From Candidatus Eiseniibacteriota bacterium (GTDB taxonomy: Bacteria > Orphanbacterota > Orphanbacteria > Orphanbacterales > Orphanbacteraceae): 64,000 nucleotides of DNA. The notes under the pieces were generated by a model. That model worked only from the letters and a program-made list of their open reading frames with translations, had not been told where the DNA came from and made no database searches. Made by a program: the position numbers and the translations under genes. The stretch spans positions 62,001 through 126,000 of the forward strand of contig JAJRWB010000014.1 in NCBI GenBank assembly GCA_024276995.1, read 5' to 3'. Within the stretch, counting starts at the first letter, position 1. Each line of letters begins with the position of its first letter. Of this stretch, positions 1 to 64,000 are shown one piece after another.

Positions 1-255
1 ATCCTCTTGGCGGCGACTCTTCTCGGGCGGGCGCTCGGTACGCTGCAAAAGGTGATCGATCCGGAGAGGATCGTCCTATCGGGAGGGCTCTCCCGGGAGA
101 GGGAGATGCTCGTCGAGCCGGCGATCGCGGAGGCACGTAGAAATCTCTTTCGAACATCTCTGCAACACATTGATATAAAAGAGGCTGAGCTAGGCGTCGA
201 TGCCGGTCTCTACGGTGCGGCCGAGCTGATCTTCTCCTCGATGCCCACCGGGTGA
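1..255 (+). CDS. ROK-family sugar kinase/regulator, C-terminal fragment
   Basis: The reading frame is open from the window edge, so only the last 84 residues are visible. The stretch PERIVLSGGLS followed by LGVDAGLYGAAELI matches the C-terminal end of ROK (repressor, ORF, kinase) proteins, where a glycine-rich turn closes the ATP-binding lobe and the last helix starts with a small-residue GA motif. Such proteins phosphorylate glucose or N-acetyl sugars, or act as sugar-responsive repressors. The N-terminal ATP site and the zinc motif lie outside the window, so substrate and kinase/repressor status cannot be judged. Confidence 0.75.
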   Translation: MLLAATLLGRALGTLQKVIDPERIVLSGGLSREREMLVEPAIAEARRNLFRTSLQHIDIKEAELGVDAGLYGAAELIFSSMPTG

Positions 256-342
256 AAATCCCCGATCTTCCCTCCAAGGCAGTTCGATTTGTGCGCTAAA
301 GCGGTTTCCCTTGGGGCCGATCTTCGGTTCAGGGAGGCAGCG

Positions 343-924
343 ATGCAGGTCGACTACGCAAAACTGCGGGAACTGGAAAGGCGCTTCGCCCACTTGAACC
401 GGTGCGAAGTGGGGGAGTCGATCTTCTACCGGACGAAGCGGGGGCGGGAACTCTTCCGGCTGGAGGGGAACGGCAGCCGCCTGAGGCTCCCCGTATCGTA
501 CGAGATCCTGCAGAGCCTCTTCGGCGAGGTTCCCTTCCACGTCGAACCGTTCGGCGACAGCTGCGTCATCCCCCTCGACACGCTTCACGATGAGGTGCTT
601 CTGTGGACCCTCCTCGAAGCGCTCGGCGAGCAATCGGTCGACACCACCGACGAACTGCGCCGGCAAGATCCCGTCGATGTGATCGAAAGGAGCATCGAAG
701 AGATCGAGGCGACCTCGCCGCCGCCGAAGCGGAGGAAAGCGCAGACCGCGGAGTCGGAGATCGCCGGCTCCACGCGGCAGCTGCCGCTCCATTTCATCGT
801 GCGAGTGGCCGTCGCCGGTTTCGTTCTCCTCTTCGCGGCGTTCCTGACCCTTTCCTTCCTTCTCGGGGCGAAACCGACGCCCGATGATCCGCGCGCGCCG
901 GTGGAACAGCTTCTCCGGCGCTGA
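343..924 (+). CDS. Hypothetical protein with one C-terminal membrane segment
   Basis: 193 residues, no family recognised. The start is ATG 343, preceded by AGGGAGG at 331-337; an in-frame TTG at 289 lacks a ribosome binding site. The first 145 residues are soluble and mixed in charge, with a basic linker (PPPKRRK) just before a hydrophobic helix at about residues 152-176, then a short proline/aspartate-rich tail. This is a tail-anchor-like layout with the bulk of the protein probably cytoplasmic. It follows the ROK gene by 87 bp and ends just before the promoter of the acyl-CoA operon. Confidence 0.6.
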   Translation: MQVDYAKLRELERRFAHLNRCEVGESIFYRTKRGRELFRLEGNGSRLRLPVSYEILQSLFGEVPFHVEPFGDSCVIPLDTLHDEVLLWTLLEALGEQSVDTTDELRRQDPVDVIERSIEEIEATSPPPKRRKAQTAESEIAGSTRQLPLHFIVRVAVAGFVLLFAAFLTLSFLLGAKPTPDDPRAPVEQLLRR

Positions 925-966
925 TCGGGAGATCGCCCCCTTCTTCGCCGTGTGCGGTTCGCCATA

Positions 967-995
967 TTGACACGCGGCGAAGCAGATCCTAATCT
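967..995 (+). promoter_or_regulatory. Sigma-70-type promoter of the meaB/mutase operon
   Basis: TTGACA at 967-972, 17-bp spacer, TAATCT at 990-995. The -35 box is perfect; the -10 box keeps only the TA...T positions, as at the other promoters in this window. Transcription would begin near 1002, only a few bases before ATG 1007, so either the mRNA is nearly leaderless or translation starts at GTG 1058. Confidence 0.6.
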
Positions 996-1006
996 ATAGC
1001 TGTTCT

Positions 1007-2020
1007 ATGCGCATAACGCACCGCGCGAGGGTACACCCACTTCGGGACGGCGGATCCGTGCAGCCAAACGGCCATCAGTTGATCGACGGTTTGCTCCGTG
1101 GAGACCGTGCCTCCCTCGCGAGGGCGATCTCTTTCGTGGAAAACGCCGCCCCGTCGTCGATGAAGATTCTCGACGCCGTCTACCCCCGCACGGGAAAAGC
1201 GTACCGTATCGGCGTGACCGGGCCTCCCGGCGCGGGGAAGAGCACTCTCGTCAGCCGGCTCGTCGGGGAGCTGTGGAGCGAGGGGAAGAGTATCGGCGTC
1301 GTCGCCGTCGATCCGTCGAGTCCTTTCACCCGAGGCGCGCTTCTCGGCGACAGGGTCCGCTTCCAGGAGATCCCGGACGACCCGCGTTTCTTCGTTCGGA
1401 GCATGGCGTCCCGGGGAAGTTCCGGCGGGCTCGCCTTTCGCACCGGTGAGGTGTGCGACCTCCTCGACGCGTCGGGGAAGGATGTGCTCGTCATCGAGAC
1501 GGTCGGCGTGGGCCAGTCGGAACTCGACGGGGCCGCCGCCGTGCACACCACCGTGGTGGTTCTCGTGCCCGAGTCGGGAGACGAAGTGCAGGCGATGAAG
1601 GCGGGCCTGATGGAGATCGGCGATGTTTTCACCGTGAACAAGGCCGACCGTGTCGGCGCGGACCGGATGGCCCGCTGCGTGGAGGAGATGCTCCACCTCG
1701 GGGCGGGCGGGGACGGATGGAAAGCTCCCGTGGTGCTCCTCTCGGCGCTCAGCGGCGATTCGTTCCCCCTCTTTCTCGACGCTCTTCGCCGCCACGAGGA
1801 TCACATCCGCAAGTCGGGCGACTTCGCGCGGCTCAAGATCGAGAGGGGACGCGCGAAGATCGAGGAGATCGTCGAGAGGGAACGGAACAGGGAGTTCTGG
1901 AAGCGTTCCGAAGTGGAGTGTTCTTTCGAGGAGGCCCTCGCCCAACTCGCGGGGGGGAAGACGACGCCGTACCGGGAAGCGGCCCGGATGCTCGATCAGT
2001 TCAGACGGGAAGGGAAGTGA
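1007..2020 (+). CDS. meaB: MeaB-family GTPase, acyl-CoA mutase chaperone
   Basis: 337 residues, G3E-family P-loop GTPase. Walker A is GPPGAGKST near residue 70; the switch segment ends in VIETVGVGQSE and the base-recognition motif is NKAD. MeaB proteins gate delivery of adenosylcobalamin to methylmalonyl- or isobutyryl-CoA mutase and protect or reactivate the holoenzyme. The gene sits 3 bp before the mutase large subunit, a usual pairing. ATG 1007 gives a 17-residue extension; GTG 1058 is an alternative start that matches the usual family N-terminus (LIDGLLRGDR...). The isobutyryl-CoA mutase chaperone MeaI is the same family, so the partner decides the role. Confidence 0.93.
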   Translation: MRITHRARVHPLRDGGSVQPNGHQLIDGLLRGDRASLARAISFVENAAPSSMKILDAVYPRTGKAYRIGVTGPPGAGKSTLVSRLVGELWSEGKSIGVVAVDPSSPFTRGALLGDRVRFQEIPDDPRFFVRSMASRGSSGGLAFRTGEVCDLLDASGKDVLVIETVGVGQSELDGAAAVHTTVVVLVPESGDEVQAMKAGLMEIGDVFTVNKADRVGADRMARCVEEMLHLGAGGDGWKAPVVLLSALSGDSFPLFLDALRRHEDHIRKSGDFARLKIERGRAKIEEIVERERNREFWKRSEVECSFEEALAQLAGGKTTPYREAARMLDQFRREGK

Positions 2021-2023
2021 ACG

Positions 2024-3625
<1,602 letters not shown>

Positions 3626-3658
3626 AAGAAGCCGGCGCCCCTGCGAAGGAAGGATCCC

Positions 3659-4066
3659 ATGGACAGACCGATTCGCGTTCTCGTGGGAAAGGTGGGACTC
3701 GACGGCCACGACAGGGGAGTGAAAGTGGTGGCGAGCGCCCTGAGGGATGCCGGTATGGAGGTGATCTACACCGGTCTCCACCAGACGCCGGAAAACGTCG
3801 TGCGCGCCGCGGTGGAGGAGGATGTGGAGGTGGTGGCGATCAGTATCTTGTCGGGCGCCCATATGACGCTCTTCCCGAGACTTCTCGAACTGCTCCGGGA
3901 GAACGGCCGTGACGATATCCTCCTGTGCGGAGGGGGAATCATTCCGGAAAAGGACAGGCTCGCTCTCGAGAAGATCGGCGTGGGGGCTCTCTTCGGACCG
4001 GGAACCGACACCACCGAAATCGTTTCGTACCTCGAGGAAGAGGTGAAGAAAAGGCGCGCCCGCTGA
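3659..4066 (+). CDS. Cobalamin-binding small subunit of the acyl-CoA mutase
   Basis: 135 residues, a stand-alone B12-binding Rossmann domain. It has the base-off signature LDGHDRG (DxHxxG, with His as lower axial ligand of cobalt), followed by the conserved SIL and GGG loop segments ([15 protein letters not shown]). Length and two-gene arrangement match IcmB and archaeal-type MCM small subunits. SD-like AAGGAAGG lies 5-10 bp before ATG 3659. It should pair with the 533-residue subunit 33 bp upstream to form the active mutase. Confidence 0.95.
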
Positions 4067-4113
4067 CACGGGAACGCTCGACCGATCGGGCCGTCGCGGC
4101 CGGGAGGACGGGA

Positions 4114-4980
4114 TTGACCGGAACCGGACAGGGGAAACGGGTCGGCGTGGTGGGCGCCGGGACGATGGGTTCCGGAATCGCCCAGGTTTTCGCCGCGGCG
4201 AATTATCGCGTCGATCTCGTCGATATCGATGATGAGAGGATCGACGACGCGATCGGAAGGATCCGCGCCAGCCTGCGGAAGCTCGCCTCGAGGGGGGTGA
4301 TCGACCCGGCCCAGGTCGATCCGGTGCTCGACCGGATCGAGGCGGTGGAAGACTGCCGGAACATTCGGCCCGCGACGCTCGTCATCGAAGCGGCGCCCGA
4401 GATATCGAATGTGAAACAGGAGATCTTCCGCCGGCTCGACGAGGCGATGCCGCCGGAGACGATTCTCGCGACGAACACTTCTTCCATCTCGATCACCGAC
4501 ATCGCCGCCGCCACCGATCGGCCCGACAGGGTGATCGGTATGCATTTCATGAATCCCGTTCCCGCCATGAGGCTCGTCGAGCTGATCCGGGGCGCCGCGA
4601 CGAGCGACGGAACATACCGTTTCGCCGAGGCGATGGTCGGCGAACTGGGGAAGACCGCCGTCGAAGTGCAGGACTACCCGGGGTTCGTGGCAAACCGGAT
4701 CCTCATGCCGATGATCAACGAGGCGATCTGCGCCCTCGTCGAGGGGGTGGCGAGCGCGGAGGATATCGACAGGGTGATGACCCTCGGTATGAACCATCCG
4801 ATGGGGCCTTTGGCGCTCGCCGACTTCATCGGCCTCGACATCTGCCTTGCCATTCTCGAAGTTTTATATGAAAGCTATTCCGATCCGAAATACCGGCCGT
4901 GCGCGCTTCTCAGGAAGATGGTGGACGCGGGCTATCTCGGCAGGAAGAGCGGGAAAGGTTTTTTCAACTACGAATCGTAA
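4114..4980 (+). CDS. hbd: 3-hydroxybutyryl-CoA dehydrogenase
   Basis: 288 residues from TTG 4114, preceded by GGGAGG at 4102-4107; a longer in-frame extension overlaps the small mutase subunit and is unlikely. The N-terminal NAD domain has VGAGTMGSGIAQ; the catalytic region has GMHFMNPVP with the family His and the C-terminal domain has GFVANRILMP. The size equals typical PaaH/Hbd proteins, which oxidise (S)-3-hydroxybutyryl-CoA to acetoacetyl-CoA in the cytoplasm. It lies between a mutase and an acyl-CoA dehydrogenase, so it can act on butyryl-derived intermediates. No enoyl-CoA hydratase or thiolase is visible here. Confidence 0.93.
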   Translation: MTGTGQGKRVGVVGAGTMGSGIAQVFAAANYRVDLVDIDDERIDDAIGRIRASLRKLASRGVIDPAQVDPVLDRIEAVEDCRNIRPATLVIEAAPEISNVKQEIFRRLDEAMPPETILATNTSSISITDIAAATDRPDRVIGMHFMNPVPAMRLVELIRGAATSDGTYRFAEAMVGELGKTAVEVQDYPGFVANRILMPMINEAICALVEGVASAEDIDRVMTLGMNHPMGPLALADFIGLDICLAILEVLYESYSDPKYRPCALLRKMVDAGYLGRKSGKGFFNYES

Positions 4981-5009
4981 CGATCCCGGCCGTGGAGGAC
5001 AGCAGAACG

Positions 5010-6152
5010 ATGGATTTCAGGCTTACCGAGGAACAGGGAATGATCCGCGATATGGTGCGCCAGTTCGCGGAGGAGAAGCTCGCGCCCACCGCTTCCGAAA
5101 GGGACGAGAAGGAGATCCCCGCCGTGGAGGCGGCGAAGGAGTTCGGCCGGCTCGGGGTGATGGGGATGACGATTCCCGAGGAGTATGACGGCAACCGGCT
5201 CGATGATATTTCCGAGGCGATCGTCGTGGAGGAGTGCTCCCGGGTGGATGCCGCGTTCGGCGTGCTCGTCGCCGTTCACACCGGATTGTGCGCCACCTGT
5301 TTCGTGAAGCATGGCACGGAGGAGCAGAAGAAAAAGTACCTGCCGAAGCTCGCCACCGGCGAATGGATCGGCGCGTATTCCCTCTCCGAGGCGGGGGCGG
5401 GAAGCGATCCGTCGGCGTTGCGCTGCAGCGCGCGGAAGGAGGGGGACAAGTACATCCTCAACGGCGAGAAGACATGGGTGACGAACGGCGCGATTGCAGA
5501 CGTCTACATTCTCATCGCGAGAACCGATGAGAACGCCCCGAAAGGGAAGGGCCTCACCGCCTTCATCGTGGAGAAGACGTTCCCCGGTTTCAAGGTGGGG
5601 AAGAAGGAGGAGAAGCTCGGCATCCGCTCGAGTGACACGGTGACTCTCGTCTTGGAAAACTGCGAGGTGCCGGCGGAGAATGTCCTCCTCGACGAGGGCC
5701 GGGGACTTCACGTGGCGTTCGGCGCTCTCGACAGGAGCCGTATCGGCATCGCGGCGCAGGCGGTGGGCATCGCCCAGGGAGCTCTCGAGCTGGCGGTGAA
5801 CTATGCCAAGGAGAGGGAGCAGTTCGGAAAGCCGATCATCCGCCACCAGTCGATCGGGAACTATCTCGCCGACATGGCGACAAGAACGGAAGCCGCGAGG
5901 TTCCTCACCTACAGGGCGGCGTGGATGAAGGGGGAGGGGATGACCCACACGAAAGAGTCGGCCCAGGCGAAGCTGTTCGCCGGCGACACGGCTGTATGGG
6001 TCGCCGACAGGGCGGTGCAGGTTCTCGGCGGCTACGGTTACACGAAGGAGTTCGCCGCGGAGCGCTTCTACCGCGATGCGAAGATCACCCAGATCTACGA
6101 AGGGACGAACGAAATCCAGCGGCTCGTCATCGCCCGTGCCCTCGCGACGTAG
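5010..6152 (+). CDS. Short-chain (butyryl-type) acyl-CoA dehydrogenase
   Basis: 380 residues from ATG 5010 with GTGGAGG at 4992-4998; the longer in-frame start at 4899 overlaps hbd and is rejected. Family signatures are present: [13 protein letters not shown] (FAD/substrate loop), [24 protein letters not shown], and [11 protein letters not shown]. The catalytic base is Glu364 in IYEGTNEIQ, the position used by short/medium-chain enzymes. It converts a saturated acyl-CoA to the trans-2-enoyl-CoA, passing electrons to ETF. Next to a predicted isobutyryl-CoA mutase and Hbd, butyryl-CoA is the obvious substrate; isobutyryl-CoA dehydrogenase is the main alternative. Confidence 0.93.
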
Positions 6153-9027
6153 GAAAGGGACGGATCTGATCCGGGTCCGCGGCGCATCGGAGCACAATCT
6201 CCGCTCGGTGAATGTCGATATCCCGCGAAACGCCTTCGTGGTGGTCACCGGCATGTCGGGAAGCGGAAAGTCGTCGCTCGCCTTCGATACGATCTACGCC
6301 GAAGGGCAGCGGCGGTACGTCGAGTCGCTCTCCGCCTATGCGCGCCAGTTTCTCGGGCAGATGGAAAAGCCCGCCGTGGAATCGATCGAGGGACTTTCGC
6401 CGGCGATCGCCATCGAGCAGCGATCCGCTTCGCGCAATCCCCGCTCCACCGTGGGCACGGTGACCGAAATCTACGATTACCTGCGGCTCCTGTTCGCGCG
6501 CGTGGGCGTTCCGCATTGCCCCGACTGCGCGATCCCGATCGAAACTCGGACGGTGCAGCAGATCGTCGACCAGGTCGCATCGTGGGGAGAAGGGGAGAAA
6601 CTCCGAATCCTCGCTCCGGTGATCGGCGGCCGAAAAGGGGAGCACCGGGAGGTTCTCGAAAAGCTGCGAAGGGAAGGGTACACGCGGGTTCTCGTCGACG
6701 GCGAGGAGCGCGAGCTCGACGAAGAGATCCGCCTGGTAAAGACGAAGAAGCACGAGATCTTCCTGGTCGTCGATCGGGTGAAACTTTCGCCGAGGGTACA
6801 CGGGCGCTTGGCGGACAGCGTCGCGACGGCCCTCGCCGCGGGCGGCGGCGTGCTTCATGTTCGAAGAGAAGGGGGAGACGACGCGGTCTTTTCCGAGAAT
6901 CTCGCCTGCGGGCGGTGCGGTTTTTCCCTTCCCGAGATCAGTCCGAGGATCTTCTCCTTCAATTCCCCCTACGGCGCGTGTCCGGCGTGCAGCGGACTCG
7001 GCACGCGTAGGGAGATCGCGTCGCCCCTCGTAATCCCCGATGCCGACCGTTCGGTCGGCGAGGGAGGGATCGTACCGTGGGGTCCCGTGAGGGGGGCGTG
7101 GCACAGGAATATCACCGAGGCGCTCGCGAAGAGCTACCGGTTTTCCCTCGATACGCCGATCCGGCGGCTCGGCGCGAACGTGCGCCGGGTGCTCCTGTAC
7201 GGCAGCGGCGAGAGAAGAATCACGGTACGCGTCGACAGGCCGACGGGGAGCGGGAAGCTGAAGGTCCGTTTCGAGGGGGTCGTGCCGTGGCTCGAACGGC
7301 GGTATCGGGAAACCGGCTCGGAAGGGGTGCGGCGTTGGATCGAAGGATTCATGTCGATCGGGCCGTGCCCCGAATGCAACGGCGCGAGGCTTCGCCGGGA
7401 GTCTCTCGCCGTTCGTCTCCACGGCCACACGATCGACGCGCTGACGGCGCTCTCCGTGGAGCGGCTCGACGAGACGATGCGCGCCGTCCGCTGGAGCGAC
7501 CGTGAGATGGAAATCGGCTCCCAGGTGCTCAAGGAGATCCGCGAGCGTCTCCGTTTCCTCAACGACGTCGGATTGTCGTACCTCACGCTCGACCGGAGCG
7601 CGGCGACGCTCTCGGGAGGGGAAGCGCAGCGGATCCGCCTCGCCACGCAGATCGGTTCGGGCCTCACCGGAGTCTTATACGTCCTCGATGAGCCGTCGAT
7701 CGGCCTTCATGCGCGGGACAACCAGCGCCTTCTCGCCACGCTGATGCGGCTTCGGGATCTGGGCAACACCGTTCTCGTCGTCGAACACGATCGCGAGACG
7801 ATCGAAAGCGCCGACCACGTGATCGATATCGGCCCGGGCGCCGGGATCCACGGGGGGGAGATCGTCGCCGAGGGGAAGCCGGAGAAGATCGCCCGGTCGA
7901 AGCGCTCCCTCACGGGCGCGTATCTTCGCGCAGAGCGGGAAGTACCCCTTCCCGGCCGGCGCCGCGCGGGGAGCGGCCGCGCCGTGGAGGTGATCGGCGC
8001 GCGGGAGAACAATCTGAAGAATATCGACGTGGCGTTTCCCCTGGGAAAGCTGATCTGCGTGACGGGCGTATCCGGTTCGGGGAAGAGCACCCTCGTCGGG
8101 GAGATCCTTCATAAGGCGCTGGCGCGCAGACTCCACGGGGGGCGCGCCCTTCCCGGAAGGCATCGCCGGATCACCGGGCTCGCCGACGTCGACAAGGTGA
8201 TCGCCATCGACCAGAGCCCGATCGGCCGGACGCCCCGCTCGAACCCGGCCACCTACACCGGGGCGTTCACCCCGATCCGGGAGATCTTCTCCATGCTCCC
8301 CGAGTCGAAGGTGCGCGGCTACCGGCCGGGACGCTTCAGCTTCAACGTGAAGGGGGGGCGGTGCGAGGCGTGCGCCGGCGACGGGACGATCAAGATCGAG
8401 ATGCACTTCCTCCCCGATGTCTACGTGAGGTGCGATGTCTGCCGCGGTAGGCGGTACAACCGGGAGACGCTCGAGGTGCGTTTCCGCGGCCACTCGATCG
8501 CCGACGTGCTCGACATGACCGTCGACGAGGCGGGGGAACTGCTGAAGAACATCCCCGCCGTGAAAAGGAAACTCGATCTTCTCTCGCAGGTCGGGCTCGG
8601 CTATATCCATCTCGGCCAGTCGGCGACGACCCTTTCGGGTGGGGAGGCCCAGCGGATCAAGCTCTCCACGGAGCTTTCGAAGCGCGCCACCGGAAAAACG
8701 ATATACATTCTTGACGAGCCGACCACGGGGCTGCACTTTGAGGATGTGCGTCTCCTCCTGGAAGTGCTCGGTCGCCTGGTGGACGGCGGGAACACGGTGA
8801 TCGTGATCGAGCACAACCTCGACGTGATCAAGACGGCCGACGAGGTGATCGACCTCGGACCCGAGGGAGGAGAGGGCGGTGGTGGGGTGGTTGCGAGGGG
8901 GACCCCGGAGGAGGTCGCCCTCGTGAACGCGTCGCACACGGGACGGGAGCTGAAAAAGGTCCTGGCGAAGGGGCGCGCGGCGCCGGCGATCGGCGGGAAG
9001 AAGAGACGATCGCGGAGAATCGGATGA
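6136..9027 (+). CDS. uvrA: UvrABC excinuclease subunit A
   Basis: About 963 residues with the full UvrA layout: Walker [10 protein letters not shown] near residue 40, a zinc module with CGRC...CPAC, first ABC signature [12 protein letters not shown], a second Walker [10 protein letters not shown], a second zinc module CEAC...CDVC, and second signature [12 protein letters not shown] followed by [11 protein letters not shown]. It scans DNA for bulky lesions and loads UvrB. The start is uncertain: GTG 6136 overlaps the dehydrogenase gene by 17 bp; a purine-rich AGGAAAGGGA at 6151-6160 would suit a non-standard CTG at 6166. The stop overlaps gcvT by 4 bp, so an SOS-type gene is translationally coupled to metabolism. 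Confidence 0.96.
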
Positions 9028-10160
9028 ACAACCGGCCGAGGGAGAAGGGCGCGCCGCAGAGAACTCCCCTGTGGGCGAGGCATCGGGAGGCGGGGGGAAA
9101 GATCGTTCCCTTCGCCGGATGGGAAATGCCGATCCGCTACACATCGATCCTCGAGGAACACGAGGCGGTGCGGAGTGCGGCGCGATTGTTCGATGTCTCC
9201 CACATGGGCGACATCATTCTCACCGGCGCCGACGCGATCCCCGAAACGGAGAGGATCACCACGGCGCGCCTGTCGGGGAAGAGCGCAGGCTTCATCCAGT
9301 ACGCCCTGCTGCTCAACGAGGAGGCGGGCATTCTCGACGATATTCTCGTCTACCTTCTCGACGGGCGCGTAATGCTCGTGGTGAACGCCGTGAACCGGGC
9401 GAAGGATCTCGAATGGATCCGCGCCCACGCCGACGGGGATGTCGATGTGACCGACTCGAGCGGGGAGATCTCGCAGATCGCCGTGCAGGGTCGGGCGTCG
9501 GAGATGATCTTATCGCGCCTCGCCGGCGACGGCTTCGTCGATCCCGGCTACTATCGCTCCACTAAGGCAACGATCGCCGGGATGGAGACGATCGTGTCGC
9601 GCACCGGTTATACGGGCGAGTTCGGATACGAGATCTACGCGCCGTGGGACGGTGCCGTCGCGATCTGGGACGCGTGCCTCGCCGCCGGCGCCGGCACCGG
9701 TCTCAAGCCGGTCGGCCTCGGCGCGCGCGACTCGCTCCGTCTCGAAATGGCGTATTGCCTTTACGGGAAGGATATCGATGAGACGGTGAACCCGGTGGAG
9801 GCGAAGTTGACGTGGACGGTGCGCGGGAAGAAAGAGGAGTGGATCGGGAAGGAAGCGTACCGGGAGGTGAAGGAGAAGGGGACCGATCGGCTGCTCACCG
9901 GTTTTCTCCTTGGGAAAAAGGAGATACCGAGGCACGGTTTCGATATTCTTCACGAGGGCGCCCGGGTAGGCGTCATCACGAGCGGCGGCTATTCTCCCAC
10001 GTGCCGGGCGGGGATCGCCCTCGGCTACGTGAACACCGCCGTCGCGACCGCCAGCGAAGGTTTTGAAGTGAACATCCGCGGTCGCCGCGCGCCGGCGACC
10101 CCCGTGAGGGGATCGTTCGTCCCCTCATCGGTGAAGGGGGACGAGGAGGACTCGAAGTGA
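9024..10160 (+). CDS. gcvT: Aminomethyltransferase (glycine cleavage T protein)
   Basis: 378 residues, ATG overlapping the uvrA stop. Key family stretches: [21 protein letters not shown] at the N-terminus, [24 protein letters not shown] (folate-binding region) and [18 protein letters not shown]. It transfers the aminomethyl group from lipoyl-GcvH to tetrahydrofolate, giving 5,10-methylene-THF and ammonia. First gene of a compact gcvT-H-PA-PB set. The overlap with uvrA leaves no leader, so no glycine riboswitch can precede it. Confidence 0.97.
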
Positions 10161-10549
10161 ACATTCCGGAAGACCGCCAGTACACGAGGGAACACGAGTG
10201 GATTCTCGTGGATGACGGCATCGCCACGATCGGCGTCACCGACTTCGCGCAGTCGGAGCTGGGGGACATCGTGTTCATCGAACTTCCCGACGTCGGCGAC
10301 GTGATGAGCGCCGACGATACGGTGGCGACCATCGAGGCGGTGAAAACCGTGGCCGATCTCTTCACCCCTTTCCCGGGTAAAGTGGTGGAAGTGAACGAGC
10401 GGCTCGCCGAGGATCCCGACCTGGTGAACCGCGATCCGTACGGCGAGGGATGGATCGTTCGGATCGAGGTGGATGGAGAAGGGGAGGTCGGTGACCTGCT
10501 CGAAGCGGCGGAGTACAACAGCCTGGTGGAAGAGGAAGGCGCCGACTGA
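10157..10549 (+). CDS. gcvH: Glycine cleavage H protein (lipoyl carrier)
   Basis: 130 residues from GTG 10157, overlapping the gcvT stop by 4 bp. The lipoylated lysine is Lys63 in IEAVKTVADL, in the usual hairpin. The N-terminal REHEW and the NRDPYGEGWI segment near residue 95 are family hallmarks. It shuttles the aminomethyl intermediate between the P, T and L proteins in the cytoplasm. The lipoamide dehydrogenase is not in this window. Confidence 0.97.
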   Translation: MNIPEDRQYTREHEWILVDDGIATIGVTDFAQSELGDIVFIELPDVGDVMSADDTVATIEAVKTVADLFTPFPGKVVEVNERLAEDPDLVNRDPYGEGWIVRIEVDGEGEVGDLLEAAEYNSLVEEEGAD

Positions 10550-10574
10550 ACGGGGCGGCGCGCGGAGTGCGACG

Positions 10575-11948
10575 ATGAGCTATATCCCTCACCGCGAGGA
10601 AGACCGCCGCCGCATGCTTGATGCGATCGGCGTCGGGGGCATCGACGACCTGATGGAGGAAGTGCCGGAAGAACTCCGGTTTTGCGACGAACTTCCCCTC
10701 GGCCGCGCCCTCTCCCAGCAAGAGCTGATCGAGGAAATCGACCGCGCCGCGGCGCGATGCGCCGGCTCGACGGTCGATGCGTTCCTCGGGGGAGGGATCT
10801 ACGATCACTACACCCCCTCGCTCGCCGAGGCGACGATGGCGCGTCCCGAGTTCTACTCGGCCTACACGCCCTACCAGGCGGAAGTGAGCCAAGGGACGCT
10901 CCAGGCGATGTTCGAATTCCAGAGCCTCCTATGCGATCTCACGGCGATGCCCCTGGCGAATGCTTCCCTGTACGACGGCGCCACCGCCCTTGTCGAGGCG
11001 CTTTGGATGGCGGTGTCCGAGGGGAAGGGGCGGACCTCCGTGGTGGTGCCGCGAACGCTGAACCCCCGTTACCGGGCGGTGCTTCACTCCCATGTCGCCG
11101 GGAGGATGACCCTCGACGAGGTGGACGTCGACGGCCGGGGCCGGATCGACGAGGCCGCCCTCGCCGCGGCGCTTTCGGACGACACCGCCGCGGTGGTCGT
11201 GCAGAACCCGAACTACTTCGGCCACCTGGAGGATGTGCGGGCCGTGTCCGAGGCCGCGCACGGCGCCGGGGCGCTGTTGATTCACGTCTTCGAGCCGGTC
11301 AGCCTCGCCCTTCTCGAGCCGCCCGGCGCCGCGGGGGCGGATATCGCCGTGGGCGAGGGCCGCGCCCTCGGATCACCGATCAACTTCGGCGGACCTTTGA
11401 TCGGCCTTTTCACGTGCGCCGAGCGGTTCCTGAGGAAGATGCCGGGAAGGCTCTCTGGACTGACCGAGGACCAGGACGAAAAAAGAGCGTTCACCCTTAC
11501 CCTCCAGACGAGGGAGCAGCATATCCGCAGGGGGAAGGCGACGTCGAACATCTGCACCAACCAGCAACTCCTGTCGCTCGGTGCGCTCGTCCATCTCGCC
11601 TCTCTCGGTCCCGAAGGGTTCCGCCGAGCGGCGCTCCTGACGCAGGAAAGGGCGCTCCGGCTGCGCGATGCCCTCGGTGCGGCGGGCGCCGAGTTCCCTT
11701 TCCCGGAAACGCCTTTCTTCCGGGAGTTCGTCGTGCGGATCCCCGAACCTCTCGTCGCGGCGCTCCTGGAAGAGAGGATCGTCCCGGGAATCTCCCTGGA
11801 GGGCGACTATCCCGAGTACGGAAGCTGCCGTCTCGTGGCGGTCACCGAGAAACGCAGCCTCGAATCGATCGATCGCTTCGCCGTGACGGCGGGCCGTTTC
11901 ATGGAGAAAAGGACGGGAGGGCGCCATGCCGATTCCGCTCCTCTTTGA
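10575..11948 (+). CDS. gcvPA: Glycine dehydrogenase (decarboxylating) subunit 1
   Basis: 457 residues from ATG 10575; a longer frame from 10473 overlaps gcvH and is rejected. It opens with SYIPHREEDRRRMLDAIGV, and has the FLGGGIYDHYTPS and YTPYQAEVSQGTLQ segments of the split P protein alpha chain. This chain lacks the PLP lysine but completes the active site with subunit 2. The two-subunit form occurs in Firmicutes, archaea and many candidate phyla, unlike the fused ~950-residue GcvP of Proteobacteria. It overlaps gcvPB by 23 bp. Confidence 0.96.
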   Translation: MSYIPHREEDRRRMLDAIGVGGIDDLMEEVPEELRFCDELPLGRALSQQELIEEIDRAAARCAGSTVDAFLGGGIYDHYTPSLAEATMARPEFYSAYTPYQAEVSQGTLQAMFEFQSLLCDLTAMPLANASLYDGATALVEALWMAVSEGKGRTSVVVPRTLNPRYRAVLHSHVAGRMTLDEVDVDGRGRIDEAALAAALSDDTAAVVVQNPNYFGHLEDVRAVSEAAHGAGALLIHVFEPVSLALLEPPGAAGADIAVGEGRALGSPINFGGPLIGLFTCAERFLRKMPGRLSGLTEDQDEKRAFTLTLQTREQHIRRGKATSNICTNQQLLSLGALVHLASLGPEGFRRAALLTQERALRLRDALGAAGAEFPFPETPFFREFVVRIPEPLVAALLEERIVPGISLEGDYPEYGSCRLVAVTEKRSLESIDRFAVTAGRFMEKRTGGRHADSAPL

Positions 11949-13407
11949 GATCGCCCGAGGGCGAAGCGCCGATCACCTTCCCGCCACCGAGCGGCCGGAG
12001 GAGGAGATCGCACGCTCTATTCCCGGGAAGTTTCGCAGAGAAGGGCCGCTGCCGATCCCCGAGGTGGCGGAACTCGATCTGGCCCGCCACGTGGAGCGTC
12101 TGGCGAAGCGAAATCATTATATAGAAAAAGATATCTACCCTCTCGGTTCGTGCACGATGAAGTACAACCCGAAGGTGCATGAAAAGGTGGCCGCCGACGG
12201 CCGCATCGCCGCACTCCATCCTCTCCTTCCGGAGAAGCACGTGCAAGGCGCCCTCGGCCTCCTCGTCGAATTGGAGGAAAGTCTCACGGCGATCACCGGC
12301 ATGGACGGCTTCACCCTCCAACCGGCGGCGGGGGCGCACGGCGAGTTCACCGCCATGAAGATGATCGATGCGTTCTACCGGAAGAAGGGGGAGAGGAGGA
12401 TCAAGGTGATTACACCCGACTCCGCCCACGGGACGAACCCGGCGTCGGTGCGTCGCGTCGGGTTCGAGGCGGTGGAGGTGAAGAGCAACGAGCGGGGGGA
12501 GCTGTCGATCCGCCGTCTCGAGGAGGTGGCCGACGAATCGACGGCGGCGCTCATGCTGACGCTGCCGAATACGCTCGGGCTCTTCGAAACGCAGCTATCG
12601 CGGATCATGGAAATCATGCACGGTGTGGGGGCGCAGGTCTATCTCGACGGCGCGAATATGAACGCCCTTCTCGGGCTGATCCGGCCTGGGGACGTCGGTT
12701 TCGACGTGATGCATTGCAACGTGCACAAGACCTTCGCCACCCCTCACGGCGGCGGCGGTCCCGGCGCCGGGCCGGTTGGAGTGAAGGAGCACCTCCTCCC
12801 CTTTCTTCCCTCCCCGCGGCCGGAGAGGAGGGAAGGGGGATTCCGGTGGGGCGGAGCATCGCTCGACTCGATCGGCCCCGTGCATTCGTTCTGGGGAAAC
12901 TTCGGTGTTCTCCTGAAGGCGTATGCCTATATCCGCCATCTCGGCGCGGCCGGTCTCGTCGAGGTGCAGCGCCACGCCGTGCTCAACGCTAACTACTTGC
13001 GGAAGCGGATCGAGAAAGAGTATCCCGTGCCCTACGAGAGAAGGGCGATGCATGAGTTCGTCTCCTCCGCACTTCGCTTCCGGAGCGCCGGCGTCCACGG
13101 CGCGGACATCGGGAAGAGATTGCTCGACTTCGGATTCTATGCCCCGACAATCGCTTTTCCCCTCATCGTCAAGGAAGCGCTCATGATCGAGCCGACCGAG
13201 ACGGAGAGCCTCGAAACGATCGACCGCTTCGCGGACGCGCTTCTGGAGATCGCACGGGAGATCGCCGAGGAACCGGAGACGGTCCGCTCCGCCCCCCACA
13301 CCACGGCGATTCGCCGCGTAAACGAGAGTCTCGCGTCGAGGAAACCGGTGCTCCGGTGGACCGGCGCCGCGCCGCCGCGCTGGACATCGCCGCCGCTGGT
13401 CGTATAG
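11926..13407 (+). CDS. gcvPB: Glycine dehydrogenase (decarboxylating) subunit 2
   Basis: 493 residues. The PLP-binding lysine is Lys268 in HCNVHKTFATPHGGGGPG, and YPLGSCTMKYNPK near residue 75 is the family signature. It decarboxylates glycine and loads the aminomethyl group onto lipoyl-GcvH. With gcvT, gcvH and gcvPA all enzymes except dihydrolipoamide dehydrogenase are here, letting the cell use glycine for one-carbon units or, in reverse, make glycine. A small hairpin TACCG-N5-CGGTA lies in the 37 bp before the next gene but has no T tract. Confidence 0.97.
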   Translation: MPIPLLFEIARGRSADHLPATERPEEEIARSIPGKFRREGPLPIPEVAELDLARHVERLAKRNHYIEKDIYPLGSCTMKYNPKVHEKVAADGRIAALHPLLPEKHVQGALGLLVELEESLTAITGMDGFTLQPAAGAHGEFTAMKMIDAFYRKKGERRIKVITPDSAHGTNPASVRRVGFEAVEVKSNERGELSIRRLEEVADESTAALMLTLPNTLGLFETQLSRIMEIMHGVGAQVYLDGANMNALLGLIRPGDVGFDVMHCNVHKTFATPHGGGGPGAGPVGVKEHLLPFLPSPRPERREGGFRWGGASLDSIGPVHSFWGNFGVLLKAYAYIRHLGAAGLVEVQRHAVLNANYLRKRIEKEYPVPYERRAMHEFVSSALRFRSAGVHGADIGKRLLDFGFYAPTIAFPLIVKEALMIEPTETESLETIDRFADALLEIAREIAEEPETVRSAPHTTAIRRVNESLASRKPVLRWTGAAPPRWTSPPLVV

Positions 13408-13444
13408 TCGTACCGCGAAACGGTAACGCGCCGGGAGAACGCCG

Positions 13445-14430
<986 letters not shown>

Positions 14431-14434
<4 letters not shown>

Positions 14435-15423
14435 GCGGGGGGAAAGAGATCTTCCGCGCGCGCGCAGTGGTGAAGGAGTACATCCCGGGAAGGGGCTTCT
14501 TCGGCCGGAGCCGCCGGCCGGTGCGCGCCCTCGACGGGGTCGACCTTTCGATCGACGAGGGGGAAGTGGTCGCCCTCGTCGGGGAGAGCGGCTCGGGGAA
14601 GAGCACCTTCGCGCGAATAGCCGTCGGTCTCGAGCCGCCGACCTCCGGGTCGATCCGCCTCGGCGGAATCGACATCGCGCCGGGCGACAAGGCGGCGCTA
14701 CGTGCCGCCCGCCGGCGGATGCAGATCATTTTCCAAGACCCGTCGGGATCGCTCAACCCGCGGATCACCGCGGGAGAGGCGCTCGCCGAGGTGATCCGCG
14801 TCCATCGTCGCGCTCCGCGCCGCGCGGCGAAAGAAGCCGCCGTCGATCTGCTCGAACGGGTCGGACTCGGCGGCGACGATTATCGACGCTATCCCCACGA
14901 GTTCAGCGGGGGACAGCGCCAGAGAATCGCCATCGCCCGCTCCCTCGCGGCGTCGCCCCGCTTTCTCGTGGCGGACGAGCCACTCTCGGCGCTCGATGTT
15001 TCGATTCAGGCTCAGATCCTTCATCTCCTGATCCGCCTGAAGAAGGAGTTCGCACTGACCCTACTGTTCATCACCCATAATCTGGCGGTCGTGGAAAACA
15101 TCGCCGACAGGGTCGCGGTGCTCTACCGCGGGCGGATCCAGGAGGAAGGCCCCGCCGGACTTCTCCTTCGCACGCCGCTCCACCCCTACACGAAGGAACT
15201 CGTCGCCGCGGCGGTTCTTTTCAGGCCGGGCGGCGGGCGCCCCGTCGCCGATCTCTCCTCCGCCGTTCTACCCGATCCTCCGGCGGCGGAAGGGTGCCCC
15301 TTCGAGCCGCGATGTCCGATCGCCCGGGCGCGCTGCGTCGGCGCGCGGATCGAAGCGATCGACACCGGCGGGGGGAGAAAGGTGGCCTGTCTCAGGGCGA
15401 CCGGGGAAGACACCCCTGCTTAG
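14431..15423 (+). CDS. Oligopeptide/dipeptide ABC transporter ATPase (OppF/DppF type)
   Basis: 330 residues from TTG 14431, whose bases overlap the upstream stop; the longer in-frame extension lies inside the previous gene. Walker A GESGSGKST, signature [14 protein letters not shown], Walker B LVADEPLSALD and a C-terminal HPYTKELV/CPFEPRCP extension identify an OppF partner. Together with the preceding ATPase it would form the heterodimeric motor of a peptide-type importer. No permease gene follows; a receptor operon with its own promoter begins within 30 bp. Confidence 0.92.
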
Positions 15424-15458
15424 AGTGTGATTTTCCAGGGGTTAGCCCCTTGACACTC
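15423..15458 (+). promoter_or_regulatory. Imperfect dyad overlapping the -35 of the receptor promoter
   Basis: Outer arms GAGTGT (15423-15428) and ACACTC (15453-15458) enclose an inner perfect hairpin AGGGG-TTAG-CCCCT (15437-15450). The right side covers the -35 box of the promoter that follows, so it could be a repressor operator, or a weak terminator for the oppF transcript. There is no T run after it, which argues against a standard intrinsic terminator. Confidence 0.35.
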
Positions 15459-15478
15459 CCTGGGCCGCTTGGTAGAGT
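15450..15478 (+). promoter_or_regulatory. Sigma-70-type promoter of the TonB-dependent receptor operon
   Basis: TTGACA at 15450-15455, 17-bp spacer, TAGAGT at 15473-15478. The same -10 hexamer, inside GTAGAGT, occurs at the exbB promoter (23143-23148), which energises receptors of this class. Confidence 0.6.
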
Positions 15479-15567
15479 GCGCGGAGTGTGCGGCGCAAAA
15501 ACGGGATCGATCCGGGCGGGCGGCCGCACCGTTCGAGAAATGGTTCTTGCCGAAAGGAGCGGAGAGT

Positions 15568-18282
15568 ATGTTCGGAAAGAAAGGTTCTTTCTGGCGTTGC
15601 CCCGTACTCCTCGTATTGCTCGTCCTAGCGGCCGCACCCCCATCGCAGGTTCTAGGGCAAAACCAGGATACCGGGATTCTGTCCGGGACCGTCCGTGACA
15701 AGGATACGGGCAAGCCGATCCCCTGGGCCGATGTGCTCGTCGAGGGAACGGGCAAGGGCGCCGTCGTCCAGGCGAACGGCACGTTCACACTGCCCGGTAT
15801 CCCGGCCGGGATGCACAACATCATCGTCAGCCGGATCGGCTACGAATCGAAGACGACGGAAAACTACAACGTCGTCGCCGGCACCGTGAATCCCCTGAAC
15901 GTTCTTCTCGCCCCGCTCGCCACGAGGATGAAAGCGGTCAGCGTGGAAGGGGAAGACGACGAAGTGGACATCGAGTCGTCCACGTCGAGCAACAAGATCA
16001 CCAAGGAAGAATTCAAGGTGAGGGCGATCAACAACGTGACCGACGCCCTCGCGAAACAGCCGGGCGTGATCGTCGATCCGGGAGGCGGTGTCCATGTCCG
16101 GGGAAGCCGGACCGACGAAACGAAGTACTACGTCGACGGCATGCCGGTGACGAACGCCTTCCAGGCGGGTACGTCGCTCAACGTCTCGTTCGCCGCGCTC
16201 TCCGAGATCGAGCTGCTCAGCGGCGGGTTCGACGCCGAGTATGGAAACGCCTCTTCGGGTATCGTGAATATCACCACCGCGGAGGGAGGACGCACTTTTT
16301 CCGGGCTGGTTCGGTTCTTCACCGACGATTTCGGGGCGCCCGACAAGACGTACTACAACTCGGACGATCTCGCCCTCGCTCTCGGCGGTCCGGTGCTCTC
16401 GAAGGATTTGCGTTTCTACCTGTCGGGCGAAGGGATCTGGAGCAACACGTACCTGCCGGTGAACCGGGAATACAACAAGCACAAGATTCTCGGCATCACC
16501 TTCCGCGACAGGAATGATAATTCGTACCAGGGCCAGGGGAAACTGACCTATTTCTTCACACCCGAGAAAAAACTTTCAACGGAAATGCTTTATACGCGGC
16601 GGATCCGTGCGCCGTACAGGCACACTCTCAGTCGCACCGGTTGGTGGTCCGCCGAGAACCGGCACTGGTGGTTCGAGCCTCTCGATTCGACCTATGTGTT
16701 CTACTCCGGCCCGGAGCATGACACCCGGATCGCGCGGATCGACCAGCAGGCGAGCCTCAGCTGGACGCATACTCTCTCGCCGGAAACGTATTACACCGCC
16801 AAGCTGGCGCGGTTCAGCAGCAACAACCTGGAGAGGGTCGGGCAGAAGAATCCCCGAGACTATCTCCCCTTCTTCGGCACCGAAAACCAGATCGATCCAT
16901 TGAACCGGTATTTCGCCGTGGAGGGAGACTATCCCCTGTACGACGAATACCAGTCCTCCACGGTGACATTGAAAACGGACCTCACGAGCCAGTTCCACCG
17001 GAAACACAGGGGAAAGATGGGGCTGCAGCTCGACTACTACGACATGGCGAATTTCAACGCCCAGTTCCCCGATTCGAACAACATCGAGGGACGGTTTCCC
17101 GACAGGTACCACGTATACTCGTGGGGGGGTGCCCTGTACGCGCAGGACCGCTTCACATACGAAGGAATGGTGGTGAACGGCGGGCTGCGCTGGGATTTCT
17201 ATGATCCCGGTCTCAAGGCGGTCCGGCTCGACAACGAATCGCGTGCGTCCCGCTTCCTTCCGCCGAATGATATCTCCCTCGGCGCGCGGCTCAACTCGCA
17301 GATCAGTCCTCGCCTCGGCATGGCGTACCCGATCACCGACCGGGATGTTCTTCATTTTCATTACGGCCGTTTCTACCAGCTGCCGAGTCTCTCCGACATG
17401 TACACCTCCATCGGCGTGACGAACCAGACCCCCGGAAGCGTCACGGGGAACGTCAGTCTCGATCCGGTGAAGACGATCAGTTACGAACTCGGCGTCGATC
17501 ACCAGCTCACGGGGCTGCTCAATCTCGACATGACGGTTTTCTTCAAGGATATCTTCGGATGGATCGATACGCAGGAAGATCCGAACGGAACGCTGGCGAG
17601 CACCGGGGCGGACCCGGCGGTCACTTTCGTGAACCAGGCGTACGGCACGGTGAAGGGTCTTGAGTTCAAGCTACGCCGGAAGTTCCGAAACAAGTTCGGC
17701 GGCAGCCTGGTCTACACCCTTTCACGCGCCACCGGGACGCACTCCGATCCGAACACGCAGCTCCTCATCGGTCTCGGCCAGCTGAACCGGAAGCCTCTCG
17801 GTGAGAGTCCCCTCGATTGGGACCGCACCCATACGCTGGTGGGGAACCTGATCCTCTCCGACCCCGGGGTGTGGGAGATCTCCACCGACTTCACATACCA
17901 AAGCGGCGCACCGTTCACGCCGCAGGAGTTCAACCAGCGGCAGGTCCTCGCGGAGGATGTGAACAGCGGACGGCTGCCGGAAGAATCGTGGCTCGACATC
18001 CGGGCGAACAAGCTCTATTCGATGTACGGGCAGGAATTCAGGCTCTATGTGGAAGGGACGAACCTCCTCGATCGCCGGAATATCGCCACCTTCGATCCGA
18101 GCGATTTTCCGAGCAATACGGGACTCCACGCCGAGTACTATACCGAGGAGGGGCAACTCGGCGGCGCGTACAATCTGCACGAAGTGAATGCGTCGAGCGA
18201 GGACCGCTACATTCCCCTGAACGACCCAAGGGTATTCGACCCGGGTCGCGCCTTGAAGATGGGTATCATGCTCGACTGGTAG
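15568..18282 (+). CDS. TonB-dependent outer-membrane receptor with N-terminal carboxypeptidase-regulatory-like domain
   Basis: 904 residues from ATG 15568 (AAAGGAG upstream). Signal peptide about 1-30 (basic start, LLVLLVLAAAP, cleavage near VLGQ). Next comes a carboxypeptidase-regulatory-like domain (about 35-120: GTVRDKDTGKPIPWADV...GYES), then a plug domain with VHVRGSRTDETKYYVDGMPV and a GGFDAEYGNASSGIVNI motif, then a long beta-barrel ending in Trp (MLDW), typical for BAM recognition. A possible TonB box is MKAVSVEGE just before the plug. The architecture is that of Bacteroidetes SusC-like/OAR-type receptors, but there is no SusD gene. It precedes a secreted surface protein and a PorV-like porin, so the substrate may be polymeric or proteinaceous; it cannot be read from sequence. 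Confidence 0.9.
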   Translation: MFGKKGSFWRCPVLLVLLVLAAAPPSQVLGQNQDTGILSGTVRDKDTGKPIPWADVLVEGTGKGAVVQANGTFTLPGIPAGMHNIIVSRIGYESKTTENYNVVAGTVNPLNVLLAPLATRMKAVSVEGEDDEVDIESSTSSNKITKEEFKVRAINNVTDALAKQPGVIVDPGGGVHVRGSRTDETKYYVDGMPVTNAFQAGTSLNVSFAALSEIELLSGGFDAEYGNASSGIVNITTAEGGRTFSGLVRFFTDDFGAPDKTYYNSDDLALALGGPVLSKDLRFYLSGEGIWSNTYLPVNREYNKHKILGITFRDRNDNSYQGQGKLTYFFTPEKKLSTEMLYTRRIRAPYRHTLSRTGWWSAENRHWWFEPLDSTYVFYSGPEHDTRIARIDQQASLSWTHTLSPETYYTAKLARFSSNNLERVGQKNPRDYLPFFGTENQIDPLNRYFAVEGDYPLYDEYQSSTVTLKTDLTSQFHRKHRGKMGLQLDYYDMANFNAQFPDSNNIEGRFPDRYHVYSWGGALYAQDRFTYEGMVVNGGLRWDFYDPGLKAVRLDNESRASRFLPPNDISLGARLNSQISPRLGMAYPITDRDVLHFHYGRFYQLPSLSDMYTSIGVTNQTPGSVTGNVSLDPVKTISYELGVDHQLTGLLNLDMTVFFKDIFGWIDTQEDPNGTLASTGADPAVTFVNQAYGTVKGLEFKLRRKFRNKFGGSLVYTLSRATGTHSDPNTQLLIGLGQLNRKPLGESPLDWDRTHTLVGNLILSDPGVWEISTDFTYQSGAPFTPQEFNQRQVLAEDVNSGRLPEESWLDIRANKLYSMYGQEFRLYVEGTNLLDRRNIATFDPSDFPSNTGLHAEYYTEEGQLGGAYNLHEVNASSEDRYIPLNDPRVFDPGRALKMGIMLDW

Positions 18283-18321
18283 GACCACCGGGTGGTCCGC
18301 ACCGCTGGGGAGGCTCGAAAA

Positions 18322-20517
18322 ATGTCTGGCCGTTATGGGAATCGATCAGTAACCGGAGGCGTGGGACGGTTCGCCGGCGGGGCGCCTTGTGCCCTTCTCG
18401 TCGTTGCGGTGCTCCTCGCCGTCATCGCCGGCGTCGGCTCGGCGCGGATGACCGATGAGCAACTCGGCGCGTCGGCACAGATTCCGGAAAACGTCTCTCC
18501 CGTGCTCCGGTTCCTGACGAATTTCCACAACGTGGGGAAACTGATTCTCCATATTTCGAACCAAGGGATCTTCGGCACCTTCGGGACGGCCGATTTCAAC
18601 GTCGCCCCGTCCGCGCAATGGCCGCCGGGAGTGCCGCATGAATACCTCTACGCCGCCGGCATCTGGCTGGGGGGCGTGATCGAAACCGAAGGGGGAGATG
18701 TCGACACCCTTGTCTCGGCGGCGGTCTACCAGCGGGAGTTCTGGCCCGACTTTTTCGATCCCCTTGCCACGATCTACGAAACCTGGGAGGGTCGCCCCGG
18801 GCGGCAGCGCTATTTCGATGACGACGGCGACGGCTCGGTCGACGAAGACGAGATCGACGGCATCAACAACGATCCGTGGAACGACACGCGGATCGACGAG
18901 GATCACGCCGCCATCAGCCAGCAGATGTTCCGCTGCACGTACTATGACACCACCGATTTCAACGATCGGATTTCCGACCCGAGATCGTTCCACTATCCCA
19001 TCGGGTTGAAGGTGACCCAGGAGAGCTACCAGTGGGTGGGGCCGAACTGGGACGATTTCGTCGGAATCGACTTCACCATCGAGAATATTTCCCAGAGGAG
19101 CATTCGCGCCGCGTACGTCGGCTTCATGGTCGATTCGGATGTGGGAAACACGAGGCTCACCGATGCGATCTTCAACGATGATCTTTCCAATTTCATCAGC
19201 CAGGATACGACTTTGATCGTGCCGGGGGCGGAACCGGAGGATCTCAGTTTGAATATCGCCTACATGCGCGATGCCGAGGGAGGAGACGACGGCTCGGACG
19301 CCGACGGTCTTTTCGGTGTCATGTTTCTCGGCCACACCGTCGACTCGAGCGGGATCAACGCGCCGGCGAAGGTGGAGATCCACGCCTACCGGTCATGGTC
19401 GAGCGGCGAGGAGGATCCGGAGGACGACAGGGAGCGGTACCGCTATCTCAGGGGGAACCGGAACGAGCCCCCGGGAAGTCCGATCTGGCTCCAGCATATC
19501 GACCCCCCCGAATTGAGGCCGGCCGATTACCGGATGCTCGTTTCCGCAGGGCCGTTTCGGGAAATCCTTCCGGGCGACGTGTTGAAGTTCCAGTCGGCCT
19601 TCGTCATCCTCGACAGCAAGGGCCTGAACCGTGACGACGAGAATGTCGTGCGGACCCAAATGCTCGGAAACGCGATCGCCGCGCAACGAATCTTCAACCG
19701 CGACTGGACGGCCGCATCGGCGCCTCCGCCCCCGAACCAACGACTCATACCCGGCGATCACAGGATCACCCTCGAGTGGGACGACTTCTCCGAGCTCACC
19801 CCCGACCCCCTTTCGAGAAAGCTCGATTTCCAGGGGTATGAGATCTGGAAGTCGGTCGGATGGAGGCGCGAAACCGCCGACCCGGGTGACGACACGTGGT
19901 TCCTCATCGCCGATATCGACAAGGAGGAACTGTCCAACTTCGACACCGGCGCCCAGGGGGTGGGAAAATATCGTTACATCGATTCGAAGGATGTGAAAAA
20001 CGGTTTCCCGTACTGGTACGCCGTAGTCGCCTACGATCAGGGCGACCCGGAAGCGGGGATCGCGCCGGAGCACGGCAAATTTTCCCAGGCGAAGCAGCTC
20101 GTTTACGCCCGTTTCAGCCCGACCCGGTCGCTCGACGACGCCGTGGACGTGTACGACGTGGACGAGGCGACGGGCGAAGTGTCGGCGAAGGAGATCCGGA
20201 CCGTGCAGAACGTCCGCGTCGTTCCGAATCCGTACAAGGAGAGGGCGGCCTGGGACGAGAGCGACTCGGCGATGAACCCGACGGGGAGAAAGATCTACTT
20301 CGTCAATCTCCCGGAAAGGGCGACGATTACGATTTACACCCTTGCCGGTGATCTGGTACAGACGATTGAGCACAACTACACCACGAGTCCGGAAATCGAC
20401 AGAACGTTCTGGAACCTGGTGTCGAGGAACAATCAGGAAGTGGTGAGCGGAATCTACATCTACCATATCCAGTCGGAGGTGGGAGAGAAGGTGGGACGCT
20501 TCGCTATTCTCCGTTGA
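18322..20517 (+). CDS. Large secreted surface protein with T9SS/FlgD-like C-terminal domain
   Basis: 731 residues from ATG 18322 (GGGGAGG at 18307-18313). The N-terminus has a hydrophobic signal segment (ALLVVAVLLAVIAGVGSA, about residues 24-41). The body is beta-rich and includes an Asp-rich calcium-type motif DDDGDGSVDEDEIDG near residue 172. The C-terminal ~100 residues (VRVVPNPYKERAAW...ATITIYTLAGDLVQTIEH...GIYIYHI...VGRFAILR) match the Ig-like tail of FlgD and type IX secretion sorting domains: PNPY opening, GD(L)V core and G(I/V)Y near the end. It is probably exported and surface-attached with the help of the PorV-like neighbour. Substrate and function unknown. Confidence 0.72.
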   Translation: MSGRYGNRSVTGGVGRFAGGAPCALLVVAVLLAVIAGVGSARMTDEQLGASAQIPENVSPVLRFLTNFHNVGKLILHISNQGIFGTFGTADFNVAPSAQWPPGVPHEYLYAAGIWLGGVIETEGGDVDTLVSAAVYQREFWPDFFDPLATIYETWEGRPGRQRYFDDDGDGSVDEDEIDGINNDPWNDTRIDEDHAAISQQMFRCTYYDTTDFNDRISDPRSFHYPIGLKVTQESYQWVGPNWDDFVGIDFTIENISQRSIRAAYVGFMVDSDVGNTRLTDAIFNDDLSNFISQDTTLIVPGAEPEDLSLNIAYMRDAEGGDDGSDADGLFGVMFLGHTVDSSGINAPAKVEIHAYRSWSSGEEDPEDDRERYRYLRGNRNEPPGSPIWLQHIDPPELRPADYRMLVSAGPFREILPGDVLKFQSAFVILDSKGLNRDDENVVRTQMLGNAIAAQRIFNRDWTAASAPPPPNQRLIPGDHRITLEWDDFSELTPDPLSRKLDFQGYEIWKSVGWRRETADPGDDTWFLIADIDKEELSNFDTGAQGVGKYRYIDSKDVKNGFPYWYAVVAYDQGDPEAGIAPEHGKFSQAKQLVYARFSPTRSLDDAVDVYDVDEATGEVSAKEIRTVQNVRVVPNPYKERAAWDESDSAMNPTGRKIYFVNLPERATITIYTLAGDLVQTIEHNYTTSPEIDRTFWNLVSRNNQEVVSGIYIYHIQSEVGEKVGRFAILR

Positions 20518-20587
20518 AAAGGACGGCGCCTGTAACGCCCATGTTCGCGGGGGCGATCGGAAAGTGAATGGAAGGGAGGAGAGAACG

Positions 20588-21565
20588 TTGAAGTCGATGA
20601 GGATCTTCCTGGCCCTCGCCGGGGTCGTCCTGATGCAGGGACCGGCGCAAGGGGGCGAGGTCTTCGCCAAGGTGGGAACCATCGGCGCCCAGTTTCTGAA
20701 ACTAGGCGTGGGTGGTCGCGGCGTGGCGATGGGCGATGCGTTCGTCGCCGTGGCGGACGACGCGTCGGCGCTTTACTGGAACCCCGCGGGGATCGCCCAG
20801 CTGCAGGGGAACAGCCATGTTTTTCTTTCCCATTCCACCTGGCCGGCGGAAATCGGCCATGAATTTGCCGGTTACGTCTTCACATACGGCTCGATTCCCG
20901 GTGTGCTCGGCGTGAGCGTCAACGTGCTGCAGATGGACCCGATGATCCGTACCACCGAGTACCACCCCGATGGGATCAACCTGGCGGGGTCGGAGGAACT
21001 CGAGCAGTTCGACGCCGGCGATCTCGCCATCGGTTTCAGCTACGCCCAGTTTCTCACCGACAAATTCTCCTTCGGAGGAACGGTGAAGTGGATCCACCAG
21101 GGTCTGGAGGAGGAATTCGCCGAGGGGTTGAACTTCGACTTCGGAACGCTCTACCATACCGGTTTCCGGACGGTCACGGTGGGGATGACGATACAGAATA
21201 TCGGTCCCGAAATGAGCTTCATCGAGCAGCGTTTCTCCCCTCCGACGGCGTTCAAGCTCGGACTTTCGATGGATGCGTTCCGTGCGAACCGCCAGAACCT
21301 CCTCGTATCGACCGAGTTTAACCACCTGAGTGATAACCAGGAGCGGGCGAACCTCGGCCTGGAGTACGAGTACACCCCTCTCGACAGAGTCTCCCTCGCC
21401 CTGCGCGGCGGTCTGACGCCGAAGCGGGATACGCAGCAGTACGCCTTCGGCTTCGGCGTCCGGTTCCCCACCAGCTCGAACGCCAGCGCGAAAGTGAACT
21501 ACTCCTACAGCCAGCTCGATTTACTCGGAGGCGCGCACCAGATCAGTGTCAACCTGATCTACTGA
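20588..21565 (+). CDS. PorV/PorQ-family outer-membrane beta-barrel protein
   Basis: 325 residues. TTG 20588 is 8 bp after GGAGG (20575-20579); ATG 20597 three codons later is too far from it. A short signal peptide (LALAGVVLMQGPAQGG) is followed by the family opening FLKLGVGGRGVAMGDAFVAVADDASALYWNPAGIA, which defines the PorV/PorQ (UPF0164-like) group related to FadL. In Bacteroidetes PorV carries type IX substrates from the SprA/Sov channel to the surface. Lying directly after a protein with a sorting-type tail, it is a candidate shuttle for that protein. Confidence 0.85.
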   Translation: MKSMRIFLALAGVVLMQGPAQGGEVFAKVGTIGAQFLKLGVGGRGVAMGDAFVAVADDASALYWNPAGIAQLQGNSHVFLSHSTWPAEIGHEFAGYVFTYGSIPGVLGVSVNVLQMDPMIRTTEYHPDGINLAGSEELEQFDAGDLAIGFSYAQFLTDKFSFGGTVKWIHQGLEEEFAEGLNFDFGTLYHTGFRTVTVGMTIQNIGPEMSFIEQRFSPPTAFKLGLSMDAFRANRQNLLVSTEFNHLSDNQERANLGLEYEYTPLDRVSLALRGGLTPKRDTQQYAFGFGVRFPTSSNASAKVNYSYSQLDLLGGAHQISVNLIY

Positions 21566-21605
21566 GCCGCGCGCCCGGTGACCGGCGGCCAAGGAGCGAA
21601 CCGCC

Positions 21606-23105
21606 GTGAAACGGTTTCTCACCCTTCTTCTCGTGATCGGGACGACCTTCGCATTGCCGCCGGTGATCCGCGCCGTGCGGGCGGATGGTGAACCGGCTTC
21701 CTCGTCGGGCGATATCCGCTTCGTGTTCGACACGTCGTCGTTCCGAGGTTCCAACGCCGCCTCGCGGGAAGAGCTCTTCCTCCTCATCCCGAACCGGGAG
21801 CTGAAGTTCGTCAACCGGGGAAACGGACGCCTCGAGGCCGACATCGACGTTCGCGTACTGTTCAGGCGCTGGCCCACCGGGGAGGTTCTTCTCTACAAGA
21901 CGATCAATGCGGTTCTCGAGACGCCGTCCAGCGAAGCGGCGAGGGGGATTCACGATCTGGAGGTGCTTCAGAAGCAGTTCTTCATCGAACCGGGACCGTT
22001 CGAGGTGGAGGTCACCGTTGCGGACCGGAACACCAGGGGCTTCGGTTTCTTCCACCTCTTCGGAAGGAGTCCGACGGAGGGAACCGCCTCGGGCCGTTTC
22101 GTGGCGAGGCGGTTCGCCCCGGAGGGACTTCAGCTTTCCGATCTCCTTTTCGCCCGGGGAACGGGAAAATCGATATCCGACGTGGTACCGAACCCGAACC
22201 GCCTCTACGGCGCGATGCTCCCGTCGCTTTCCTATTATTACGAAGCGTACGATCCTCCCGCCGATGGTGGAGATTCACCGGGAGAACTCTTTGTGCGCCA
22301 CGAGATCGTGGGAGGCGACGGCACAGTTTATCTGAGGGAGGACCGGATACTCTCGCCCCTGGCCGAGGGGAAGGGATATCGGAACCGGATGAACCACGAT
22401 CTGCGCTCACTGCCCGGCGGCGCGTACACCCTCCGGATCACGGCGAGGCCGCAGACACGCTCCGATTCGGTGATCGTCGAGGCGCCGTTTCACGTGGTGT
22501 GGCGCAAATCGGACATCTCCGCGCTGGAGGACGGTTCCGCCGCGGGCGACGAACTCTTCACCGAGATGAACCTCGACGACGAGATCGCCTCGCTCCGATA
22601 CATTCTCGTTCCCGATGATCTTTCTCACCTCAAGGGCCTCCCCAGGGAGAAGCAGAAGGAGTGGATCGAGGCGTACTGGAAGGAGAAGGACCCGACGCCC
22701 GGAACGGAGGCGAACGAGCTGCGGATGGAGCATTACAGGAGGATTCAGCACGCGAATCAAAGATTCACCGCCATGCGCCAGAAGGGCATGGATACCGACA
22801 GGGGCCAGATCTACATCCGCTACGGCGAACCGGACGAGATCAGCAGCGGGTATTCGGCGCAATCGTTTATCACCCCCCTCGGGGGGCGCTCGCACCTTTC
22901 CGATCAGGCGGACGTCACGGGATCACTCGGCGGCTTCAACGTCGAGGAAAAGGCGTACGAAATCTGGACGTATAGCGAACGAGGGCGTTTTCTCGGCGAG
23001 CGAAGAAATCGCGGAGCGGGGCTCGAGCTACGGTTCGTCTTCGTCGACGTGGAGGGTTGGGGCGATTACACCCTCATCCAAAGCACCGACCCGACGGAGT
23101 TCTGA
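21606..23105 (+). CDS. GWxTD-domain exported protein
   Basis: 499 residues from GTG 21606, with AAGGAG at 21591-21596. Signal peptide about 1-30 (FLTLLLVIGTTFALPPVIRA). The N-terminal half is beta-rich; the C-terminal half starts at about residue 320 with the GWxTD-type features: LPREKQKEWIEAYWKEKDPTPGT, then HYRRIQHANQRF, then YIRYGEPDEI and YEIWTY. These domains are common in FCB-group genomes, usually near surface-protein or PorV genes, but have no proven function. Last gene of the receptor operon; the ExbB operon follows with its own promoter. Confidence 0.82.
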   Translation: MKRFLTLLLVIGTTFALPPVIRAVRADGEPASSSGDIRFVFDTSSFRGSNAASREELFLLIPNRELKFVNRGNGRLEADIDVRVLFRRWPTGEVLLYKTINAVLETPSSEAARGIHDLEVLQKQFFIEPGPFEVEVTVADRNTRGFGFFHLFGRSPTEGTASGRFVARRFAPEGLQLSDLLFARGTGKSISDVVPNPNRLYGAMLPSLSYYYEAYDPPADGGDSPGELFVRHEIVGGDGTVYLREDRILSPLAEGKGYRNRMNHDLRSLPGGAYTLRITARPQTRSDSVIVEAPFHVVWRKSDISALEDGSAAGDELFTEMNLDDEIASLRYILVPDDLSHLKGLPREKQKEWIEAYWKEKDPTPGTEANELRMEHYRRIQHANQRFTAMRQKGMDTDRGQIYIRYGEPDEISSGYSAQSFITPLGGRSHLSDQADVTGSLGGFNVEEKAYEIWTYSERGRFLGERRNRGAGLELRFVFVDVEGWGDYTLIQSTDPTEF

Positions 23106-23119
23106 GGGGGACAAAACGG

Positions 23120-23148
23120 TTGACAATACGGGGCGACCTTCGTAGAGT
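23120..23148 (+). promoter_or_regulatory. Sigma-70-type promoter of the exbB-exbD-tonB operon
   Basis: TTGACA at 23120-23125, 17-bp spacer, TAGAGT at 23143-23148, about 130 bp before the exbB-like start. The long leader is locally AT-rich compared with the surroundings. Confidence 0.6.
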
Positions 23149-23217
23149 TTAGCTTTCTCAACAGGTTATGAGGTTCATCTTATCACGCTTTTTCGCGGGG
23201 AAATCAAATTCGACGAC

Positions 23218-23252
23218 TTGACGTGCCGTGGCGTCGCGATGATAGTCGCGAT
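23218..23252 (+). promoter_or_regulatory. Possible second promoter with paired TCGCGA sites
   Basis: TTGACG at 23218-23223 and GATAGT at 23241-23246 are 17 bp apart. Two copies of GTCGCGAT (23233-23240 and 23245-23252) flank and overlap that -10 box, spaced 12 bp; each contains the palindrome TCGCGA. The arrangement looks like an operator over a promoter but has no independent support. Confidence 0.3.
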
Positions 23253-23279
23253 AGCGGCCGGCACCGGAGGGGAGAGTTC

Positions 23280-24155
23280 ATGGCGTTTCAGGGCATCACA
23301 CTGAGGAGCGTTTTCCGCCGGGGGGCGATCGTCGCCTTCCTTCTTCTCGCTTCATTCGCGTTCGCCGCGGCGCAGGATGCGCAGAGCGCCGCGGACATGC
23401 CGATGGACAGCGGCGCAGTGGCCGATACCATGGCCGGCATGACCGATACCTTGGCGACGGAGACCACCGATTCGCTCGCGGCCGGAATGACCATGGATAC
23501 CGCCGAGCCGGAAGGGTTCATGGACCGGATCGCCAACAGCGGTCTCGTCACGCTCTTCCACAACGGCGGCACCTTCATGTGGCCGCTCCTCATCCTCTCG
23601 GTGATCGGCCTCGCCGTTTTCTTCGAGCGCTTCTGGACCTTCTCGAAGGCGAGGACGAATGTTCGTAAGTTCATGGCCCGTATCTCCAACGCGTTGACGA
23701 AGGAGGGGATCGAGGGCGCCATGCGGGTCTGCGAAGAGACGAGGGGACCGATATCCGCGGTGCTGCATGCCGGGTTGATGAAGGCGGGACGCGGTCCGGA
23801 CGCGATCGAGAAGGCGATCCAGTCCTCGGGGACGATCGAGATGTCGTTTCTCGAGCGCGGGCTGGTGGTGATCTCCTCGGTGGCCACCATCGGGCCTCTT
23901 CTCGGCTTCCTCGGAACGGTGTCCGGGATGATCAACGCCTTCGAGGCGATCGCCGCCGCGGACCAAGTGAATGCGAAAGTGGTGGCGGGCGGTATCTCCG
24001 AAGCGCTGATCACCACCGCCGCCGGGCTGATGATCGCGATTCCGGCGCAGGCGGCCTACAACTACTTCGTCGCTCAGATCGATAAGTTCATCATTGAAAT
24101 GGAAGAGGCGTCCACCGAGATGATCGACACGCTGATCTCCATGGAGAGCGAGTAG
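23280..24155 (+). CDS. MotA/TolQ/ExbB proton channel family protein with N-terminal extension
   Basis: 291 residues from ATG 23280 (GGAGGGGAG upstream). The N-terminus looks like a cleavable signal or extra membrane helix (about 13-31), followed by about 50 residues low in complexity and rich in Met, Asp, Thr and Ala (repeats of MTDT/MAGMTD type). The conserved core begins near residue 90: TM1 WPLLILSVIGLAVFFERFW, then the long cytoplasmic loop, TM2 with IGPLLGFLGTVSGMINAF and TM3 GGISEALITTAAGLMIAIPA. These signatures define the ExbB/TolQ channel that uses the proton gradient to energise TonB or Tol. It leads an operon with two ExbD/TolR and one TonB. Confidence 0.93.
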   Translation: MAFQGITLRSVFRRGAIVAFLLLASFAFAAAQDAQSAADMPMDSGAVADTMAGMTDTLATETTDSLAAGMTMDTAEPEGFMDRIANSGLVTLFHNGGTFMWPLLILSVIGLAVFFERFWTFSKARTNVRKFMARISNALTKEGIEGAMRVCEETRGPISAVLHAGLMKAGRGPDAIEKAIQSSGTIEMSFLERGLVVISSVATIGPLLGFLGTVSGMINAFEAIAAADQVNAKVVAGGISEALITTAAGLMIAIPAQAAYNYFVAQIDKFIIEMEEASTEMIDTLISMESE

Positions 24156-24163
24156 ATCGCGGG

Positions 24164-24568
24164 ATGATTCTGAAGAAGAAAACACGCTCGGAGCCGGAGA
24201 TCCCCAGTTCGTCGATGTCGGACGTCGCATTTCTCCTGCTCATTTTCTTCCTGGTGACCACCATTTTCAACCTCGAGCGGGGTCTCGACCTGACGCTGCC
24301 GAACTCCCAGTCGTCGCCGAAGCGGATCAACCCGAAGAATATCTGCGAAATCAAGATCGCCGCCACGGGGAAGATCACCATCGATGACAAGGAAGTGGGA
24401 CTTCCGGAGATCGAAACGATCGTCCGGAAAAGGGCGCTGGAGAACGAGAAGCTCATGTGCGTCATCGAAACCGATCCGAAGGCGTACTACGGTTTCATGG
24501 TCGATGTGCTCGATGAGCTGAAGACGGCGGAGGCCCGGAAGATCACGCTGCGGACGGGGAAGGGGTAG
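24164..24568 (+). CDS. ExbD/TolR-family transport energiser (first copy)
   Basis: 134 residues. Short cytoplasmic start, then the family transmembrane segment SMSDVAFLLLIFFLVTTIFN with the essential membrane aspartate (SDVAFL), then a periplasmic domain of normal size. It forms the inner part of the ExbB/D proton channel and contacts TonB. It lies 8 bp after the exbB-like gene and 2 bp before a second, divergent ExbD. Confidence 0.94.
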   Translation: MILKKKTRSEPEIPSSSMSDVAFLLLIFFLVTTIFNLERGLDLTLPNSQSSPKRINPKNICEIKIAATGKITIDDKEVGLPEIETIVRKRALENEKLMCVIETDPKAYYGFMVDVLDELKTAEARKITLRTGKG

Positions 24569-24570
24569 CG

Positions 24571-24993
24571 GTGAGCCACAAGCGATTCAAGAGGAAGGCG
24601 GGGGCGCCGGCGGTGGTTCCCACATCATCGATGGCGGACATCGCGTTCCTCCTGCTGATCTTCTTCATGGTGAGCACGATTTTCAAGCTCGAGGACGGCC
24701 TCCCGGTTAAGCTGCCGAAGTCGGCGGACGCCGAACAGATCGCCCGGGAGAGAGTGGCGTACATCTGGATCGACAAGAGGGGCGAGCTGTCGATCAACGA
24801 TAATATGGTCGATCTCTCCGCGGTGGGAGGGATCGTACTCGGGAAACTCGCCCAGAATCCCGCGTTGATCATCGCTTTCAAGGCGGACGCGCAGGTGCCG
24901 TACGACCGAATGGCCGACCTGATGGAGGAGCTGAAGAAGGTGAACGCCACGAAGGTCTCCTTTTCGGCCGACTTCGAGAAGAAAAGGCAGTAG
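24571..24993 (+). CDS. ExbD/TolR-family transport energiser (second copy)
   Basis: 140 residues from GTG 24571. The membrane helix SMADIAFLLLIFFMVSTIFK keeps the Asp. It differs from the first copy by a longer basic N-terminus (KRFKRKAG) and a different periplasmic domain. Paired ExbD genes occur in many FCB-group genomes and may build a heteromeric channel or serve separate partners. Confidence 0.94.
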   Translation: MSHKRFKRKAGAPAVVPTSSMADIAFLLLIFFMVSTIFKLEDGLPVKLPKSADAEQIARERVAYIWIDKRGELSINDNMVDLSAVGGIVLGKLAQNPALIIAFKADAQVPYDRMADLMEELKKVNATKVSFSADFEKKRQ

Positions 24994-24995
24994 CG

Positions 24996-25643
24996 ATGCA
25001 ACAGTTCGCCAACATCGAACTGAAACTCAATTTCCGGAAGTACTTCGATGTGGCGCTCATCCTTGCGGTGTTCGCCCATATCGCGGGGTTCTTCCTTTCT
25101 CCACGCTACAAGCCGGTGCCGTACGTTCCCCCACCGGACGACGAGATCGTGGTGATCGAGGAGCTCGAGGAGGTGGAGGTGCCCCTGCCCCCCGTGGAGG
25201 TCGCCCGTCCCCGGATTCCGATTGCCGCGGAATTCGCCGAGGTCGAGATCTCCGAGGAAGCGGATCCGGAGGAGACGATCGAGGACACCGATGTGGATAT
25301 CGAGAACCCTTCCGCCGCGAGGCTGAACTATGTCGATCCCGGCGAAGGATCGGAGTTCACTTCGTTCAGCGATCCTCCGATGGAGAAGAGAATCTACAAG
25401 CCGGTCTATCCCGCCATCGCGAAGCAGGCCGGCATCGAAGGAACGGTGGTGGCGAAGGTGTATATCGATGAAAAGGGAAACGTGATCCGGGTCGAGATTC
25501 TCCAGTCTCCTTCGGAGATCTTCATTCAACCGGTGAAGGATGCTCTCTTCCGCAGCCAGTTCTATCCGGCGAAGCAAAGAGATATCCCGGTGAAGAGCAC
25601 CGTGACCGTTCCCTTCGATTTCTTCCTGAAAGGGTCGGGCTGA
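24996..25643 (+). CDS. tonB: TonB energy transducer
   Basis: 215 residues. One N-terminal membrane helix (about residues 16-30, VALILAVFAHIAGFFL), then a Pro/Glu/Val-rich periplasm-spanning linker (PVPYVPPPDDE, VEVPLPPVEVARP), then a TonB C-terminal domain from about residue 130 (YPAIAKQAGIEGTVVAKVYIDEKGNV...). The linker is acidic (Glu/Pro) rather than the Lys/Pro linker of E. coli TonB. It should carry energy from the ExbB/D channel to receptors such as the one at 15568. Confidence 0.93.
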   Translation: MQQFANIELKLNFRKYFDVALILAVFAHIAGFFLSPRYKPVPYVPPPDDEIVVIEELEEVEVPLPPVEVARPRIPIAAEFAEVEISEEADPEETIEDTDVDIENPSAARLNYVDPGEGSEFTSFSDPPMEKRIYKPVYPAIAKQAGIEGTVVAKVYIDEKGNVIRVEILQSPSEIFIQPVKDALFRSQFYPAKQRDIPVKSTVTVPFDFFLKGSG

Positions 25644-25748
25644 TCGCTCCGTTCCGGACGATCGACTCGCCCGAATTCCCCTCCTCCCGGTTTTGGTTTT
25701 CCGTGATCCGCCGGAAGAGGATGACGGGGGGGCAGAAGTGAGCCGCCG

Positions 25749-26399
25749 GTGAGCGATATCGTCGATGTGTTGTTGCGGCCCTCGGAGTTTTTCCGATCTC
25801 TCCGGGAACGCCCCCGCTGGGTCATCGCCATGGCGGTGCTGTTGATCGTTACCGCCGCCGGGATGGTTCTTATTCTGAACGAAACGATCGACTTCGCCCG
25901 CCAGGCGGGGTTGAGCCAGGCGGCGAACGACGATTCCCGCCAGGCGATCGAACGGTTCTTCTCGCACCCCTTCTTCAAGGTATTCATCGTCGTCGCCCCC
26001 GGTGGGGCGCAGCTCTTTTCGGTTCTCCTCTACGGTGCTTTCGCCCTGCTGATCCTCGCCCTGAGCGGCGGGGGCCTCGAGGCGCGGCCGTACGGCCGGA
26101 TCGTCACCGCCGGGCTCTGGTCGAAAATGGTCGAGATCCCCCACATGGTTCTTCTCGTCCCCCTCACGAAGATGAAGGGGTCGCCCGAAATCTATTTCGG
26201 GCCGGCGGCGTTCTTCACCGGTGACGTCACCGACCGGTGGTTCCGTTTCGTCGCCGGGTTCGACCTCTTTCAGATCTGGTCGCTCCTCCTGTTCGCCCTC
26301 GGCGTGCGGATCTGCCTTCACGTTTCCACGCGCCGCGCGGCGGTGGCGGTGATTCTCCCCTGGCTGGTAAGGCAGGCGATCCGGCTCGCCTTGGGGTAG
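25749..26399 (+). CDS. Yip1-domain-like multipass membrane protein
   Basis: 216 residues from GTG 25749. It begins DVLLRPSEFFRSLRERPRW, the typical start of bacterial YIP1-family proteins, followed by about four to five hydrophobic segments (MAVLLIVTAAGMVLIL, VFIVVAPGGAQLFSVLLYGAFALLILAL, and C-terminal helices). In this family the N-terminal peptide precedes an integral membrane domain of unknown job. It lies between tonB and a TolC gene, perhaps in the same transcript. Confidence 0.7.
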   Translation: MSDIVDVLLRPSEFFRSLRERPRWVIAMAVLLIVTAAGMVLILNETIDFARQAGLSQAANDDSRQAIERFFSHPFFKVFIVVAPGGAQLFSVLLYGAFALLILALSGGGLEARPYGRIVTAGLWSKMVEIPHMVLLVPLTKMKGSPEIYFGPAAFFTGDVTDRWFRFVAGFDLFQIWSLLLFALGVRICLHVSTRRAAVAVILPWLVRQAIRLALG

Positions 26400-26491
26400 A
26401 GGAAACACGCGGGGCATCCCCGGCGTATGGACAGGAGTGAAACGATCGCGGTATGTGGATTCCCCGATGGACCGGTACGGAGGTGTGAGGA

Positions 26492-27829
26492 ATGAATCGA
26501 TTGAAGCGGACAACCCTCGGCGCGGCGTGTCTCCTGCTGGCCGGCACGATCGGCGCGAGCGCCGTTGCGTCGGAGAATGTCCTCCCGGAAGTGAAGCGCC
26601 TGGCGGCGGGCAAACCGGTGACCATCGATGAGTGCGTCAAGATCGCGCTCGCCCTCAACCCATCGCTTCTCGCGTCGGAGCGCGGCGCTTCGGCGAGCGA
26701 CCGGGCGATCCTCGAGGCGTACGCGAACTACCTCCCCTCGGTGACCGGGAGGTTCGACGGTTCGCGGACGAGCGGTCAGATCACGGGTCCGTTCGGCAGT
26801 CTGAAGAGCGTGAAATTCGATCGTTTCAGCACGGGGGTCAGCATACGCCAGAACCTGTTCACCTATTCGGGCTACCGATCGATCACGGCGGCGAAGAAGA
26901 GTCGCGACGCGAAATTCGCCGGCGTGGAAGTCAAACGCCAGGAGCTGATTCTCCAGGTGAAGCAGGGATTCCACAACGTGATGAAGACGGAGGATCTTCT
27001 CGACGTGGCGAACGAGAATCTCGTGGTGGGCGAAGAGCAGTTGAAGCTCGCCGAGAAGCGAAAGGAGGTGGGTGCCGGGGTGATCGCCTACGTCCTGAAG
27101 GCGAAGGCGCAGGTCGAGTCGAACCGGCTCGATGTGATCACCGCCGAGAAGAACGTCGCCACCGCGAAGGCGGAGCTTCTCTCCGCCCTCGGCCTCGACG
27201 TTTCCCTTCCTCTCGTGCTCAGCGAGCCTCCTCCCGTCGAGCCGTCGATCCCCCCCTTCGAGGAGAGCCTCCGCCTGGCGTACGAGAACCGGCCCGACCT
27301 TCTCGAGGGCGATCTTAACTACCGGGCCGCCCGAGACGGTATCGGCCGGGCCCGCGGGGAGTGGATTCCGTCGCTTTCGGGCAACTTCTCCTACGGATGG
27401 CAGGATACGGAACTCACCGAGGATTTCCTGGCCGACATCAACCGAACCTGGACCGCCTCGGTCAGCCTGAACATGCCTTTGTTCAACGCCGGCACGCTCT
27501 CGCGCATCCGCCAGAACCGAGCCCTAGCCGAGGAAGCGCACTGGAACCTCGAAAGCACGCGCCAAGCGATCGCCTTCGACGTGCAAGAGGCGATCCTCTC
27601 ACTCGAGGAATCGGCGAAGAAGATGGAAGTGGCCGAAAGAAACGTCTCCGCCGCCCAAGAGGATCTACGCGTTTCCCAGGGGAAGTACAAGCACGGCCTC
27701 GTCCCGATTCTCGATCTCATCGAATCGCAGGCGGCCCTCGCGAAGGCGCGGGCGGAAAAAGTCGAGGCTTTCCACACCTACCTCTCGTCGAGGGCGTCCT
27801 ACGAGAAGGCGATCGGGATCCCGGAGTAG
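26492..27829 (+). CDS. TolC-family outer-membrane efflux protein
   Basis: 445 residues with a signal peptide (about 1-27, [16 protein letters not shown]). It shows the two-repeat outer-membrane efflux layout: [21 protein letters not shown] and [37 protein letters not shown], with long coiled-coil helices in between and near the C-terminus ([30 protein letters not shown]). It forms the trimeric tunnel for efflux or type I-like export. The next gene is an ABC ATPase, but no adaptor (MFP) or permease gene is present. Confidence 0.92.
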
Positions 27830-27831
27830 GG

Positions 27832-28536
27832 GTGAGCCGGGAAGCGATCATCGAGGCGAAAGGCCTCTCGAAGACATACCTCCTCGGCAGGCTCGAAGTG
27901 CCCGCCCTCAGGGGCGTCTCGTTCCGGGTACGCCCGAACGAGTATATCGCCGTGATGGGACCTTCCGGTTCGGGAAAGTCGACCCTCATGAACCTGATCG
28001 GCTGCCTCGACACGCCGACCGCGGGGGAATACCGTCTCGACGGTGAACTCGTCTCCGCCATGGACGACGATCAACTCGCCTCGATCCGGAACGGGAAGAT
28101 CGGCTTCGTCTTCCAGACGTTCAATCTTCTCCCAAGGGCGGACGCCTTTCAGAACGTCGAGCTTCCGCTGATCTACGCAGGGTTGTCGAAAGCGAAGAGA
28201 AGGCGTCGCGTGGAAGAGGCGATCGAAGCGGTGGGTCTCACCGAAAGGAGCCACCATCGGCCGAGCGAACTCTCCGGCGGACAACGCCAGAGGATCGCCA
28301 TCGCGAGGGCGCTCGTGAACCGTCCGGCGCTCCTTCTCGCCGACGAACCGACGGGCAACCTGGACAGCGTCACAGGCGAGGAGATCATGGGGCTCTTCGG
28401 GAAGCTCCACGACGCGGGGAACACGATCATCCTCGTCACCCACGAGGAATACATCGCCAGGAAGTCGAACCGGCTGATCCGCCTTCGCGACGGACGGATC
28501 GAAGAAGACAGGCCGGTCGGGAGAGTGGAAGGATGA
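27832..28536 (+). CDS. ABC transporter ATP-binding protein (MacB/LolD type)
   Basis: 234 residues from GTG 27832, directly after the tolC stop. Motifs: Walker [11 protein letters not shown]-loop [20 protein letters not shown], signature [15 protein letters not shown], Walker [13 protein letters not shown] and H-loop VTHEEY. LPxxxxxxNVELPL and the length place it in the MacB/LolD/FtsE branch, which works with FtsX-type permeases on lipoprotein release or efflux. The usual permease is missing downstream; the following gene encodes a hydrolase. Confidence 0.9.
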
Positions 28537-29621
28537 CGGTGTCCGACGCCGTCGTCCGCGCGGCCGGGCTTCGCCGCTCCATCGGGCGGATCGCCGCACG
28601 GTTCTACCGGCGCTTCACGAGGGTCGACCTGACGGTTCGTTGCCGGGGGGCGAAGGTGATCGTTTCGGGGGTGTGCACCTCCCGTGGCGCGGCCGGTGAA
28701 GTTCGGGCCCTCACGGAGACGATGAGAGGTGTGGAGGAGCGAATCGAGGGCCCGTGGGGAGGTAGGGAGGGAAAGTTCCTCATCGCCGCCGCGCCGGTCG
28801 TTCCCCTTCGGGACGAGCCGCGCCACGGCGGGTCGATGGTGACCCAGGCGGTGATGGGCGAGACCCTCGAAGAGATCGTTCGCGTGAAAGGGGAGGGGTG
28901 GGCTCTCGTACGGGGATGGGACGGTTACCTCGGGTATGTGGCTTTGCGCGAAACGACGCCGCTAAGAGGCGAACCGTCGCGGCGGACGGAGCCGGCGGTC
29001 CGCGTTACGACGCCGATCGCCGCCCTTCGCGAGGCGCCCCGCCGGGACGCGTCGGTGGTCACGCGACTTCCCTTCGATTCGCTTCTGACGTTGGTCCGCC
29101 GGACCGATAGCGATTTCGAACTCGAGTTGCCGTCCGGCGAAAGAGCCTGGCTCGACGGGGCGGACGGTGAGATCGAGAAAGAGCGGCCCCGCCATTACGA
29201 TCCCGTTGATCTCATCGCCCGGGCGAGAGAGATGCTCGGCGCACCCTATCTCTGGGGAGGAACCTCTCCTTTCGGATTCGACTGTTCCGGCCTTGTTCAG
29301 CGGCTCTTTCTCCATCACAAGGTTCTCCTCCCCCGCGACGCCGACCTCCAGGCCCGTGCGGTAGGCGATCTTTCTAGAAACCGTACGACCCTTCCGGGGG
29401 ATCTCCTCTTCTTCGGTGAGGACCGCGTCGATCACGTGGCGATCTCCCTCGGGGGGGACGATTTTCTCCACGCCTCCGGCTGGGTCCGGATCGAATCGCT
29501 TGACGACCGCTCGCCCCTCTTCCGTGCCGACCTGAAGTCGCGCTTCACCGGATCGGGAAGAGTGAGGAACTTCGGTGCCTCCTCCCACGGAAGCGACCTG
29601 TTCGAGGGAGGGGGGGGGTGA
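28533..29621 (+). CDS. SH3-NlpC/P60 peptidoglycan hydrolase-like protein
   Basis: 362 residues, start overlapping the ABC gene by 4 bp. A BON-like segment (about 30-75) is followed by two SH3-like repeats (about 82-145 and 153-210) and an NlpC/P60 domain from about residue 222. The catalytic Cys is Cys251 (FDCSGLVQ) and the His is His301 (RVDHVAIS), with His313 as third polar residue. Such enzymes cut D-Glu-meso-DAP or similar peptide bonds. No clear signal peptide is visible, unusual for a wall enzyme. The gene ends in a run of nine G. Confidence 0.85.
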
Positions 29622-29839
29622 TGTTCGCCGCGTTCTTCCGTTTCCTCTTCGCCCTTTTCCTCTTTCGCATCGCCTGGGGGGTGGGTCGGTGGCTTTTCGG
29701 GATCGATTCCTCCCGCCGCGGTCGCAGGCCGCGGGCGCCGGGCGAAGCAGGTAAAGGAGACGACGCCCCTTTCGGCGGCGCACCGGTGGAGGATGCCGAG
29801 TGGGAAGAGGTCGACCGGGGAAAGGGGAAATCGTCTTGA
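29621..29839 (+). CDS. Small hypothetical membrane-anchored protein
   Basis: 72 residues from ATG 29621, sharing one base with the previous stop; GTG 29618 in the same frame is an alternative. One N-terminal hydrophobic helix rich in Phe (FAAFFRFLFALFLFRIAWGVG), then a basic/acidic cytoplasmic tail ending VEDAEWEEVDRGKGK. The tail with EWEEV resembles that of small Bacteroidetes DUF4834-type proteins, but this is only a resemblance. Function unknown. Confidence 0.55.
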   Translation: MFAAFFRFLFALFLFRIAWGVGRWLFGIDSSRRGRRPRAPGEAGKGDDAPFGGAPVEDAEWEEVDRGKGKSS

Positions 29840-29865
29840 CGGAGCGGGCGTGCCGTCTCTATAGT
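29836..29865 (+). promoter_or_regulatory. Sigma-70-type promoter before the 127-residue gene
   Basis: TTGACG at 29836-29841, 18-bp spacer, TATAGT at 29860-29865. The -35 box overlaps the stop codon of the preceding small gene. A short dyad CTGAG...CTCAG follows the -10 box. Confidence 0.55.
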
Positions 29866-29894
29866 CTGAGCAGGCTCAGGAGGATTGAAACACG

Positions 29895-30278
29895 ATGAAA
29901 CCGTTGTTTTTCCGGCGACGTGACGGCGAGCGGAGCATCATGCTCCTCGACGTGGCGGTCGTCGTTTCCGCACTCATTCTCGTCGCCTTGCTGCAGCTTT
30001 CCATCATGCACAGGAACGCCGTCTTCGCCCAGGAGGAGACGTGCCGGAAGCAGCTGAAGTGGATCGCCCGGGCCGAGGAGCGATACTACGCCTCCCATGC
30101 CGAGTACGCCGACACGTTTCGGAAACTGGCGCCCTTCTTCAGCGATCTGAACAGCTTTCTCTGCCCGACGTCGCACGAGGTCTATTCCCTCGGTATCGAC
30201 GAGGTGGGGCGTTACATGGTGGAGTGCCAGTTCGCGGGGCACGGGGCGATCTTGTCGGGCGATCCGGACTGGGAGTAG
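29895..30278 (+). CDS. Hypothetical protein with N-terminal membrane helix (pseudopilin-like shape)
   Basis: 127 residues. A basic start (KPLFFRRRDGERS) is followed by one hydrophobic helix (IMLLDVAVVVSALILVALLQLSI, about residues 16-38) and a soluble domain with EETCRKQLKWIARAEERYYASHAEYADT. This AEERYYASHAxYA wording is common in type IV pilin and pseudopilin-like proteins just after the helix, but the prepilin peptidase site (G/FTLxE) is missing. Its own promoter lies just upstream. Role unknown. Confidence 0.55.
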   Translation: MKPLFFRRRDGERSIMLLDVAVVVSALILVALLQLSIMHRNAVFAQEETCRKQLKWIARAEERYYASHAEYADTFRKLAPFFSDLNSFLCPTSHEVYSLGIDEVGRYMVECQFAGHGAILSGDPDWE

Positions 30279-30294
30279 GCCGGAGCCTGGAGGG

Positions 30295-30738
30295 CTACGC
30301 CCCGTCTTTCCAGTGTTTCCGCTCCACGTCCTTGAGAATCCTATCGATCTGCTCTTTCGCGAGCGTCTCGCCGCTCGGTTCGAACAGGACCTTCTGGATC
30401 CTACCCCGGTCGTCCTTTTTGGCGTAGCGGATCGATTTGAGCACCTCGAGAGGGGTGAGAATATCCTTCGATACGCGCACCTCGAGCGGTTCGCCGTCGA
30501 CATTCTCGTCGGGACTGTTGAACGGCGACATCCCCAGCGCCCAGCCGTGGGCGAGCATGCCGCACAGAGCGATCCTCAGGCGGTTCCACCCCTCGTCGGT
30601 GGACAGGTCGATATTTCCCTTGAGCCGGAGAATCAGGCCGTCGACGACGGGCGCCATCTTGTCGACCACGTCGGGTTCGAGGCGGAGTTTCGTCAGGTTG
30701 ACGAACATCTGGGAAATGATCTCGCGTGTCTGGGTCAT
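30295..30738 (-). CDS. Hypothetical cytoplasmic protein, 147 residues
   Basis: The start is the ATG ending at 30738, with GGAGAAAGG just upstream on the minus strand; an upstream in-frame start adds eight residues without a better site. It is all-helical looking, without signal or membrane segment: TREIISQMFVNLTKLRLEP...VVDGLILRLKGNIDLSTDEGWNRLRIALCGMLAHGWALG. I recognise no family. It converges with the upstream gene (16 bp apart) and diverges from the TonB_C-type gene at 30964. Confidence 0.6.
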   Translation of the reverse strand: MTQTREIISQMFVNLTKLRLEPDVVDKMAPVVDGLILRLKGNIDLSTDEGWNRLRIALCGMLAHGWALGMSPFNSPDENVDGEPLEVRVSKDILTPLEVLKSIRYAKKDDRGRIQKVLFEPSGETLAKEQIDRILKDVERKHWKDGA

Positions 30739-30828
30739 GCGCCTTTCTCCTTGGGGAACCACCGGAACGTGTTTCGGGCTACACCCTTATGATCGGTACG
30801 GCGGGCCGGTTTATTTACTCCTTTTCGG

Positions 30829-30858
30829 TTGACCCGCGGATCGACCCTTGCCTATTGT
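30829..30858 (+). promoter_or_regulatory. Sigma-70-type promoter of the 360-residue gene
   Basis: TTGACC at 30829-30834, 18-bp spacer, TATTGT at 30853-30858, about 105 bp upstream of the predicted start. The TATTGT -10 recurs before the lpxL-like gene. Confidence 0.5.
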
Positions 30859-30963
30859 AGATCGGTAAACCGATCCCCACGGGAACCGTTCCCGGCGCGG
30901 GGATGTGAAAGTTGTTGGAAACAGAAGAGTTCGCCGCGCCGTTGCGGCGAAAGCGGTTTTGAA

Positions 30964-32046
30964 ATGACAGGTTGCATGTTTCGCTTCGTCCCGGGAGTAG
31001 CGCTCGCCCTCTCGCTCATCGTTGCGCCCGCTTCGGTGTGTCGGGCGGACGACTCTCCCGCGGGCAGGTATCTGACCAACGTGGAGCTGATGCATCTCGC
31101 CGTGCGGGAAGCGGTGGCGGATGCTCTCCAAGGGATGCCCGCCGTGGAAGGGGGACGAATCGCGCTTCGTCCGGTGGAAACGTCCGAGATCGACTGGCTC
31201 GTCGAGACCGAGCTGCTCGGGAGGCTCGCGTCGACCGCTTCCGGCGTCCGGCTCTACGAGGGTCGTCGCTCGAATCCGGGCAAAGCGAAACGAAACCGAA
31301 AAAGCGAGGAAACGCCGGTGATGCCCGCGACGGACAAGCCGCCCGTCTTCAAGAGCGGACCTCCGGTAGGCGTACCCGAACAAGCATGCGAGAAAGGATT
31401 GGGAGGTGTCGTCACGGCCCGGCTCATTGTCAACGAGTCGGGCGGCGTGGCGAATACGGTCATCGAGGAGAGCGCCGGTTCCCCCTTCGACGAGGCGGTG
31501 GAGACCGGCGTGGCCTCCTGGCTATTCGATCCGGCCGGGAAAGATGGGGAGCCGGTGATCGGGACGGTCTACTGCCGTTTCGAGTTTCCGGTGGTCCCGA
31601 AGGAAGAGTGCGGTGAGAAAGCGATCCCCGGGGAATTCCTCGACGGATTCGAACCGAAGGGGGAGGAGACGGCGAAAGCCGCTCCACCGCCGGCCGCGGA
31701 CGACGTTCCGACACTGGCGTACAGGGTTTCGGAACTCGAGTTCCTTTATCCCGGGGCGGGGAGACGATTCGTGATCGGACCGAAGAGAGTCGAGAGGTTC
31801 GGGCGAACCCGGATCGATCTTCGCCTCGAGAAGGGGGGGGACGTGGTCTGGGCCTCCTCGGCGGAACACTACGTTTCCGACCGGGTGCCCGCCGGGGCTC
31901 TTCACGAACTCGAGGGGAGTGGTTACGAGTTCGCCCGTCCGCCGATGCCCGAATCGGGTATCGGAAAGGTCGTGGAACCTCTCGCCGTCGCCGGCGTGCT
32001 CGGCGGTATGATCGTTCTCTTCTACACGAACCAAGCCGGCGATTGA
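30964..32046 (+). CDS. Exported protein with internal TonB C-terminal-like domain and C-terminal membrane helix
   Basis: 360 residues from ATG 30964 (ATG 30976 also possible; neither has a clear SD). Signal peptide about 1-28. Residues about 130-210 match a TonB_C fold: PEQACEKGLGGVVTARLIVNESGGV, then EESAGSPFDEAVETGVASWLFDPA, then GTVYCRFEFPV. The flanks (about 35-100 and 248-330) look like two halves of one other domain, and a hydrophobic helix ends the protein (VVEPLAVAGVLGGMIVLFYTNQ). TonB_C domains normally sit at the C-terminus. It precedes bamD-nadD-rng by 22 bp and may be co-transcribed. Function unknown; an envelope role is inferred. Confidence 0.65.
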   Translation: MTGCMFRFVPGVALALSLIVAPASVCRADDSPAGRYLTNVELMHLAVREAVADALQGMPAVEGGRIALRPVETSEIDWLVETELLGRLASTASGVRLYEGRRSNPGKAKRNRKSEETPVMPATDKPPVFKSGPPVGVPEQACEKGLGGVVTARLIVNESGGVANTVIEESAGSPFDEAVETGVASWLFDPAGKDGEPVIGTVYCRFEFPVVPKEECGEKAIPGEFLDGFEPKGEETAKAAPPPAADDVPTLAYRVSELEFLYPGAGRRFVIGPKRVERFGRTRIDLRLEKGGDVVWASSAEHYVSDRVPAGALHELEGSGYEFARPPMPESGIGKVVEPLAVAGVLGGMIVLFYTNQAGD

Positions 32047-32068
32047 CCGAACTCCCGCTGGGCGACGA

Positions 32069-32839
32069 ATGACATACCGTACGGGGGCGGCGTTCGCCGT
32101 CCTGATACTGTTCCTCGTGCTCGCCGGTTGCGGCGGAGGCGAACTCCTCCCCGCCGGAGAACCGGCGGAGCAGCTCGCCGTGGCCGGCGACTACCTGCGG
32201 CGGGGGAAGGAACTCCGGGCGCTCGAAGCGTACCGGCTCATCGCGCGCAAGTATCCCGGTTCCGAGTGGGAGGAGAAGGCCCGTCTCGGAATCGCCCGCT
32301 CGTACAGGAAACAGGGCGACTATTTCGCCGCCGTGCAGGAGTACGAATCGTTTCAGCGGCGCTTCTCCCGTTCCCCCCTCGTTTCCGACGCGATGCTCGA
32401 AATCGGCCTTTGCTATGTCGACCAGCAGGCGAAGCCGGAGTACGACCAGGAATGGAACGACAAGGCGATCCGCCAGCTCGAAGATTTCCTCGCGGCGTTC
32501 CCGGAAAGCCCCAGGGCTCAAGAGGCGCGCACGGCCCTTTTCGGAGCGCGGCGACACATCGCCCGAAAGGAGCTGGAGAACGGTATTACGTATGTGAAGC
32601 TTCGGCGGTTGAAGGCGGCCCGTTTCTACTTCGACCTCGTCCGGGAGAACTGGCCCGATACGCCCGAGGCGGCGGAGGCACTCTTCGAAACGGGACGCAC
32701 CTTCGAGGCCGAGAAGAAAACCGATGAAGCGCTCTCATCGTACAGGAAGCTGATCGCCGGCTATTCCGATTCCCGTTTTGTGGAGGAAGCCGCGCGGCGC
32801 ATCGACAGGCTCGAGAGGGAAGAGGGGAAGGGAAAATGA
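32069..32839 (+). CDS. bamD: BamD-like outer-membrane assembly lipoprotein
   Basis: 256 residues. Lipoprotein signal peptide with lipobox LAGC (Cys at about residue 21). The mature part is TPR-like: DYLRRGKELRALEAYRLIARKYPGSEWEEKARLGIARSYRKQGDYFAAVQEYESFQRRFSRSPLVSDAMLEIGLCYVDQ is the usual BamD run, with three further helical repeats. BamD binds BamA and substrate beta-signals during outer-membrane protein insertion. The last codons overlap nadD by 4 bp. A generic tetratricopeptide lipoprotein is the alternative. Confidence 0.83.
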   Translation: MTYRTGAAFAVLILFLVLAGCGGGELLPAGEPAEQLAVAGDYLRRGKELRALEAYRLIARKYPGSEWEEKARLGIARSYRKQGDYFAAVQEYESFQRRFSRSPLVSDAMLEIGLCYVDQQAKPEYDQEWNDKAIRQLEDFLAAFPESPRAQEARTALFGARRHIARKELENGITYVKLRRLKAARFYFDLVRENWPDTPEAAEALFETGRTFEAEKKTDEALSSYRKLIAGYSDSRFVEEAARRIDRLEREEGKGK

Positions 32840-33453
32840 GCGGTGTGCCGGTCATCTTCGGCGGTACCTTCGACCCGATCCACACGGCACATCTCTTCGT
32901 CGCCGAGGAAGCGGCCGAAATGGATGACGCCGGTGTCGTCCTCTTCGTGGTCGCCGGATCGCCCCCCCACAAGAGTGTCGAGGAGCTCTCCGACGCGGCG
33001 GACCGGCTCGCCATGGTCCGTCTCGCCATCGACGGGAACCCACGTTTCGACTGCTCCCCCATGGAGATCGAGCGGACGGGTCGATCGTACACGGTCGACA
33101 CCATCGCCGAGGTGGCGAAACGATACGGCGCAACGCGCCCGCGTTTTCTCATCGGCTCCGACAGCCTATTCGACCTGCATCTCTGGAAGGATCCCGATAC
33201 GATTCTGCGCAGCGCCGAGGTGCTCGTCGTGCCCCGGCCCGGGTTCGATCCTTCTAAAGAGACGGGTATCGCCCACGGGCGGTTTCGCCTTTTGGAGGCG
33301 CCGAGAATCGATCTCTCGGCCACGGAAATCAGGCGCCGTGTCCGGCGTGGCGACTCGATCCGCTACCTCGTGCCGGAAAGCGTGCGACGTTATATTCAGG
33401 AAAAAGGCCTCTACCGAGAGGCCGGCGGAAAGGACTCCGATCATGTCGCGTGA
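32836..33453 (+). CDS. nadD: Nicotinate-nucleotide adenylyltransferase
   Basis: 205 residues. The nucleotidyltransferase motif reads GGTFDPIHTAHL near residue 10, where the family norm is HxGH; Ala replaces the Gly between the two histidines' usual pattern. The second motif LSATEIRRRVRRG near the C-terminus corresponds to ISSTxIR. RFLIGSDSLFDLHLWKDPD is the substrate loop. It adenylates nicotinate mononucleotide in NAD synthesis. It overlaps bamD by 4 bp and rng by 11 bp. Confidence 0.92.
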   Translation: MSGVPVIFGGTFDPIHTAHLFVAEEAAEMDDAGVVLFVVAGSPPHKSVEELSDAADRLAMVRLAIDGNPRFDCSPMEIERTGRSYTVDTIAEVAKRYGATRPRFLIGSDSLFDLHLWKDPDTILRSAEVLVVPRPGFDPSKETGIAHGRFRLLEAPRIDLSATEIRRRVRRGDSIRYLVPESVRRYIQEKGLYREAGGKDSDHVA

Positions 33454-34993
33454 TTCTTCGGTTTACACCGAGATCATCGTCAACGCCACGCCGAGCGAAA
33501 CGAGGGTCGCCATCATGGAAGATCATCGGCTCGTGGAATTCTTCGCCGAAAGGGCGGAGTCGGCGCGCCAGGTGGGCGACATCTACAAGGGGCGGGTGAA
33601 CGCCGTGCTTCCGGGCATGCAGGCGGCATTCGTCGACATCGGCCTGGAAAAGACCGCCTTCCTCCATGTTTCCGACATGGTGGCGGCCGATACCGACTCG
33701 CTCGACGACGGTCCGTCGCGGCGGAAGGGGGAGCGGCGCTCGAGAAAGGTGCCGAAGGGGGTGTCGATCGAAAACCTGCTGAAGAAAGGCCAGGAGATCA
33801 TGGTGCAGGTCACCAAGGAGCCGATCGGCACGAAAGGACCCCGTGTCACCACGCAAATCTCTTTGCCCGGCCGCTATCTCGTGCTCATGCCGAATGTGGT
33901 TCACCTCGGGATATCGCGGAAGATCGAGGAGAACGCCGAGCGGACCCGACTTCGCGCCTTGATCGAGGAGGTGGTGCCGAAGAAATTCGGCGTTATCGTA
34001 CGCACCGTGGCGATGAAGAAGAAGAAGGGGCAGTTCGTTTCAGACGTGAAATTCCTCGAGAAGATCTGGACGAAGATACAGGGAGCCTATGTGCGCCAAC
34101 CGTGCCCGTCGCTCCTTCATAAGGAGGTGGGCCTCACCACCGGGCTGATCCGCGATCTCTTCAACGAGGATGTCGATCGTCTGATCATCGACTCGAAAGG
34201 GGAGTACAGGCAGATCATCGCGTACTTGAACTCCACTTCTCCCGAGCTGAAGGACCGGATCGTTCTCTACGATGAGGAGGCGCCGATTTTCGACGCCTAC
34301 GAAATCGAGAGCGAAATCGAAAAGACCCTCTCGCCGAAGGTCTGGCTGAAGCGGGGGGGGTACCTGATCATCGATCACGCCGAGGCGCTCGTGGCGATCG
34401 ACGTGAACACCGGGCGCTACACCGGGGACAAGGACCAGGAAGAGACGATCTTCTACACCAATACGGAGGCGGCGAAGGAGATCGCCCGCCAGCTCAGGCT
34501 TCGCGACATGGGCGGCATCATCGTGATCGACTTCATCGACATGGAGAAGGAATCGAACAGGGAAAAGGTCCTCGAGACGCTCCGCGACGCCCTCAGGAGG
34601 GACAGGGCGAAGACGAGGACCTTCCGGGTGAGCGAGCTCGGTCTCGTGGAAATGACCCGCCAGCGGGTGCGCCCGAGCTTGATTCACTACTTCAGCAACA
34701 TGTGTCCCCACTGCAGGGGAACGGGAAAACGTCTCTCCCTCGAATCGCTCGCCCTGAAGGTGGAGCGCCTCCTCCGCCGCGTCGCGACGTATTGCAATGA
34801 AAAGAGCGTATCGGTTCATCTCCATCCGGAACTCGCCCACTTCCTGGAGGAGAGCCGCGGAGGGCGATTCGACGGGATCCGGAAGCGTTACCATCTCGAG
34901 GTGGAGGTGCAGCAAGATGGATCGGCGGGGCGTGAGGATGTGAGGATTTTCAGCCGGTCGGGACAGGAGCTGACCGATAAGGTATTGTTTTAG
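33443..34993 (+). CDS. rng: Ribonuclease G/E family endoribonuclease
   Basis: 516 residues from ATG 33443; the long in-frame extension runs through nadD and is rejected. An S1 RNA-binding domain lies at about 35-110 (VGDIYKGRVNAVLPGMQAAFVDIG...FLHVSDM), interrupted by a basic insert (GPSRRKGERRSRKVPKG). The catalytic core has the magnesium-site stretch LVAIDVNTGRYTG and GGIIVIDFIDM, and the zinc-link CPHCRGTG. The size suits RNase G; the long C-terminal scaffold of RNase E is absent. It processes rRNA and turns over mRNA. Confidence 0.95.
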   Translation: MSRDSSVYTEIIVNATPSETRVAIMEDHRLVEFFAERAESARQVGDIYKGRVNAVLPGMQAAFVDIGLEKTAFLHVSDMVAADTDSLDDGPSRRKGERRSRKVPKGVSIENLLKKGQEIMVQVTKEPIGTKGPRVTTQISLPGRYLVLMPNVVHLGISRKIEENAERTRLRALIEEVVPKKFGVIVRTVAMKKKKGQFVSDVKFLEKIWTKIQGAYVRQPCPSLLHKEVGLTTGLIRDLFNEDVDRLIIDSKGEYRQIIAYLNSTSPELKDRIVLYDEEAPIFDAYEIESEIEKTLSPKVWLKRGGYLIIDHAEALVAIDVNTGRYTGDKDQEETIFYTNTEAAKEIARQLRLRDMGGIIVIDFIDMEKESNREKVLETLRDALRRDRAKTRTFRVSELGLVEMTRQRVRPSLIHYFSNMCPHCRGTGKRLSLESLALKVERLLRRVATYCNEKSVSVHLHPELAHFLEESRGGRFDGIRKRYHLEVEVQQDGSAGREDVRIFSRSGQELTDKVLF

Positions 34994-35023
34994 AAGAGGT
35001 TGGATAGGGAGTTTCCGGGGGGG

Positions 35024-35035
35024 GCGACCGGTCGC
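35024..35035. repeat. Perfect 12-bp palindrome upstream of the rplU promoter
   Basis: GCGACCGGTCGC is self-complementary and ends 5 bp before the -35 box. It follows a run of eight G. It could be a protein-binding site or chance in GC-rich DNA. Confidence 0.3.
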
Positions 35036-35040
35036 GGCGC

Positions 35041-35069
35041 TTGACACGGCGCCGTGACGATGTTATAAA
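35041..35069 (+). promoter_or_regulatory. Strong sigma-70-type promoter of rplU-rpmA
   Basis: TTGACA at 35041-35046, 17-bp spacer, TATAAA at 35064-35069. This is the closest match to the bacterial consensus in the window, fitting a ribosomal-protein operon. Confidence 0.8.
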
Positions 35070-35144
35070 TAGTATTTTGGTCGACGAGCGGCTCACCGGT
35101 CGCCGTGCCGGATGCGCGGCGGCGTTTCAGGAAGGGGAGAGAAG

Positions 35145-35489
35145 TTGTTTGCCATTTTGGAAACCGGAGGCTTCCAGTATCGGATCGCGCCGGGGGAGGA
35201 GATCGAAGTTCCCAGCATGCGAGTCGAGGTGGGAGAGAAGGTTTCGCTCCCCCACATTCTCGTCTGGGAAAACGAGGGGAAATGTGAAGTCGGAAGGCCG
35301 ACGGTGACCGATGTTTCCGCACAGGCGGAAGTGGTCGCCCACGGTCGGTACCCGAAGATCCTCGTCCAGAAGTTCAAGAGACGGAAGAAGTATCGGCGCC
35401 TGATCGGGCACCGCACGCCGTACACGAGGCTGCGGATTCTCTCGATCGAACGGCGGGCGGCGAGCGTCGCGGCCGACGAAGAACGTTAG
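35145..35489 (+). CDS. rplU: 50S ribosomal protein L21
   Basis: 114 residues from TTG 35145, with AAGGGGAGA just before it. It starts LFAILETGGFQYRIAPGEEIEVP and carries the KFKRRKKYRRLIGHRTPYTRLRI block that binds 23S rRNA. L21 sits on the solvent side of the large subunit. Next to rpmA, the usual pairing; obgE, often third, is replaced by kdsB after a terminator. Confidence 0.97.
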   Translation: MFAILETGGFQYRIAPGEEIEVPSMRVEVGEKVSLPHILVWENEGKCEVGRPTVTDVSAQAEVVAHGRYPKILVQKFKRRKKYRRLIGHRTPYTRLRILSIERRAASVAADEER

Positions 35490-35534
35490 TCGAATCCGCC
35501 TCGAGCGGCGCGATTCGAATCAGGAGAGTTGCAG

Positions 35535-35801
35535 ATGGCTCATAAGAAGGGTGTAGGTAGTTCCCGGAACGGGCGGGACAGCCGGTCGCAGCGTCTCGGC
35601 GTGAAGCGGACCGGCGGGCAGCCGGTACGGGCCGGCATGATCATCATCCGCCAGCGGGGAACGCACTTCATGGCCGGTCAGAACGTCGGACGGGGAGGGG
35701 ACGACACCCTCTTCGCCACTGCCGACGGAACGGTTCAGTTCATTTCAAAGGGGAACAGGCGAAAGCTTGTCAACGTGCTGGCGCCCGGCGCGCCGGAGTA
35801 G
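35535..35801 (+). CDS. rpmA: 50S ribosomal protein L27
   Basis: 88 residues from ATG 35535, 8 bp after AGGAG (35522-35526). [22 protein letters not shown] is the standard start, with the N-terminal tail that reaches the peptidyl-transferase centre. No N-terminal cleavage extension of the Firmicutes kind is present. Confidence 0.97.
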
Positions 35802-35856
35802 GACTGGGAGGGCATGCCGGTCGCTGTTTCGCCCGGCCCGAATTCGATCGGAAACG

Positions 35857-35885
35857 GAGGGGAGTCGTATCCCCTCTATTCTTTT
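35857..35885 (+). terminator. Intrinsic terminator after rpmA
   Basis: Perfect 7-bp stem GAGGGGA / TCCCCTC (35857-35863, 35870-35876) with a 6-base loop, followed by TATTCTTTT. It separates the ribosomal-protein operon from kdsB. Confidence 0.8.
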
Positions 35886-35911
35886 GGGCCGTATTCCTCC
35901 CGGGAGAGCCG

Positions 35912-39157
<3,246 letters not shown>

Positions 39158-39161
<4 letters not shown>

Positions 39162-40189
39162 GCGAAAGGAAGAAACCGGCGGTGGGAGAGGCGATCGTTG
39201 CGAGGGCGAAGGAGGTGATCCGCCTCGAAGCGGCCGCCGTCGCCGGAGTGGAGGAGCGAATCGACGGTACCTTCGTCGAGGCTCTCGATATCCTCTACCG
39301 GACCGTATCCGGCGGTGGCGGTGCGGCGGGGAAGGTGGTGGTCACCGGGCTTGGAAAGTCGGGTCTCGTGGGGCGGAAGATCGCGGCGACATTCAACTCC
39401 ACCGGCGCCGCCTCGTTCTTCCTCCACCCGGTCGAGGCGGTGCACGGCGACCTCGGCATGGTGGCGAAAGGGGATGCGGTGATCGTTGTTTCCCGTTCGG
39501 GACGCAACGGCGAGATTACGGCGCTCCTTCCCTCGCTCCGACTCCTCGGCGTGCCGATCATCCTGATCACCTGCGCCGCCGGCGCCGTTTCGGAGCTGGC
39601 GGAGAGAGCGACCGTCGTGATCGACGTAGGTGACATCACCGAGGCGTGCAGTATGAATCTCGCCCCGACGTCGAGCGCGCTGGCCGCCCTCGCGGTGGGC
39701 GACGCGCTCGCCCTATCGCTCTTCGAGGCCCGCGGCCTTAAGGAGGATGATTTCGCTCGCTTTCATCCGGGGGGCGTGCTCGGAAAGAGGCTTCTTCTCA
39801 AGGTGGCCGATATCATGCACCGGGGGGAAGCCGTTCCCCGGGTGGGCGCCGGCGCCCCGATGAAGGAGGTGCTCCTCGAGATCGTGGAGAAGCGGCTCGG
39901 CGCCACCACGGTGGCGGATGACGACGGGACGCTCCTCGGCATCGTGACGGACGGCGATCTGAAACGGCTCCTCCTCCGACACGAGGATTTCTTCGGTCTC
40001 ACCGCCGGTGAAGTGATGAGCCGCGCACCGAGAACGATCGGCGAAGACGCCCTCGTGGCGGACGCGATGAAACGGATGCACGAGAGAGAGGACGCGGTGA
40101 TCAGCTGTCTCGCCGTGGTCGATCGGTCGGAAAGGGTGATCGGTTTTCTTCACATGTACGACTGTCTGCGGAGCGGCGTCGGCTCGTGA
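39158..40189 (+). CDS. kdsD: Arabinose-5-phosphate isomerase (KdsD/KpsF)
   Basis: 343 residues from GTG 39158. An SIS domain (about 20-190) has VVVTGLGKSGLVGRKIAATFNSTG, EAVHGDLGMV and SRSGRNGEI, then two CBS domains (VADIMHRGEAVPRV... and AGEVMSRAPRTI...). It converts ribulose 5-phosphate to arabinose 5-phosphate, the first Kdo step. The stop is followed by a small dyad and the dual promoter of the lpxL-type operon. Confidence 0.95.
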
Positions 40190-40219
40190 TCCCTCGGGGA
40201 GGGGCCGATCTTCTCGTTT

Positions 40220-40234
40220 TGGCACATCCTTTGC
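40220..40234 (+). promoter_or_regulatory. Sigma-54 (-24/-12) promoter of the lpxL-lptC-lptB-rpoN operon
   Basis: TGGCAC-ATCCT-TTGC matches the sigma-54 core exactly, GG (40221-40222) and GC (40233-40234) being 10 bases apart. It lies in the 123-bp gap between kdsD and the lpxL-like gene. A short dyad CCCTC-GGG-GAGGG (40191-40203) is 16 bp upstream. The last base adjoins the -35 box of a sigma-70 promoter. The rpoN gene is third downstream of the first gene of this operon. Confidence 0.72.
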
Positions 40235-40263
40235 TTGACATGGCGGAATCCCCCTTATATTGT
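40235..40263 (+). promoter_or_regulatory. Sigma-70-type promoter abutting the sigma-54 site
   Basis: TTGACA at 40235-40240, 17-bp spacer, TATTGT at 40258-40263 (TATATT at 40256-40261 is an overlapping alternative with 15 bp). The -35 starts immediately after the sigma-54 -12 element, so the two holoenzymes should exclude each other. Confidence 0.62.
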
Positions 40264-40312
40264 GTGGACGACACGACTTCCGGCCTGCGGGCCAAGGGGG
40301 GAGAGGAACCGT

Positions 40313-41194
40313 TTGACCCTTCCGACTGCATTGGCATCCGAGGCGATCGGTATCGCCCTCGGGCTCGGGAAGGTCCTGCCCCGCCCCCTGGCGCTTCGCC
40401 TATTCAGTGCGGGCGGAGCGCTCTACCCCTACTTCGACACGGCCGCATGGCGGCGCACCCTTCGAAACCTCCGTCTCGTTTATGGCGAGCGCACGGAGGT
40501 GGAGGCGCTTTGTCGCCAGGTCTACCGCCAGATCGGGCGGAACGTGGTCGATCTCGCGAGGCTGGAAAGATCGCTCCCGGCGGACCTCGACCGGCTCGTG
40601 ACGGGTGAAGGGTACGAACGGCTCGACAGGGCGCTCGGGCCGGGTCGGGGGGTGATCGGCATAACGGGCCATATCGGCAATTGGGAGCTTCTCGCCGCCT
40701 GGCTAGGGGCGAAGGGAATTCCCCTCACCGTGATGGCGGCGAAGGTGTTCAGCTCGAGGCTCGACGCAAGGTTGGTCCGGCTGAGGGCGCGCTACGGCGT
40801 CCGATCGATCCTCCGCTCGGACCCGCACTGCCTTCGCCATGCGATCCGCGTCCTCCGGCGCGGGGAGATGCTTGGGTTGCTCATGGATCTCAGCTCGAGA
40901 TCCGCGCGGGTCGAAACGTCGTTTCTCGGCCACCCCGCGCGGACCGTGGCAGGTCCGGTCCGCCTGGCCGCGCACACCGGCGCGTCGCTGATTCCCATGG
41001 CGTGCTGGCGGATCGCCGGAGACCGTTTTCGTGTGCAAATCGAGGAGGCCGTTCCGCTGGTGAAGACCGCGGATGCCGATAGCGATGTGAGGGAGAATAC
41101 GTGCCGTTGCGTTCGAACGCTCGAGTCGTTCATCGAGGCCGCCCCTTCCCAGTGGGTGTGGATGCACGATCGATGGGACACGGGCGCCTCATGA
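40313..41194 (+). CDS. LpxL/HtrB-like lipid A acyltransferase
   Basis: 293 residues from TTG 40313 (GAGAGGA upstream); the longer in-frame start at 40235 overlaps the promoter. The acyltransferase motif HX4E is ITGHIGNWELL (His120, Glu125). AWRRTLRNLRLVYGER and LMDLSSR near residue 195 fit the LpxL/LpxM superfamily, whose usual D/Q-rich site reads DQ; here it is MDL. An N-terminal helix is weak. It would add a secondary acyl chain to Kdo-lipid IVA at the inner membrane, or be a related phospholipid acyltransferase. Confidence 0.83.
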   Translation: MTLPTALASEAIGIALGLGKVLPRPLALRLFSAGGALYPYFDTAAWRRTLRNLRLVYGERTEVEALCRQVYRQIGRNVVDLARLERSLPADLDRLVTGEGYERLDRALGPGRGVIGITGHIGNWELLAAWLGAKGIPLTVMAAKVFSSRLDARLVRLRARYGVRSILRSDPHCLRHAIRVLRRGEMLGLLMDLSSRSARVETSFLGHPARTVAGPVRLAAHTGASLIPMACWRIAGDRFRVQIEEAVPLVKTADADSDVRENTCRCVRTLESFIEAAPSQWVWMHDRWDTGAS

Positions 41195-41718
41195 GAAGGG
41201 CCGCGCTTTTCGTCCTCCTCGCCGCCCTGTGGGGCTGCTCCGATCCGGAGCCCCCCGCCGCCGCACGGACGGGCGACATGGCGGTGCAGGAGACGAAGGT
41301 CCGCAAGTGGGTCGAATACCGCGGGGGAAGGATGCTTTGGGAGTTTCGCGGGGAAACGGTACGGTACTACGAAGATCCGGAGAGGGTGGAAGCGGACGGC
41401 GTGATCGTCGATTTCTACGATGACGAGGAGAACTACTCCTCCACACTGGTGGCGGACTTCGGAAAGATCGACAGGAAAACGAGCAACATGGAGGCATCCG
41501 GTTCGGTGGTGATGACCAACGTGGACGGGACGAGAATCGAAACGGAGACGATTTTCTACGAAGATGAAGGCGAACGGATCTATACGGATGATTTCGTAAC
41601 GATCTATCGTGGAAACGAGAAACTGTGCGGATATGGACTGGAGACGGACACCGGTCTGAACGAAACTAGGATCAGGAGGAACGTGGTGGCCGAGACGGTC
41701 GGTGACGACCGTGGGTGA
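41191..41718 (+). CDS. lptC: LptC-like LPS export protein, predicted lipoprotein
   Basis: 175 residues from ATG 41191, overlapping the acyltransferase stop. The N-terminus is a short lipoprotein signal ([13 protein letters not shown], lipobox LWGC), not the uncleaved helix of E. coli LptC. The rest is a beta-jellyroll-type sequence: [15 protein letters not shown]...[40 protein letters not shown], typical of LptC/OstA-like strands. It would pass LPS from LptFG to the periplasmic bridge. It is followed directly by lptB with a 17-bp overlap and no lptA between. Confidence 0.82.
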
Positions 41719-42463
41719 GTCCCATGCGGCGATGAGCAGGGCGGAGCGGCTCCGTACCGATCGGCTGTCGAAATCGTTCCGGGGACGGGAGGTGGTGCGG
41801 GACGTTTCGGTGGAAGTGAACAGGGGCGAGGTGGTCGGCCTTCTCGGTCCGAACGGCGCCGGGAAGACGACGACGTTCTACATGATCGTCGGGATGATCC
41901 GCCCGAAGAGCGGACGGATTTTTCTCGACGAAATGGACGTAACACCCCTTCCGATGTATCGGCGGGCGCGGAAGGGTATCGGCTACCTTCCGCAGGAGTC
42001 GTCGATTTTTCAGAAACTCACCGTGGAGCAGAACGTGCTGGCCGTACTCGAAACGCTTCCTCTTCGCAAGGTGGAGAGGAAAGAGCGCGCCCGGAAGCTT
42101 CTTTGCGAACTGGGCATCGAAAGCCTGGCGAAATCGAAGGCGTACACCCTGTCGGGAGGCGAAAGGAGACGCGCGGAGATCAGCCGCGCCTTGGCGACGG
42201 AGCCGTCGTTTCTCCTTCTCGACGAGCCGTTCGCCGGCATCGATCCGATCGCTGTGCAGGATATCCAGGAGATCATCGGCTCGTTGCGGGAGAGGGGGAT
42301 CGGCGTTTTGATCACCGATCATAATGTGAGGGAGACCCTCTCGATCACGAATCGTGCATATATTATGTATGAGGGGCGTGTGCTTCTTTCGGGAAGCGCC
42401 GCCGATCTCGCGCGGAACCCGGAAGCCCGCGAGATCTACCTGGGGGAGAAGTTCCAGCTCTAG
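41702..42463 (+). CDS. lptB: LPS export ABC transporter ATPase LptB
   Basis: 253 residues if GTG 41702 is used; ATG 41732 would give a 243-residue protein closer to the family N-terminus. Walker [44 protein letters not shown], signature [16 protein letters not shown], Walker [16 protein letters not shown] and VLITDHNV are diagnostic LptB strings. It drives LptFG, which are encoded separately on the minus strand at 50194-52664. The next gene is rpoN, the classical lptB-rpoN neighbourhood. Confidence 0.97.
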
Positions 42464-42488
42464 CCCGGGCGGCGAAAGGGAGGCGGAC

Positions 42489-43937
42489 ATGGAAATGAAG
42501 TTGGGCCTTCAGGCGCGGATGCTGCAGACGCAGAAGCTGGTAATGACGCCCCAGCTCCAGCAGGCGCTCCGTTTTCTCCAGATGCCCACACTCGAGCTGC
42601 AGCAGGTTCTGAAACAGGAAATCCTCCTCAACCCGGTACTCGAAGAGGTGGACGAGATCCTCGACGGCGAAGAGGAGGAGGCGGAGGCGCGCCGGGAAGA
42701 GCCGGAAGGGGCCGCGGAAGGGGCGAAGGAGGACGGCGATGCCCAGGGGGAAGAGAAGCAGCCGGAAATCGACTGGGACGAATACTTCCATTCCCCACAG
42801 GATTACAGCTACAGGCGGGAGCAGGAAGGGGGGAGGGACGAAACGTACGAGCGGGTCCTGTCCACCACGGTGCTCCTGTCGGAGCATCTTCTCTCGCAGC
42901 TTCGCATCTCCACCGACGACGACGAGATCCTGCGGATCGGGGAGTTCCTCATCGGCAGCCTCGACGAGCGGGGATTCCTAACCCTCGAGCTTTCCGAGGT
43001 AGCGGAATCGGTCCGCGCCGGCATGGAGAAGGTAAAAGAGGCGCTCGAGCTGATCCAGACATTCGACCCCGCCGGCGTGGGGGCGGCCGATCTACGGGAG
43101 TGTCTCCTCCTCCAGTTCCGCAGCGCCGGCGACGATCAGAGTCTCGCCTTCCGGGTGGTGCGCGATCACTTCGATGATTTCGTGCAGAACCGCTACGCCG
43201 AGATCGCGAAGAAGCTGAAAACCACGGCCGGCGAGATCCAGGACGCTTCCCGCGAGGTGGGCAAGCTGAACCCCCGGCCCGGGATGCTCTACGCCGACGA
43301 GGATCCGCGCTACATCACGCCCGACCTTGTGGTCGATCGGGTGGGCGATGAGTACGTGGTCTACCTGAATGATCAGAACGTTCCGAGACTTCGCGTCTCC
43401 CGTACGTACGAGAAGTACATTACCGGCGGGAACAGCACCGACAGCACGACGAAGGAATACATCCGGAGCAAGCTGAACGCGGCGAACCAGCTCATCAACA
43501 CGATCGAGAGGAGACGCCGCACCATGGTGAAGGTGATGAAGGCGATCGTCGACAACCAGCGGGAGTTCCTGGAGAAGGGAATCCGATTCCTCAAGCCGAT
43601 GACGCTCCAGCAGGTGGCGGATGAGATCGGTATGCACGAGTCGACGGTGAGCCGCGTCACGTCGAGCAAGTATGTCCAGACCCCTCGCGGAGTGTTCGAG
43701 CTGAAGTTCTTCTTCTCCTCGAGCATACGATCGTACTCCGGCGAGGATGTGTCCACCAAGGGGGTCAAGGACAGGGTGAGGGAGCTGATCGAAAAGGAGG
43801 ACAAGGCGCGTCCATTGAGCGATCAGAAGATCGTGGACCTGTTGAAAAGCGAGGGCTTCATGATCGCACGCAGAACGGTGGCGAAGTACAGGGAACAGAT
43901 GGGACTGCTTTCCGCGCGCTACCGGAAACAGTTCTGA
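42489..43937 (+). CDS. rpoN: RNA polymerase sigma-54 factor
   Basis: 482 residues from ATG 42489 (GGGAGG upstream). Region I is Gln/Leu-rich (LGLQARMLQTQKLVMTPQLQQALRFLQ), then an acidic region II (about 55-105), the core-binding region III and the RpoN box ARRTVAKYREQMGL near residue 460, which reads the -24 element. HTH part: LQQVADEIGMHESTVSRVTSSKYVQTPRG. It is preceded in the same operon by a sigma-54-type promoter, suggesting autoregulation. No sigma-54 activator (AAA+ enhancer-binding protein) gene is in the window. Confidence 0.97.
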   Translation: MEMKLGLQARMLQTQKLVMTPQLQQALRFLQMPTLELQQVLKQEILLNPVLEEVDEILDGEEEEAEARREEPEGAAEGAKEDGDAQGEEKQPEIDWDEYFHSPQDYSYRREQEGGRDETYERVLSTTVLLSEHLLSQLRISTDDDEILRIGEFLIGSLDERGFLTLELSEVAESVRAGMEKVKEALELIQTFDPAGVGAADLRECLLLQFRSAGDDQSLAFRVVRDHFDDFVQNRYAEIAKKLKTTAGEIQDASREVGKLNPRPGMLYADEDPRYITPDLVVDRVGDEYVVYLNDQNVPRLRVSRTYEKYITGGNSTDSTTKEYIRSKLNAANQLINTIERRRRTMVKVMKAIVDNQREFLEKGIRFLKPMTLQQVADEIGMHESTVSRVTSSKYVQTPRGVFELKFFFSSSIRSYSGEDVSTKGVKDRVRELIEKEDKARPLSDQKIVDLLKSEGFMIARRTVAKYREQMGLLSARYRKQF

Positions 43938-43974
43938 TCCAGCGCGACCGGTTGATTCAGAAAGGAGATACGGC

Positions 43975-44511
43975 ATGCAGATCTCGATCACGGCGCGTCA
44001 TTTCGACCTGACCCAGGCACTCAAGGACCGTGCCGAGGGACAATTGGAAAAGCTTTCGAAATATGGAATCGATCTTCACGAGGCGCACGCGGTGCTCTCG
44101 GTGGAGAAGTATCGCCACAAGGCGGAGATCACCCTGCGCGGCCAGGGTGTCCATCTCACCGGGTCCGCCGAATCGGACGACATGTACACCTCGGTCGACC
44201 AGTCGGTCGGAAAGCTGGAGGAGCAGATCCGGCGACACAAGGAGAAGGCGCGCGATCACAAGGCGCGCAGCGGAAAACCGGTCATGATGGGCGTGATCGG
44301 GGCGCCGCCTGAGACCGGTGCGGAGGGGGCGCGGAAGGTCGATGTGATCCGATCCGATGAAATGATCATCCCCACGCTCACCGTGGAAGAGGCGATCCTC
44401 GAGATGGATCAGAACGGGGACGAGTACCTTCTATTCACCAACTCGGTCACCGACAAGGTGAACATCCTCACCCGACGGGAGGACGGCAACTACGGCATGG
44501 TGGAAACCTGA
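43975..44511 (+). CDS. hpf: Ribosome hibernation promoting factor, long form
   Basis: 178 residues from ATG 43975, SD AAAGGAG. The N-terminal S30AE domain (1-100) has QISITARHFDLTQALKDRAEGQLEKLSKYG; the C-terminal domain (about 120-175) has VIRSDEMIIPTLTVEEAILEMDQNGDEYLLFTNSVTDKVN, characteristic of long HPF that dimerises 100S ribosomes alone. It stays next to rpoN as in Proteobacteria, where the short form is usual. Confidence 0.95.
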   Translation: MQISITARHFDLTQALKDRAEGQLEKLSKYGIDLHEAHAVLSVEKYRHKAEITLRGQGVHLTGSAESDDMYTSVDQSVGKLEEQIRRHKEKARDHKARSGKPVMMGVIGAPPETGAEGARKVDVIRSDEMIIPTLTVEEAILEMDQNGDEYLLFTNSVTDKVNILTRREDGNYGMVET

Positions 44512-44545
44512 AAGACGCATTCGTGCGACGGGGAAGGACCGATCG

Positions 44546-45493
44546 GTGCGCGGGTTGACTGTTCGAAAATTGTACGAGGACCGCAAGGAGGCGTTTCATT
44601 TCGAATGTCTCACCGAGGTTCTCGAATCGGAACGGCTGATCACGGTGAGTGATGTCCACCGGCCGGGGTTGATTCTGGCCGGATTCACGAGAAACTTCCT
44701 GTCCGAAAGGATCCAGATCCTCGGCGAAACGGAGATGCTCTTCCTTGAAACCCTCGATGCGGGACAACACGAGCGGGCGATCGACCGGCTGTTCGAGCAG
44801 AAGATGCCGTGTGTCATCATCGCGAAGGGGCTCGAGTACGACGAGATCCTGATGCGCCGCGCGTCGGAAGCGAGGATTCCGGTGCTCCGCACCCCGCAGT
44901 CGACGACGCCGTTCATCCACGAACTCACGGAGTACCTGGAAAACGCTTTCGCGCCGCAGACCACGGTGCACGGTTCCCTTGTCGATGTGTACGGTGTCGG
45001 ACTGTTGATCACCGGCAGGAGCGGGATCGGGAAGAGCGAGTGCGCCCTTGATCTCGTGGAAAGGGGGCACCGCCTGGTAACCGACGACATGGTGATCGTC
45101 ACGCGCCGGCATAACCTGCTTTATGGTGAAGCGAAAGAGCACCTCCGGTATCATATGGAGATCCGGGGGATCGGAATCATCGATGTGCGGCGCATGTTCG
45201 GCGTGCGCGCCATCGGGAAGAACAAGAGGATCGACGTCGAGGTGCGGCTTCGCGAATGGAGCGCCGACGTGGAATACGACCGTCTCGGCCTGGAAGAGAG
45301 GATGACCACCATTCTCGGCAAGAAGATACCGGTGGTCACCATTCCGATCATTCCGGGGAAGAACATCACCGTGCTCGCGGAAGTGGTGGCGATGAATCAC
45401 CAACTCCGCGTCCACGGCATCCGGTCGGCGGAGGAATTGAGCGAGAACCTTGTCGGGACGATGGATCGTTCCCGGCGCCGCGCCGGCGGCTGA
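44546..45493 (+). CDS. hprK: HPr kinase/phosphorylase
   Basis: 315 residues from GTG 44546. The N-terminal regulatory domain (about 1-130) leads into the kinase core with P-loop GRSGIGKSECALDLVERGHRLVTDDMV and the HprK signature EIRGIGIIDVRRMFG. The C-terminal helix keeps the NHQLRVHG end. It phosphorylates HPr on Ser46 and can reverse it. Its substrate HPr is encoded 45 bp downstream. Confidence 0.96.
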   Translation: MRGLTVRKLYEDRKEAFHFECLTEVLESERLITVSDVHRPGLILAGFTRNFLSERIQILGETEMLFLETLDAGQHERAIDRLFEQKMPCVIIAKGLEYDEILMRRASEARIPVLRTPQSTTPFIHELTEYLENAFAPQTTVHGSLVDVYGVGLLITGRSGIGKSECALDLVERGHRLVTDDMVIVTRRHNLLYGEAKEHLRYHMEIRGIGIIDVRRMFGVRAIGKNKRIDVEVRLREWSADVEYDRLGLEERMTTILGKKIPVVTIPIIPGKNITVLAEVVAMNHQLRVHGIRSAEELSENLVGTMDRSRRRAGG

Positions 45494-45538
45494 TCCGGAA
45501 GAACCGGTTTGCGCCCTTCAGCGCGGGAAAGCGGTGGA

Positions 45539-45817
45539 ATGAAGGAAAAACGGGTGATTGTCCGGAGGAAGAGGGGAATCCACCTCCGACCGGCGCAGGA
45601 AATCGTGAATCTCACGGGGCAGTTCGCGTGCGACGTGTTCCTCCAGAACGGGTCGTACCGGGTGAACGCGAAGAGTATCATGGGGATCCTCGGTCTCGCC
45701 GCCGCCGAGGGTCATGAGTTGACCATCACCACCGACGGGGTGGACGAGGCGGACGCGCTGAACGAGGTCTTCGATCTCATCGAAAGCGGTTTTCCCAACC
45801 TGAAGGAAGACGAGTGA
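45539..45817 (+). CDS. ptsH: HPr phosphocarrier protein
   Basis: 92 residues from ATG 45539. The EI-phosphorylated His is His15 in RGIHLRPAQ, where Leu replaces the usual Ala of HARPA; Ser46, the HprK target, is in NAKSIMGILGLAA, at the canonical number. Both sites being intact means PEP-dependent and ATP-dependent phosphorylation can meet here. Overlaps ptsI by 4 bp. No PTS sugar permease or EIIA lies nearby. Confidence 0.95.
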   Translation: MKEKRVIVRRKRGIHLRPAQEIVNLTGQFACDVFLQNGSYRVNAKSIMGILGLAAAEGHELTITTDGVDEADALNEVFDLIESGFPNLKEDE

Positions 45818-47601
45818 CCGGGACGCCGAGCGGGAAGGCCCCCGAGGCGGTCACGACGACGTTGCGTGGGATCGCCGTATCCCCCGGGGTGGCGGTGGGT
45901 GAAGTGTTCGTGCTCGGCTCGCGCGAAGTCGAGGTGGAGGCGCGATCGATCGAACCGTCCGAGGTGGATGACGAGGCGGGGCTCTTCTTCGGCGCTCTCG
46001 AATCGACGCGCTTCGAGATCGAGAAGATCCGCACCCGCTACCGCTCGGTGATCGGCGAGGAACTCGTCCGTGTTTTCGACGCCCAGATCTTGATTCTCGA
46101 GGATCCCGTGCTGCGCGAAGGTACGGTGCAGAGGATTCGGAACGAAAGGCAGGGGGCGGCGGCCGCCTTCCAGGCGATCATATCCGAGGCGATCGTGAAC
46201 CTCGCCCGCGTGGAGAACGAGTACCTTCGCGACAGGGTGGAGGATCTTCGGGACGTCCGGCGCCGCGTGTTGCGCCACCTTTCCGGGAAATCGAAGAGCA
46301 CCCTTTCCCACATCCGCAAGAACGTGATTCTCGTGGCCGATGACCTGACGCCGTCGGAGACGGTTCAGATTCCCCGGAGCAAGGTGAAGGGGTTCGTCAC
46401 CCGCCAGGGGGGGCCGACGTCGCACACGGCGATCATGGCTCGGTCGCTCCAGATCCCCGCGGTGGTCGGTGTCGACGAGATTCTCGAGAAGGCGATTCAC
46501 GGCGATGTCGTGGTGGTCGACGGGAGCGAGGGGCACGTGGTGCTCCATCCGGACGGCGATCTGCTCCGACGCGCGCGGGCCGCGCAACGTCGATCGGCAC
46601 GTGTTTCAAAGGAGAGAAAACGTCTCCGGGAGCTTCCGTCGGTTACGAAGGACGGTGTCTTCATCGAACTACTCGCCAACGTGGAACTCCCGGAGGAGAT
46701 CCCCGTGGCGGCGGAGAACCGCGCCGCCGGCATCGGTCTTTTCCGGACCGAGTTCATGTTCTTCCGCCACGGGAAGCTGCCCGACGAGAAGGAGCAGGCG
46801 GCGATCTACCGGAAGGTTCTCCGGCGCATGGCGCCGTGCCGGGTGGTGTTCCGTACCCTCGACGTCGGCGGAGACAAGGTTCTCGACCCGATGAGCGATT
46901 CCCTCGAGCCGAACCCGATGCTCGGATGGCGGGGGATCCGGATCTCCCTCGAACTGAGAGATCTTTTTCGCGGCCAAGTTCGTGCGCTCCTGCGCTCGTC
47001 GCCGGCGGGGAACCTGGCGATCCTGCTTCCGCTGATCACCACGATGGACGAAGTGCGCGGTGCGAAGAGGATGATCGACGAGGTGCGCAAGGAACTTCTC
47101 CTCGAGGGCCACACGCTGGCCGATCGCGTGCCGGTGGGCGTGATGATCGAGACGCCGGCGGCGGTTCATCTGGCGGACGCCATCGCGAGGGAAGTCGATT
47201 TCATGAGCATCGGTACGAACGACCTGATCCAGTACGGTCTCGCCGTCGACCGGGACAACATGAAGGTCGCCCACCTGTTCGATCCATTCCATCCCTCGAT
47301 CTTGGCGATGGTGAGGATCGTTCTGGAGGCGGGAAAGCTGCGGCGCATACCGGTGAGCATCTGCGGCGAGATGGCGGGAGAGCCGCTTTGCGCCCTCCTG
47401 CTGACGGGACTCGGCGCCCGTTCCCTATCGGTCCATCCCTACCTGATTCCCGATCTGAAACGGCTGTTCAGCCTGATGAACATGTCGGACACGGCGAAGC
47501 TCGCCCGCAAGACGCGGGGAATGTCGTCGGGCGCCGATATCCGCGAGATGGCGGAGGCGTTCGTTCACCTCCTCGAAAGCGGCGACCCGGCGATCGGCTG
47601 A
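45814..47601 (+). CDS. ptsI: PTS enzyme I (PEP-protein phosphotransferase)
   Basis: 595 residues from GTG 45814. The N-terminal domain holds the active His204 in GGPTSHTAIMARS; the C-terminal PEP-binding barrel has GIGLFRTEFMF, VFRTLDVGGDK, NPMLGWRGIR and SICGEMAGE. The length is close to the standard 570-575. It lacks the GAF domain of the nitrogen PTS enzyme PtsP, so it is the ordinary EI form, though the setting (rpoN, hpf, hprK, HPr) points to regulation rather than sugar uptake. Confidence 0.96.
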   Translation: MTGTPSGKAPEAVTTTLRGIAVSPGVAVGEVFVLGSREVEVEARSIEPSEVDDEAGLFFGALESTRFEIEKIRTRYRSVIGEELVRVFDAQILILEDPVLREGTVQRIRNERQGAAAAFQAIISEAIVNLARVENEYLRDRVEDLRDVRRRVLRHLSGKSKSTLSHIRKNVILVADDLTPSETVQIPRSKVKGFVTRQGGPTSHTAIMARSLQIPAVVGVDEILEKAIHGDVVVVDGSEGHVVLHPDGDLLRRARAAQRRSARVSKERKRLRELPSVTKDGVFIELLANVELPEEIPVAAENRAAGIGLFRTEFMFFRHGKLPDEKEQAAIYRKVLRRMAPCRVVFRTLDVGGDKVLDPMSDSLEPNPMLGWRGIRISLELRDLFRGQVRALLRSSPAGNLAILLPLITTMDEVRGAKRMIDEVRKELLLEGHTLADRVPVGVMIETPAAVHLADAIAREVDFMSIGTNDLIQYGLAVDRDNMKVAHLFDPFHPSILAMVRIVLEAGKLRRIPVSICGEMAGEPLCALLLTGLGARSLSVHPYLIPDLKRLFSLMNMSDTAKLARKTRGMSSGADIREMAEAFVHLLESGDPAIG

Positions 47602-47723
47602 ATCGGCCGAAGGGACGGTGTACTTGAGGGGCCGGATGGGCTATGATTCGCGGATAGGGGTGGGATCGAGGCGGTCCCGCCCGCCGAAATCCGGCGCCAT
47701 AACGCAATCTCAGGGGGAAGCCG
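47602..47723 (+). promoter_or_regulatory. metK leader with two short hairpins and a TATGAT box
   Basis: TATGAT at 47642-47647 is a good -10 but no -35 lies 16-18 bp before it. After it come two small stems: GGCG-N4-CGCC and CGCCG-AAATC-CGGCG, ending about 25 bp before ATG 47724. The length is too short for a SAM-I riboswitch, and I see no known SAM-riboswitch core. Function, if any, unknown. Confidence 0.3.
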
Positions 47724-48866
47724 ATGTCCGTAGAGCATTTATTTACATCTGAATCGGTATCCGAGGGACATCCCGATAAAATCGCCGATCAGATTTCCGA
47801 TGGAGTTCTCGACGAGGTGTTGAGACAGGATTCGAAGGGCCGCGTTGCATGCGAGACCCTCGTGACGACCGGCCTCGTTCTCGTGGCGGGGGAGATGAGC
47901 ACCGAGGCGTACGTCGATGTGCCGAAGGTCGCTCGGGAGACGGTGAAGAAAATCGGCTACGATCGTTCGTCCCTCGGCTTCGATTGGGAGACGTGTGCGG
48001 TGATCACCTCGATCGACGAGCAGTCCCCCGACATCAGCATGGGAGTCGACACGGGGGGAGCGGGCGACCAGGGACTGATGTTCGGCTACGCGACGAACGA
48101 GACGAAGCAGTACATGCCGATGCCGATCCAGTTCGCCCACGAAATCGTGAAGCGGATGGCCGATCTTCGCCGGAGCGGGGAGATTCCCTTCCTCCGGCCG
48201 GACAGCAAGTCGCAGGTCACCATCCGCTACGTCGACGATCGCCCCGTCGAGCTTCACACCGTGGTGGTGTCGAGCCAGCACGATCCGGGTGTGAGCCGCG
48301 AGCGGATCCGCGAGGAGATCATCGAGAAAGTGGTGCGCCCCTGCGTACCGGAAGGACTCGGTGTACCCGATTCCGTCCTCTACCACGTGAACCCCACCGG
48401 CTCGTTCGTTCGTGGCGGGCCGCACGCCGATTGCGGTCTTACGGGAAGGAAGATCATCGTCGACACGTACGGGGGAATGGGGAGACACGGCGGGGGCGCC
48501 TTCTCCGGGAAGGATCCGACGAAGGTCGATCGCTCCGCCTGCTACGCGGCGCGTCATATCGCGAAGAACATCGTGGCCTCCGGTTTGGCCGAGCGGTGCG
48601 AAGTCCAACTCGCGTACGCCATCGGTGTCGTGCAGCCGGTATCGATCATGGTGGACACGTATGGCACGGGAAAGATCGACGAGAACCGCCTGGAGCGGAT
48701 CATACGCGAAAGGTGGGATCTCTCGCCGAAGGGAATCATCGAGACGTTCAAGCTCCGCCGTCCCATCTACCGGAAGACGGCCGCCTACGGCCATTTCGGG
48801 CGGGAGGAAGAGGAGTTTACCTGGGAGAGTCTCTCCCATGTGGAGGAGTTGAAGAATGCCGTCTGA
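47724..48866 (+). CDS. metK: S-adenosylmethionine synthetase
   Basis: 380 residues. It starts with [20 protein letters not shown], carries the loops [16 protein letters not shown] and the phosphate loop [16 protein letters not shown], and [15 protein letters not shown]. It makes SAM from ATP and methionine in the cytoplasm. Overlaps ahcY by 11 bp, so SAM synthesis and SAH removal are made together. Confidence 0.98.
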
Positions 48867-50127
48867 CACCGCAGTGAACCATAAGGTCCGTGATCTCGGA
48901 CTTGCCGCCGAGGGGAGACTCAAGATCGACTGGGCCGAATCGCGCATGCCCGTGCTGATGGAGCTGAGACGGCGCTACTCGAAGACGAAGCCTCTCGAGG
49001 GGACGCGTATCGCCGGGTGCCTTCACGTGACGAAGGAGACCGCCGTGCTAATGCGCACTCTCGTCGCCGCCGGTGCGAAGATTTCCTGGTCGGGCTGCAA
49101 CCCGCTCTCCACGCAGGACGACGTGGCCGCGGCGCTCGCCGACGAGGGGATCGAAATCTACGCCTGGCACGGGATGAACGTGGAGGAGTTCTACTGGTGC
49201 ATCGACAGGACGATCGACATGGGACCGACGATGACCCTCGATGACGGCGCCGACTTGATCTTCACGATCCACAACCGGTTCGCCGACAAGGCGGCCGGCG
49301 TGTGGGGAGGGACGGAGGAGACGACCACGGGAGTCCACCGGCTCCGAGCGATGGCCGACGACGGCGCCATGAAATACCCCGTCATCGCGGTGAACGACGC
49401 CGAGACGAAGTGGGATTTCGACAATGTCTACGGCACCGGACAGTCGTCGATCGACGGCATTCTGCGGGCGACGTCGGTGCTCGTGGCGGGAAAGACGTTC
49501 GTGGTTGCCGGTTACGGCCACTGCGGGCGGGGGTGCGCCATGCGGGCGAAGGGTCTCGGCGCGAACGTGGTGGTCACTGAAATCAACCCTGTCGCGGCGC
49601 TCCGGGCGACGCTCGAGGGTTTCCGAGTGATGACCATGGACGACGCCGCCGCCGTGGGCGATATCTTCATCACCGCCACCGGTATGAAGGATGTTCTCGT
49701 GGAACGACACTTCCACTCGATGAAGGATGGTGCGGTGATCTGCAACACGGGCCACTACGATTGCGAGATCAACATCGACGATCTCGAGAAAGCGTCGTCG
49801 TCGAAAAGGGATATCCGCGAGAACAACGAGGAGTACGTTCTCGATGGCGGGAAGCGGATCTATCTCCTCGCCAAGGGAAGGCTCGTCAACCTGGCGGCCG
49901 CCGAGGGACACCCCTCGGAAGTGATGGATATGAGCTTCGCCAACCAGTTCCTGGCGATGAAGTTCATTGCCGAGAACCGCGGCAAGCTGGAGAATCGGGT
50001 CTACGTCGTCTCGCCCGACCAGGACCGGGAGATCGCGGCGCTCAAGCTCGAGACGATGGGCTTGGGAATCGACGAACTCACCGAGGAACAGGTCCGCTAC
50101 GCCACGGACTACGCGGCGGGTACCTGA
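48856..50127 (+). CDS. ahcY: Adenosylhomocysteinase
   Basis: 423 residues, NAD-dependent S-adenosylhomocysteine hydrolase. Marks: [34 protein letters not shown]-binding [21 protein letters not shown], and GHYDCEI followed by [23 protein letters not shown]. It splits SAH into adenosine and homocysteine, relieving methyltransferase inhibition. It is the ~420-residue form without the plant/mammal insert. Confidence 0.98.
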
Positions 50128-50160
50128 TCGGAGGGGTGATCCGGAATGAAGCGAAGCGGT

Positions 50161-50190
50161 GGGGCGGTCTTTGGGCCGCCCCGTTTTCTT
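50161..50190 (+). terminator. Intrinsic terminator between ahcY and lptG
   Basis: 7-bp stem GGGGCGG / CCGCCCC (50161-50167, 50176-50182), 8-base loop, then GTTTTCTT. It ends the metK-ahcY transcript; lptG on the other strand stops at 50194, so the site sits between convergent genes. Confidence 0.85.
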
Positions 50191-50193
50191 GCC

Positions 50194-51276
50194 TTACTTC
50201 CTCGTGAACCGGAAGAAGATCACCGACCCGAGTAGAAGGAAGATCGCGTTGCCGAGCCACGCGGAGACGACGGGCGGCACGACATCGTTGTAGCCGAGCG
50301 ACTGGCCGACGCGGATGGCGAGGTAGTAGACGAAGCAGATCACCAGGGCGAGAGAAAAACCGATGGCGTTCCCTCCCCGTCTCAGGAGCGCCCCGAGAGG
50401 AGCGCCGAGAAGGACGATGATCAGGTTGTTGAAAGGGTACGAAAGCTTCATGTGGAGATCGACTTCTTGCTTTAGGACATCGCCGCCGCTCAGCTTCGCC
50501 TTCTCCACGAACCGGCGAAGTTCGCCGTAGCTCATCTCCTTCGGTCCCTTGCGGATCTCCGACAGTTCCACCGGGCTTTCCGTCAATTCGGGAAATGCCC
50601 GCGAATCGAACTCTTCCTCCTCGAGAAGGCGATCGCTGTCGAACACCCTCCGGTAACCGTTGTGAAATGTCCAGATCCCGTTTTCCCAAACCGCTTCCTT
50701 CGCATCGATCCGTTCGACGACGGTAAAGTCGGACAGCCGGGAAATAACGACGTCCCGCATCGTTCCCCTGCCGGTGTCGAGCCGGCCGATGGAGAATATC
50801 CGCTCGCCTTCGCCTATGAAGTTCACGTTCGTATGAATCTTCGAGGAGCGCGCCCTTTCCGGCTTGATCTTCATCCTTTCGATGGTTTTCACGCGAACGG
50901 CGCTTTCGGGCGCCACCGTCTCCCCGCCCAAGAGCGCGAGAAAACTCACCGCGAGACCCGCGGCGAGCACCGGGAGAAGCGATCTGCGGATGCTGATACC
51001 GGCGCTCGACGTGGCGATGAACTCGTTCGCCCGGGCGTGGGAACCGAGGGCGAAAAGGCACGCGAGGAGCATGCATACCGGTAGGGTGAGAAGAACGATT
51101 TCCGGAAGACGGTAAAGATAGTAGAGGAGCACCGTGAGAAACGGAACGCCGTGGTCGATGAAGTTGTCGATCTTCTCGAACAGGTCGATCACGATGAAAA
51201 TCGACAGGAACGACACGATCGAAAGGGCGAGTGTGCGAACGTAGCGACCGAGGATATACGTGTCGAGGATCCGCAT
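50194..51276 (-). CDS. lptG: LPS export permease LptG (YjgP/YjgQ family)
   Basis: 360 residues from the ATG ending at 51276, overlapping the lptF stop. It starts RILDTYILGRYVRTLALSIVSFLSIFIVIDLFEKIDNFIDHG, the family opening, with three N-terminal and three C-terminal membrane helices around a periplasmic beta-jellyroll (about 100-250). With LptF and two LptB it extracts LPS from the inner membrane and passes it to LptC. Confidence 0.92.
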   Translation of the reverse strand: MRILDTYILGRYVRTLALSIVSFLSIFIVIDLFEKIDNFIDHGVPFLTVLLYYLYRLPEIVLLTLPVCMLLACLFALGSHARANEFIATSSAGISIRRSLLPVLAAGLAVSFLALLGGETVAPESAVRVKTIERMKIKPERARSSKIHTNVNFIGEGERIFSIGRLDTGRGTMRDVVISRLSDFTVVERIDAKEAVWENGIWTFHNGYRRVFDSDRLLEEEEFDSRAFPELTESPVELSEIRKGPKEMSYGELRRFVEKAKLSGGDVLKQEVDLHMKLSYPFNNLIIVLLGAPLGALLRRGGNAIGFSLALVICFVYYLAIRVGQSLGYNDVVPPVVSAWLGNAIFLLLGSVIFFRFTRK

Positions 51277-52664
51277 CACGACGCGTCCCGGCCGCTTCGC
51301 CCGGAGGAGATCGCCGGGAGGAGGCGAATCCGCCCGGCGGCGCGGGGAAAGCGGAAGAAGCGCATTCTGCCGGCGCTTCGGCGGATCAGGATGATACCGA
51401 GACTGCCCATGAGAACGTTGGCCGCCCACATCGAGACGGCGGGGGGAAGGTAGCCTCTGTCCGCGAGTTTTTCGCCCCCCGTGAGGAAAAGGTAGTAGAT
51501 CACGAAGAAGGCGATGCTGAAGCCGGCGCCCACCCCCAGACCGCCTCTCCTCGCGCGGATCCCGAGCGGCCCCCCGAGGAGGACGAAGACGATGCACGCC
51601 ACGGGAAGGGCGTATTTCTTGTGGACCTCCACCATGTAGCGGTCGATCTTCTTTTGCCGGTCGTCGATCCTCTTCGAAAGGGCGGCGAGCTCGCGTCCCG
51701 AATCACGGATGGCCCGGCCGTATTCCCGGACGCGGAACGGTTCGATCGATCGTTTTTCCTTTTCCGGGGGACCCATCCTGTGGAGAATATCGAGCCGGGC
51801 GGCAATGAAGTTCGAAATGCTCTTCCTCCCTTCCGCCTCGATCTTGGCGATCTCTTCCCTGTACCCGGAAACCCGTTCGAGCATGTCGGCGGAACTGAGT
51901 TCCCTGTCCCCGCGGGTCTTCTTCTCCGATCGGACGAGATCGGACCCGATATTGGTGATTCTCACCGTGTGGGTTTCGAAGAGGATCCGCTGGTAGCGAT
52001 CGGGGTTCTTCGCGTCCACCGCGTGGATCTCGCCGTCCTCGAGGTAGAGGTTGAGCACGTTTCCCCCGTCGGTGAATTCGAGGCGTCCCCGTTTCGCGAT
52101 GATCGTTTCCTCTTCCTTGCCGGCGGCGTTCTTCTGGATCGTCACCGACTCGATCTCCGACGTTCTCTCGTTCAGCTTTTCCACGCGGATCGTATATCCT
52201 TGAACATTGTTGAAGGCGCCCGCCTTGATCGCGAGGGCGGGCCGTTTCCTGTGAATACTGATCAGAAGACTCGCGAGTCGATGGTTCGCGTCGGGAAGGA
52301 CATCGTTGTTGAACTGGACGAGGAGCGCGGCGACGACGATCGATGCGACGATCGGCGGAGAGAGAATCTGCCACATGCTCATCCCGGCGGCCTTCATGGC
52401 GGTGATCTCGTTGTTCGCCGAAAGCCGGCCGAACGCCATCAGGGCGGCGACGAGTGTCGCCATGGGAACGATGAGCGCCACCATCCATCCGAGGGAGAGG
52501 AAGAAGACCTCCGCCACCACGCCGAGGGCGATTCCCTTCCCGAGAAACAGGTCGATGTAGTCGACGAGCATATCCATGACCAGGATGAAGGTGATCACCG
52601 CCATGCCGGCGAGGAAAGGCCCGATGTGCTGCTTGAGGATGTAGAGGCTCAGGGTACGTGTCAT
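51276..52664 (-). CDS. lptF: LPS export permease LptF (YjgP/YjgQ family)
   Basis: 462 residues from the ATG ending at 52664 (GGGAG on the minus strand upstream); a longer frame from 52751 overlaps the promoter. It starts TRTLSLYILKQHIGPFLAGMAVITFILVMDMLVDYIDLFLGKG. It is about 100 residues longer than E. coli LptF; the extra part lies at about 225-330, between the jellyroll and the last helices, and is highly charged and helical (LERVSGYREEIAKIEAEGRKSISNF...). First gene of a two-gene minus-strand operon. Confidence 0.9.
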   Translation of the reverse strand: MTRTLSLYILKQHIGPFLAGMAVITFILVMDMLVDYIDLFLGKGIALGVVAEVFFLSLGWMVALIVPMATLVAALMAFGRLSANNEITAMKAAGMSMWQILSPPIVASIVVAALLVQFNNDVLPDANHRLASLLISIHRKRPALAIKAGAFNNVQGYTIRVEKLNERTSEIESVTIQKNAAGKEEETIIAKRGRLEFTDGGNVLNLYLEDGEIHAVDAKNPDRYQRILFETHTVRITNIGSDLVRSEKKTRGDRELSSADMLERVSGYREEIAKIEAEGRKSISNFIAARLDILHRMGPPEKEKRSIEPFRVREYGRAIRDSGRELAALSKRIDDRQKKIDRYMVEVHKKYALPVACIVFVLLGGPLGIRARRGGLGVGAGFSIAFFVIYYLFLTGGEKLADRGYLPPAVSMWAANVLMGSLGIILIRRSAGRMRFFRFPRAAGRIRLLPAISSGRSGRDAS

Positions 52665-52686
52665 TCCAGCTCCCTTCCAGCATCCC

Positions 52687-52715
52687 ACCTTATAAGATGA
52701 ACCCCGCCCACTCAA
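52687..52715 (-). promoter_or_regulatory. Sigma-70-type promoter of lptFG
   Basis: On the minus strand TTGAGT (52710-52715) and TAAGGT (52687-52692) are separated by 17 bp; TATAAG overlaps the -10 region at 15 bp. The start codon of lptF follows about 20 bp later. Confidence 0.45.
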
Positions 52716-52878
52716 TCGCCTTTCCATCGATTCGTCTCCGGTGGAGGACAAGCCGTCCCGCTCCGGGTACGTTTGGATCGACGTCGCGCCGGAAACGGGA
52801 GAACCGCGGGGCCGACGGTGTGGTGTGGTTCTTGCATCTCATTGATACGGCACAGGATACAATCCTGTCCCTCCGCGA

Positions 52879-52910
52879 GCCGCCACGGCGGTTTCCCCTG
52901 CCGTGGCGGC
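52879..52910. repeat. Perfect 11-bp inverted repeat upstream of the sprA sigma-54 promoter
   Basis: GCCGCCACGGC (52879-52889) and its exact complement GCCGTGGCGGC (52900-52910) are separated by 10 bases, so the arm centres are 21 bp (two helical turns) apart. The right arm ends 5 bp before the sigma-54 element. It has no following T run, so it is not a terminator. A site for a dimeric regulator is the simplest reading. Confidence 0.6.
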
Positions 52911-52915
52911 ACCGA

Positions 52916-52930
52916 TGGCACGACGTTTGC
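52916..52930 (+). promoter_or_regulatory. Sigma-54 (-24/-12) promoter of sprA
   Basis: TGGCACGACGTTTGC matches the core TGGCACG-N4-TTGC exactly, GG (52917-52918) and GC (52929-52930) 10 bases apart. It is in the 399-bp divergent gap between lptF and sprA, giving a leader of about 120 bases. No convincing TTGACA-type promoter lies on this strand in the gap; TACAAT at 52858-52863 has no matching -35. Confidence 0.72.
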
Positions 52931-53010
52931 GATTCTCATCATGGTTTTCACCCGGCGGCGAGGTCTGTCCGGATGTCTATGGAATCGGTTCATTTCCCCA
53001 GGCGGGGGAA

Positions 53011-53040
53011 GGGTCGCCGGAAACGGGGATCCCGCGACCC
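53011..53040 (+). promoter_or_regulatory. Hairpin in the sprA leader just before its ribosome binding site
   Basis: GGGTCGC (53011-53017) pairs with GCGACCC (53034-53040); past one mismatch the stem adds two more pairs. It lies about 10 bases upstream of GAGAGG (53050-53055), the likely SD for TTG 53064, and could influence translation or mRNA stability. Confidence 0.35.
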
Positions 53041-53063
53041 GGCCGCCGGAGAGGTCACCTATC

Positions 53064-56000
53064 TTGGGCAGGGTTTCCACACGCCCTCACCGGGCGATAC
53101 TTGCCCTTCTCCTCGGCTCGCTCCTGCAGGCGGGGACGCTGCTCGGCGTTGAGGTGCCGATCCGCGAACCGAGTCTCATCCGGAACTGTGTCGACCGGAA
53201 TTATCCTCCCCCCATGGCGGGCGTGGGCGGCGCCCCGTACCCGGAAGGGCCGCTCACGCGCCTCAAGGTGAAGGAGAAGATATCGAAGACGACCACCACC
53301 GTGCGGGTCGACCTCGATCGCCGCGTCGTGGTGGTGGTCGCCTCGAGGGACGGCGTCCCTCTCACGTGGCCGTGGGTCGGCACCTTCGAGGAGTACCGCG
53401 CCGAGTGGGAACGATTCGAACGCTTTCGGAAAATGAAAAACATCGGGGTGGGGGGGAAGAAGAAGGGAGGGGGGCCGCGTGAGACGGGCCTTTTCGATAT
53501 CGACCTTCCGGTTCGCTTCCCCAAGACGCTGAGCCGCATTATCGGCCAGGGGGCGAACATCAAGGTTTCGGGAAGCGAATCGATCACCTTCTCGGGGGAA
53601 ACGCGTTACAACCTGAAGAACCGGGCGAACGAAGCGGGCGGCCAGAGGATCTTTCCCGAACTCGACATGCGCCAACAGCTCCAGGTGAACCTCACCGGAA
53701 CGATCGGCCAGAAGGTGAAAGTCGAGATGCAGCACAACTCCGAATCCCAGGTCCCCCTCGAGAACAGGATCAAACTTCGATACGAGGGTGATGAAGACGA
53801 GGTGATCAGCAAGATCGAGGTGGGGAACACGAACCTGAGTCTCCCGGGAAACCAGTTCGTCAGCTTGAGCGCGCAACAGCAGGGCCTGTTCGGCATCAAG
53901 GTGATGGGCAAGGCGGGAAAGCTCGACTTCACGTCCGTTCTCAGCCAGCAGCAGGGACAGACCGACCGGGAAACGTTCTCCGGCCGGTCGAGGCGCGACT
54001 CGGTGGTCATCGACGACTTGAACTACGTTCGGAACCGCTATTTCGTGGTAAACGACTACGATTCGATCGTCGACATTCGCGTCTTTCTCGACGACGACAA
54101 CGTGACCAACAACGACGGCTCCCAGCTCCCCGGAAAGGCGTTTCTCTACGACACCACCGACGCGTTCAACCGAGACGTTTTCGAGATCGGGGCTTTCGAC
54201 GAACTCGTCGTGGCGCAGGACTTTATCATCCTGAAGGAAGTCGGCCTTCTCCAGATGCAGCGCTCCCTCCGGGATAATGAGCAAATCGCCGTCTGGTTCA
54301 CCCGTTGGAACGGCGCCCTCGGTCGGATCGACACGGTCGGCTTCGTTCCCGACCCGGTGCCGGCGGTGTTCGCCGCCGGCGACAGCGTCGAGCTGAAGAT
54401 GATCCGGCCCCGTGCCGAGGATTACCGTCCTCCGCCGATCGACGACAGCCAGACCGATTCGAGGTTCGCCCTCACGTGGTACTACCAGCTTCGGAACGTC
54501 TACGACTTGAGGGCGCGGAATATCAAGAAGGAGAACTTCGAGATCACCATCTACCGGAAGGAGCCCGGCGCCACCGAGCGGTTCGACCGCGACGAGAACG
54601 GCATACCGTTCATCCAGATCATGGGTCTCGACCTGATCGGCGACAACGAGACGAATCTTCCCGATTTCAAAGTCGACGATTTCTACTGGGCATGCGATCC
54701 GAGGGTCAATCCGGGCACGTCGAACCGTCTCGACGAGCGCTTCCGGCCCCTCTCGGCGCCCGACACCCTCGGCCTTCCGCCGGGGAACCTCCCGTTCTGG
54801 CCCGACCGGCTCGTCTATCTGGACGACGGGCTTCTCTGGTTCCCCGATCCTCGCCCGTTCGATCCGCAGTACAACCACCAGAAATGCGGCGACGAGGTGC
54901 TCACCCTCGCCGAGAGGAACCGCACGATCTACGACAAGTACGATCCGAAGGCGACCGACTCGCGCTACGAAATCGAGGTGAAGTACTCCACCGCGCAGTC
55001 ATCGTTATCCCTCGGTCGATCGAATATCCTCGAAGGGAGCGAGGTGGTGAAACTGAACGGCCGGACACTCACGCGGGGGACCGATTACCGAATCATCTAC
55101 GAGATCGGCCAGATCGAATTCATGACCGACGAAGCGCTTGACGACAACGCCGACATATCGATCGACTTCGAGTACGCTCCTTTTCTCGCGCAGGCGCAGA
55201 AATCGCTCATCGGGACCGCCCTTTCGTACAATATGTCCGACAAGCTGAGCATGTCGGGGATCTTCCTCTACAAAGGGAAACGCACTCCCTTCCGGCGTCC
55301 CCGTCTCGGCCAGGAGCCGTCCCGGATCTTCGTCAGCGGCCTGTCGCTCAACACGAACCGCCAAGTCGATTTTCTCACCCGGTGGATCGATGCCGTGCCC
55401 GGCATCCGGGCGCGGGAGAAGTCGAACCTCTCGCTCTCGTTTGAAACGGCGGCCACCTTCCCGAACCCGAATACGAAGAACGCGATCTATGTCGATGACA
55501 TGGAAGGAACGGAAGAGGTCTCTTCGTTCGGCCTCACCCGGCGACAGTGGTACTACATGTCGATTCCCTCGTTGCCGGGGGCGGTGAGCGAACTCGAACC
55601 GTCAAACCGCTTCATCGACGTCGACTGGTACAACCCGAAAAACGCCACCACCCGAGGCGACCTGAACCCCGACCTCACGCAGGACGAGAAGATCAAGTTC
55701 ATCCCGGTCATCGAGGTCGCCCTACGGAAGGGGACGATCGCGAGCGGAGGCGCGGACGGAAGCGGTGGGTGGGGAGGGATCATGCGCCTCGTGTCGAAGA
55801 CGGGACTCGATTTGAAGGACCGGAAGTTTCTCGAGGTGTGGGTGAACGATTTCGGGAAGAACAAGGGCCGGATGCACATCGACATGGGGCTTCTCGGCGA
55901 GGACGCGATGTGGGGCCTCGATCCCCCCAACGGCGAGATCGATACGGAAGACTCGAACCTCGACGGTGTGCTCGACGATTCGGGCAACGACGACCCGCTG

Positions 56001-59000
56001 CTCGACGAGGACACCGGCTTCGACGGCCTGTTCGACGCGGACGAACCTCCCGGCGCCGAGGATGACAACTGGGCGTACGACGAGAACGAGCCGGACGACT
56101 ATTCGAGGATCAACGGGAGCGAGGGAAACGGCTATCTCGACACCGAGGACCTGAACGGGAACGGGGGGAGTCCCGACAGGGAAAAGGGATACTTCCGATT
56201 CGATCTCGATTTCGAGAGTGGTGAGAACGTGGTCGCCCACGGCTTGCAGGAGGAAGGGAAGAACTGGAGGCTCTACAGGATTCCTCTCGCGAAGGCGAAG
56301 GCGACGACCATCGAAAGCGAGCCGACCTTCGATCAGGGGATCAAGTATGTGCGAATCTGGTTCGAGGGGGTCGACACCACCGACGCCCGCTTCCAGATCG
56401 CCTCGATGGAAGTGACGGGAAACCGCTGGCTCGAAGCGGGGATCCAGGATACATTGGGGAACCGGATCGCCGATTCCGACCTCCCCCCGGACGAGATTTT
56501 CGCCGCCGGCGTGATCAACAACAAGGACGGCGAGGACTATGACGCCCCCCCGGTGGAGATTCTCGTCCAGCGGGGGATCCCGGAGAAGGAACAGTCGCTC
56601 CTCGTGCAGTACGAAAACATCAGGCCGGGGCACACGGGAACCGTCTTCCGGGCCCTCTTCGAGGACGAGGACTACACCCGCTATGAGCAGATGGAATACT
56701 GGGTGCAGCTCGCCGACCCGAACCGCCCGGAAGAGACCGACGTGTTCGAAGATCCCTTCCCTGTTTTCTTCTATCGTTTCGGCGGCGATTCGCTCAATTT
56801 CTACGAGGTGAGCGACACCCTCGATGGAAGCGGATGGCAGCGGGTGGAGGTCGACCTCGCCGAGATGACGCGCCTCAAGCTGATCGAAGAGAGCGATACG
56901 ATCTCTTTGTGGGGGAAGAATGTTCCGGTCCGCTCGAGCGAAAGGGATGGGCGGGTGCTTCGTGTGGTCGGCCAGCCGAGCATGACGAAGGTGAGGCGTC
57001 TCACCTTCGGTGTGATGAACCCGTCGAAGACGAAAGAACTGACCGGCATCATATGGGTCGACGATCTTCGCCTCGTGAACGTGAAAGGGGACGCCGGCTA
57101 TGCGGCGCGCTTCGGCCTCGATGTTTCCCTTTCCGATTTTCTTTCGCTCAGCGGCGACCTGCGTGTCGTCGGGAAGGAGTTCCGGCAGCTCACCGGAGGC
57201 GGTGGAGGACCGAGCGGCAGAACGGAGGACAATCCGCGCAAGGGGAGCGACAACCGCTCGCTTTCCCTCAAGGGGAAGGTCAATCTCTCGAAGTTTCTCG
57301 AAGGTCCGGGGATTACGCTGCCGGTCGACTGGGGATGGTCGTCCACGCTGAGTGCGCCGGAACTGCAGACGGGGTCCGACATCGTTCTCGAGAATCCCGC
57401 GGATGAGAAATCAGAGAGCCATGCGAAGAACATCGGCATCAACCTCAACCGATCACGCAAGTCGGGGAATCCCTTCCTCTACTACACGCTCGACAACATG
57501 AACCTCCGTGTATCGGCCGATCGGAAGGAGGCGCTCGGCCCGACGAAGATCGACAGTTCGTGGTCGGTCGGGGTCGACTGGCGCTACACGTACAGCCCGC
57601 GGTTCAAGACCGACCTCACCGTGTTCCGCGACTGGCGGGTGAACCCTCTTCCCAAGAGCGGCCAACTGACGGCGAGCCGAAAACGAAACGAAACGAGAAG
57701 CCTCGATGTCCGCTCCGGGAACACGAGAATCTCCGCGGGGCGCACAACGACGTCGTCCTTCACGTTCGCCATGTCGCCGCTGAACAGCAAGACGGTGGGG
57801 ACGAATTTCGAATTCTCCGCCACGAGGGATCATCTCTATGGGAATCCGCTTTCCATCTTTCCGTCGCTCAACAGCGGGTTCGAAACGAAGCGGAATCACA
57901 GCGGCAGCGTGACATACACGCCGGGGTTCCGGAAGTATCTCGGGTGGTTGAATCCGAAATTCTCCTACGATACGCGCTTCACAGACGATCAGCCTCCCAC
58001 GAGGACGGTGACGGAGGTCGACCCGGTCACCGGGGAGGTGAGCACCGTGCGGCGGATTCACAACGTGGGGAACCAGAACACGTCCCGCGTCGACTTCTCG
58101 GTGAGCCTCCGTAAGCTCGCCGCCCTGCTTCCCGGCGGGACGAAACAGACCGGTCCCGGGGCGAGGCAGAGCAACGCTCCGCCGGACAGCGCCTCCGCCG
58201 CGCCGGCGAATAGGAAAGGGCCGGGCGCCTTGTCGATCGCGAAGGCGATCCGTTCCTTCGGTTCGAGGATCGGCGATATTAGCGGATCGGTGGCTTTGAA
58301 GAAGAGCTCGGGGTACAATGATCTTTCGGGGAGGCCCGGCCTCGACTACCAGTTCGGCCTGAAATCGGAGGTGGATGAGAACCTCCAGTTCAACCAGGGA
58401 GTGCAAAGGAGGAGAGCGGACAAGAGCCGGGACCTGCAGACGCGCGCCTCAACGGCGATACGTCTCCCCCGTTCGATGAATCTGCGCCTCTCGTTCAACC
58501 GCTCGCTCCAAAAGAGCGACCAAAGCCGCAACAAGTCGGAAAAGGAATCGATCACCTGGCCGGAATTCAACTATTCGTGGGACGGAATCGAGGATCTGGG
58601 AAAGCTCAAGAAGTACGTCAAGAATGCCTCTCTCAACGTGTCGTACCGCGGAAAGAGGGACCGCTCGGGCGTCTCCCTCTCCGACCTCGACACGGAGAGG
58701 AAATCGAAGAGTTGGTCGCCCCTCGCGCAGATCGACGCCGAGTGGGTGAACGGGCTGAGAAGCCAGGTCTCCGTCGACCAGTCGGAAGAGCGGGATCGGA
58801 ACCTGAGAGGCGGGGGTTCGGAGACGATCCGCACGAGCCGGGACGTCACCGGATCGGTGAGCTACACGAAGTCGACCCGCAAGAAGGTGAACATCCCGAT
58901 CCTCGGGAAGGGGAGGAAGGGGAGCACCTACACGGCGACCACCACGTTCCGGCTTTCGGTCCGCTACTCCCGTCAGAAGGAGGAGGAACCGAAGCGCGAT

Positions 59001-59174
59001 CTTCTGAATACGAACAGGCGAACATTCGATATATCGCCCTCCGTCTCGTGGACATGGCTGCAGAATCTGTCGGGAAGCCTCGAACTGAGATTCGGGGAGA
59101 ACAGGGACCTGAAGAATGAGAACAAGAGTACCCGGACGGTGGGGGCTTCGGTTTCCGCGCTCTTCAAGTTCTAG
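53064..59174 (+). CDS. sprA: Cell-surface protein SprA (type IX secretion translocon)
   Basis: 2036 residues from TTG 53064 (GAGAGG upstream); the earlier in-frame start would lie before the promoter. Signal peptide about 1-28 (AILALLLGSLLQAGTLLG). SprA/Sov features: FDIDLPVRFPKTLSRIIGQGANIKVSGSESITFSG near residue 150, NRIKLRYEGDEDEVISKIEVGNTNLSLPGNQF, SALFGIKVMGK-like segment (QGLFGIKVMGKAGKLDFTSVLSQQQGQ), and NAIYVDDMEGTE at about residue 810. An Asp-rich calcium-type stretch spans about 960-1045. The C-terminal half is long strands ending in Phe (SALFKF). In Bacteroidetes SprA is the ~36-strand outer-membrane channel of the T9SS, working with PorV. Somewhat shorter than the usual ~2400. 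Confidence 0.93.
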   Translation: MGRVSTRPHRAILALLLGSLLQAGTLLGVEVPIREPSLIRNCVDRNYPPPMAGVGGAPYPEGPLTRLKVKEKISKTTTTVRVDLDRRVVVVVASRDGVPLTWPWVGTFEEYRAEWERFERFRKMKNIGVGGKKKGGGPRETGLFDIDLPVRFPKTLSRIIGQGANIKVSGSESITFSGETRYNLKNRANEAGGQRIFPELDMRQQLQVNLTGTIGQKVKVEMQHNSESQVPLENRIKLRYEGDEDEVISKIEVGNTNLSLPGNQFVSLSAQQQGLFGIKVMGKAGKLDFTSVLSQQQGQTDRETFSGRSRRDSVVIDDLNYVRNRYFVVNDYDSIVDIRVFLDDDNVTNNDGSQLPGKAFLYDTTDAFNRDVFEIGAFDELVVAQDFIILKEVGLLQMQRSLRDNEQIAVWFTRWNGALGRIDTVGFVPDPVPAVFAAGDSVELKMIRPRAEDYRPPPIDDSQTDSRFALTWYYQLRNVYDLRARNIKKENFEITIYRKEPGATERFDRDENGIPFIQIMGLDLIGDNETNLPDFKVDDFYWACDPRVNPGTSNRLDERFRPLSAPDTLGLPPGNLPFWPDRLVYLDDGLLWFPDPRPFDPQYNHQKCGDEVLTLAERNRTIYDKYDPKATDSRYEIEVKYSTAQSSLSLGRSNILEGSEVVKLNGRTLTRGTDYRIIYEIGQIEFMTDEALDDNADISIDFEYAPFLAQAQKSLIGTALSYNMSDKLSMSGIFLYKGKRTPFRRPRLGQEPSRIFVSGLSLNTNRQVDFLTRWIDAVPGIRAREKSNLSLSFETAATFPNPNTKNAIYVDDMEGTEEVSSFGLTRRQWYYMSIPSLPGAVSELEPSNRFIDVDWYNPKNATTRGDLNPDLTQDEKIKFIPVIEVALRKGTIASGGADGSGGWGGIMRLVSKTGLDLKDRKFLEVWVNDFGKNKGRMHIDMGLLGEDAMWGLDPPNGEIDTEDSNLDGVLDDSGNDDPLLDEDTGFDGLFDADEPPGAEDDNWAYDENEPDDYSRINGSEGNGYLDTEDLNGNGGSPDREKGYFRFDLDFESGENVVAHGLQEEGKNWRLYRIPLAKAKATTIESEPTFDQGIKYVRIWFEGVDTTDARFQIASMEVTGNRWLEAGIQDTLGNRIADSDLPPDEIFAAGVINNKDGEDYDAPPVEILVQRGIPEKEQSLLVQYENIRPGHTGTVFRALFEDEDYTRYEQMEYWVQLADPNRPEETDVFEDPFPVFFYRFGGDSLNFYEVSDTLDGSGWQRVEVDLAEMTRLKLIEESDTISLWGKNVPVRSSERDGRVLRVVGQPSMTKVRRLTFGVMNPSKTKELTGIIWVDDLRLVNVKGDAGYAARFGLDVSLSDFLSLSGDLRVVGKEFRQLTGGGGGPSGRTEDNPRKGSDNRSLSLKGKVNLSKFLEGPGITLPVDWGWSSTLSAPELQTGSDIVLENPADEKSESHAKNIGINLNRSRKSGNPFLYYTLDNMNLRVSADRKEALGPTKIDSSWSVGVDWRYTYSPRFKTDLTVFRDWRVNPLPKSGQLTASRKRNETRSLDVRSGNTRISAGRTTTSSFTFAMSPLNSKTVGTNFEFSATRDHLYGNPLSIFPSLNSGFETKRNHSGSVTYTPGFRKYLGWLNPKFSYDTRFTDDQPPTRTVTEVDPVTGEVSTVRRIHNVGNQNTSRVDFSVSLRKLAALLPGGTKQTGPGARQSNAPPDSASAAPANRKGPGALSIAKAIRSFGSRIGDISGSVALKKSSGYNDLSGRPGLDYQFGLKSEVDENLQFNQGVQRRRADKSRDLQTRASTAIRLPRSMNLRLSFNRSLQKSDQSRNKSEKESITWPEFNYSWDGIEDLGKLKKYVKNASLNVSYRGKRDRSGVSLSDLDTERKSKSWSPLAQIDAEWVNGLRSQVSVDQSEERDRNLRGGGSETIRTSRDVTGSVSYTKSTRKKVNIPILGKGRKGSTYTATTTFRLSVRYSRQKEEEPKRDLLNTNRRTFDISPSVSWTWLQNLSGSLELRFGENRDLKNENKSTRTVGASVSALFKF

Positions 59175-60057
59175 CGCGGTCACCGTCGTCCTCGGTCTGG
59201 TGTGGGCGATGCCGTCGTTCGACGGGAGCGTCGCGATGAAATACCTGGAAGAGCAGGTCGCTTTCGGGCCGCGGGTGCCGGGAAGCGACGCGCATCAAAA
59301 GACGCTCGCATACATCACCGCCGCCCTCGAAGAGAGCGCGGACCGCGTGACCGGCCGGGACTTCACCCTCGTGAGCGCCCTCACGGGAGATACGACGGTC
59401 TGCCGGAACGTGATCGCCTCGTTCGGCCCCGAACGGAAGGATCGGATCTTCTTCGCCGCCCACTGGGATTCGAGGGCGCTCGCCGACCGGGAAGGGGACG
59501 GCGCGAAAAGGATGAAGCCGGTGCCGGGGGCGAACGACGGGGCTTCGGGCGTTGCGATTCTTCTCGCCTTGGCGCCCCTTCTGGCGGAAAATCCCCCGCC
59601 GGTGGGCGTCGATCTTCTCTTTCTCGACGGCGAGGACCAGGGCGTTCCGGGGGATCCCGCCACGTTCTGCGCCGGATCGCAGGCGATGGCCGCCGCGGCG
59701 TCGATCACCGGTTTTCGACCGGCGTGGGGGCTGGTAATCGATCTCGTGGCCGGGAAGAGGGTGAAATACTACCCCGAGGAGCACACCGTCCGCCTCTACC
59801 CGGGGTTGATGAATACCGTCCTCGATATCGTCGAGAAGAAACTGCCCGGCGACGTCGACCGTTCCCGCTAGATCGACGTGTACGACGATCATGTCCCCTT
59901 CCTCGAGGCGGGAATCCCGTGCGCCGTCCTTTTCGGCGCGGGGGACCCGAACTGGCACACCCTCTCCGACATTCCCCGCCACTGTTCGGAAAGGAAGCTC
60001 GCGGGCGTGGGAGGTCTCCTTCTCGAGCTCGTTTACGGCGATTACGAATTGCCTTGA
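59116..60057 (+). pseudogene. M28-family metallopeptidase / glutaminyl-cyclase-like gene interrupted by an in-frame TAG
   Basis: ATG 59116 overlaps sprA by 59 bp. Signal-like N-terminus about 1-34. Zinc ligands of the M28 fold are present: His116 (FAAHWDSRA), Asp141 (GANDGASGVAIL), Glu173 (LFLDGEDQG) and Asp209 (LVIDLVAG). Translation stops at TAG 59869-59871 after 251 residues, but the same frame continues for 61 codons to TGA 60055-60057 with clear family sequence: YDDHVPFLEAGIPCAVLF and NWHTLSDIP, which includes the last zinc ligand His (codon 59956-59958). The truncated product lacks it and should be inactive. TAG is an ordinary stop in many neighbouring genes, so a nonsense mutation or sequencing error is most likely; readthrough is possible. 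Confidence 0.75.
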
Positions 60058-60082
60058 CACGATCCGAAAGATCCCTTAGCGT
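60054..60082 (+). promoter_or_regulatory. Sigma-70-type promoter of the rimP-nusA-infB operon
   Basis: TTGACA at 60054-60059, 17-bp spacer, TAGCGT at 60077-60082. The -35 box includes the final stop codon of the broken peptidase gene. About 70 bp of leader precede rimP. Confidence 0.6.
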
Positions 60083-60153
60083 GGTAAAACCCTCGGGCGC
60101 CGGCCGTTCGAGGGCATTCTTATGACTGTTTTCCCGTTACAGGGAGTAGGCCG

Positions 60154-60645
60154 ATGGGGCTCAGGGACATCGAGGAGCGGCTGTTCGAAGGCGTTCGCGC
60201 GGACCTCGAGGATGCGGGGGTCACCCTTCTCGATGTGGAAGCCCATCCTTCCGGCGCGTCGCTCCTGCTTCGGTTCGTCATCGACGTGGAAGGGGGCGTC
60301 ACCCTCGACGACTGCGTTCGTGTCGACCGGATGATCGGCGCCTTCCTCATGGAAGACGATTTCGTGCGGGAAGATCATACTGTGGAGGTGACCTCCCCCG
60401 GCCTCGATCGGCGGTTGAAACGGGTCGGGGAGTACGACCATTTCCGGGGACGCCGGGCGAGAATCCATCTTGCCGACGGGGGGGACGGTCCGCTCGAACG
60501 TAGCGGCATCCTGGAGGGAACCGACGAAGGGGATGTGCTGCTGGACACGGGAGGCGAAACGGTTCGCATACCCCTGGAGAAGATAGCGAAAGCGAAGCTC
60601 CTGTTCGAGGAGAGGAAGAATACGGCCTCGGGGAGAAAGAGATGA
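60154..60645 (+). CDS. rimP: Ribosome maturation factor RimP
   Basis: 163 residues. LRFVIDVEGGVTLDDCVRVDRMIGAFL and YTVEVTSPGLDRRLK (here HTVEVTSPGLDRRLKR) are family signatures, with a C-terminal SH3-like part (RRARIHLAD...LEGTDEGDVLL). It assists 30S assembly. First gene of the conserved rimP-nusA-ylxR-ylxQ-infB order. Confidence 0.96.
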   Translation: MGLRDIEERLFEGVRADLEDAGVTLLDVEAHPSGASLLLRFVIDVEGGVTLDDCVRVDRMIGAFLMEDDFVREDHTVEVTSPGLDRRLKRVGEYDHFRGRRARIHLADGGDGPLERSGILEGTDEGDVLLDTGGETVRIPLEKIAKAKLLFEERKNTASGRKR

Positions 60646-62105
60646 ACTACGAAGTGATCGAAGCGCTCGGGCAGATCGCCCGGGAGAAGAACGTCGACAA
60701 GAGCCTTGTGATCGAAACCCTCTGTGCCGGGCTGATCGCGGCGGTGCGCCGCAAGCACGGCGCCATGGTCGAAGTGGACGTCGTCGTCGACGAGGCGAAC
60801 AGCATGCTCGGCGTCTTTCTCCTCAAGAACGTGGTCGAGCGCGTGGAGGATCCCGAGCTGGAGGCTTCCCTCGAGGAAGCGCGCGAGTACGACCCGGAAC
60901 TCGATGTCGGCCACGTTCTCCATATCGAGCTTTCTGTGGAGGAATTCGGGAGAAACGCGATCCAGGCGGTGAAGCAGGTGGTGGTGCAACGGGTCCGCGA
61001 GGCGGAGCGCGAGAACGTGTACGAAGATTACCACAACCGGATTTCGGAAGTGGTCACCGGCACGGTGCAGCAGGTCGACCGGGGAAACCTCGTGGTCAAC
61101 CTCGGACGGGCCGAAGCGCTCCTTCCCTATCGAGAGCAGATCCCCCGCGAGATGTACCGCCAGGGGGACACGATACGCGCGGTGATCATCGAGGTGCAGC
61201 GAAACACGAGGGGCCCGCAGGTGATCCTTTCGAGAACCCATCCTTCGTTTCTCGAGCAGCTCTTCCGCATGGAAGTCCCCGAGGTGTACGAGGGGATCGT
61301 CGAGATCCGCGCCGTGGCCCGGGAGGCGGGAATCCGTTCGAAAATCGCCGTCTTTTCGAGCGACGACCGGATCGATCCGGTCGGGGCGTGCGTCGGGATG
61401 AAAGGCTCCCGCGTGCAGGCGGTGGTACGCGAGCTTTCGGGCGAGCGGATCGATATCGTTCCGTGGTCGGGCGACGACAAGGTACTCGTCACCCGCGCTC
61501 TCTCTCCCGCGAAGGTGATCGACCTCGTGGCGAACGAGGAGGAGAAGAGCATGCTCGTCACCGTGGCGGACGGACAGCTCTCCCTCGCTATCGGCAAGAA
61601 GGGGCAGAACGCCCGCCTCGCCGCCAAGCTGACCGGCTGGAAGATCGACCTCGTGAAGGAAGAGATGGAAGAAGAGGAAGATTCCTCGGTGGACGACTCG
61701 GGGATCCCGCTCATCGGCATCGAGAATCTCCCCGGCGTGGGGCCGAAACTCGCCACGCGGCTCCTGCAGGAGGGAGTCGTCTTCGTCCAGGATCTGAAGA
61801 AGTTCGACGTCGAGCAGCTTTGCGAATTCCCGGGTGTCGGGGAGAAGACGGCGGAGAGGATCCTCGCCTCGGCGGACATCATGCTCGAGGAGGCGGAGAA
61901 GGCGATCCGCGGTCTTCTGGAGGAAGAGGGCGATTCCGGCGAGGAACCGTCCGGTGAGAGTGGGGGCGACGACGACTTCGCCTGGGGTGACGAGACCGGC
62001 GAGGAAGATAACGGTGACGGGGAAGAAGCGGAGGAGGAGACGGCCGGCGAATCGGAGGAGGCGGACGAGAGCGCAGGGGAAACCGTCGAACCGGCGGATC
62101 GGTAG
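60642..62105 (+). CDS. nusA: Transcription factor NusA
   Basis: 487 residues. N-terminal RNAP-binding domain (1-130), S1 domain (about 135-200, EVVTGTVQQVDRGNLVVNLGRAEALLP), two KH domains (VGACVGMKGSRVQAVVRELSGERIDIV; AIGKKGQNARLAAKLTGWKID). After these comes a helix-hairpin-helix pair (ENLPGVGPKLATRLLQEG, CEFPGVGEKTAERIL) and an acidic tail of about 60 residues rich in Glu, Asp and Gly. It controls pausing, termination and antitermination. Overlaps rimP by 4 bp. Confidence 0.97.
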   Translation: MNYEVIEALGQIAREKNVDKSLVIETLCAGLIAAVRRKHGAMVEVDVVVDEANSMLGVFLLKNVVERVEDPELEASLEEAREYDPELDVGHVLHIELSVEEFGRNAIQAVKQVVVQRVREAERENVYEDYHNRISEVVTGTVQQVDRGNLVVNLGRAEALLPYREQIPREMYRQGDTIRAVIIEVQRNTRGPQVILSRTHPSFLEQLFRMEVPEVYEGIVEIRAVAREAGIRSKIAVFSSDDRIDPVGACVGMKGSRVQAVVRELSGERIDIVPWSGDDKVLVTRALSPAKVIDLVANEEEKSMLVTVADGQLSLAIGKKGQNARLAAKLTGWKIDLVKEEMEEEEDSSVDDSGIPLIGIENLPGVGPKLATRLLQEGVVFVQDLKKFDVEQLCEFPGVGEKTAERILASADIMLEEAEKAIRGLLEEEGDSGEEPSGESGGDDDFAWGDETGEEDNGDGEEAEEETAGESEEADESAGETVEPADR

Positions 62106-62111
62106 GACTCT

Positions 62112-62363
62112 ATGGCCCGACCGGTCCGGACGTGCGTCGGTTGTCGCGGGAGGAAGCCGGCAGAGGAACTGATACGGTTTGTCTCCTCCCCTTCGGGAGG
62201 GGTGGGTGTCGGAAGGCTCCTCCCCGGGCGGGGCTATTACGTCTGCCCCTCGGCGGAGTGCATCGCCCGGTTGGAGAAGCGCCTCCGCGGACGTTTCGAC
62301 GAGAAGCGGCGTCGGTGCGCCCTCGAGACGCTCTTCGCCGAGCTGGAGAAAGAGAAGGGATGA
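62112..62363 (+). CDS. ylxR: YlxR-family (DUF448) RNA-binding protein
   Basis: 83 residues. RTCVGCRGRKPAEELIRFV at the start and PGRGYYVCPSAECIARLEKR are the YlxR signature, including GRGYY and the paired Cys. YlxR (RnpM) binds RNA and has been linked to RNase P regulation. In the standard place between nusA and the L7Ae-like gene. Confidence 0.93.
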   Translation: MARPVRTCVGCRGRKPAEELIRFVSSPSGGVGVGRLLPGRGYYVCPSAECIARLEKRLRGRFDEKRRRCALETLFAELEKEKG

Positions 62364-62680
62364 GCGGCGTCGCTCCGATGAAGACCCTTCTCCGTTTCGC
62401 GCTTCGCACGGGACGGTATGTCGTGGGGGAGACGGGCGCGAGAATCCAGGCGGAGAGACGCCGATCGGGGGTCGTCCTCATCGCCCGAGATCTCGACGAA
62501 CGGCGCGTTGCGTCGATCACCAAGTGGGCCGGTGCGATACCGGTGCCGGTGGGCGCGCCGTTCGACAAGGCGGCGATGGCCGAAATCGCCGGCCGGCCGG
62601 CGTGCAACGTGATCTTCGTGTACCACAGGGAACTCGCCCGTGCGATGGTGAATGCTCTTGGCGCACGGGATGAAATCTGA
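62360..62680 (+). CDS. L7Ae/L30e-like ribosomal-associated protein (YlxQ type)
   Basis: 106 residues from ATG 62360, overlapping ylxR by 4 bp. LLRFALRTGRYVVGETGARIQAERRRSGVVLIARDLDERRVASITKWAGAIPV fits the L7Ae/L30e fold (conserved AxRAGKLVxG...LvliA.D.s), and operon position supports YlxQ. Such proteins bind kink-turn RNA. Confidence 0.85.
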   Translation: MSGVAPMKTLLRFALRTGRYVVGETGARIQAERRRSGVVLIARDLDERRVASITKWAGAIPVPVGAPFDKAAMAEIAGRPACNVIFVYHRELARAMVNALGARDEI

Positions 62681-62686
62681 TAGCTT
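62658..62686 (+). promoter_or_regulatory. Possible weak promoter before infB
   Basis: TTGGCG at 62658-62663, 17-bp spacer, TAGCTT at 62681-62686. It matches the TTG...-N17-TANNNT pattern of this window but is weak; infB may simply be read from the rimP promoter. Confidence 0.3.
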
Positions 62687-62721
62687 CTTGTCGTGTGACG
62701 AGATAGCCTGGAGTGACTCAA

Positions 62722-64000
62722 TTGGCGAAGAAGCGGATATACCAGATCGCGAAGGAATTCAACGTTTCGAGCGAAGCTCTCCTCAAGATTCTTCGTGACA
62801 TGAAGATCGAGGTGAAGAGCCATATGAGTTCGCTCGGCGACGACAGGATCGAGGAGGTCCGGCGCCGGTTCGACGACGAGAAGAAACAGGTGGAGCGGGA
62901 GGTCGGTCGCAAGGAGGAACTCCACAGGGCCGCCGAAAAGGCGAGGAAGAGTCCGCCCGCGGGCGGGGAGAAGCACGCCGACGACAGGAAGGGAAAGGCG
63001 CCCGGCGGCGGCGCTGGTGGGGGCGGGGTGAAAAAGCCCGTCAACCGCCTGGAAAAGCCGTCGCGGGGAAGGCGCAAGGGACGGCGCGGCCACGTGGTGG
63101 ACGAAAAGACGGTGCGCGAGAGCGTGAAGAAGACACTCGCCCATCTCGATATCGGCAAACGCCGGCGGAGACGCCGGAAGAGCGTTCCGGCCGACACCCC
63201 CGGTGTGGAGGAGGGGGCGCCGAAGATCCGGATCACCGAACTGGCCACCGTGTCGGAACTCGCGGCGGCGCTCGACATCAACCCGAGCGAGCTGATCGCG
63301 AAATGCGTCTCCTTCGGCCTGATGGTCACCATGAACCGGCGTCTCGACCGGGACACCATCGAAAGCCTCGCCGACGAGTACGGACACGAGGTGGAATTCA
63401 TTTCAGAATACGGGGAGAGCGCCCCCGCCGAAGAAGGGGAGAGGGAAGGGTCCGAGGGGACGGTGCCACGCCATCCGGTGGTCACCATCATGGGCCACGT
63501 CGACCACGGGAAGACGTCGCTCCTCGATCACATTCGAAAATCGAACATCATCGCCGGCGAGCAGGGCGGTATCACGCAACACATCGGTGCGTACGAGGTC
63601 GAGACGAGCGCCGGAAAGATCACGTTCCTCGACACTCCCGGACACGCCGCGTTCAGCGCCATGAGGGCGCGGGGCGCACAGGTGACCGACGTGGTGGTTC
63701 TCGTGGTCGCCGCCGATGACCAGGTAATGCCCCAGACCCGGGAAGCGATCGATCACGCCCGGGCGGCGGGCGTCCCGATCATCGTGGCGATCAACAAGAT
63801 GGACAAGCCGGACGCGGACGCGATGCGGATCAAGCAGCAGCTCGCCGAGCTTGGAGTGCAGGTGGAGGAGTGGGGAGGGAAGACGGTGGCGGTCGAGGTC
63901 TCCGCGAAGACGGGCGATGGGATCGACCGCCTCCTCGAGATGATTCTTCTCGAGGCGGAGATGCTCGAGCTGCGCGCCGATCCGGGCCGACGGGCCAGGG
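62722..64000 (+). CDS. infB: Translation initiation factor IF-2, N-terminal part
   Basis: Partial: 426 codons from TTG 62722 (GGAGTG at 62710-62715) to the window edge. The first IF2N domain ([23 protein letters not shown]) is followed by a basic, Gly/Lys/Arg-rich linker (about 65-165), a second IF2N-like segment ([25 protein letters not shown]) and the GTPase domain with P-loop GHVDHGKT (residues 258-265), DTPGHAAF and NKMD. It places initiator tRNA on the 30S subunit. The linker is much shorter than that of actinobacterial IF-2. Confidence 0.96.

Follow-up and report, generated by a model that had tools for sequence, protein, structure and literature searches.

The window, a 64-kb stretch of a Candidatus Eisenbacteria genome, contains a divergent gene pair: sprA, which encodes the outer membrane translocon of the type IX secretion system (T9SS), and a gene for an lptF/lptG-type LPS export permease (Table 1). 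In profile searches the sprA product scores far above the cut-off of its equivalog model (TIGR04189; E 3.7e-159, 532 bits versus a cut-off of 200) and also matches SprA_N (PF14349), and the lptF product falls just under its own cut-off; the gene calls of an earlier sequence-only reading therefore stand. The same conserved neighbourhood includes rpoN, about 10 kb from the sprA core, with an intact RpoN box (ARRTVAKYR). The gap between lptF and sprA holds both a sigma-54-type -24/-12 core and an inverted repeat, as that reading had claimed. The core has the form TGGCAC-N5-TTGC, with GG (52917-18) and GC (52929-30) ten bases apart. The repeat is a perfect 11-bp dyad with arms GCCGCCACGGC (52879-52889) and GCCGTGGCGGC (52900-52910) separated by 10 nt, and it ends five bases before the TGG of the core. 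By sigma-54 geometry, we infer a start of sprA transcription near 52942.

Table 1. Coordinates of the features discussed (positions in the window unless another locus is named)
Feature	Position	Strand	Remark
Further exact -24/-12 core, TGGCACATCCTTTGC, heading the lpxL-lptC-lptB-rpoN run	40220..40234	+	conserved in six genomes
Sigma-70-type promoter, TTGACA-N17-TATTGT	40235..40263	+	directly abuts the sigma-54 -12 element
rpoN (sigma-54)	42489..43937	+	PF00309; TIGR02395, 443 bits vs 277
lptF/lptG-type LPS export permease	51276..52664	-	TIGR04407, E 6.1e-63, just short of the cut-off
Likely separate lptF promoter (TTGAGT ... TATAAGGT)	52687..52715	-	TTG...TAAGG pattern, by eye
17-bp palindrome ACAGGATACAATCCTGT (-90 to -74), possible activator site	52852..52868		speculative
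Perfect inverted repeat with 11-bp arms and a 10-bp spacer (-63 to -32)	52879..52910		not conserved
Sigma-54 -24/-12 core of sprA, TGGCACGACGTTTGC	52916..52930	+	exact match
Predicted sprA transcription start	52942	+	from sigma-54 geometry, with -12 placed at the C of GC
sprA (T9SS outer membrane translocon)	53064..59174	+	TTG start; predicted leader ~121 nt
Small secreted peptides	L077:2198-2479, L138:383-628, L144:352-609

Conservation of the core upstream of sprA

Could the core be a chance match in a GC-rich gap? The pattern TGGCAYN5TTGC turns up in 0-0.1% of 300-bp dinucleotide shuffles. Over the whole genome it is only modestly more frequent than its reversed control (19 versus 13, about 1.5 times), which leaves room for chance and means that a single match alone proves little. 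Our sample of the phylum consists of seven genomes, all from one family. The region upstream of sprA is readable in six of them, representing five genera and including the window's genome; in the seventh (G006) the contig ends. Every one of the six has an exact TGGCA[C/T]-N5-TTGC before sprA, approximately 105-150 bp from the likely start codon. Between the divergent lptF and sprA, the core reads TGGCACGTCCCTTGC in G001 and G005, TGGCATGGGGCTTGC in G002, TGGCACGCCCCTTGC in G003 and TGGCATGTAGATTGC in G004; SprA protein identity is 57-60% in these five relatives, which have the same divergent lptF. In an ungapped alignment of the five genera centred on the site, identity is 28% in the 75 bases upstream and 30% in the 75 bases downstream of it, compared with 94% at the ten fixed core positions. 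Such a pattern is typical of a functional element amid drifting DNA. Its conservation at an equivalent position in six of six genomes, between randomised flanks, refutes a chance match at the sequence level, and we give that explanation practically no weight. The sequence-only reading would have taken disappearance of the element from close relatives as a refutation; the -24/-12 core is kept there, whereas the dyad is not. In other phyla, the DNA upstream of sprA is readable at only five loci (most are cut off) and shows no core; the few readable loci of Krumholzibacteriota and Latescibacterota lack it as well, and the element is thus no general feature of T9SS. Judged from the DNA, it is highly likely that 52916-52930 is the -24/-12 region of a real sigma-54 promoter driving sprA in Candidatus Eisenbacteria.

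The lack of a credible sigma-70 promoter was also asserted earlier. A consensus scan yields no sigma-70-like site in 52600-53100, but the scan is insensitive and misses the likely lptF promoter too, so sprA could still have an additional promoter, of sigma-70 type but with an unusual sequence. The lptF element, a TTG...TAAGG pattern approximately 20-50 bp before the gene with similar counterparts in the relatives (by-eye comparison), is probably lptF's own housekeeping (sigma-70) promoter. With such a promoter near the lptF start, sprA and lptF are probably under different sigma factors. Might sigma-54 polymerase instead be silent on the core, or a road-block, with sprA read from an unrecognised housekeeping promoter? 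Silent sigma-54 sites are generally known, the insensitive scan would agree with this idea, and the sigma-54 element of the rpoN operon (see below) is interlocked with a sigma-70 promoter. However, unlike the rpoN operon, sprA has no TTGACA/TATAAT-like pair nearby that is conserved among the relatives compared, and the distance of the core from the sprA start is fitting for a promoter. We consider a silent or obstructive site quite improbable. A structured leader in 52942-53070 was ruled out, as the predicted fold is no better than that of shuffled sequences (z -0.42).

Inverted repeats upstream of the core

The sequence-only reading took the dyad for a regulator site. If so, it could serve an activator bound unusually close to the promoter, or a repressor or anti-activator over the edge of the -24 element, perhaps shared with lptF. 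The centres of its perfect arms are 21 bp apart, about two helical turns. It lies between divergent genes and is the only intergenic repeat of such quality in the window; a perfect 11-bp inverted repeat with a spacer of up to 30 appears in 1% of shuffles of the lptF-sprA gap. Against this, the 64-kb window contains five perfect 11-bp inverted repeats with short spacers, and a comparable repeat is absent from the dyad position in the five other genomes that keep both the promoter and the gene order, where identity in the matching columns is at random level. The genome-wide search proposed for the composite motif gives 136 instances versus 151 in the control, that is, no enrichment. Hardly any other sigma-54 promoter in the window's genome is preceded by an arm of the dyad, and the two arms do not recur there as a pair. 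Neither conserved nor enriched, the dyad is ruled out as a conserved operator, and a regulatory role at sprA appears unlikely. It was also rejected as a terminator, as it has no T-run and its flanking genes are divergent. Most likely, this repeat is specific to its lineage and lies outside the core mechanism; it may bind something in the window's lineage, or it may be incidental.

The palindrome ACAGGATACAATCCTGT is at a more usual distance for an enhancer than the dyad. It is the sole copy in the window and is seen neither in the relatives nor before the genome's other sigma-54 promoters. A search from -200 to -27 before sprA found no conserved enhancer, only genome-specific inverted repeats.

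Surface and motility genes in a sigma-54 regulon

Is sprA one of many genes behind such a site? We compared the DNA around nearly all TGGCA[C/T]-N5-TTGC sites in genomes G000-G004, leaving sprA out of the count. At 73 of the 110 sites, the downstream ORF has a homologue behind a site in another genus. These form 20 groups, 11 of which span at least four genera. The reversed motif, put through the same pipeline, gave 3 shared sites out of 60, and none of its groups reached three genera. Examples of the groups include (i) a FliA/WhiG sigma factor, FlgF, a type IV pilin, LytB and an HU/IHF-like protein; (ii) a sensor kinase, a response regulator with GGDEF and an MglA-like (Ras/Arf-type) GTPase; (iii) a beta-helix protein, C25 peptidases and proteins with a C-terminal FlgD_ig/T9SS-type sorting domain; and (iv) an LPS acyltransferase gene heading the run lptC, lptB, rpoN. 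In three genera, small secreted peptides of 80-95 amino acids, with a signal sequence and a tryptophan-rich tail, are encoded right behind exact sigma-54 sites; they received no family assignment. One sigma-54-led cargo-type gene of the window's genome (L087:351-2234) is apparently split into ORFs of 287 and 340 amino acids, the second bearing the sorting domain; its relatives have a single ORF of approximately 620-630 amino acids.

The promoter of the rpoN run has an unusual arrangement. In all six genomes (five genera), TTGC of the sigma-54 element is fused to TTGACA with no gap, and in most of them a TAT-type -10 follows after 17 bases. Sigma-54 and sigma-70 polymerases cannot share the DNA of 40220-40263, which suggests that their use is mutually exclusive, with feedback on rpoN. 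On a tentative reading, sigma-54 polymerase that sits inactive on the element joined to the sigma-70 -35 box could block the housekeeping promoter.

Sigma-54 promoters require an AAA+ activator. The window's genome has 27 strong PF00158 (sigma-54 activator) domains, at least 13 of which carry a GAFTGA-type contact loop by the crude pattern G[AS][FY]TGA. No activator gene lies in the 64-kb window, the nearest on the contig being approximately 110 kb away, so the activator of sprA must be encoded elsewhere in the genome. In the mechanism we propose, sigma-54 RNA polymerase would sit on the sprA core as a closed complex, and only when an AAA+ enhancer-binding protein bound upstream hydrolyses ATP would transcription begin at the predicted start. 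sprA would thus join the genes for surface structures and motility in the sigma-54 regulon. The step from the element to sprA expression, its dependence in vivo, and the identity and site of the activator are what we infer here. The earlier proposal that sprA depends on an activator ATPase gains strong support at the level of sequence from the six-of-six conservation, the regulon and the intact rpoN.

What would such a promoter control? Profile searches place PorV above the cut-off in all seven genomes, and each genome (G000-G006) has approximately 100-150 matches to the type A sorting domain (TIGR04183). A dedicated activator would probably turn on the export route used by roughly a hundred surface proteins. 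The GldM model (TIGR03517) has no match in G000-G006, and the control matched nowhere either; the T9SS motor of Eisenbacteria may be different or too divergent. Two C25 peptidases behind exact sigma-54 sites (L147 and L185) were considered as PorU and dropped: a different C25 protein adjoins PorV and is the likelier PorU, so the two are probably cargo. A weaker -24/-12-like element, e.g., GGGTACGCTTTTTGC, recurs in four genera (L228, L223, L224, L229) ahead of the genes that lead up to the PorU homologue beside porV. With two mismatches, these sites are too weak to be claimed as sigma-54 promoters.

Sigma-54 and T9SS control in other bacteria

To our knowledge, control of T9SS expression has been described in just a few Bacteroidota, PorXY-SigP being an example. 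Our literature search found no paper pairing Eisenbacteria with T9SS or with sigma-54. The closest parallel is Flavobacterium psychrophilum, in which a mapped and mutated sigma-54 promoter, its element confirmed by reporter mutagenesis, drives the gliding operon remFG-sprCDBF (PMC9723704). As in that regulon, a -24/-12 promoter here feeds T9SS- or gliding-linked genes and envelope functions are co-regulated; the F. psychrophilum targets, however, are the SprB adhesin operon and chaperones, (PMC9723704), whereas the gene controlled in Eisenbacteria, a different phylum, encodes the translocon. PorU and GldN of F. psychrophilum are under another motif, SM6, and the main text does not mention SprA (PMC9723704). 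In Porphyromonas gingivalis, T9SS genes are reported to be under PorXY-SigP (PMC7712824). This resembles the present case in that T9SS component genes have dedicated, signal-dependent control, but it works through a two-component system plus an ECF sigma factor instead of sigma-54. Francke et al. (2011; PMC3162934) describe sigma-54 as a controller of the exterior (LPS, flagella, surface structures), and the same classes recur here; type IX secretion, sprA and Bacteroidetes are unmentioned in their main text. The class II pilE of Neisseria meningitidis is reported to have sigma-70 and sigma-N at one promoter region, like the site at 40220, although it is a different gene and not rpoN's own operon (PMC6755734). 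Sigma-54 acting on T9SS-linked genes is thus a known idea from Flavobacterium. As far as the literature searched goes, sprA as a target is new, and the remark in the sequence-only reading that sprA under sigma-54 is undescribed remains valid.

It is tempting to go further and see sigma-54 as the master switch of the outer surface in Eisenbacteria, acting on the T9SS translocon, some of its cargo, LPS acylation and transport, pili, flagella and, with feedback, its own gene; we offer this as a tentative possibility. If true, sigma-54 would gate the sole T9SS translocon, and about a hundred sorted proteins would depend on it for their export. With a sigma-54 promoter at sprA, the whole export route could stay off until a signal reaches the activator ATPase. 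T9SS cargo is anchored to LPS in known systems, and sigma-54 control of sprA would link T9SS to LPS transport. We know of no cultured members of Eisenbacteria; the conserved regulon, with its approximately 20 groups, provides concrete, testable promoters in this phylum.
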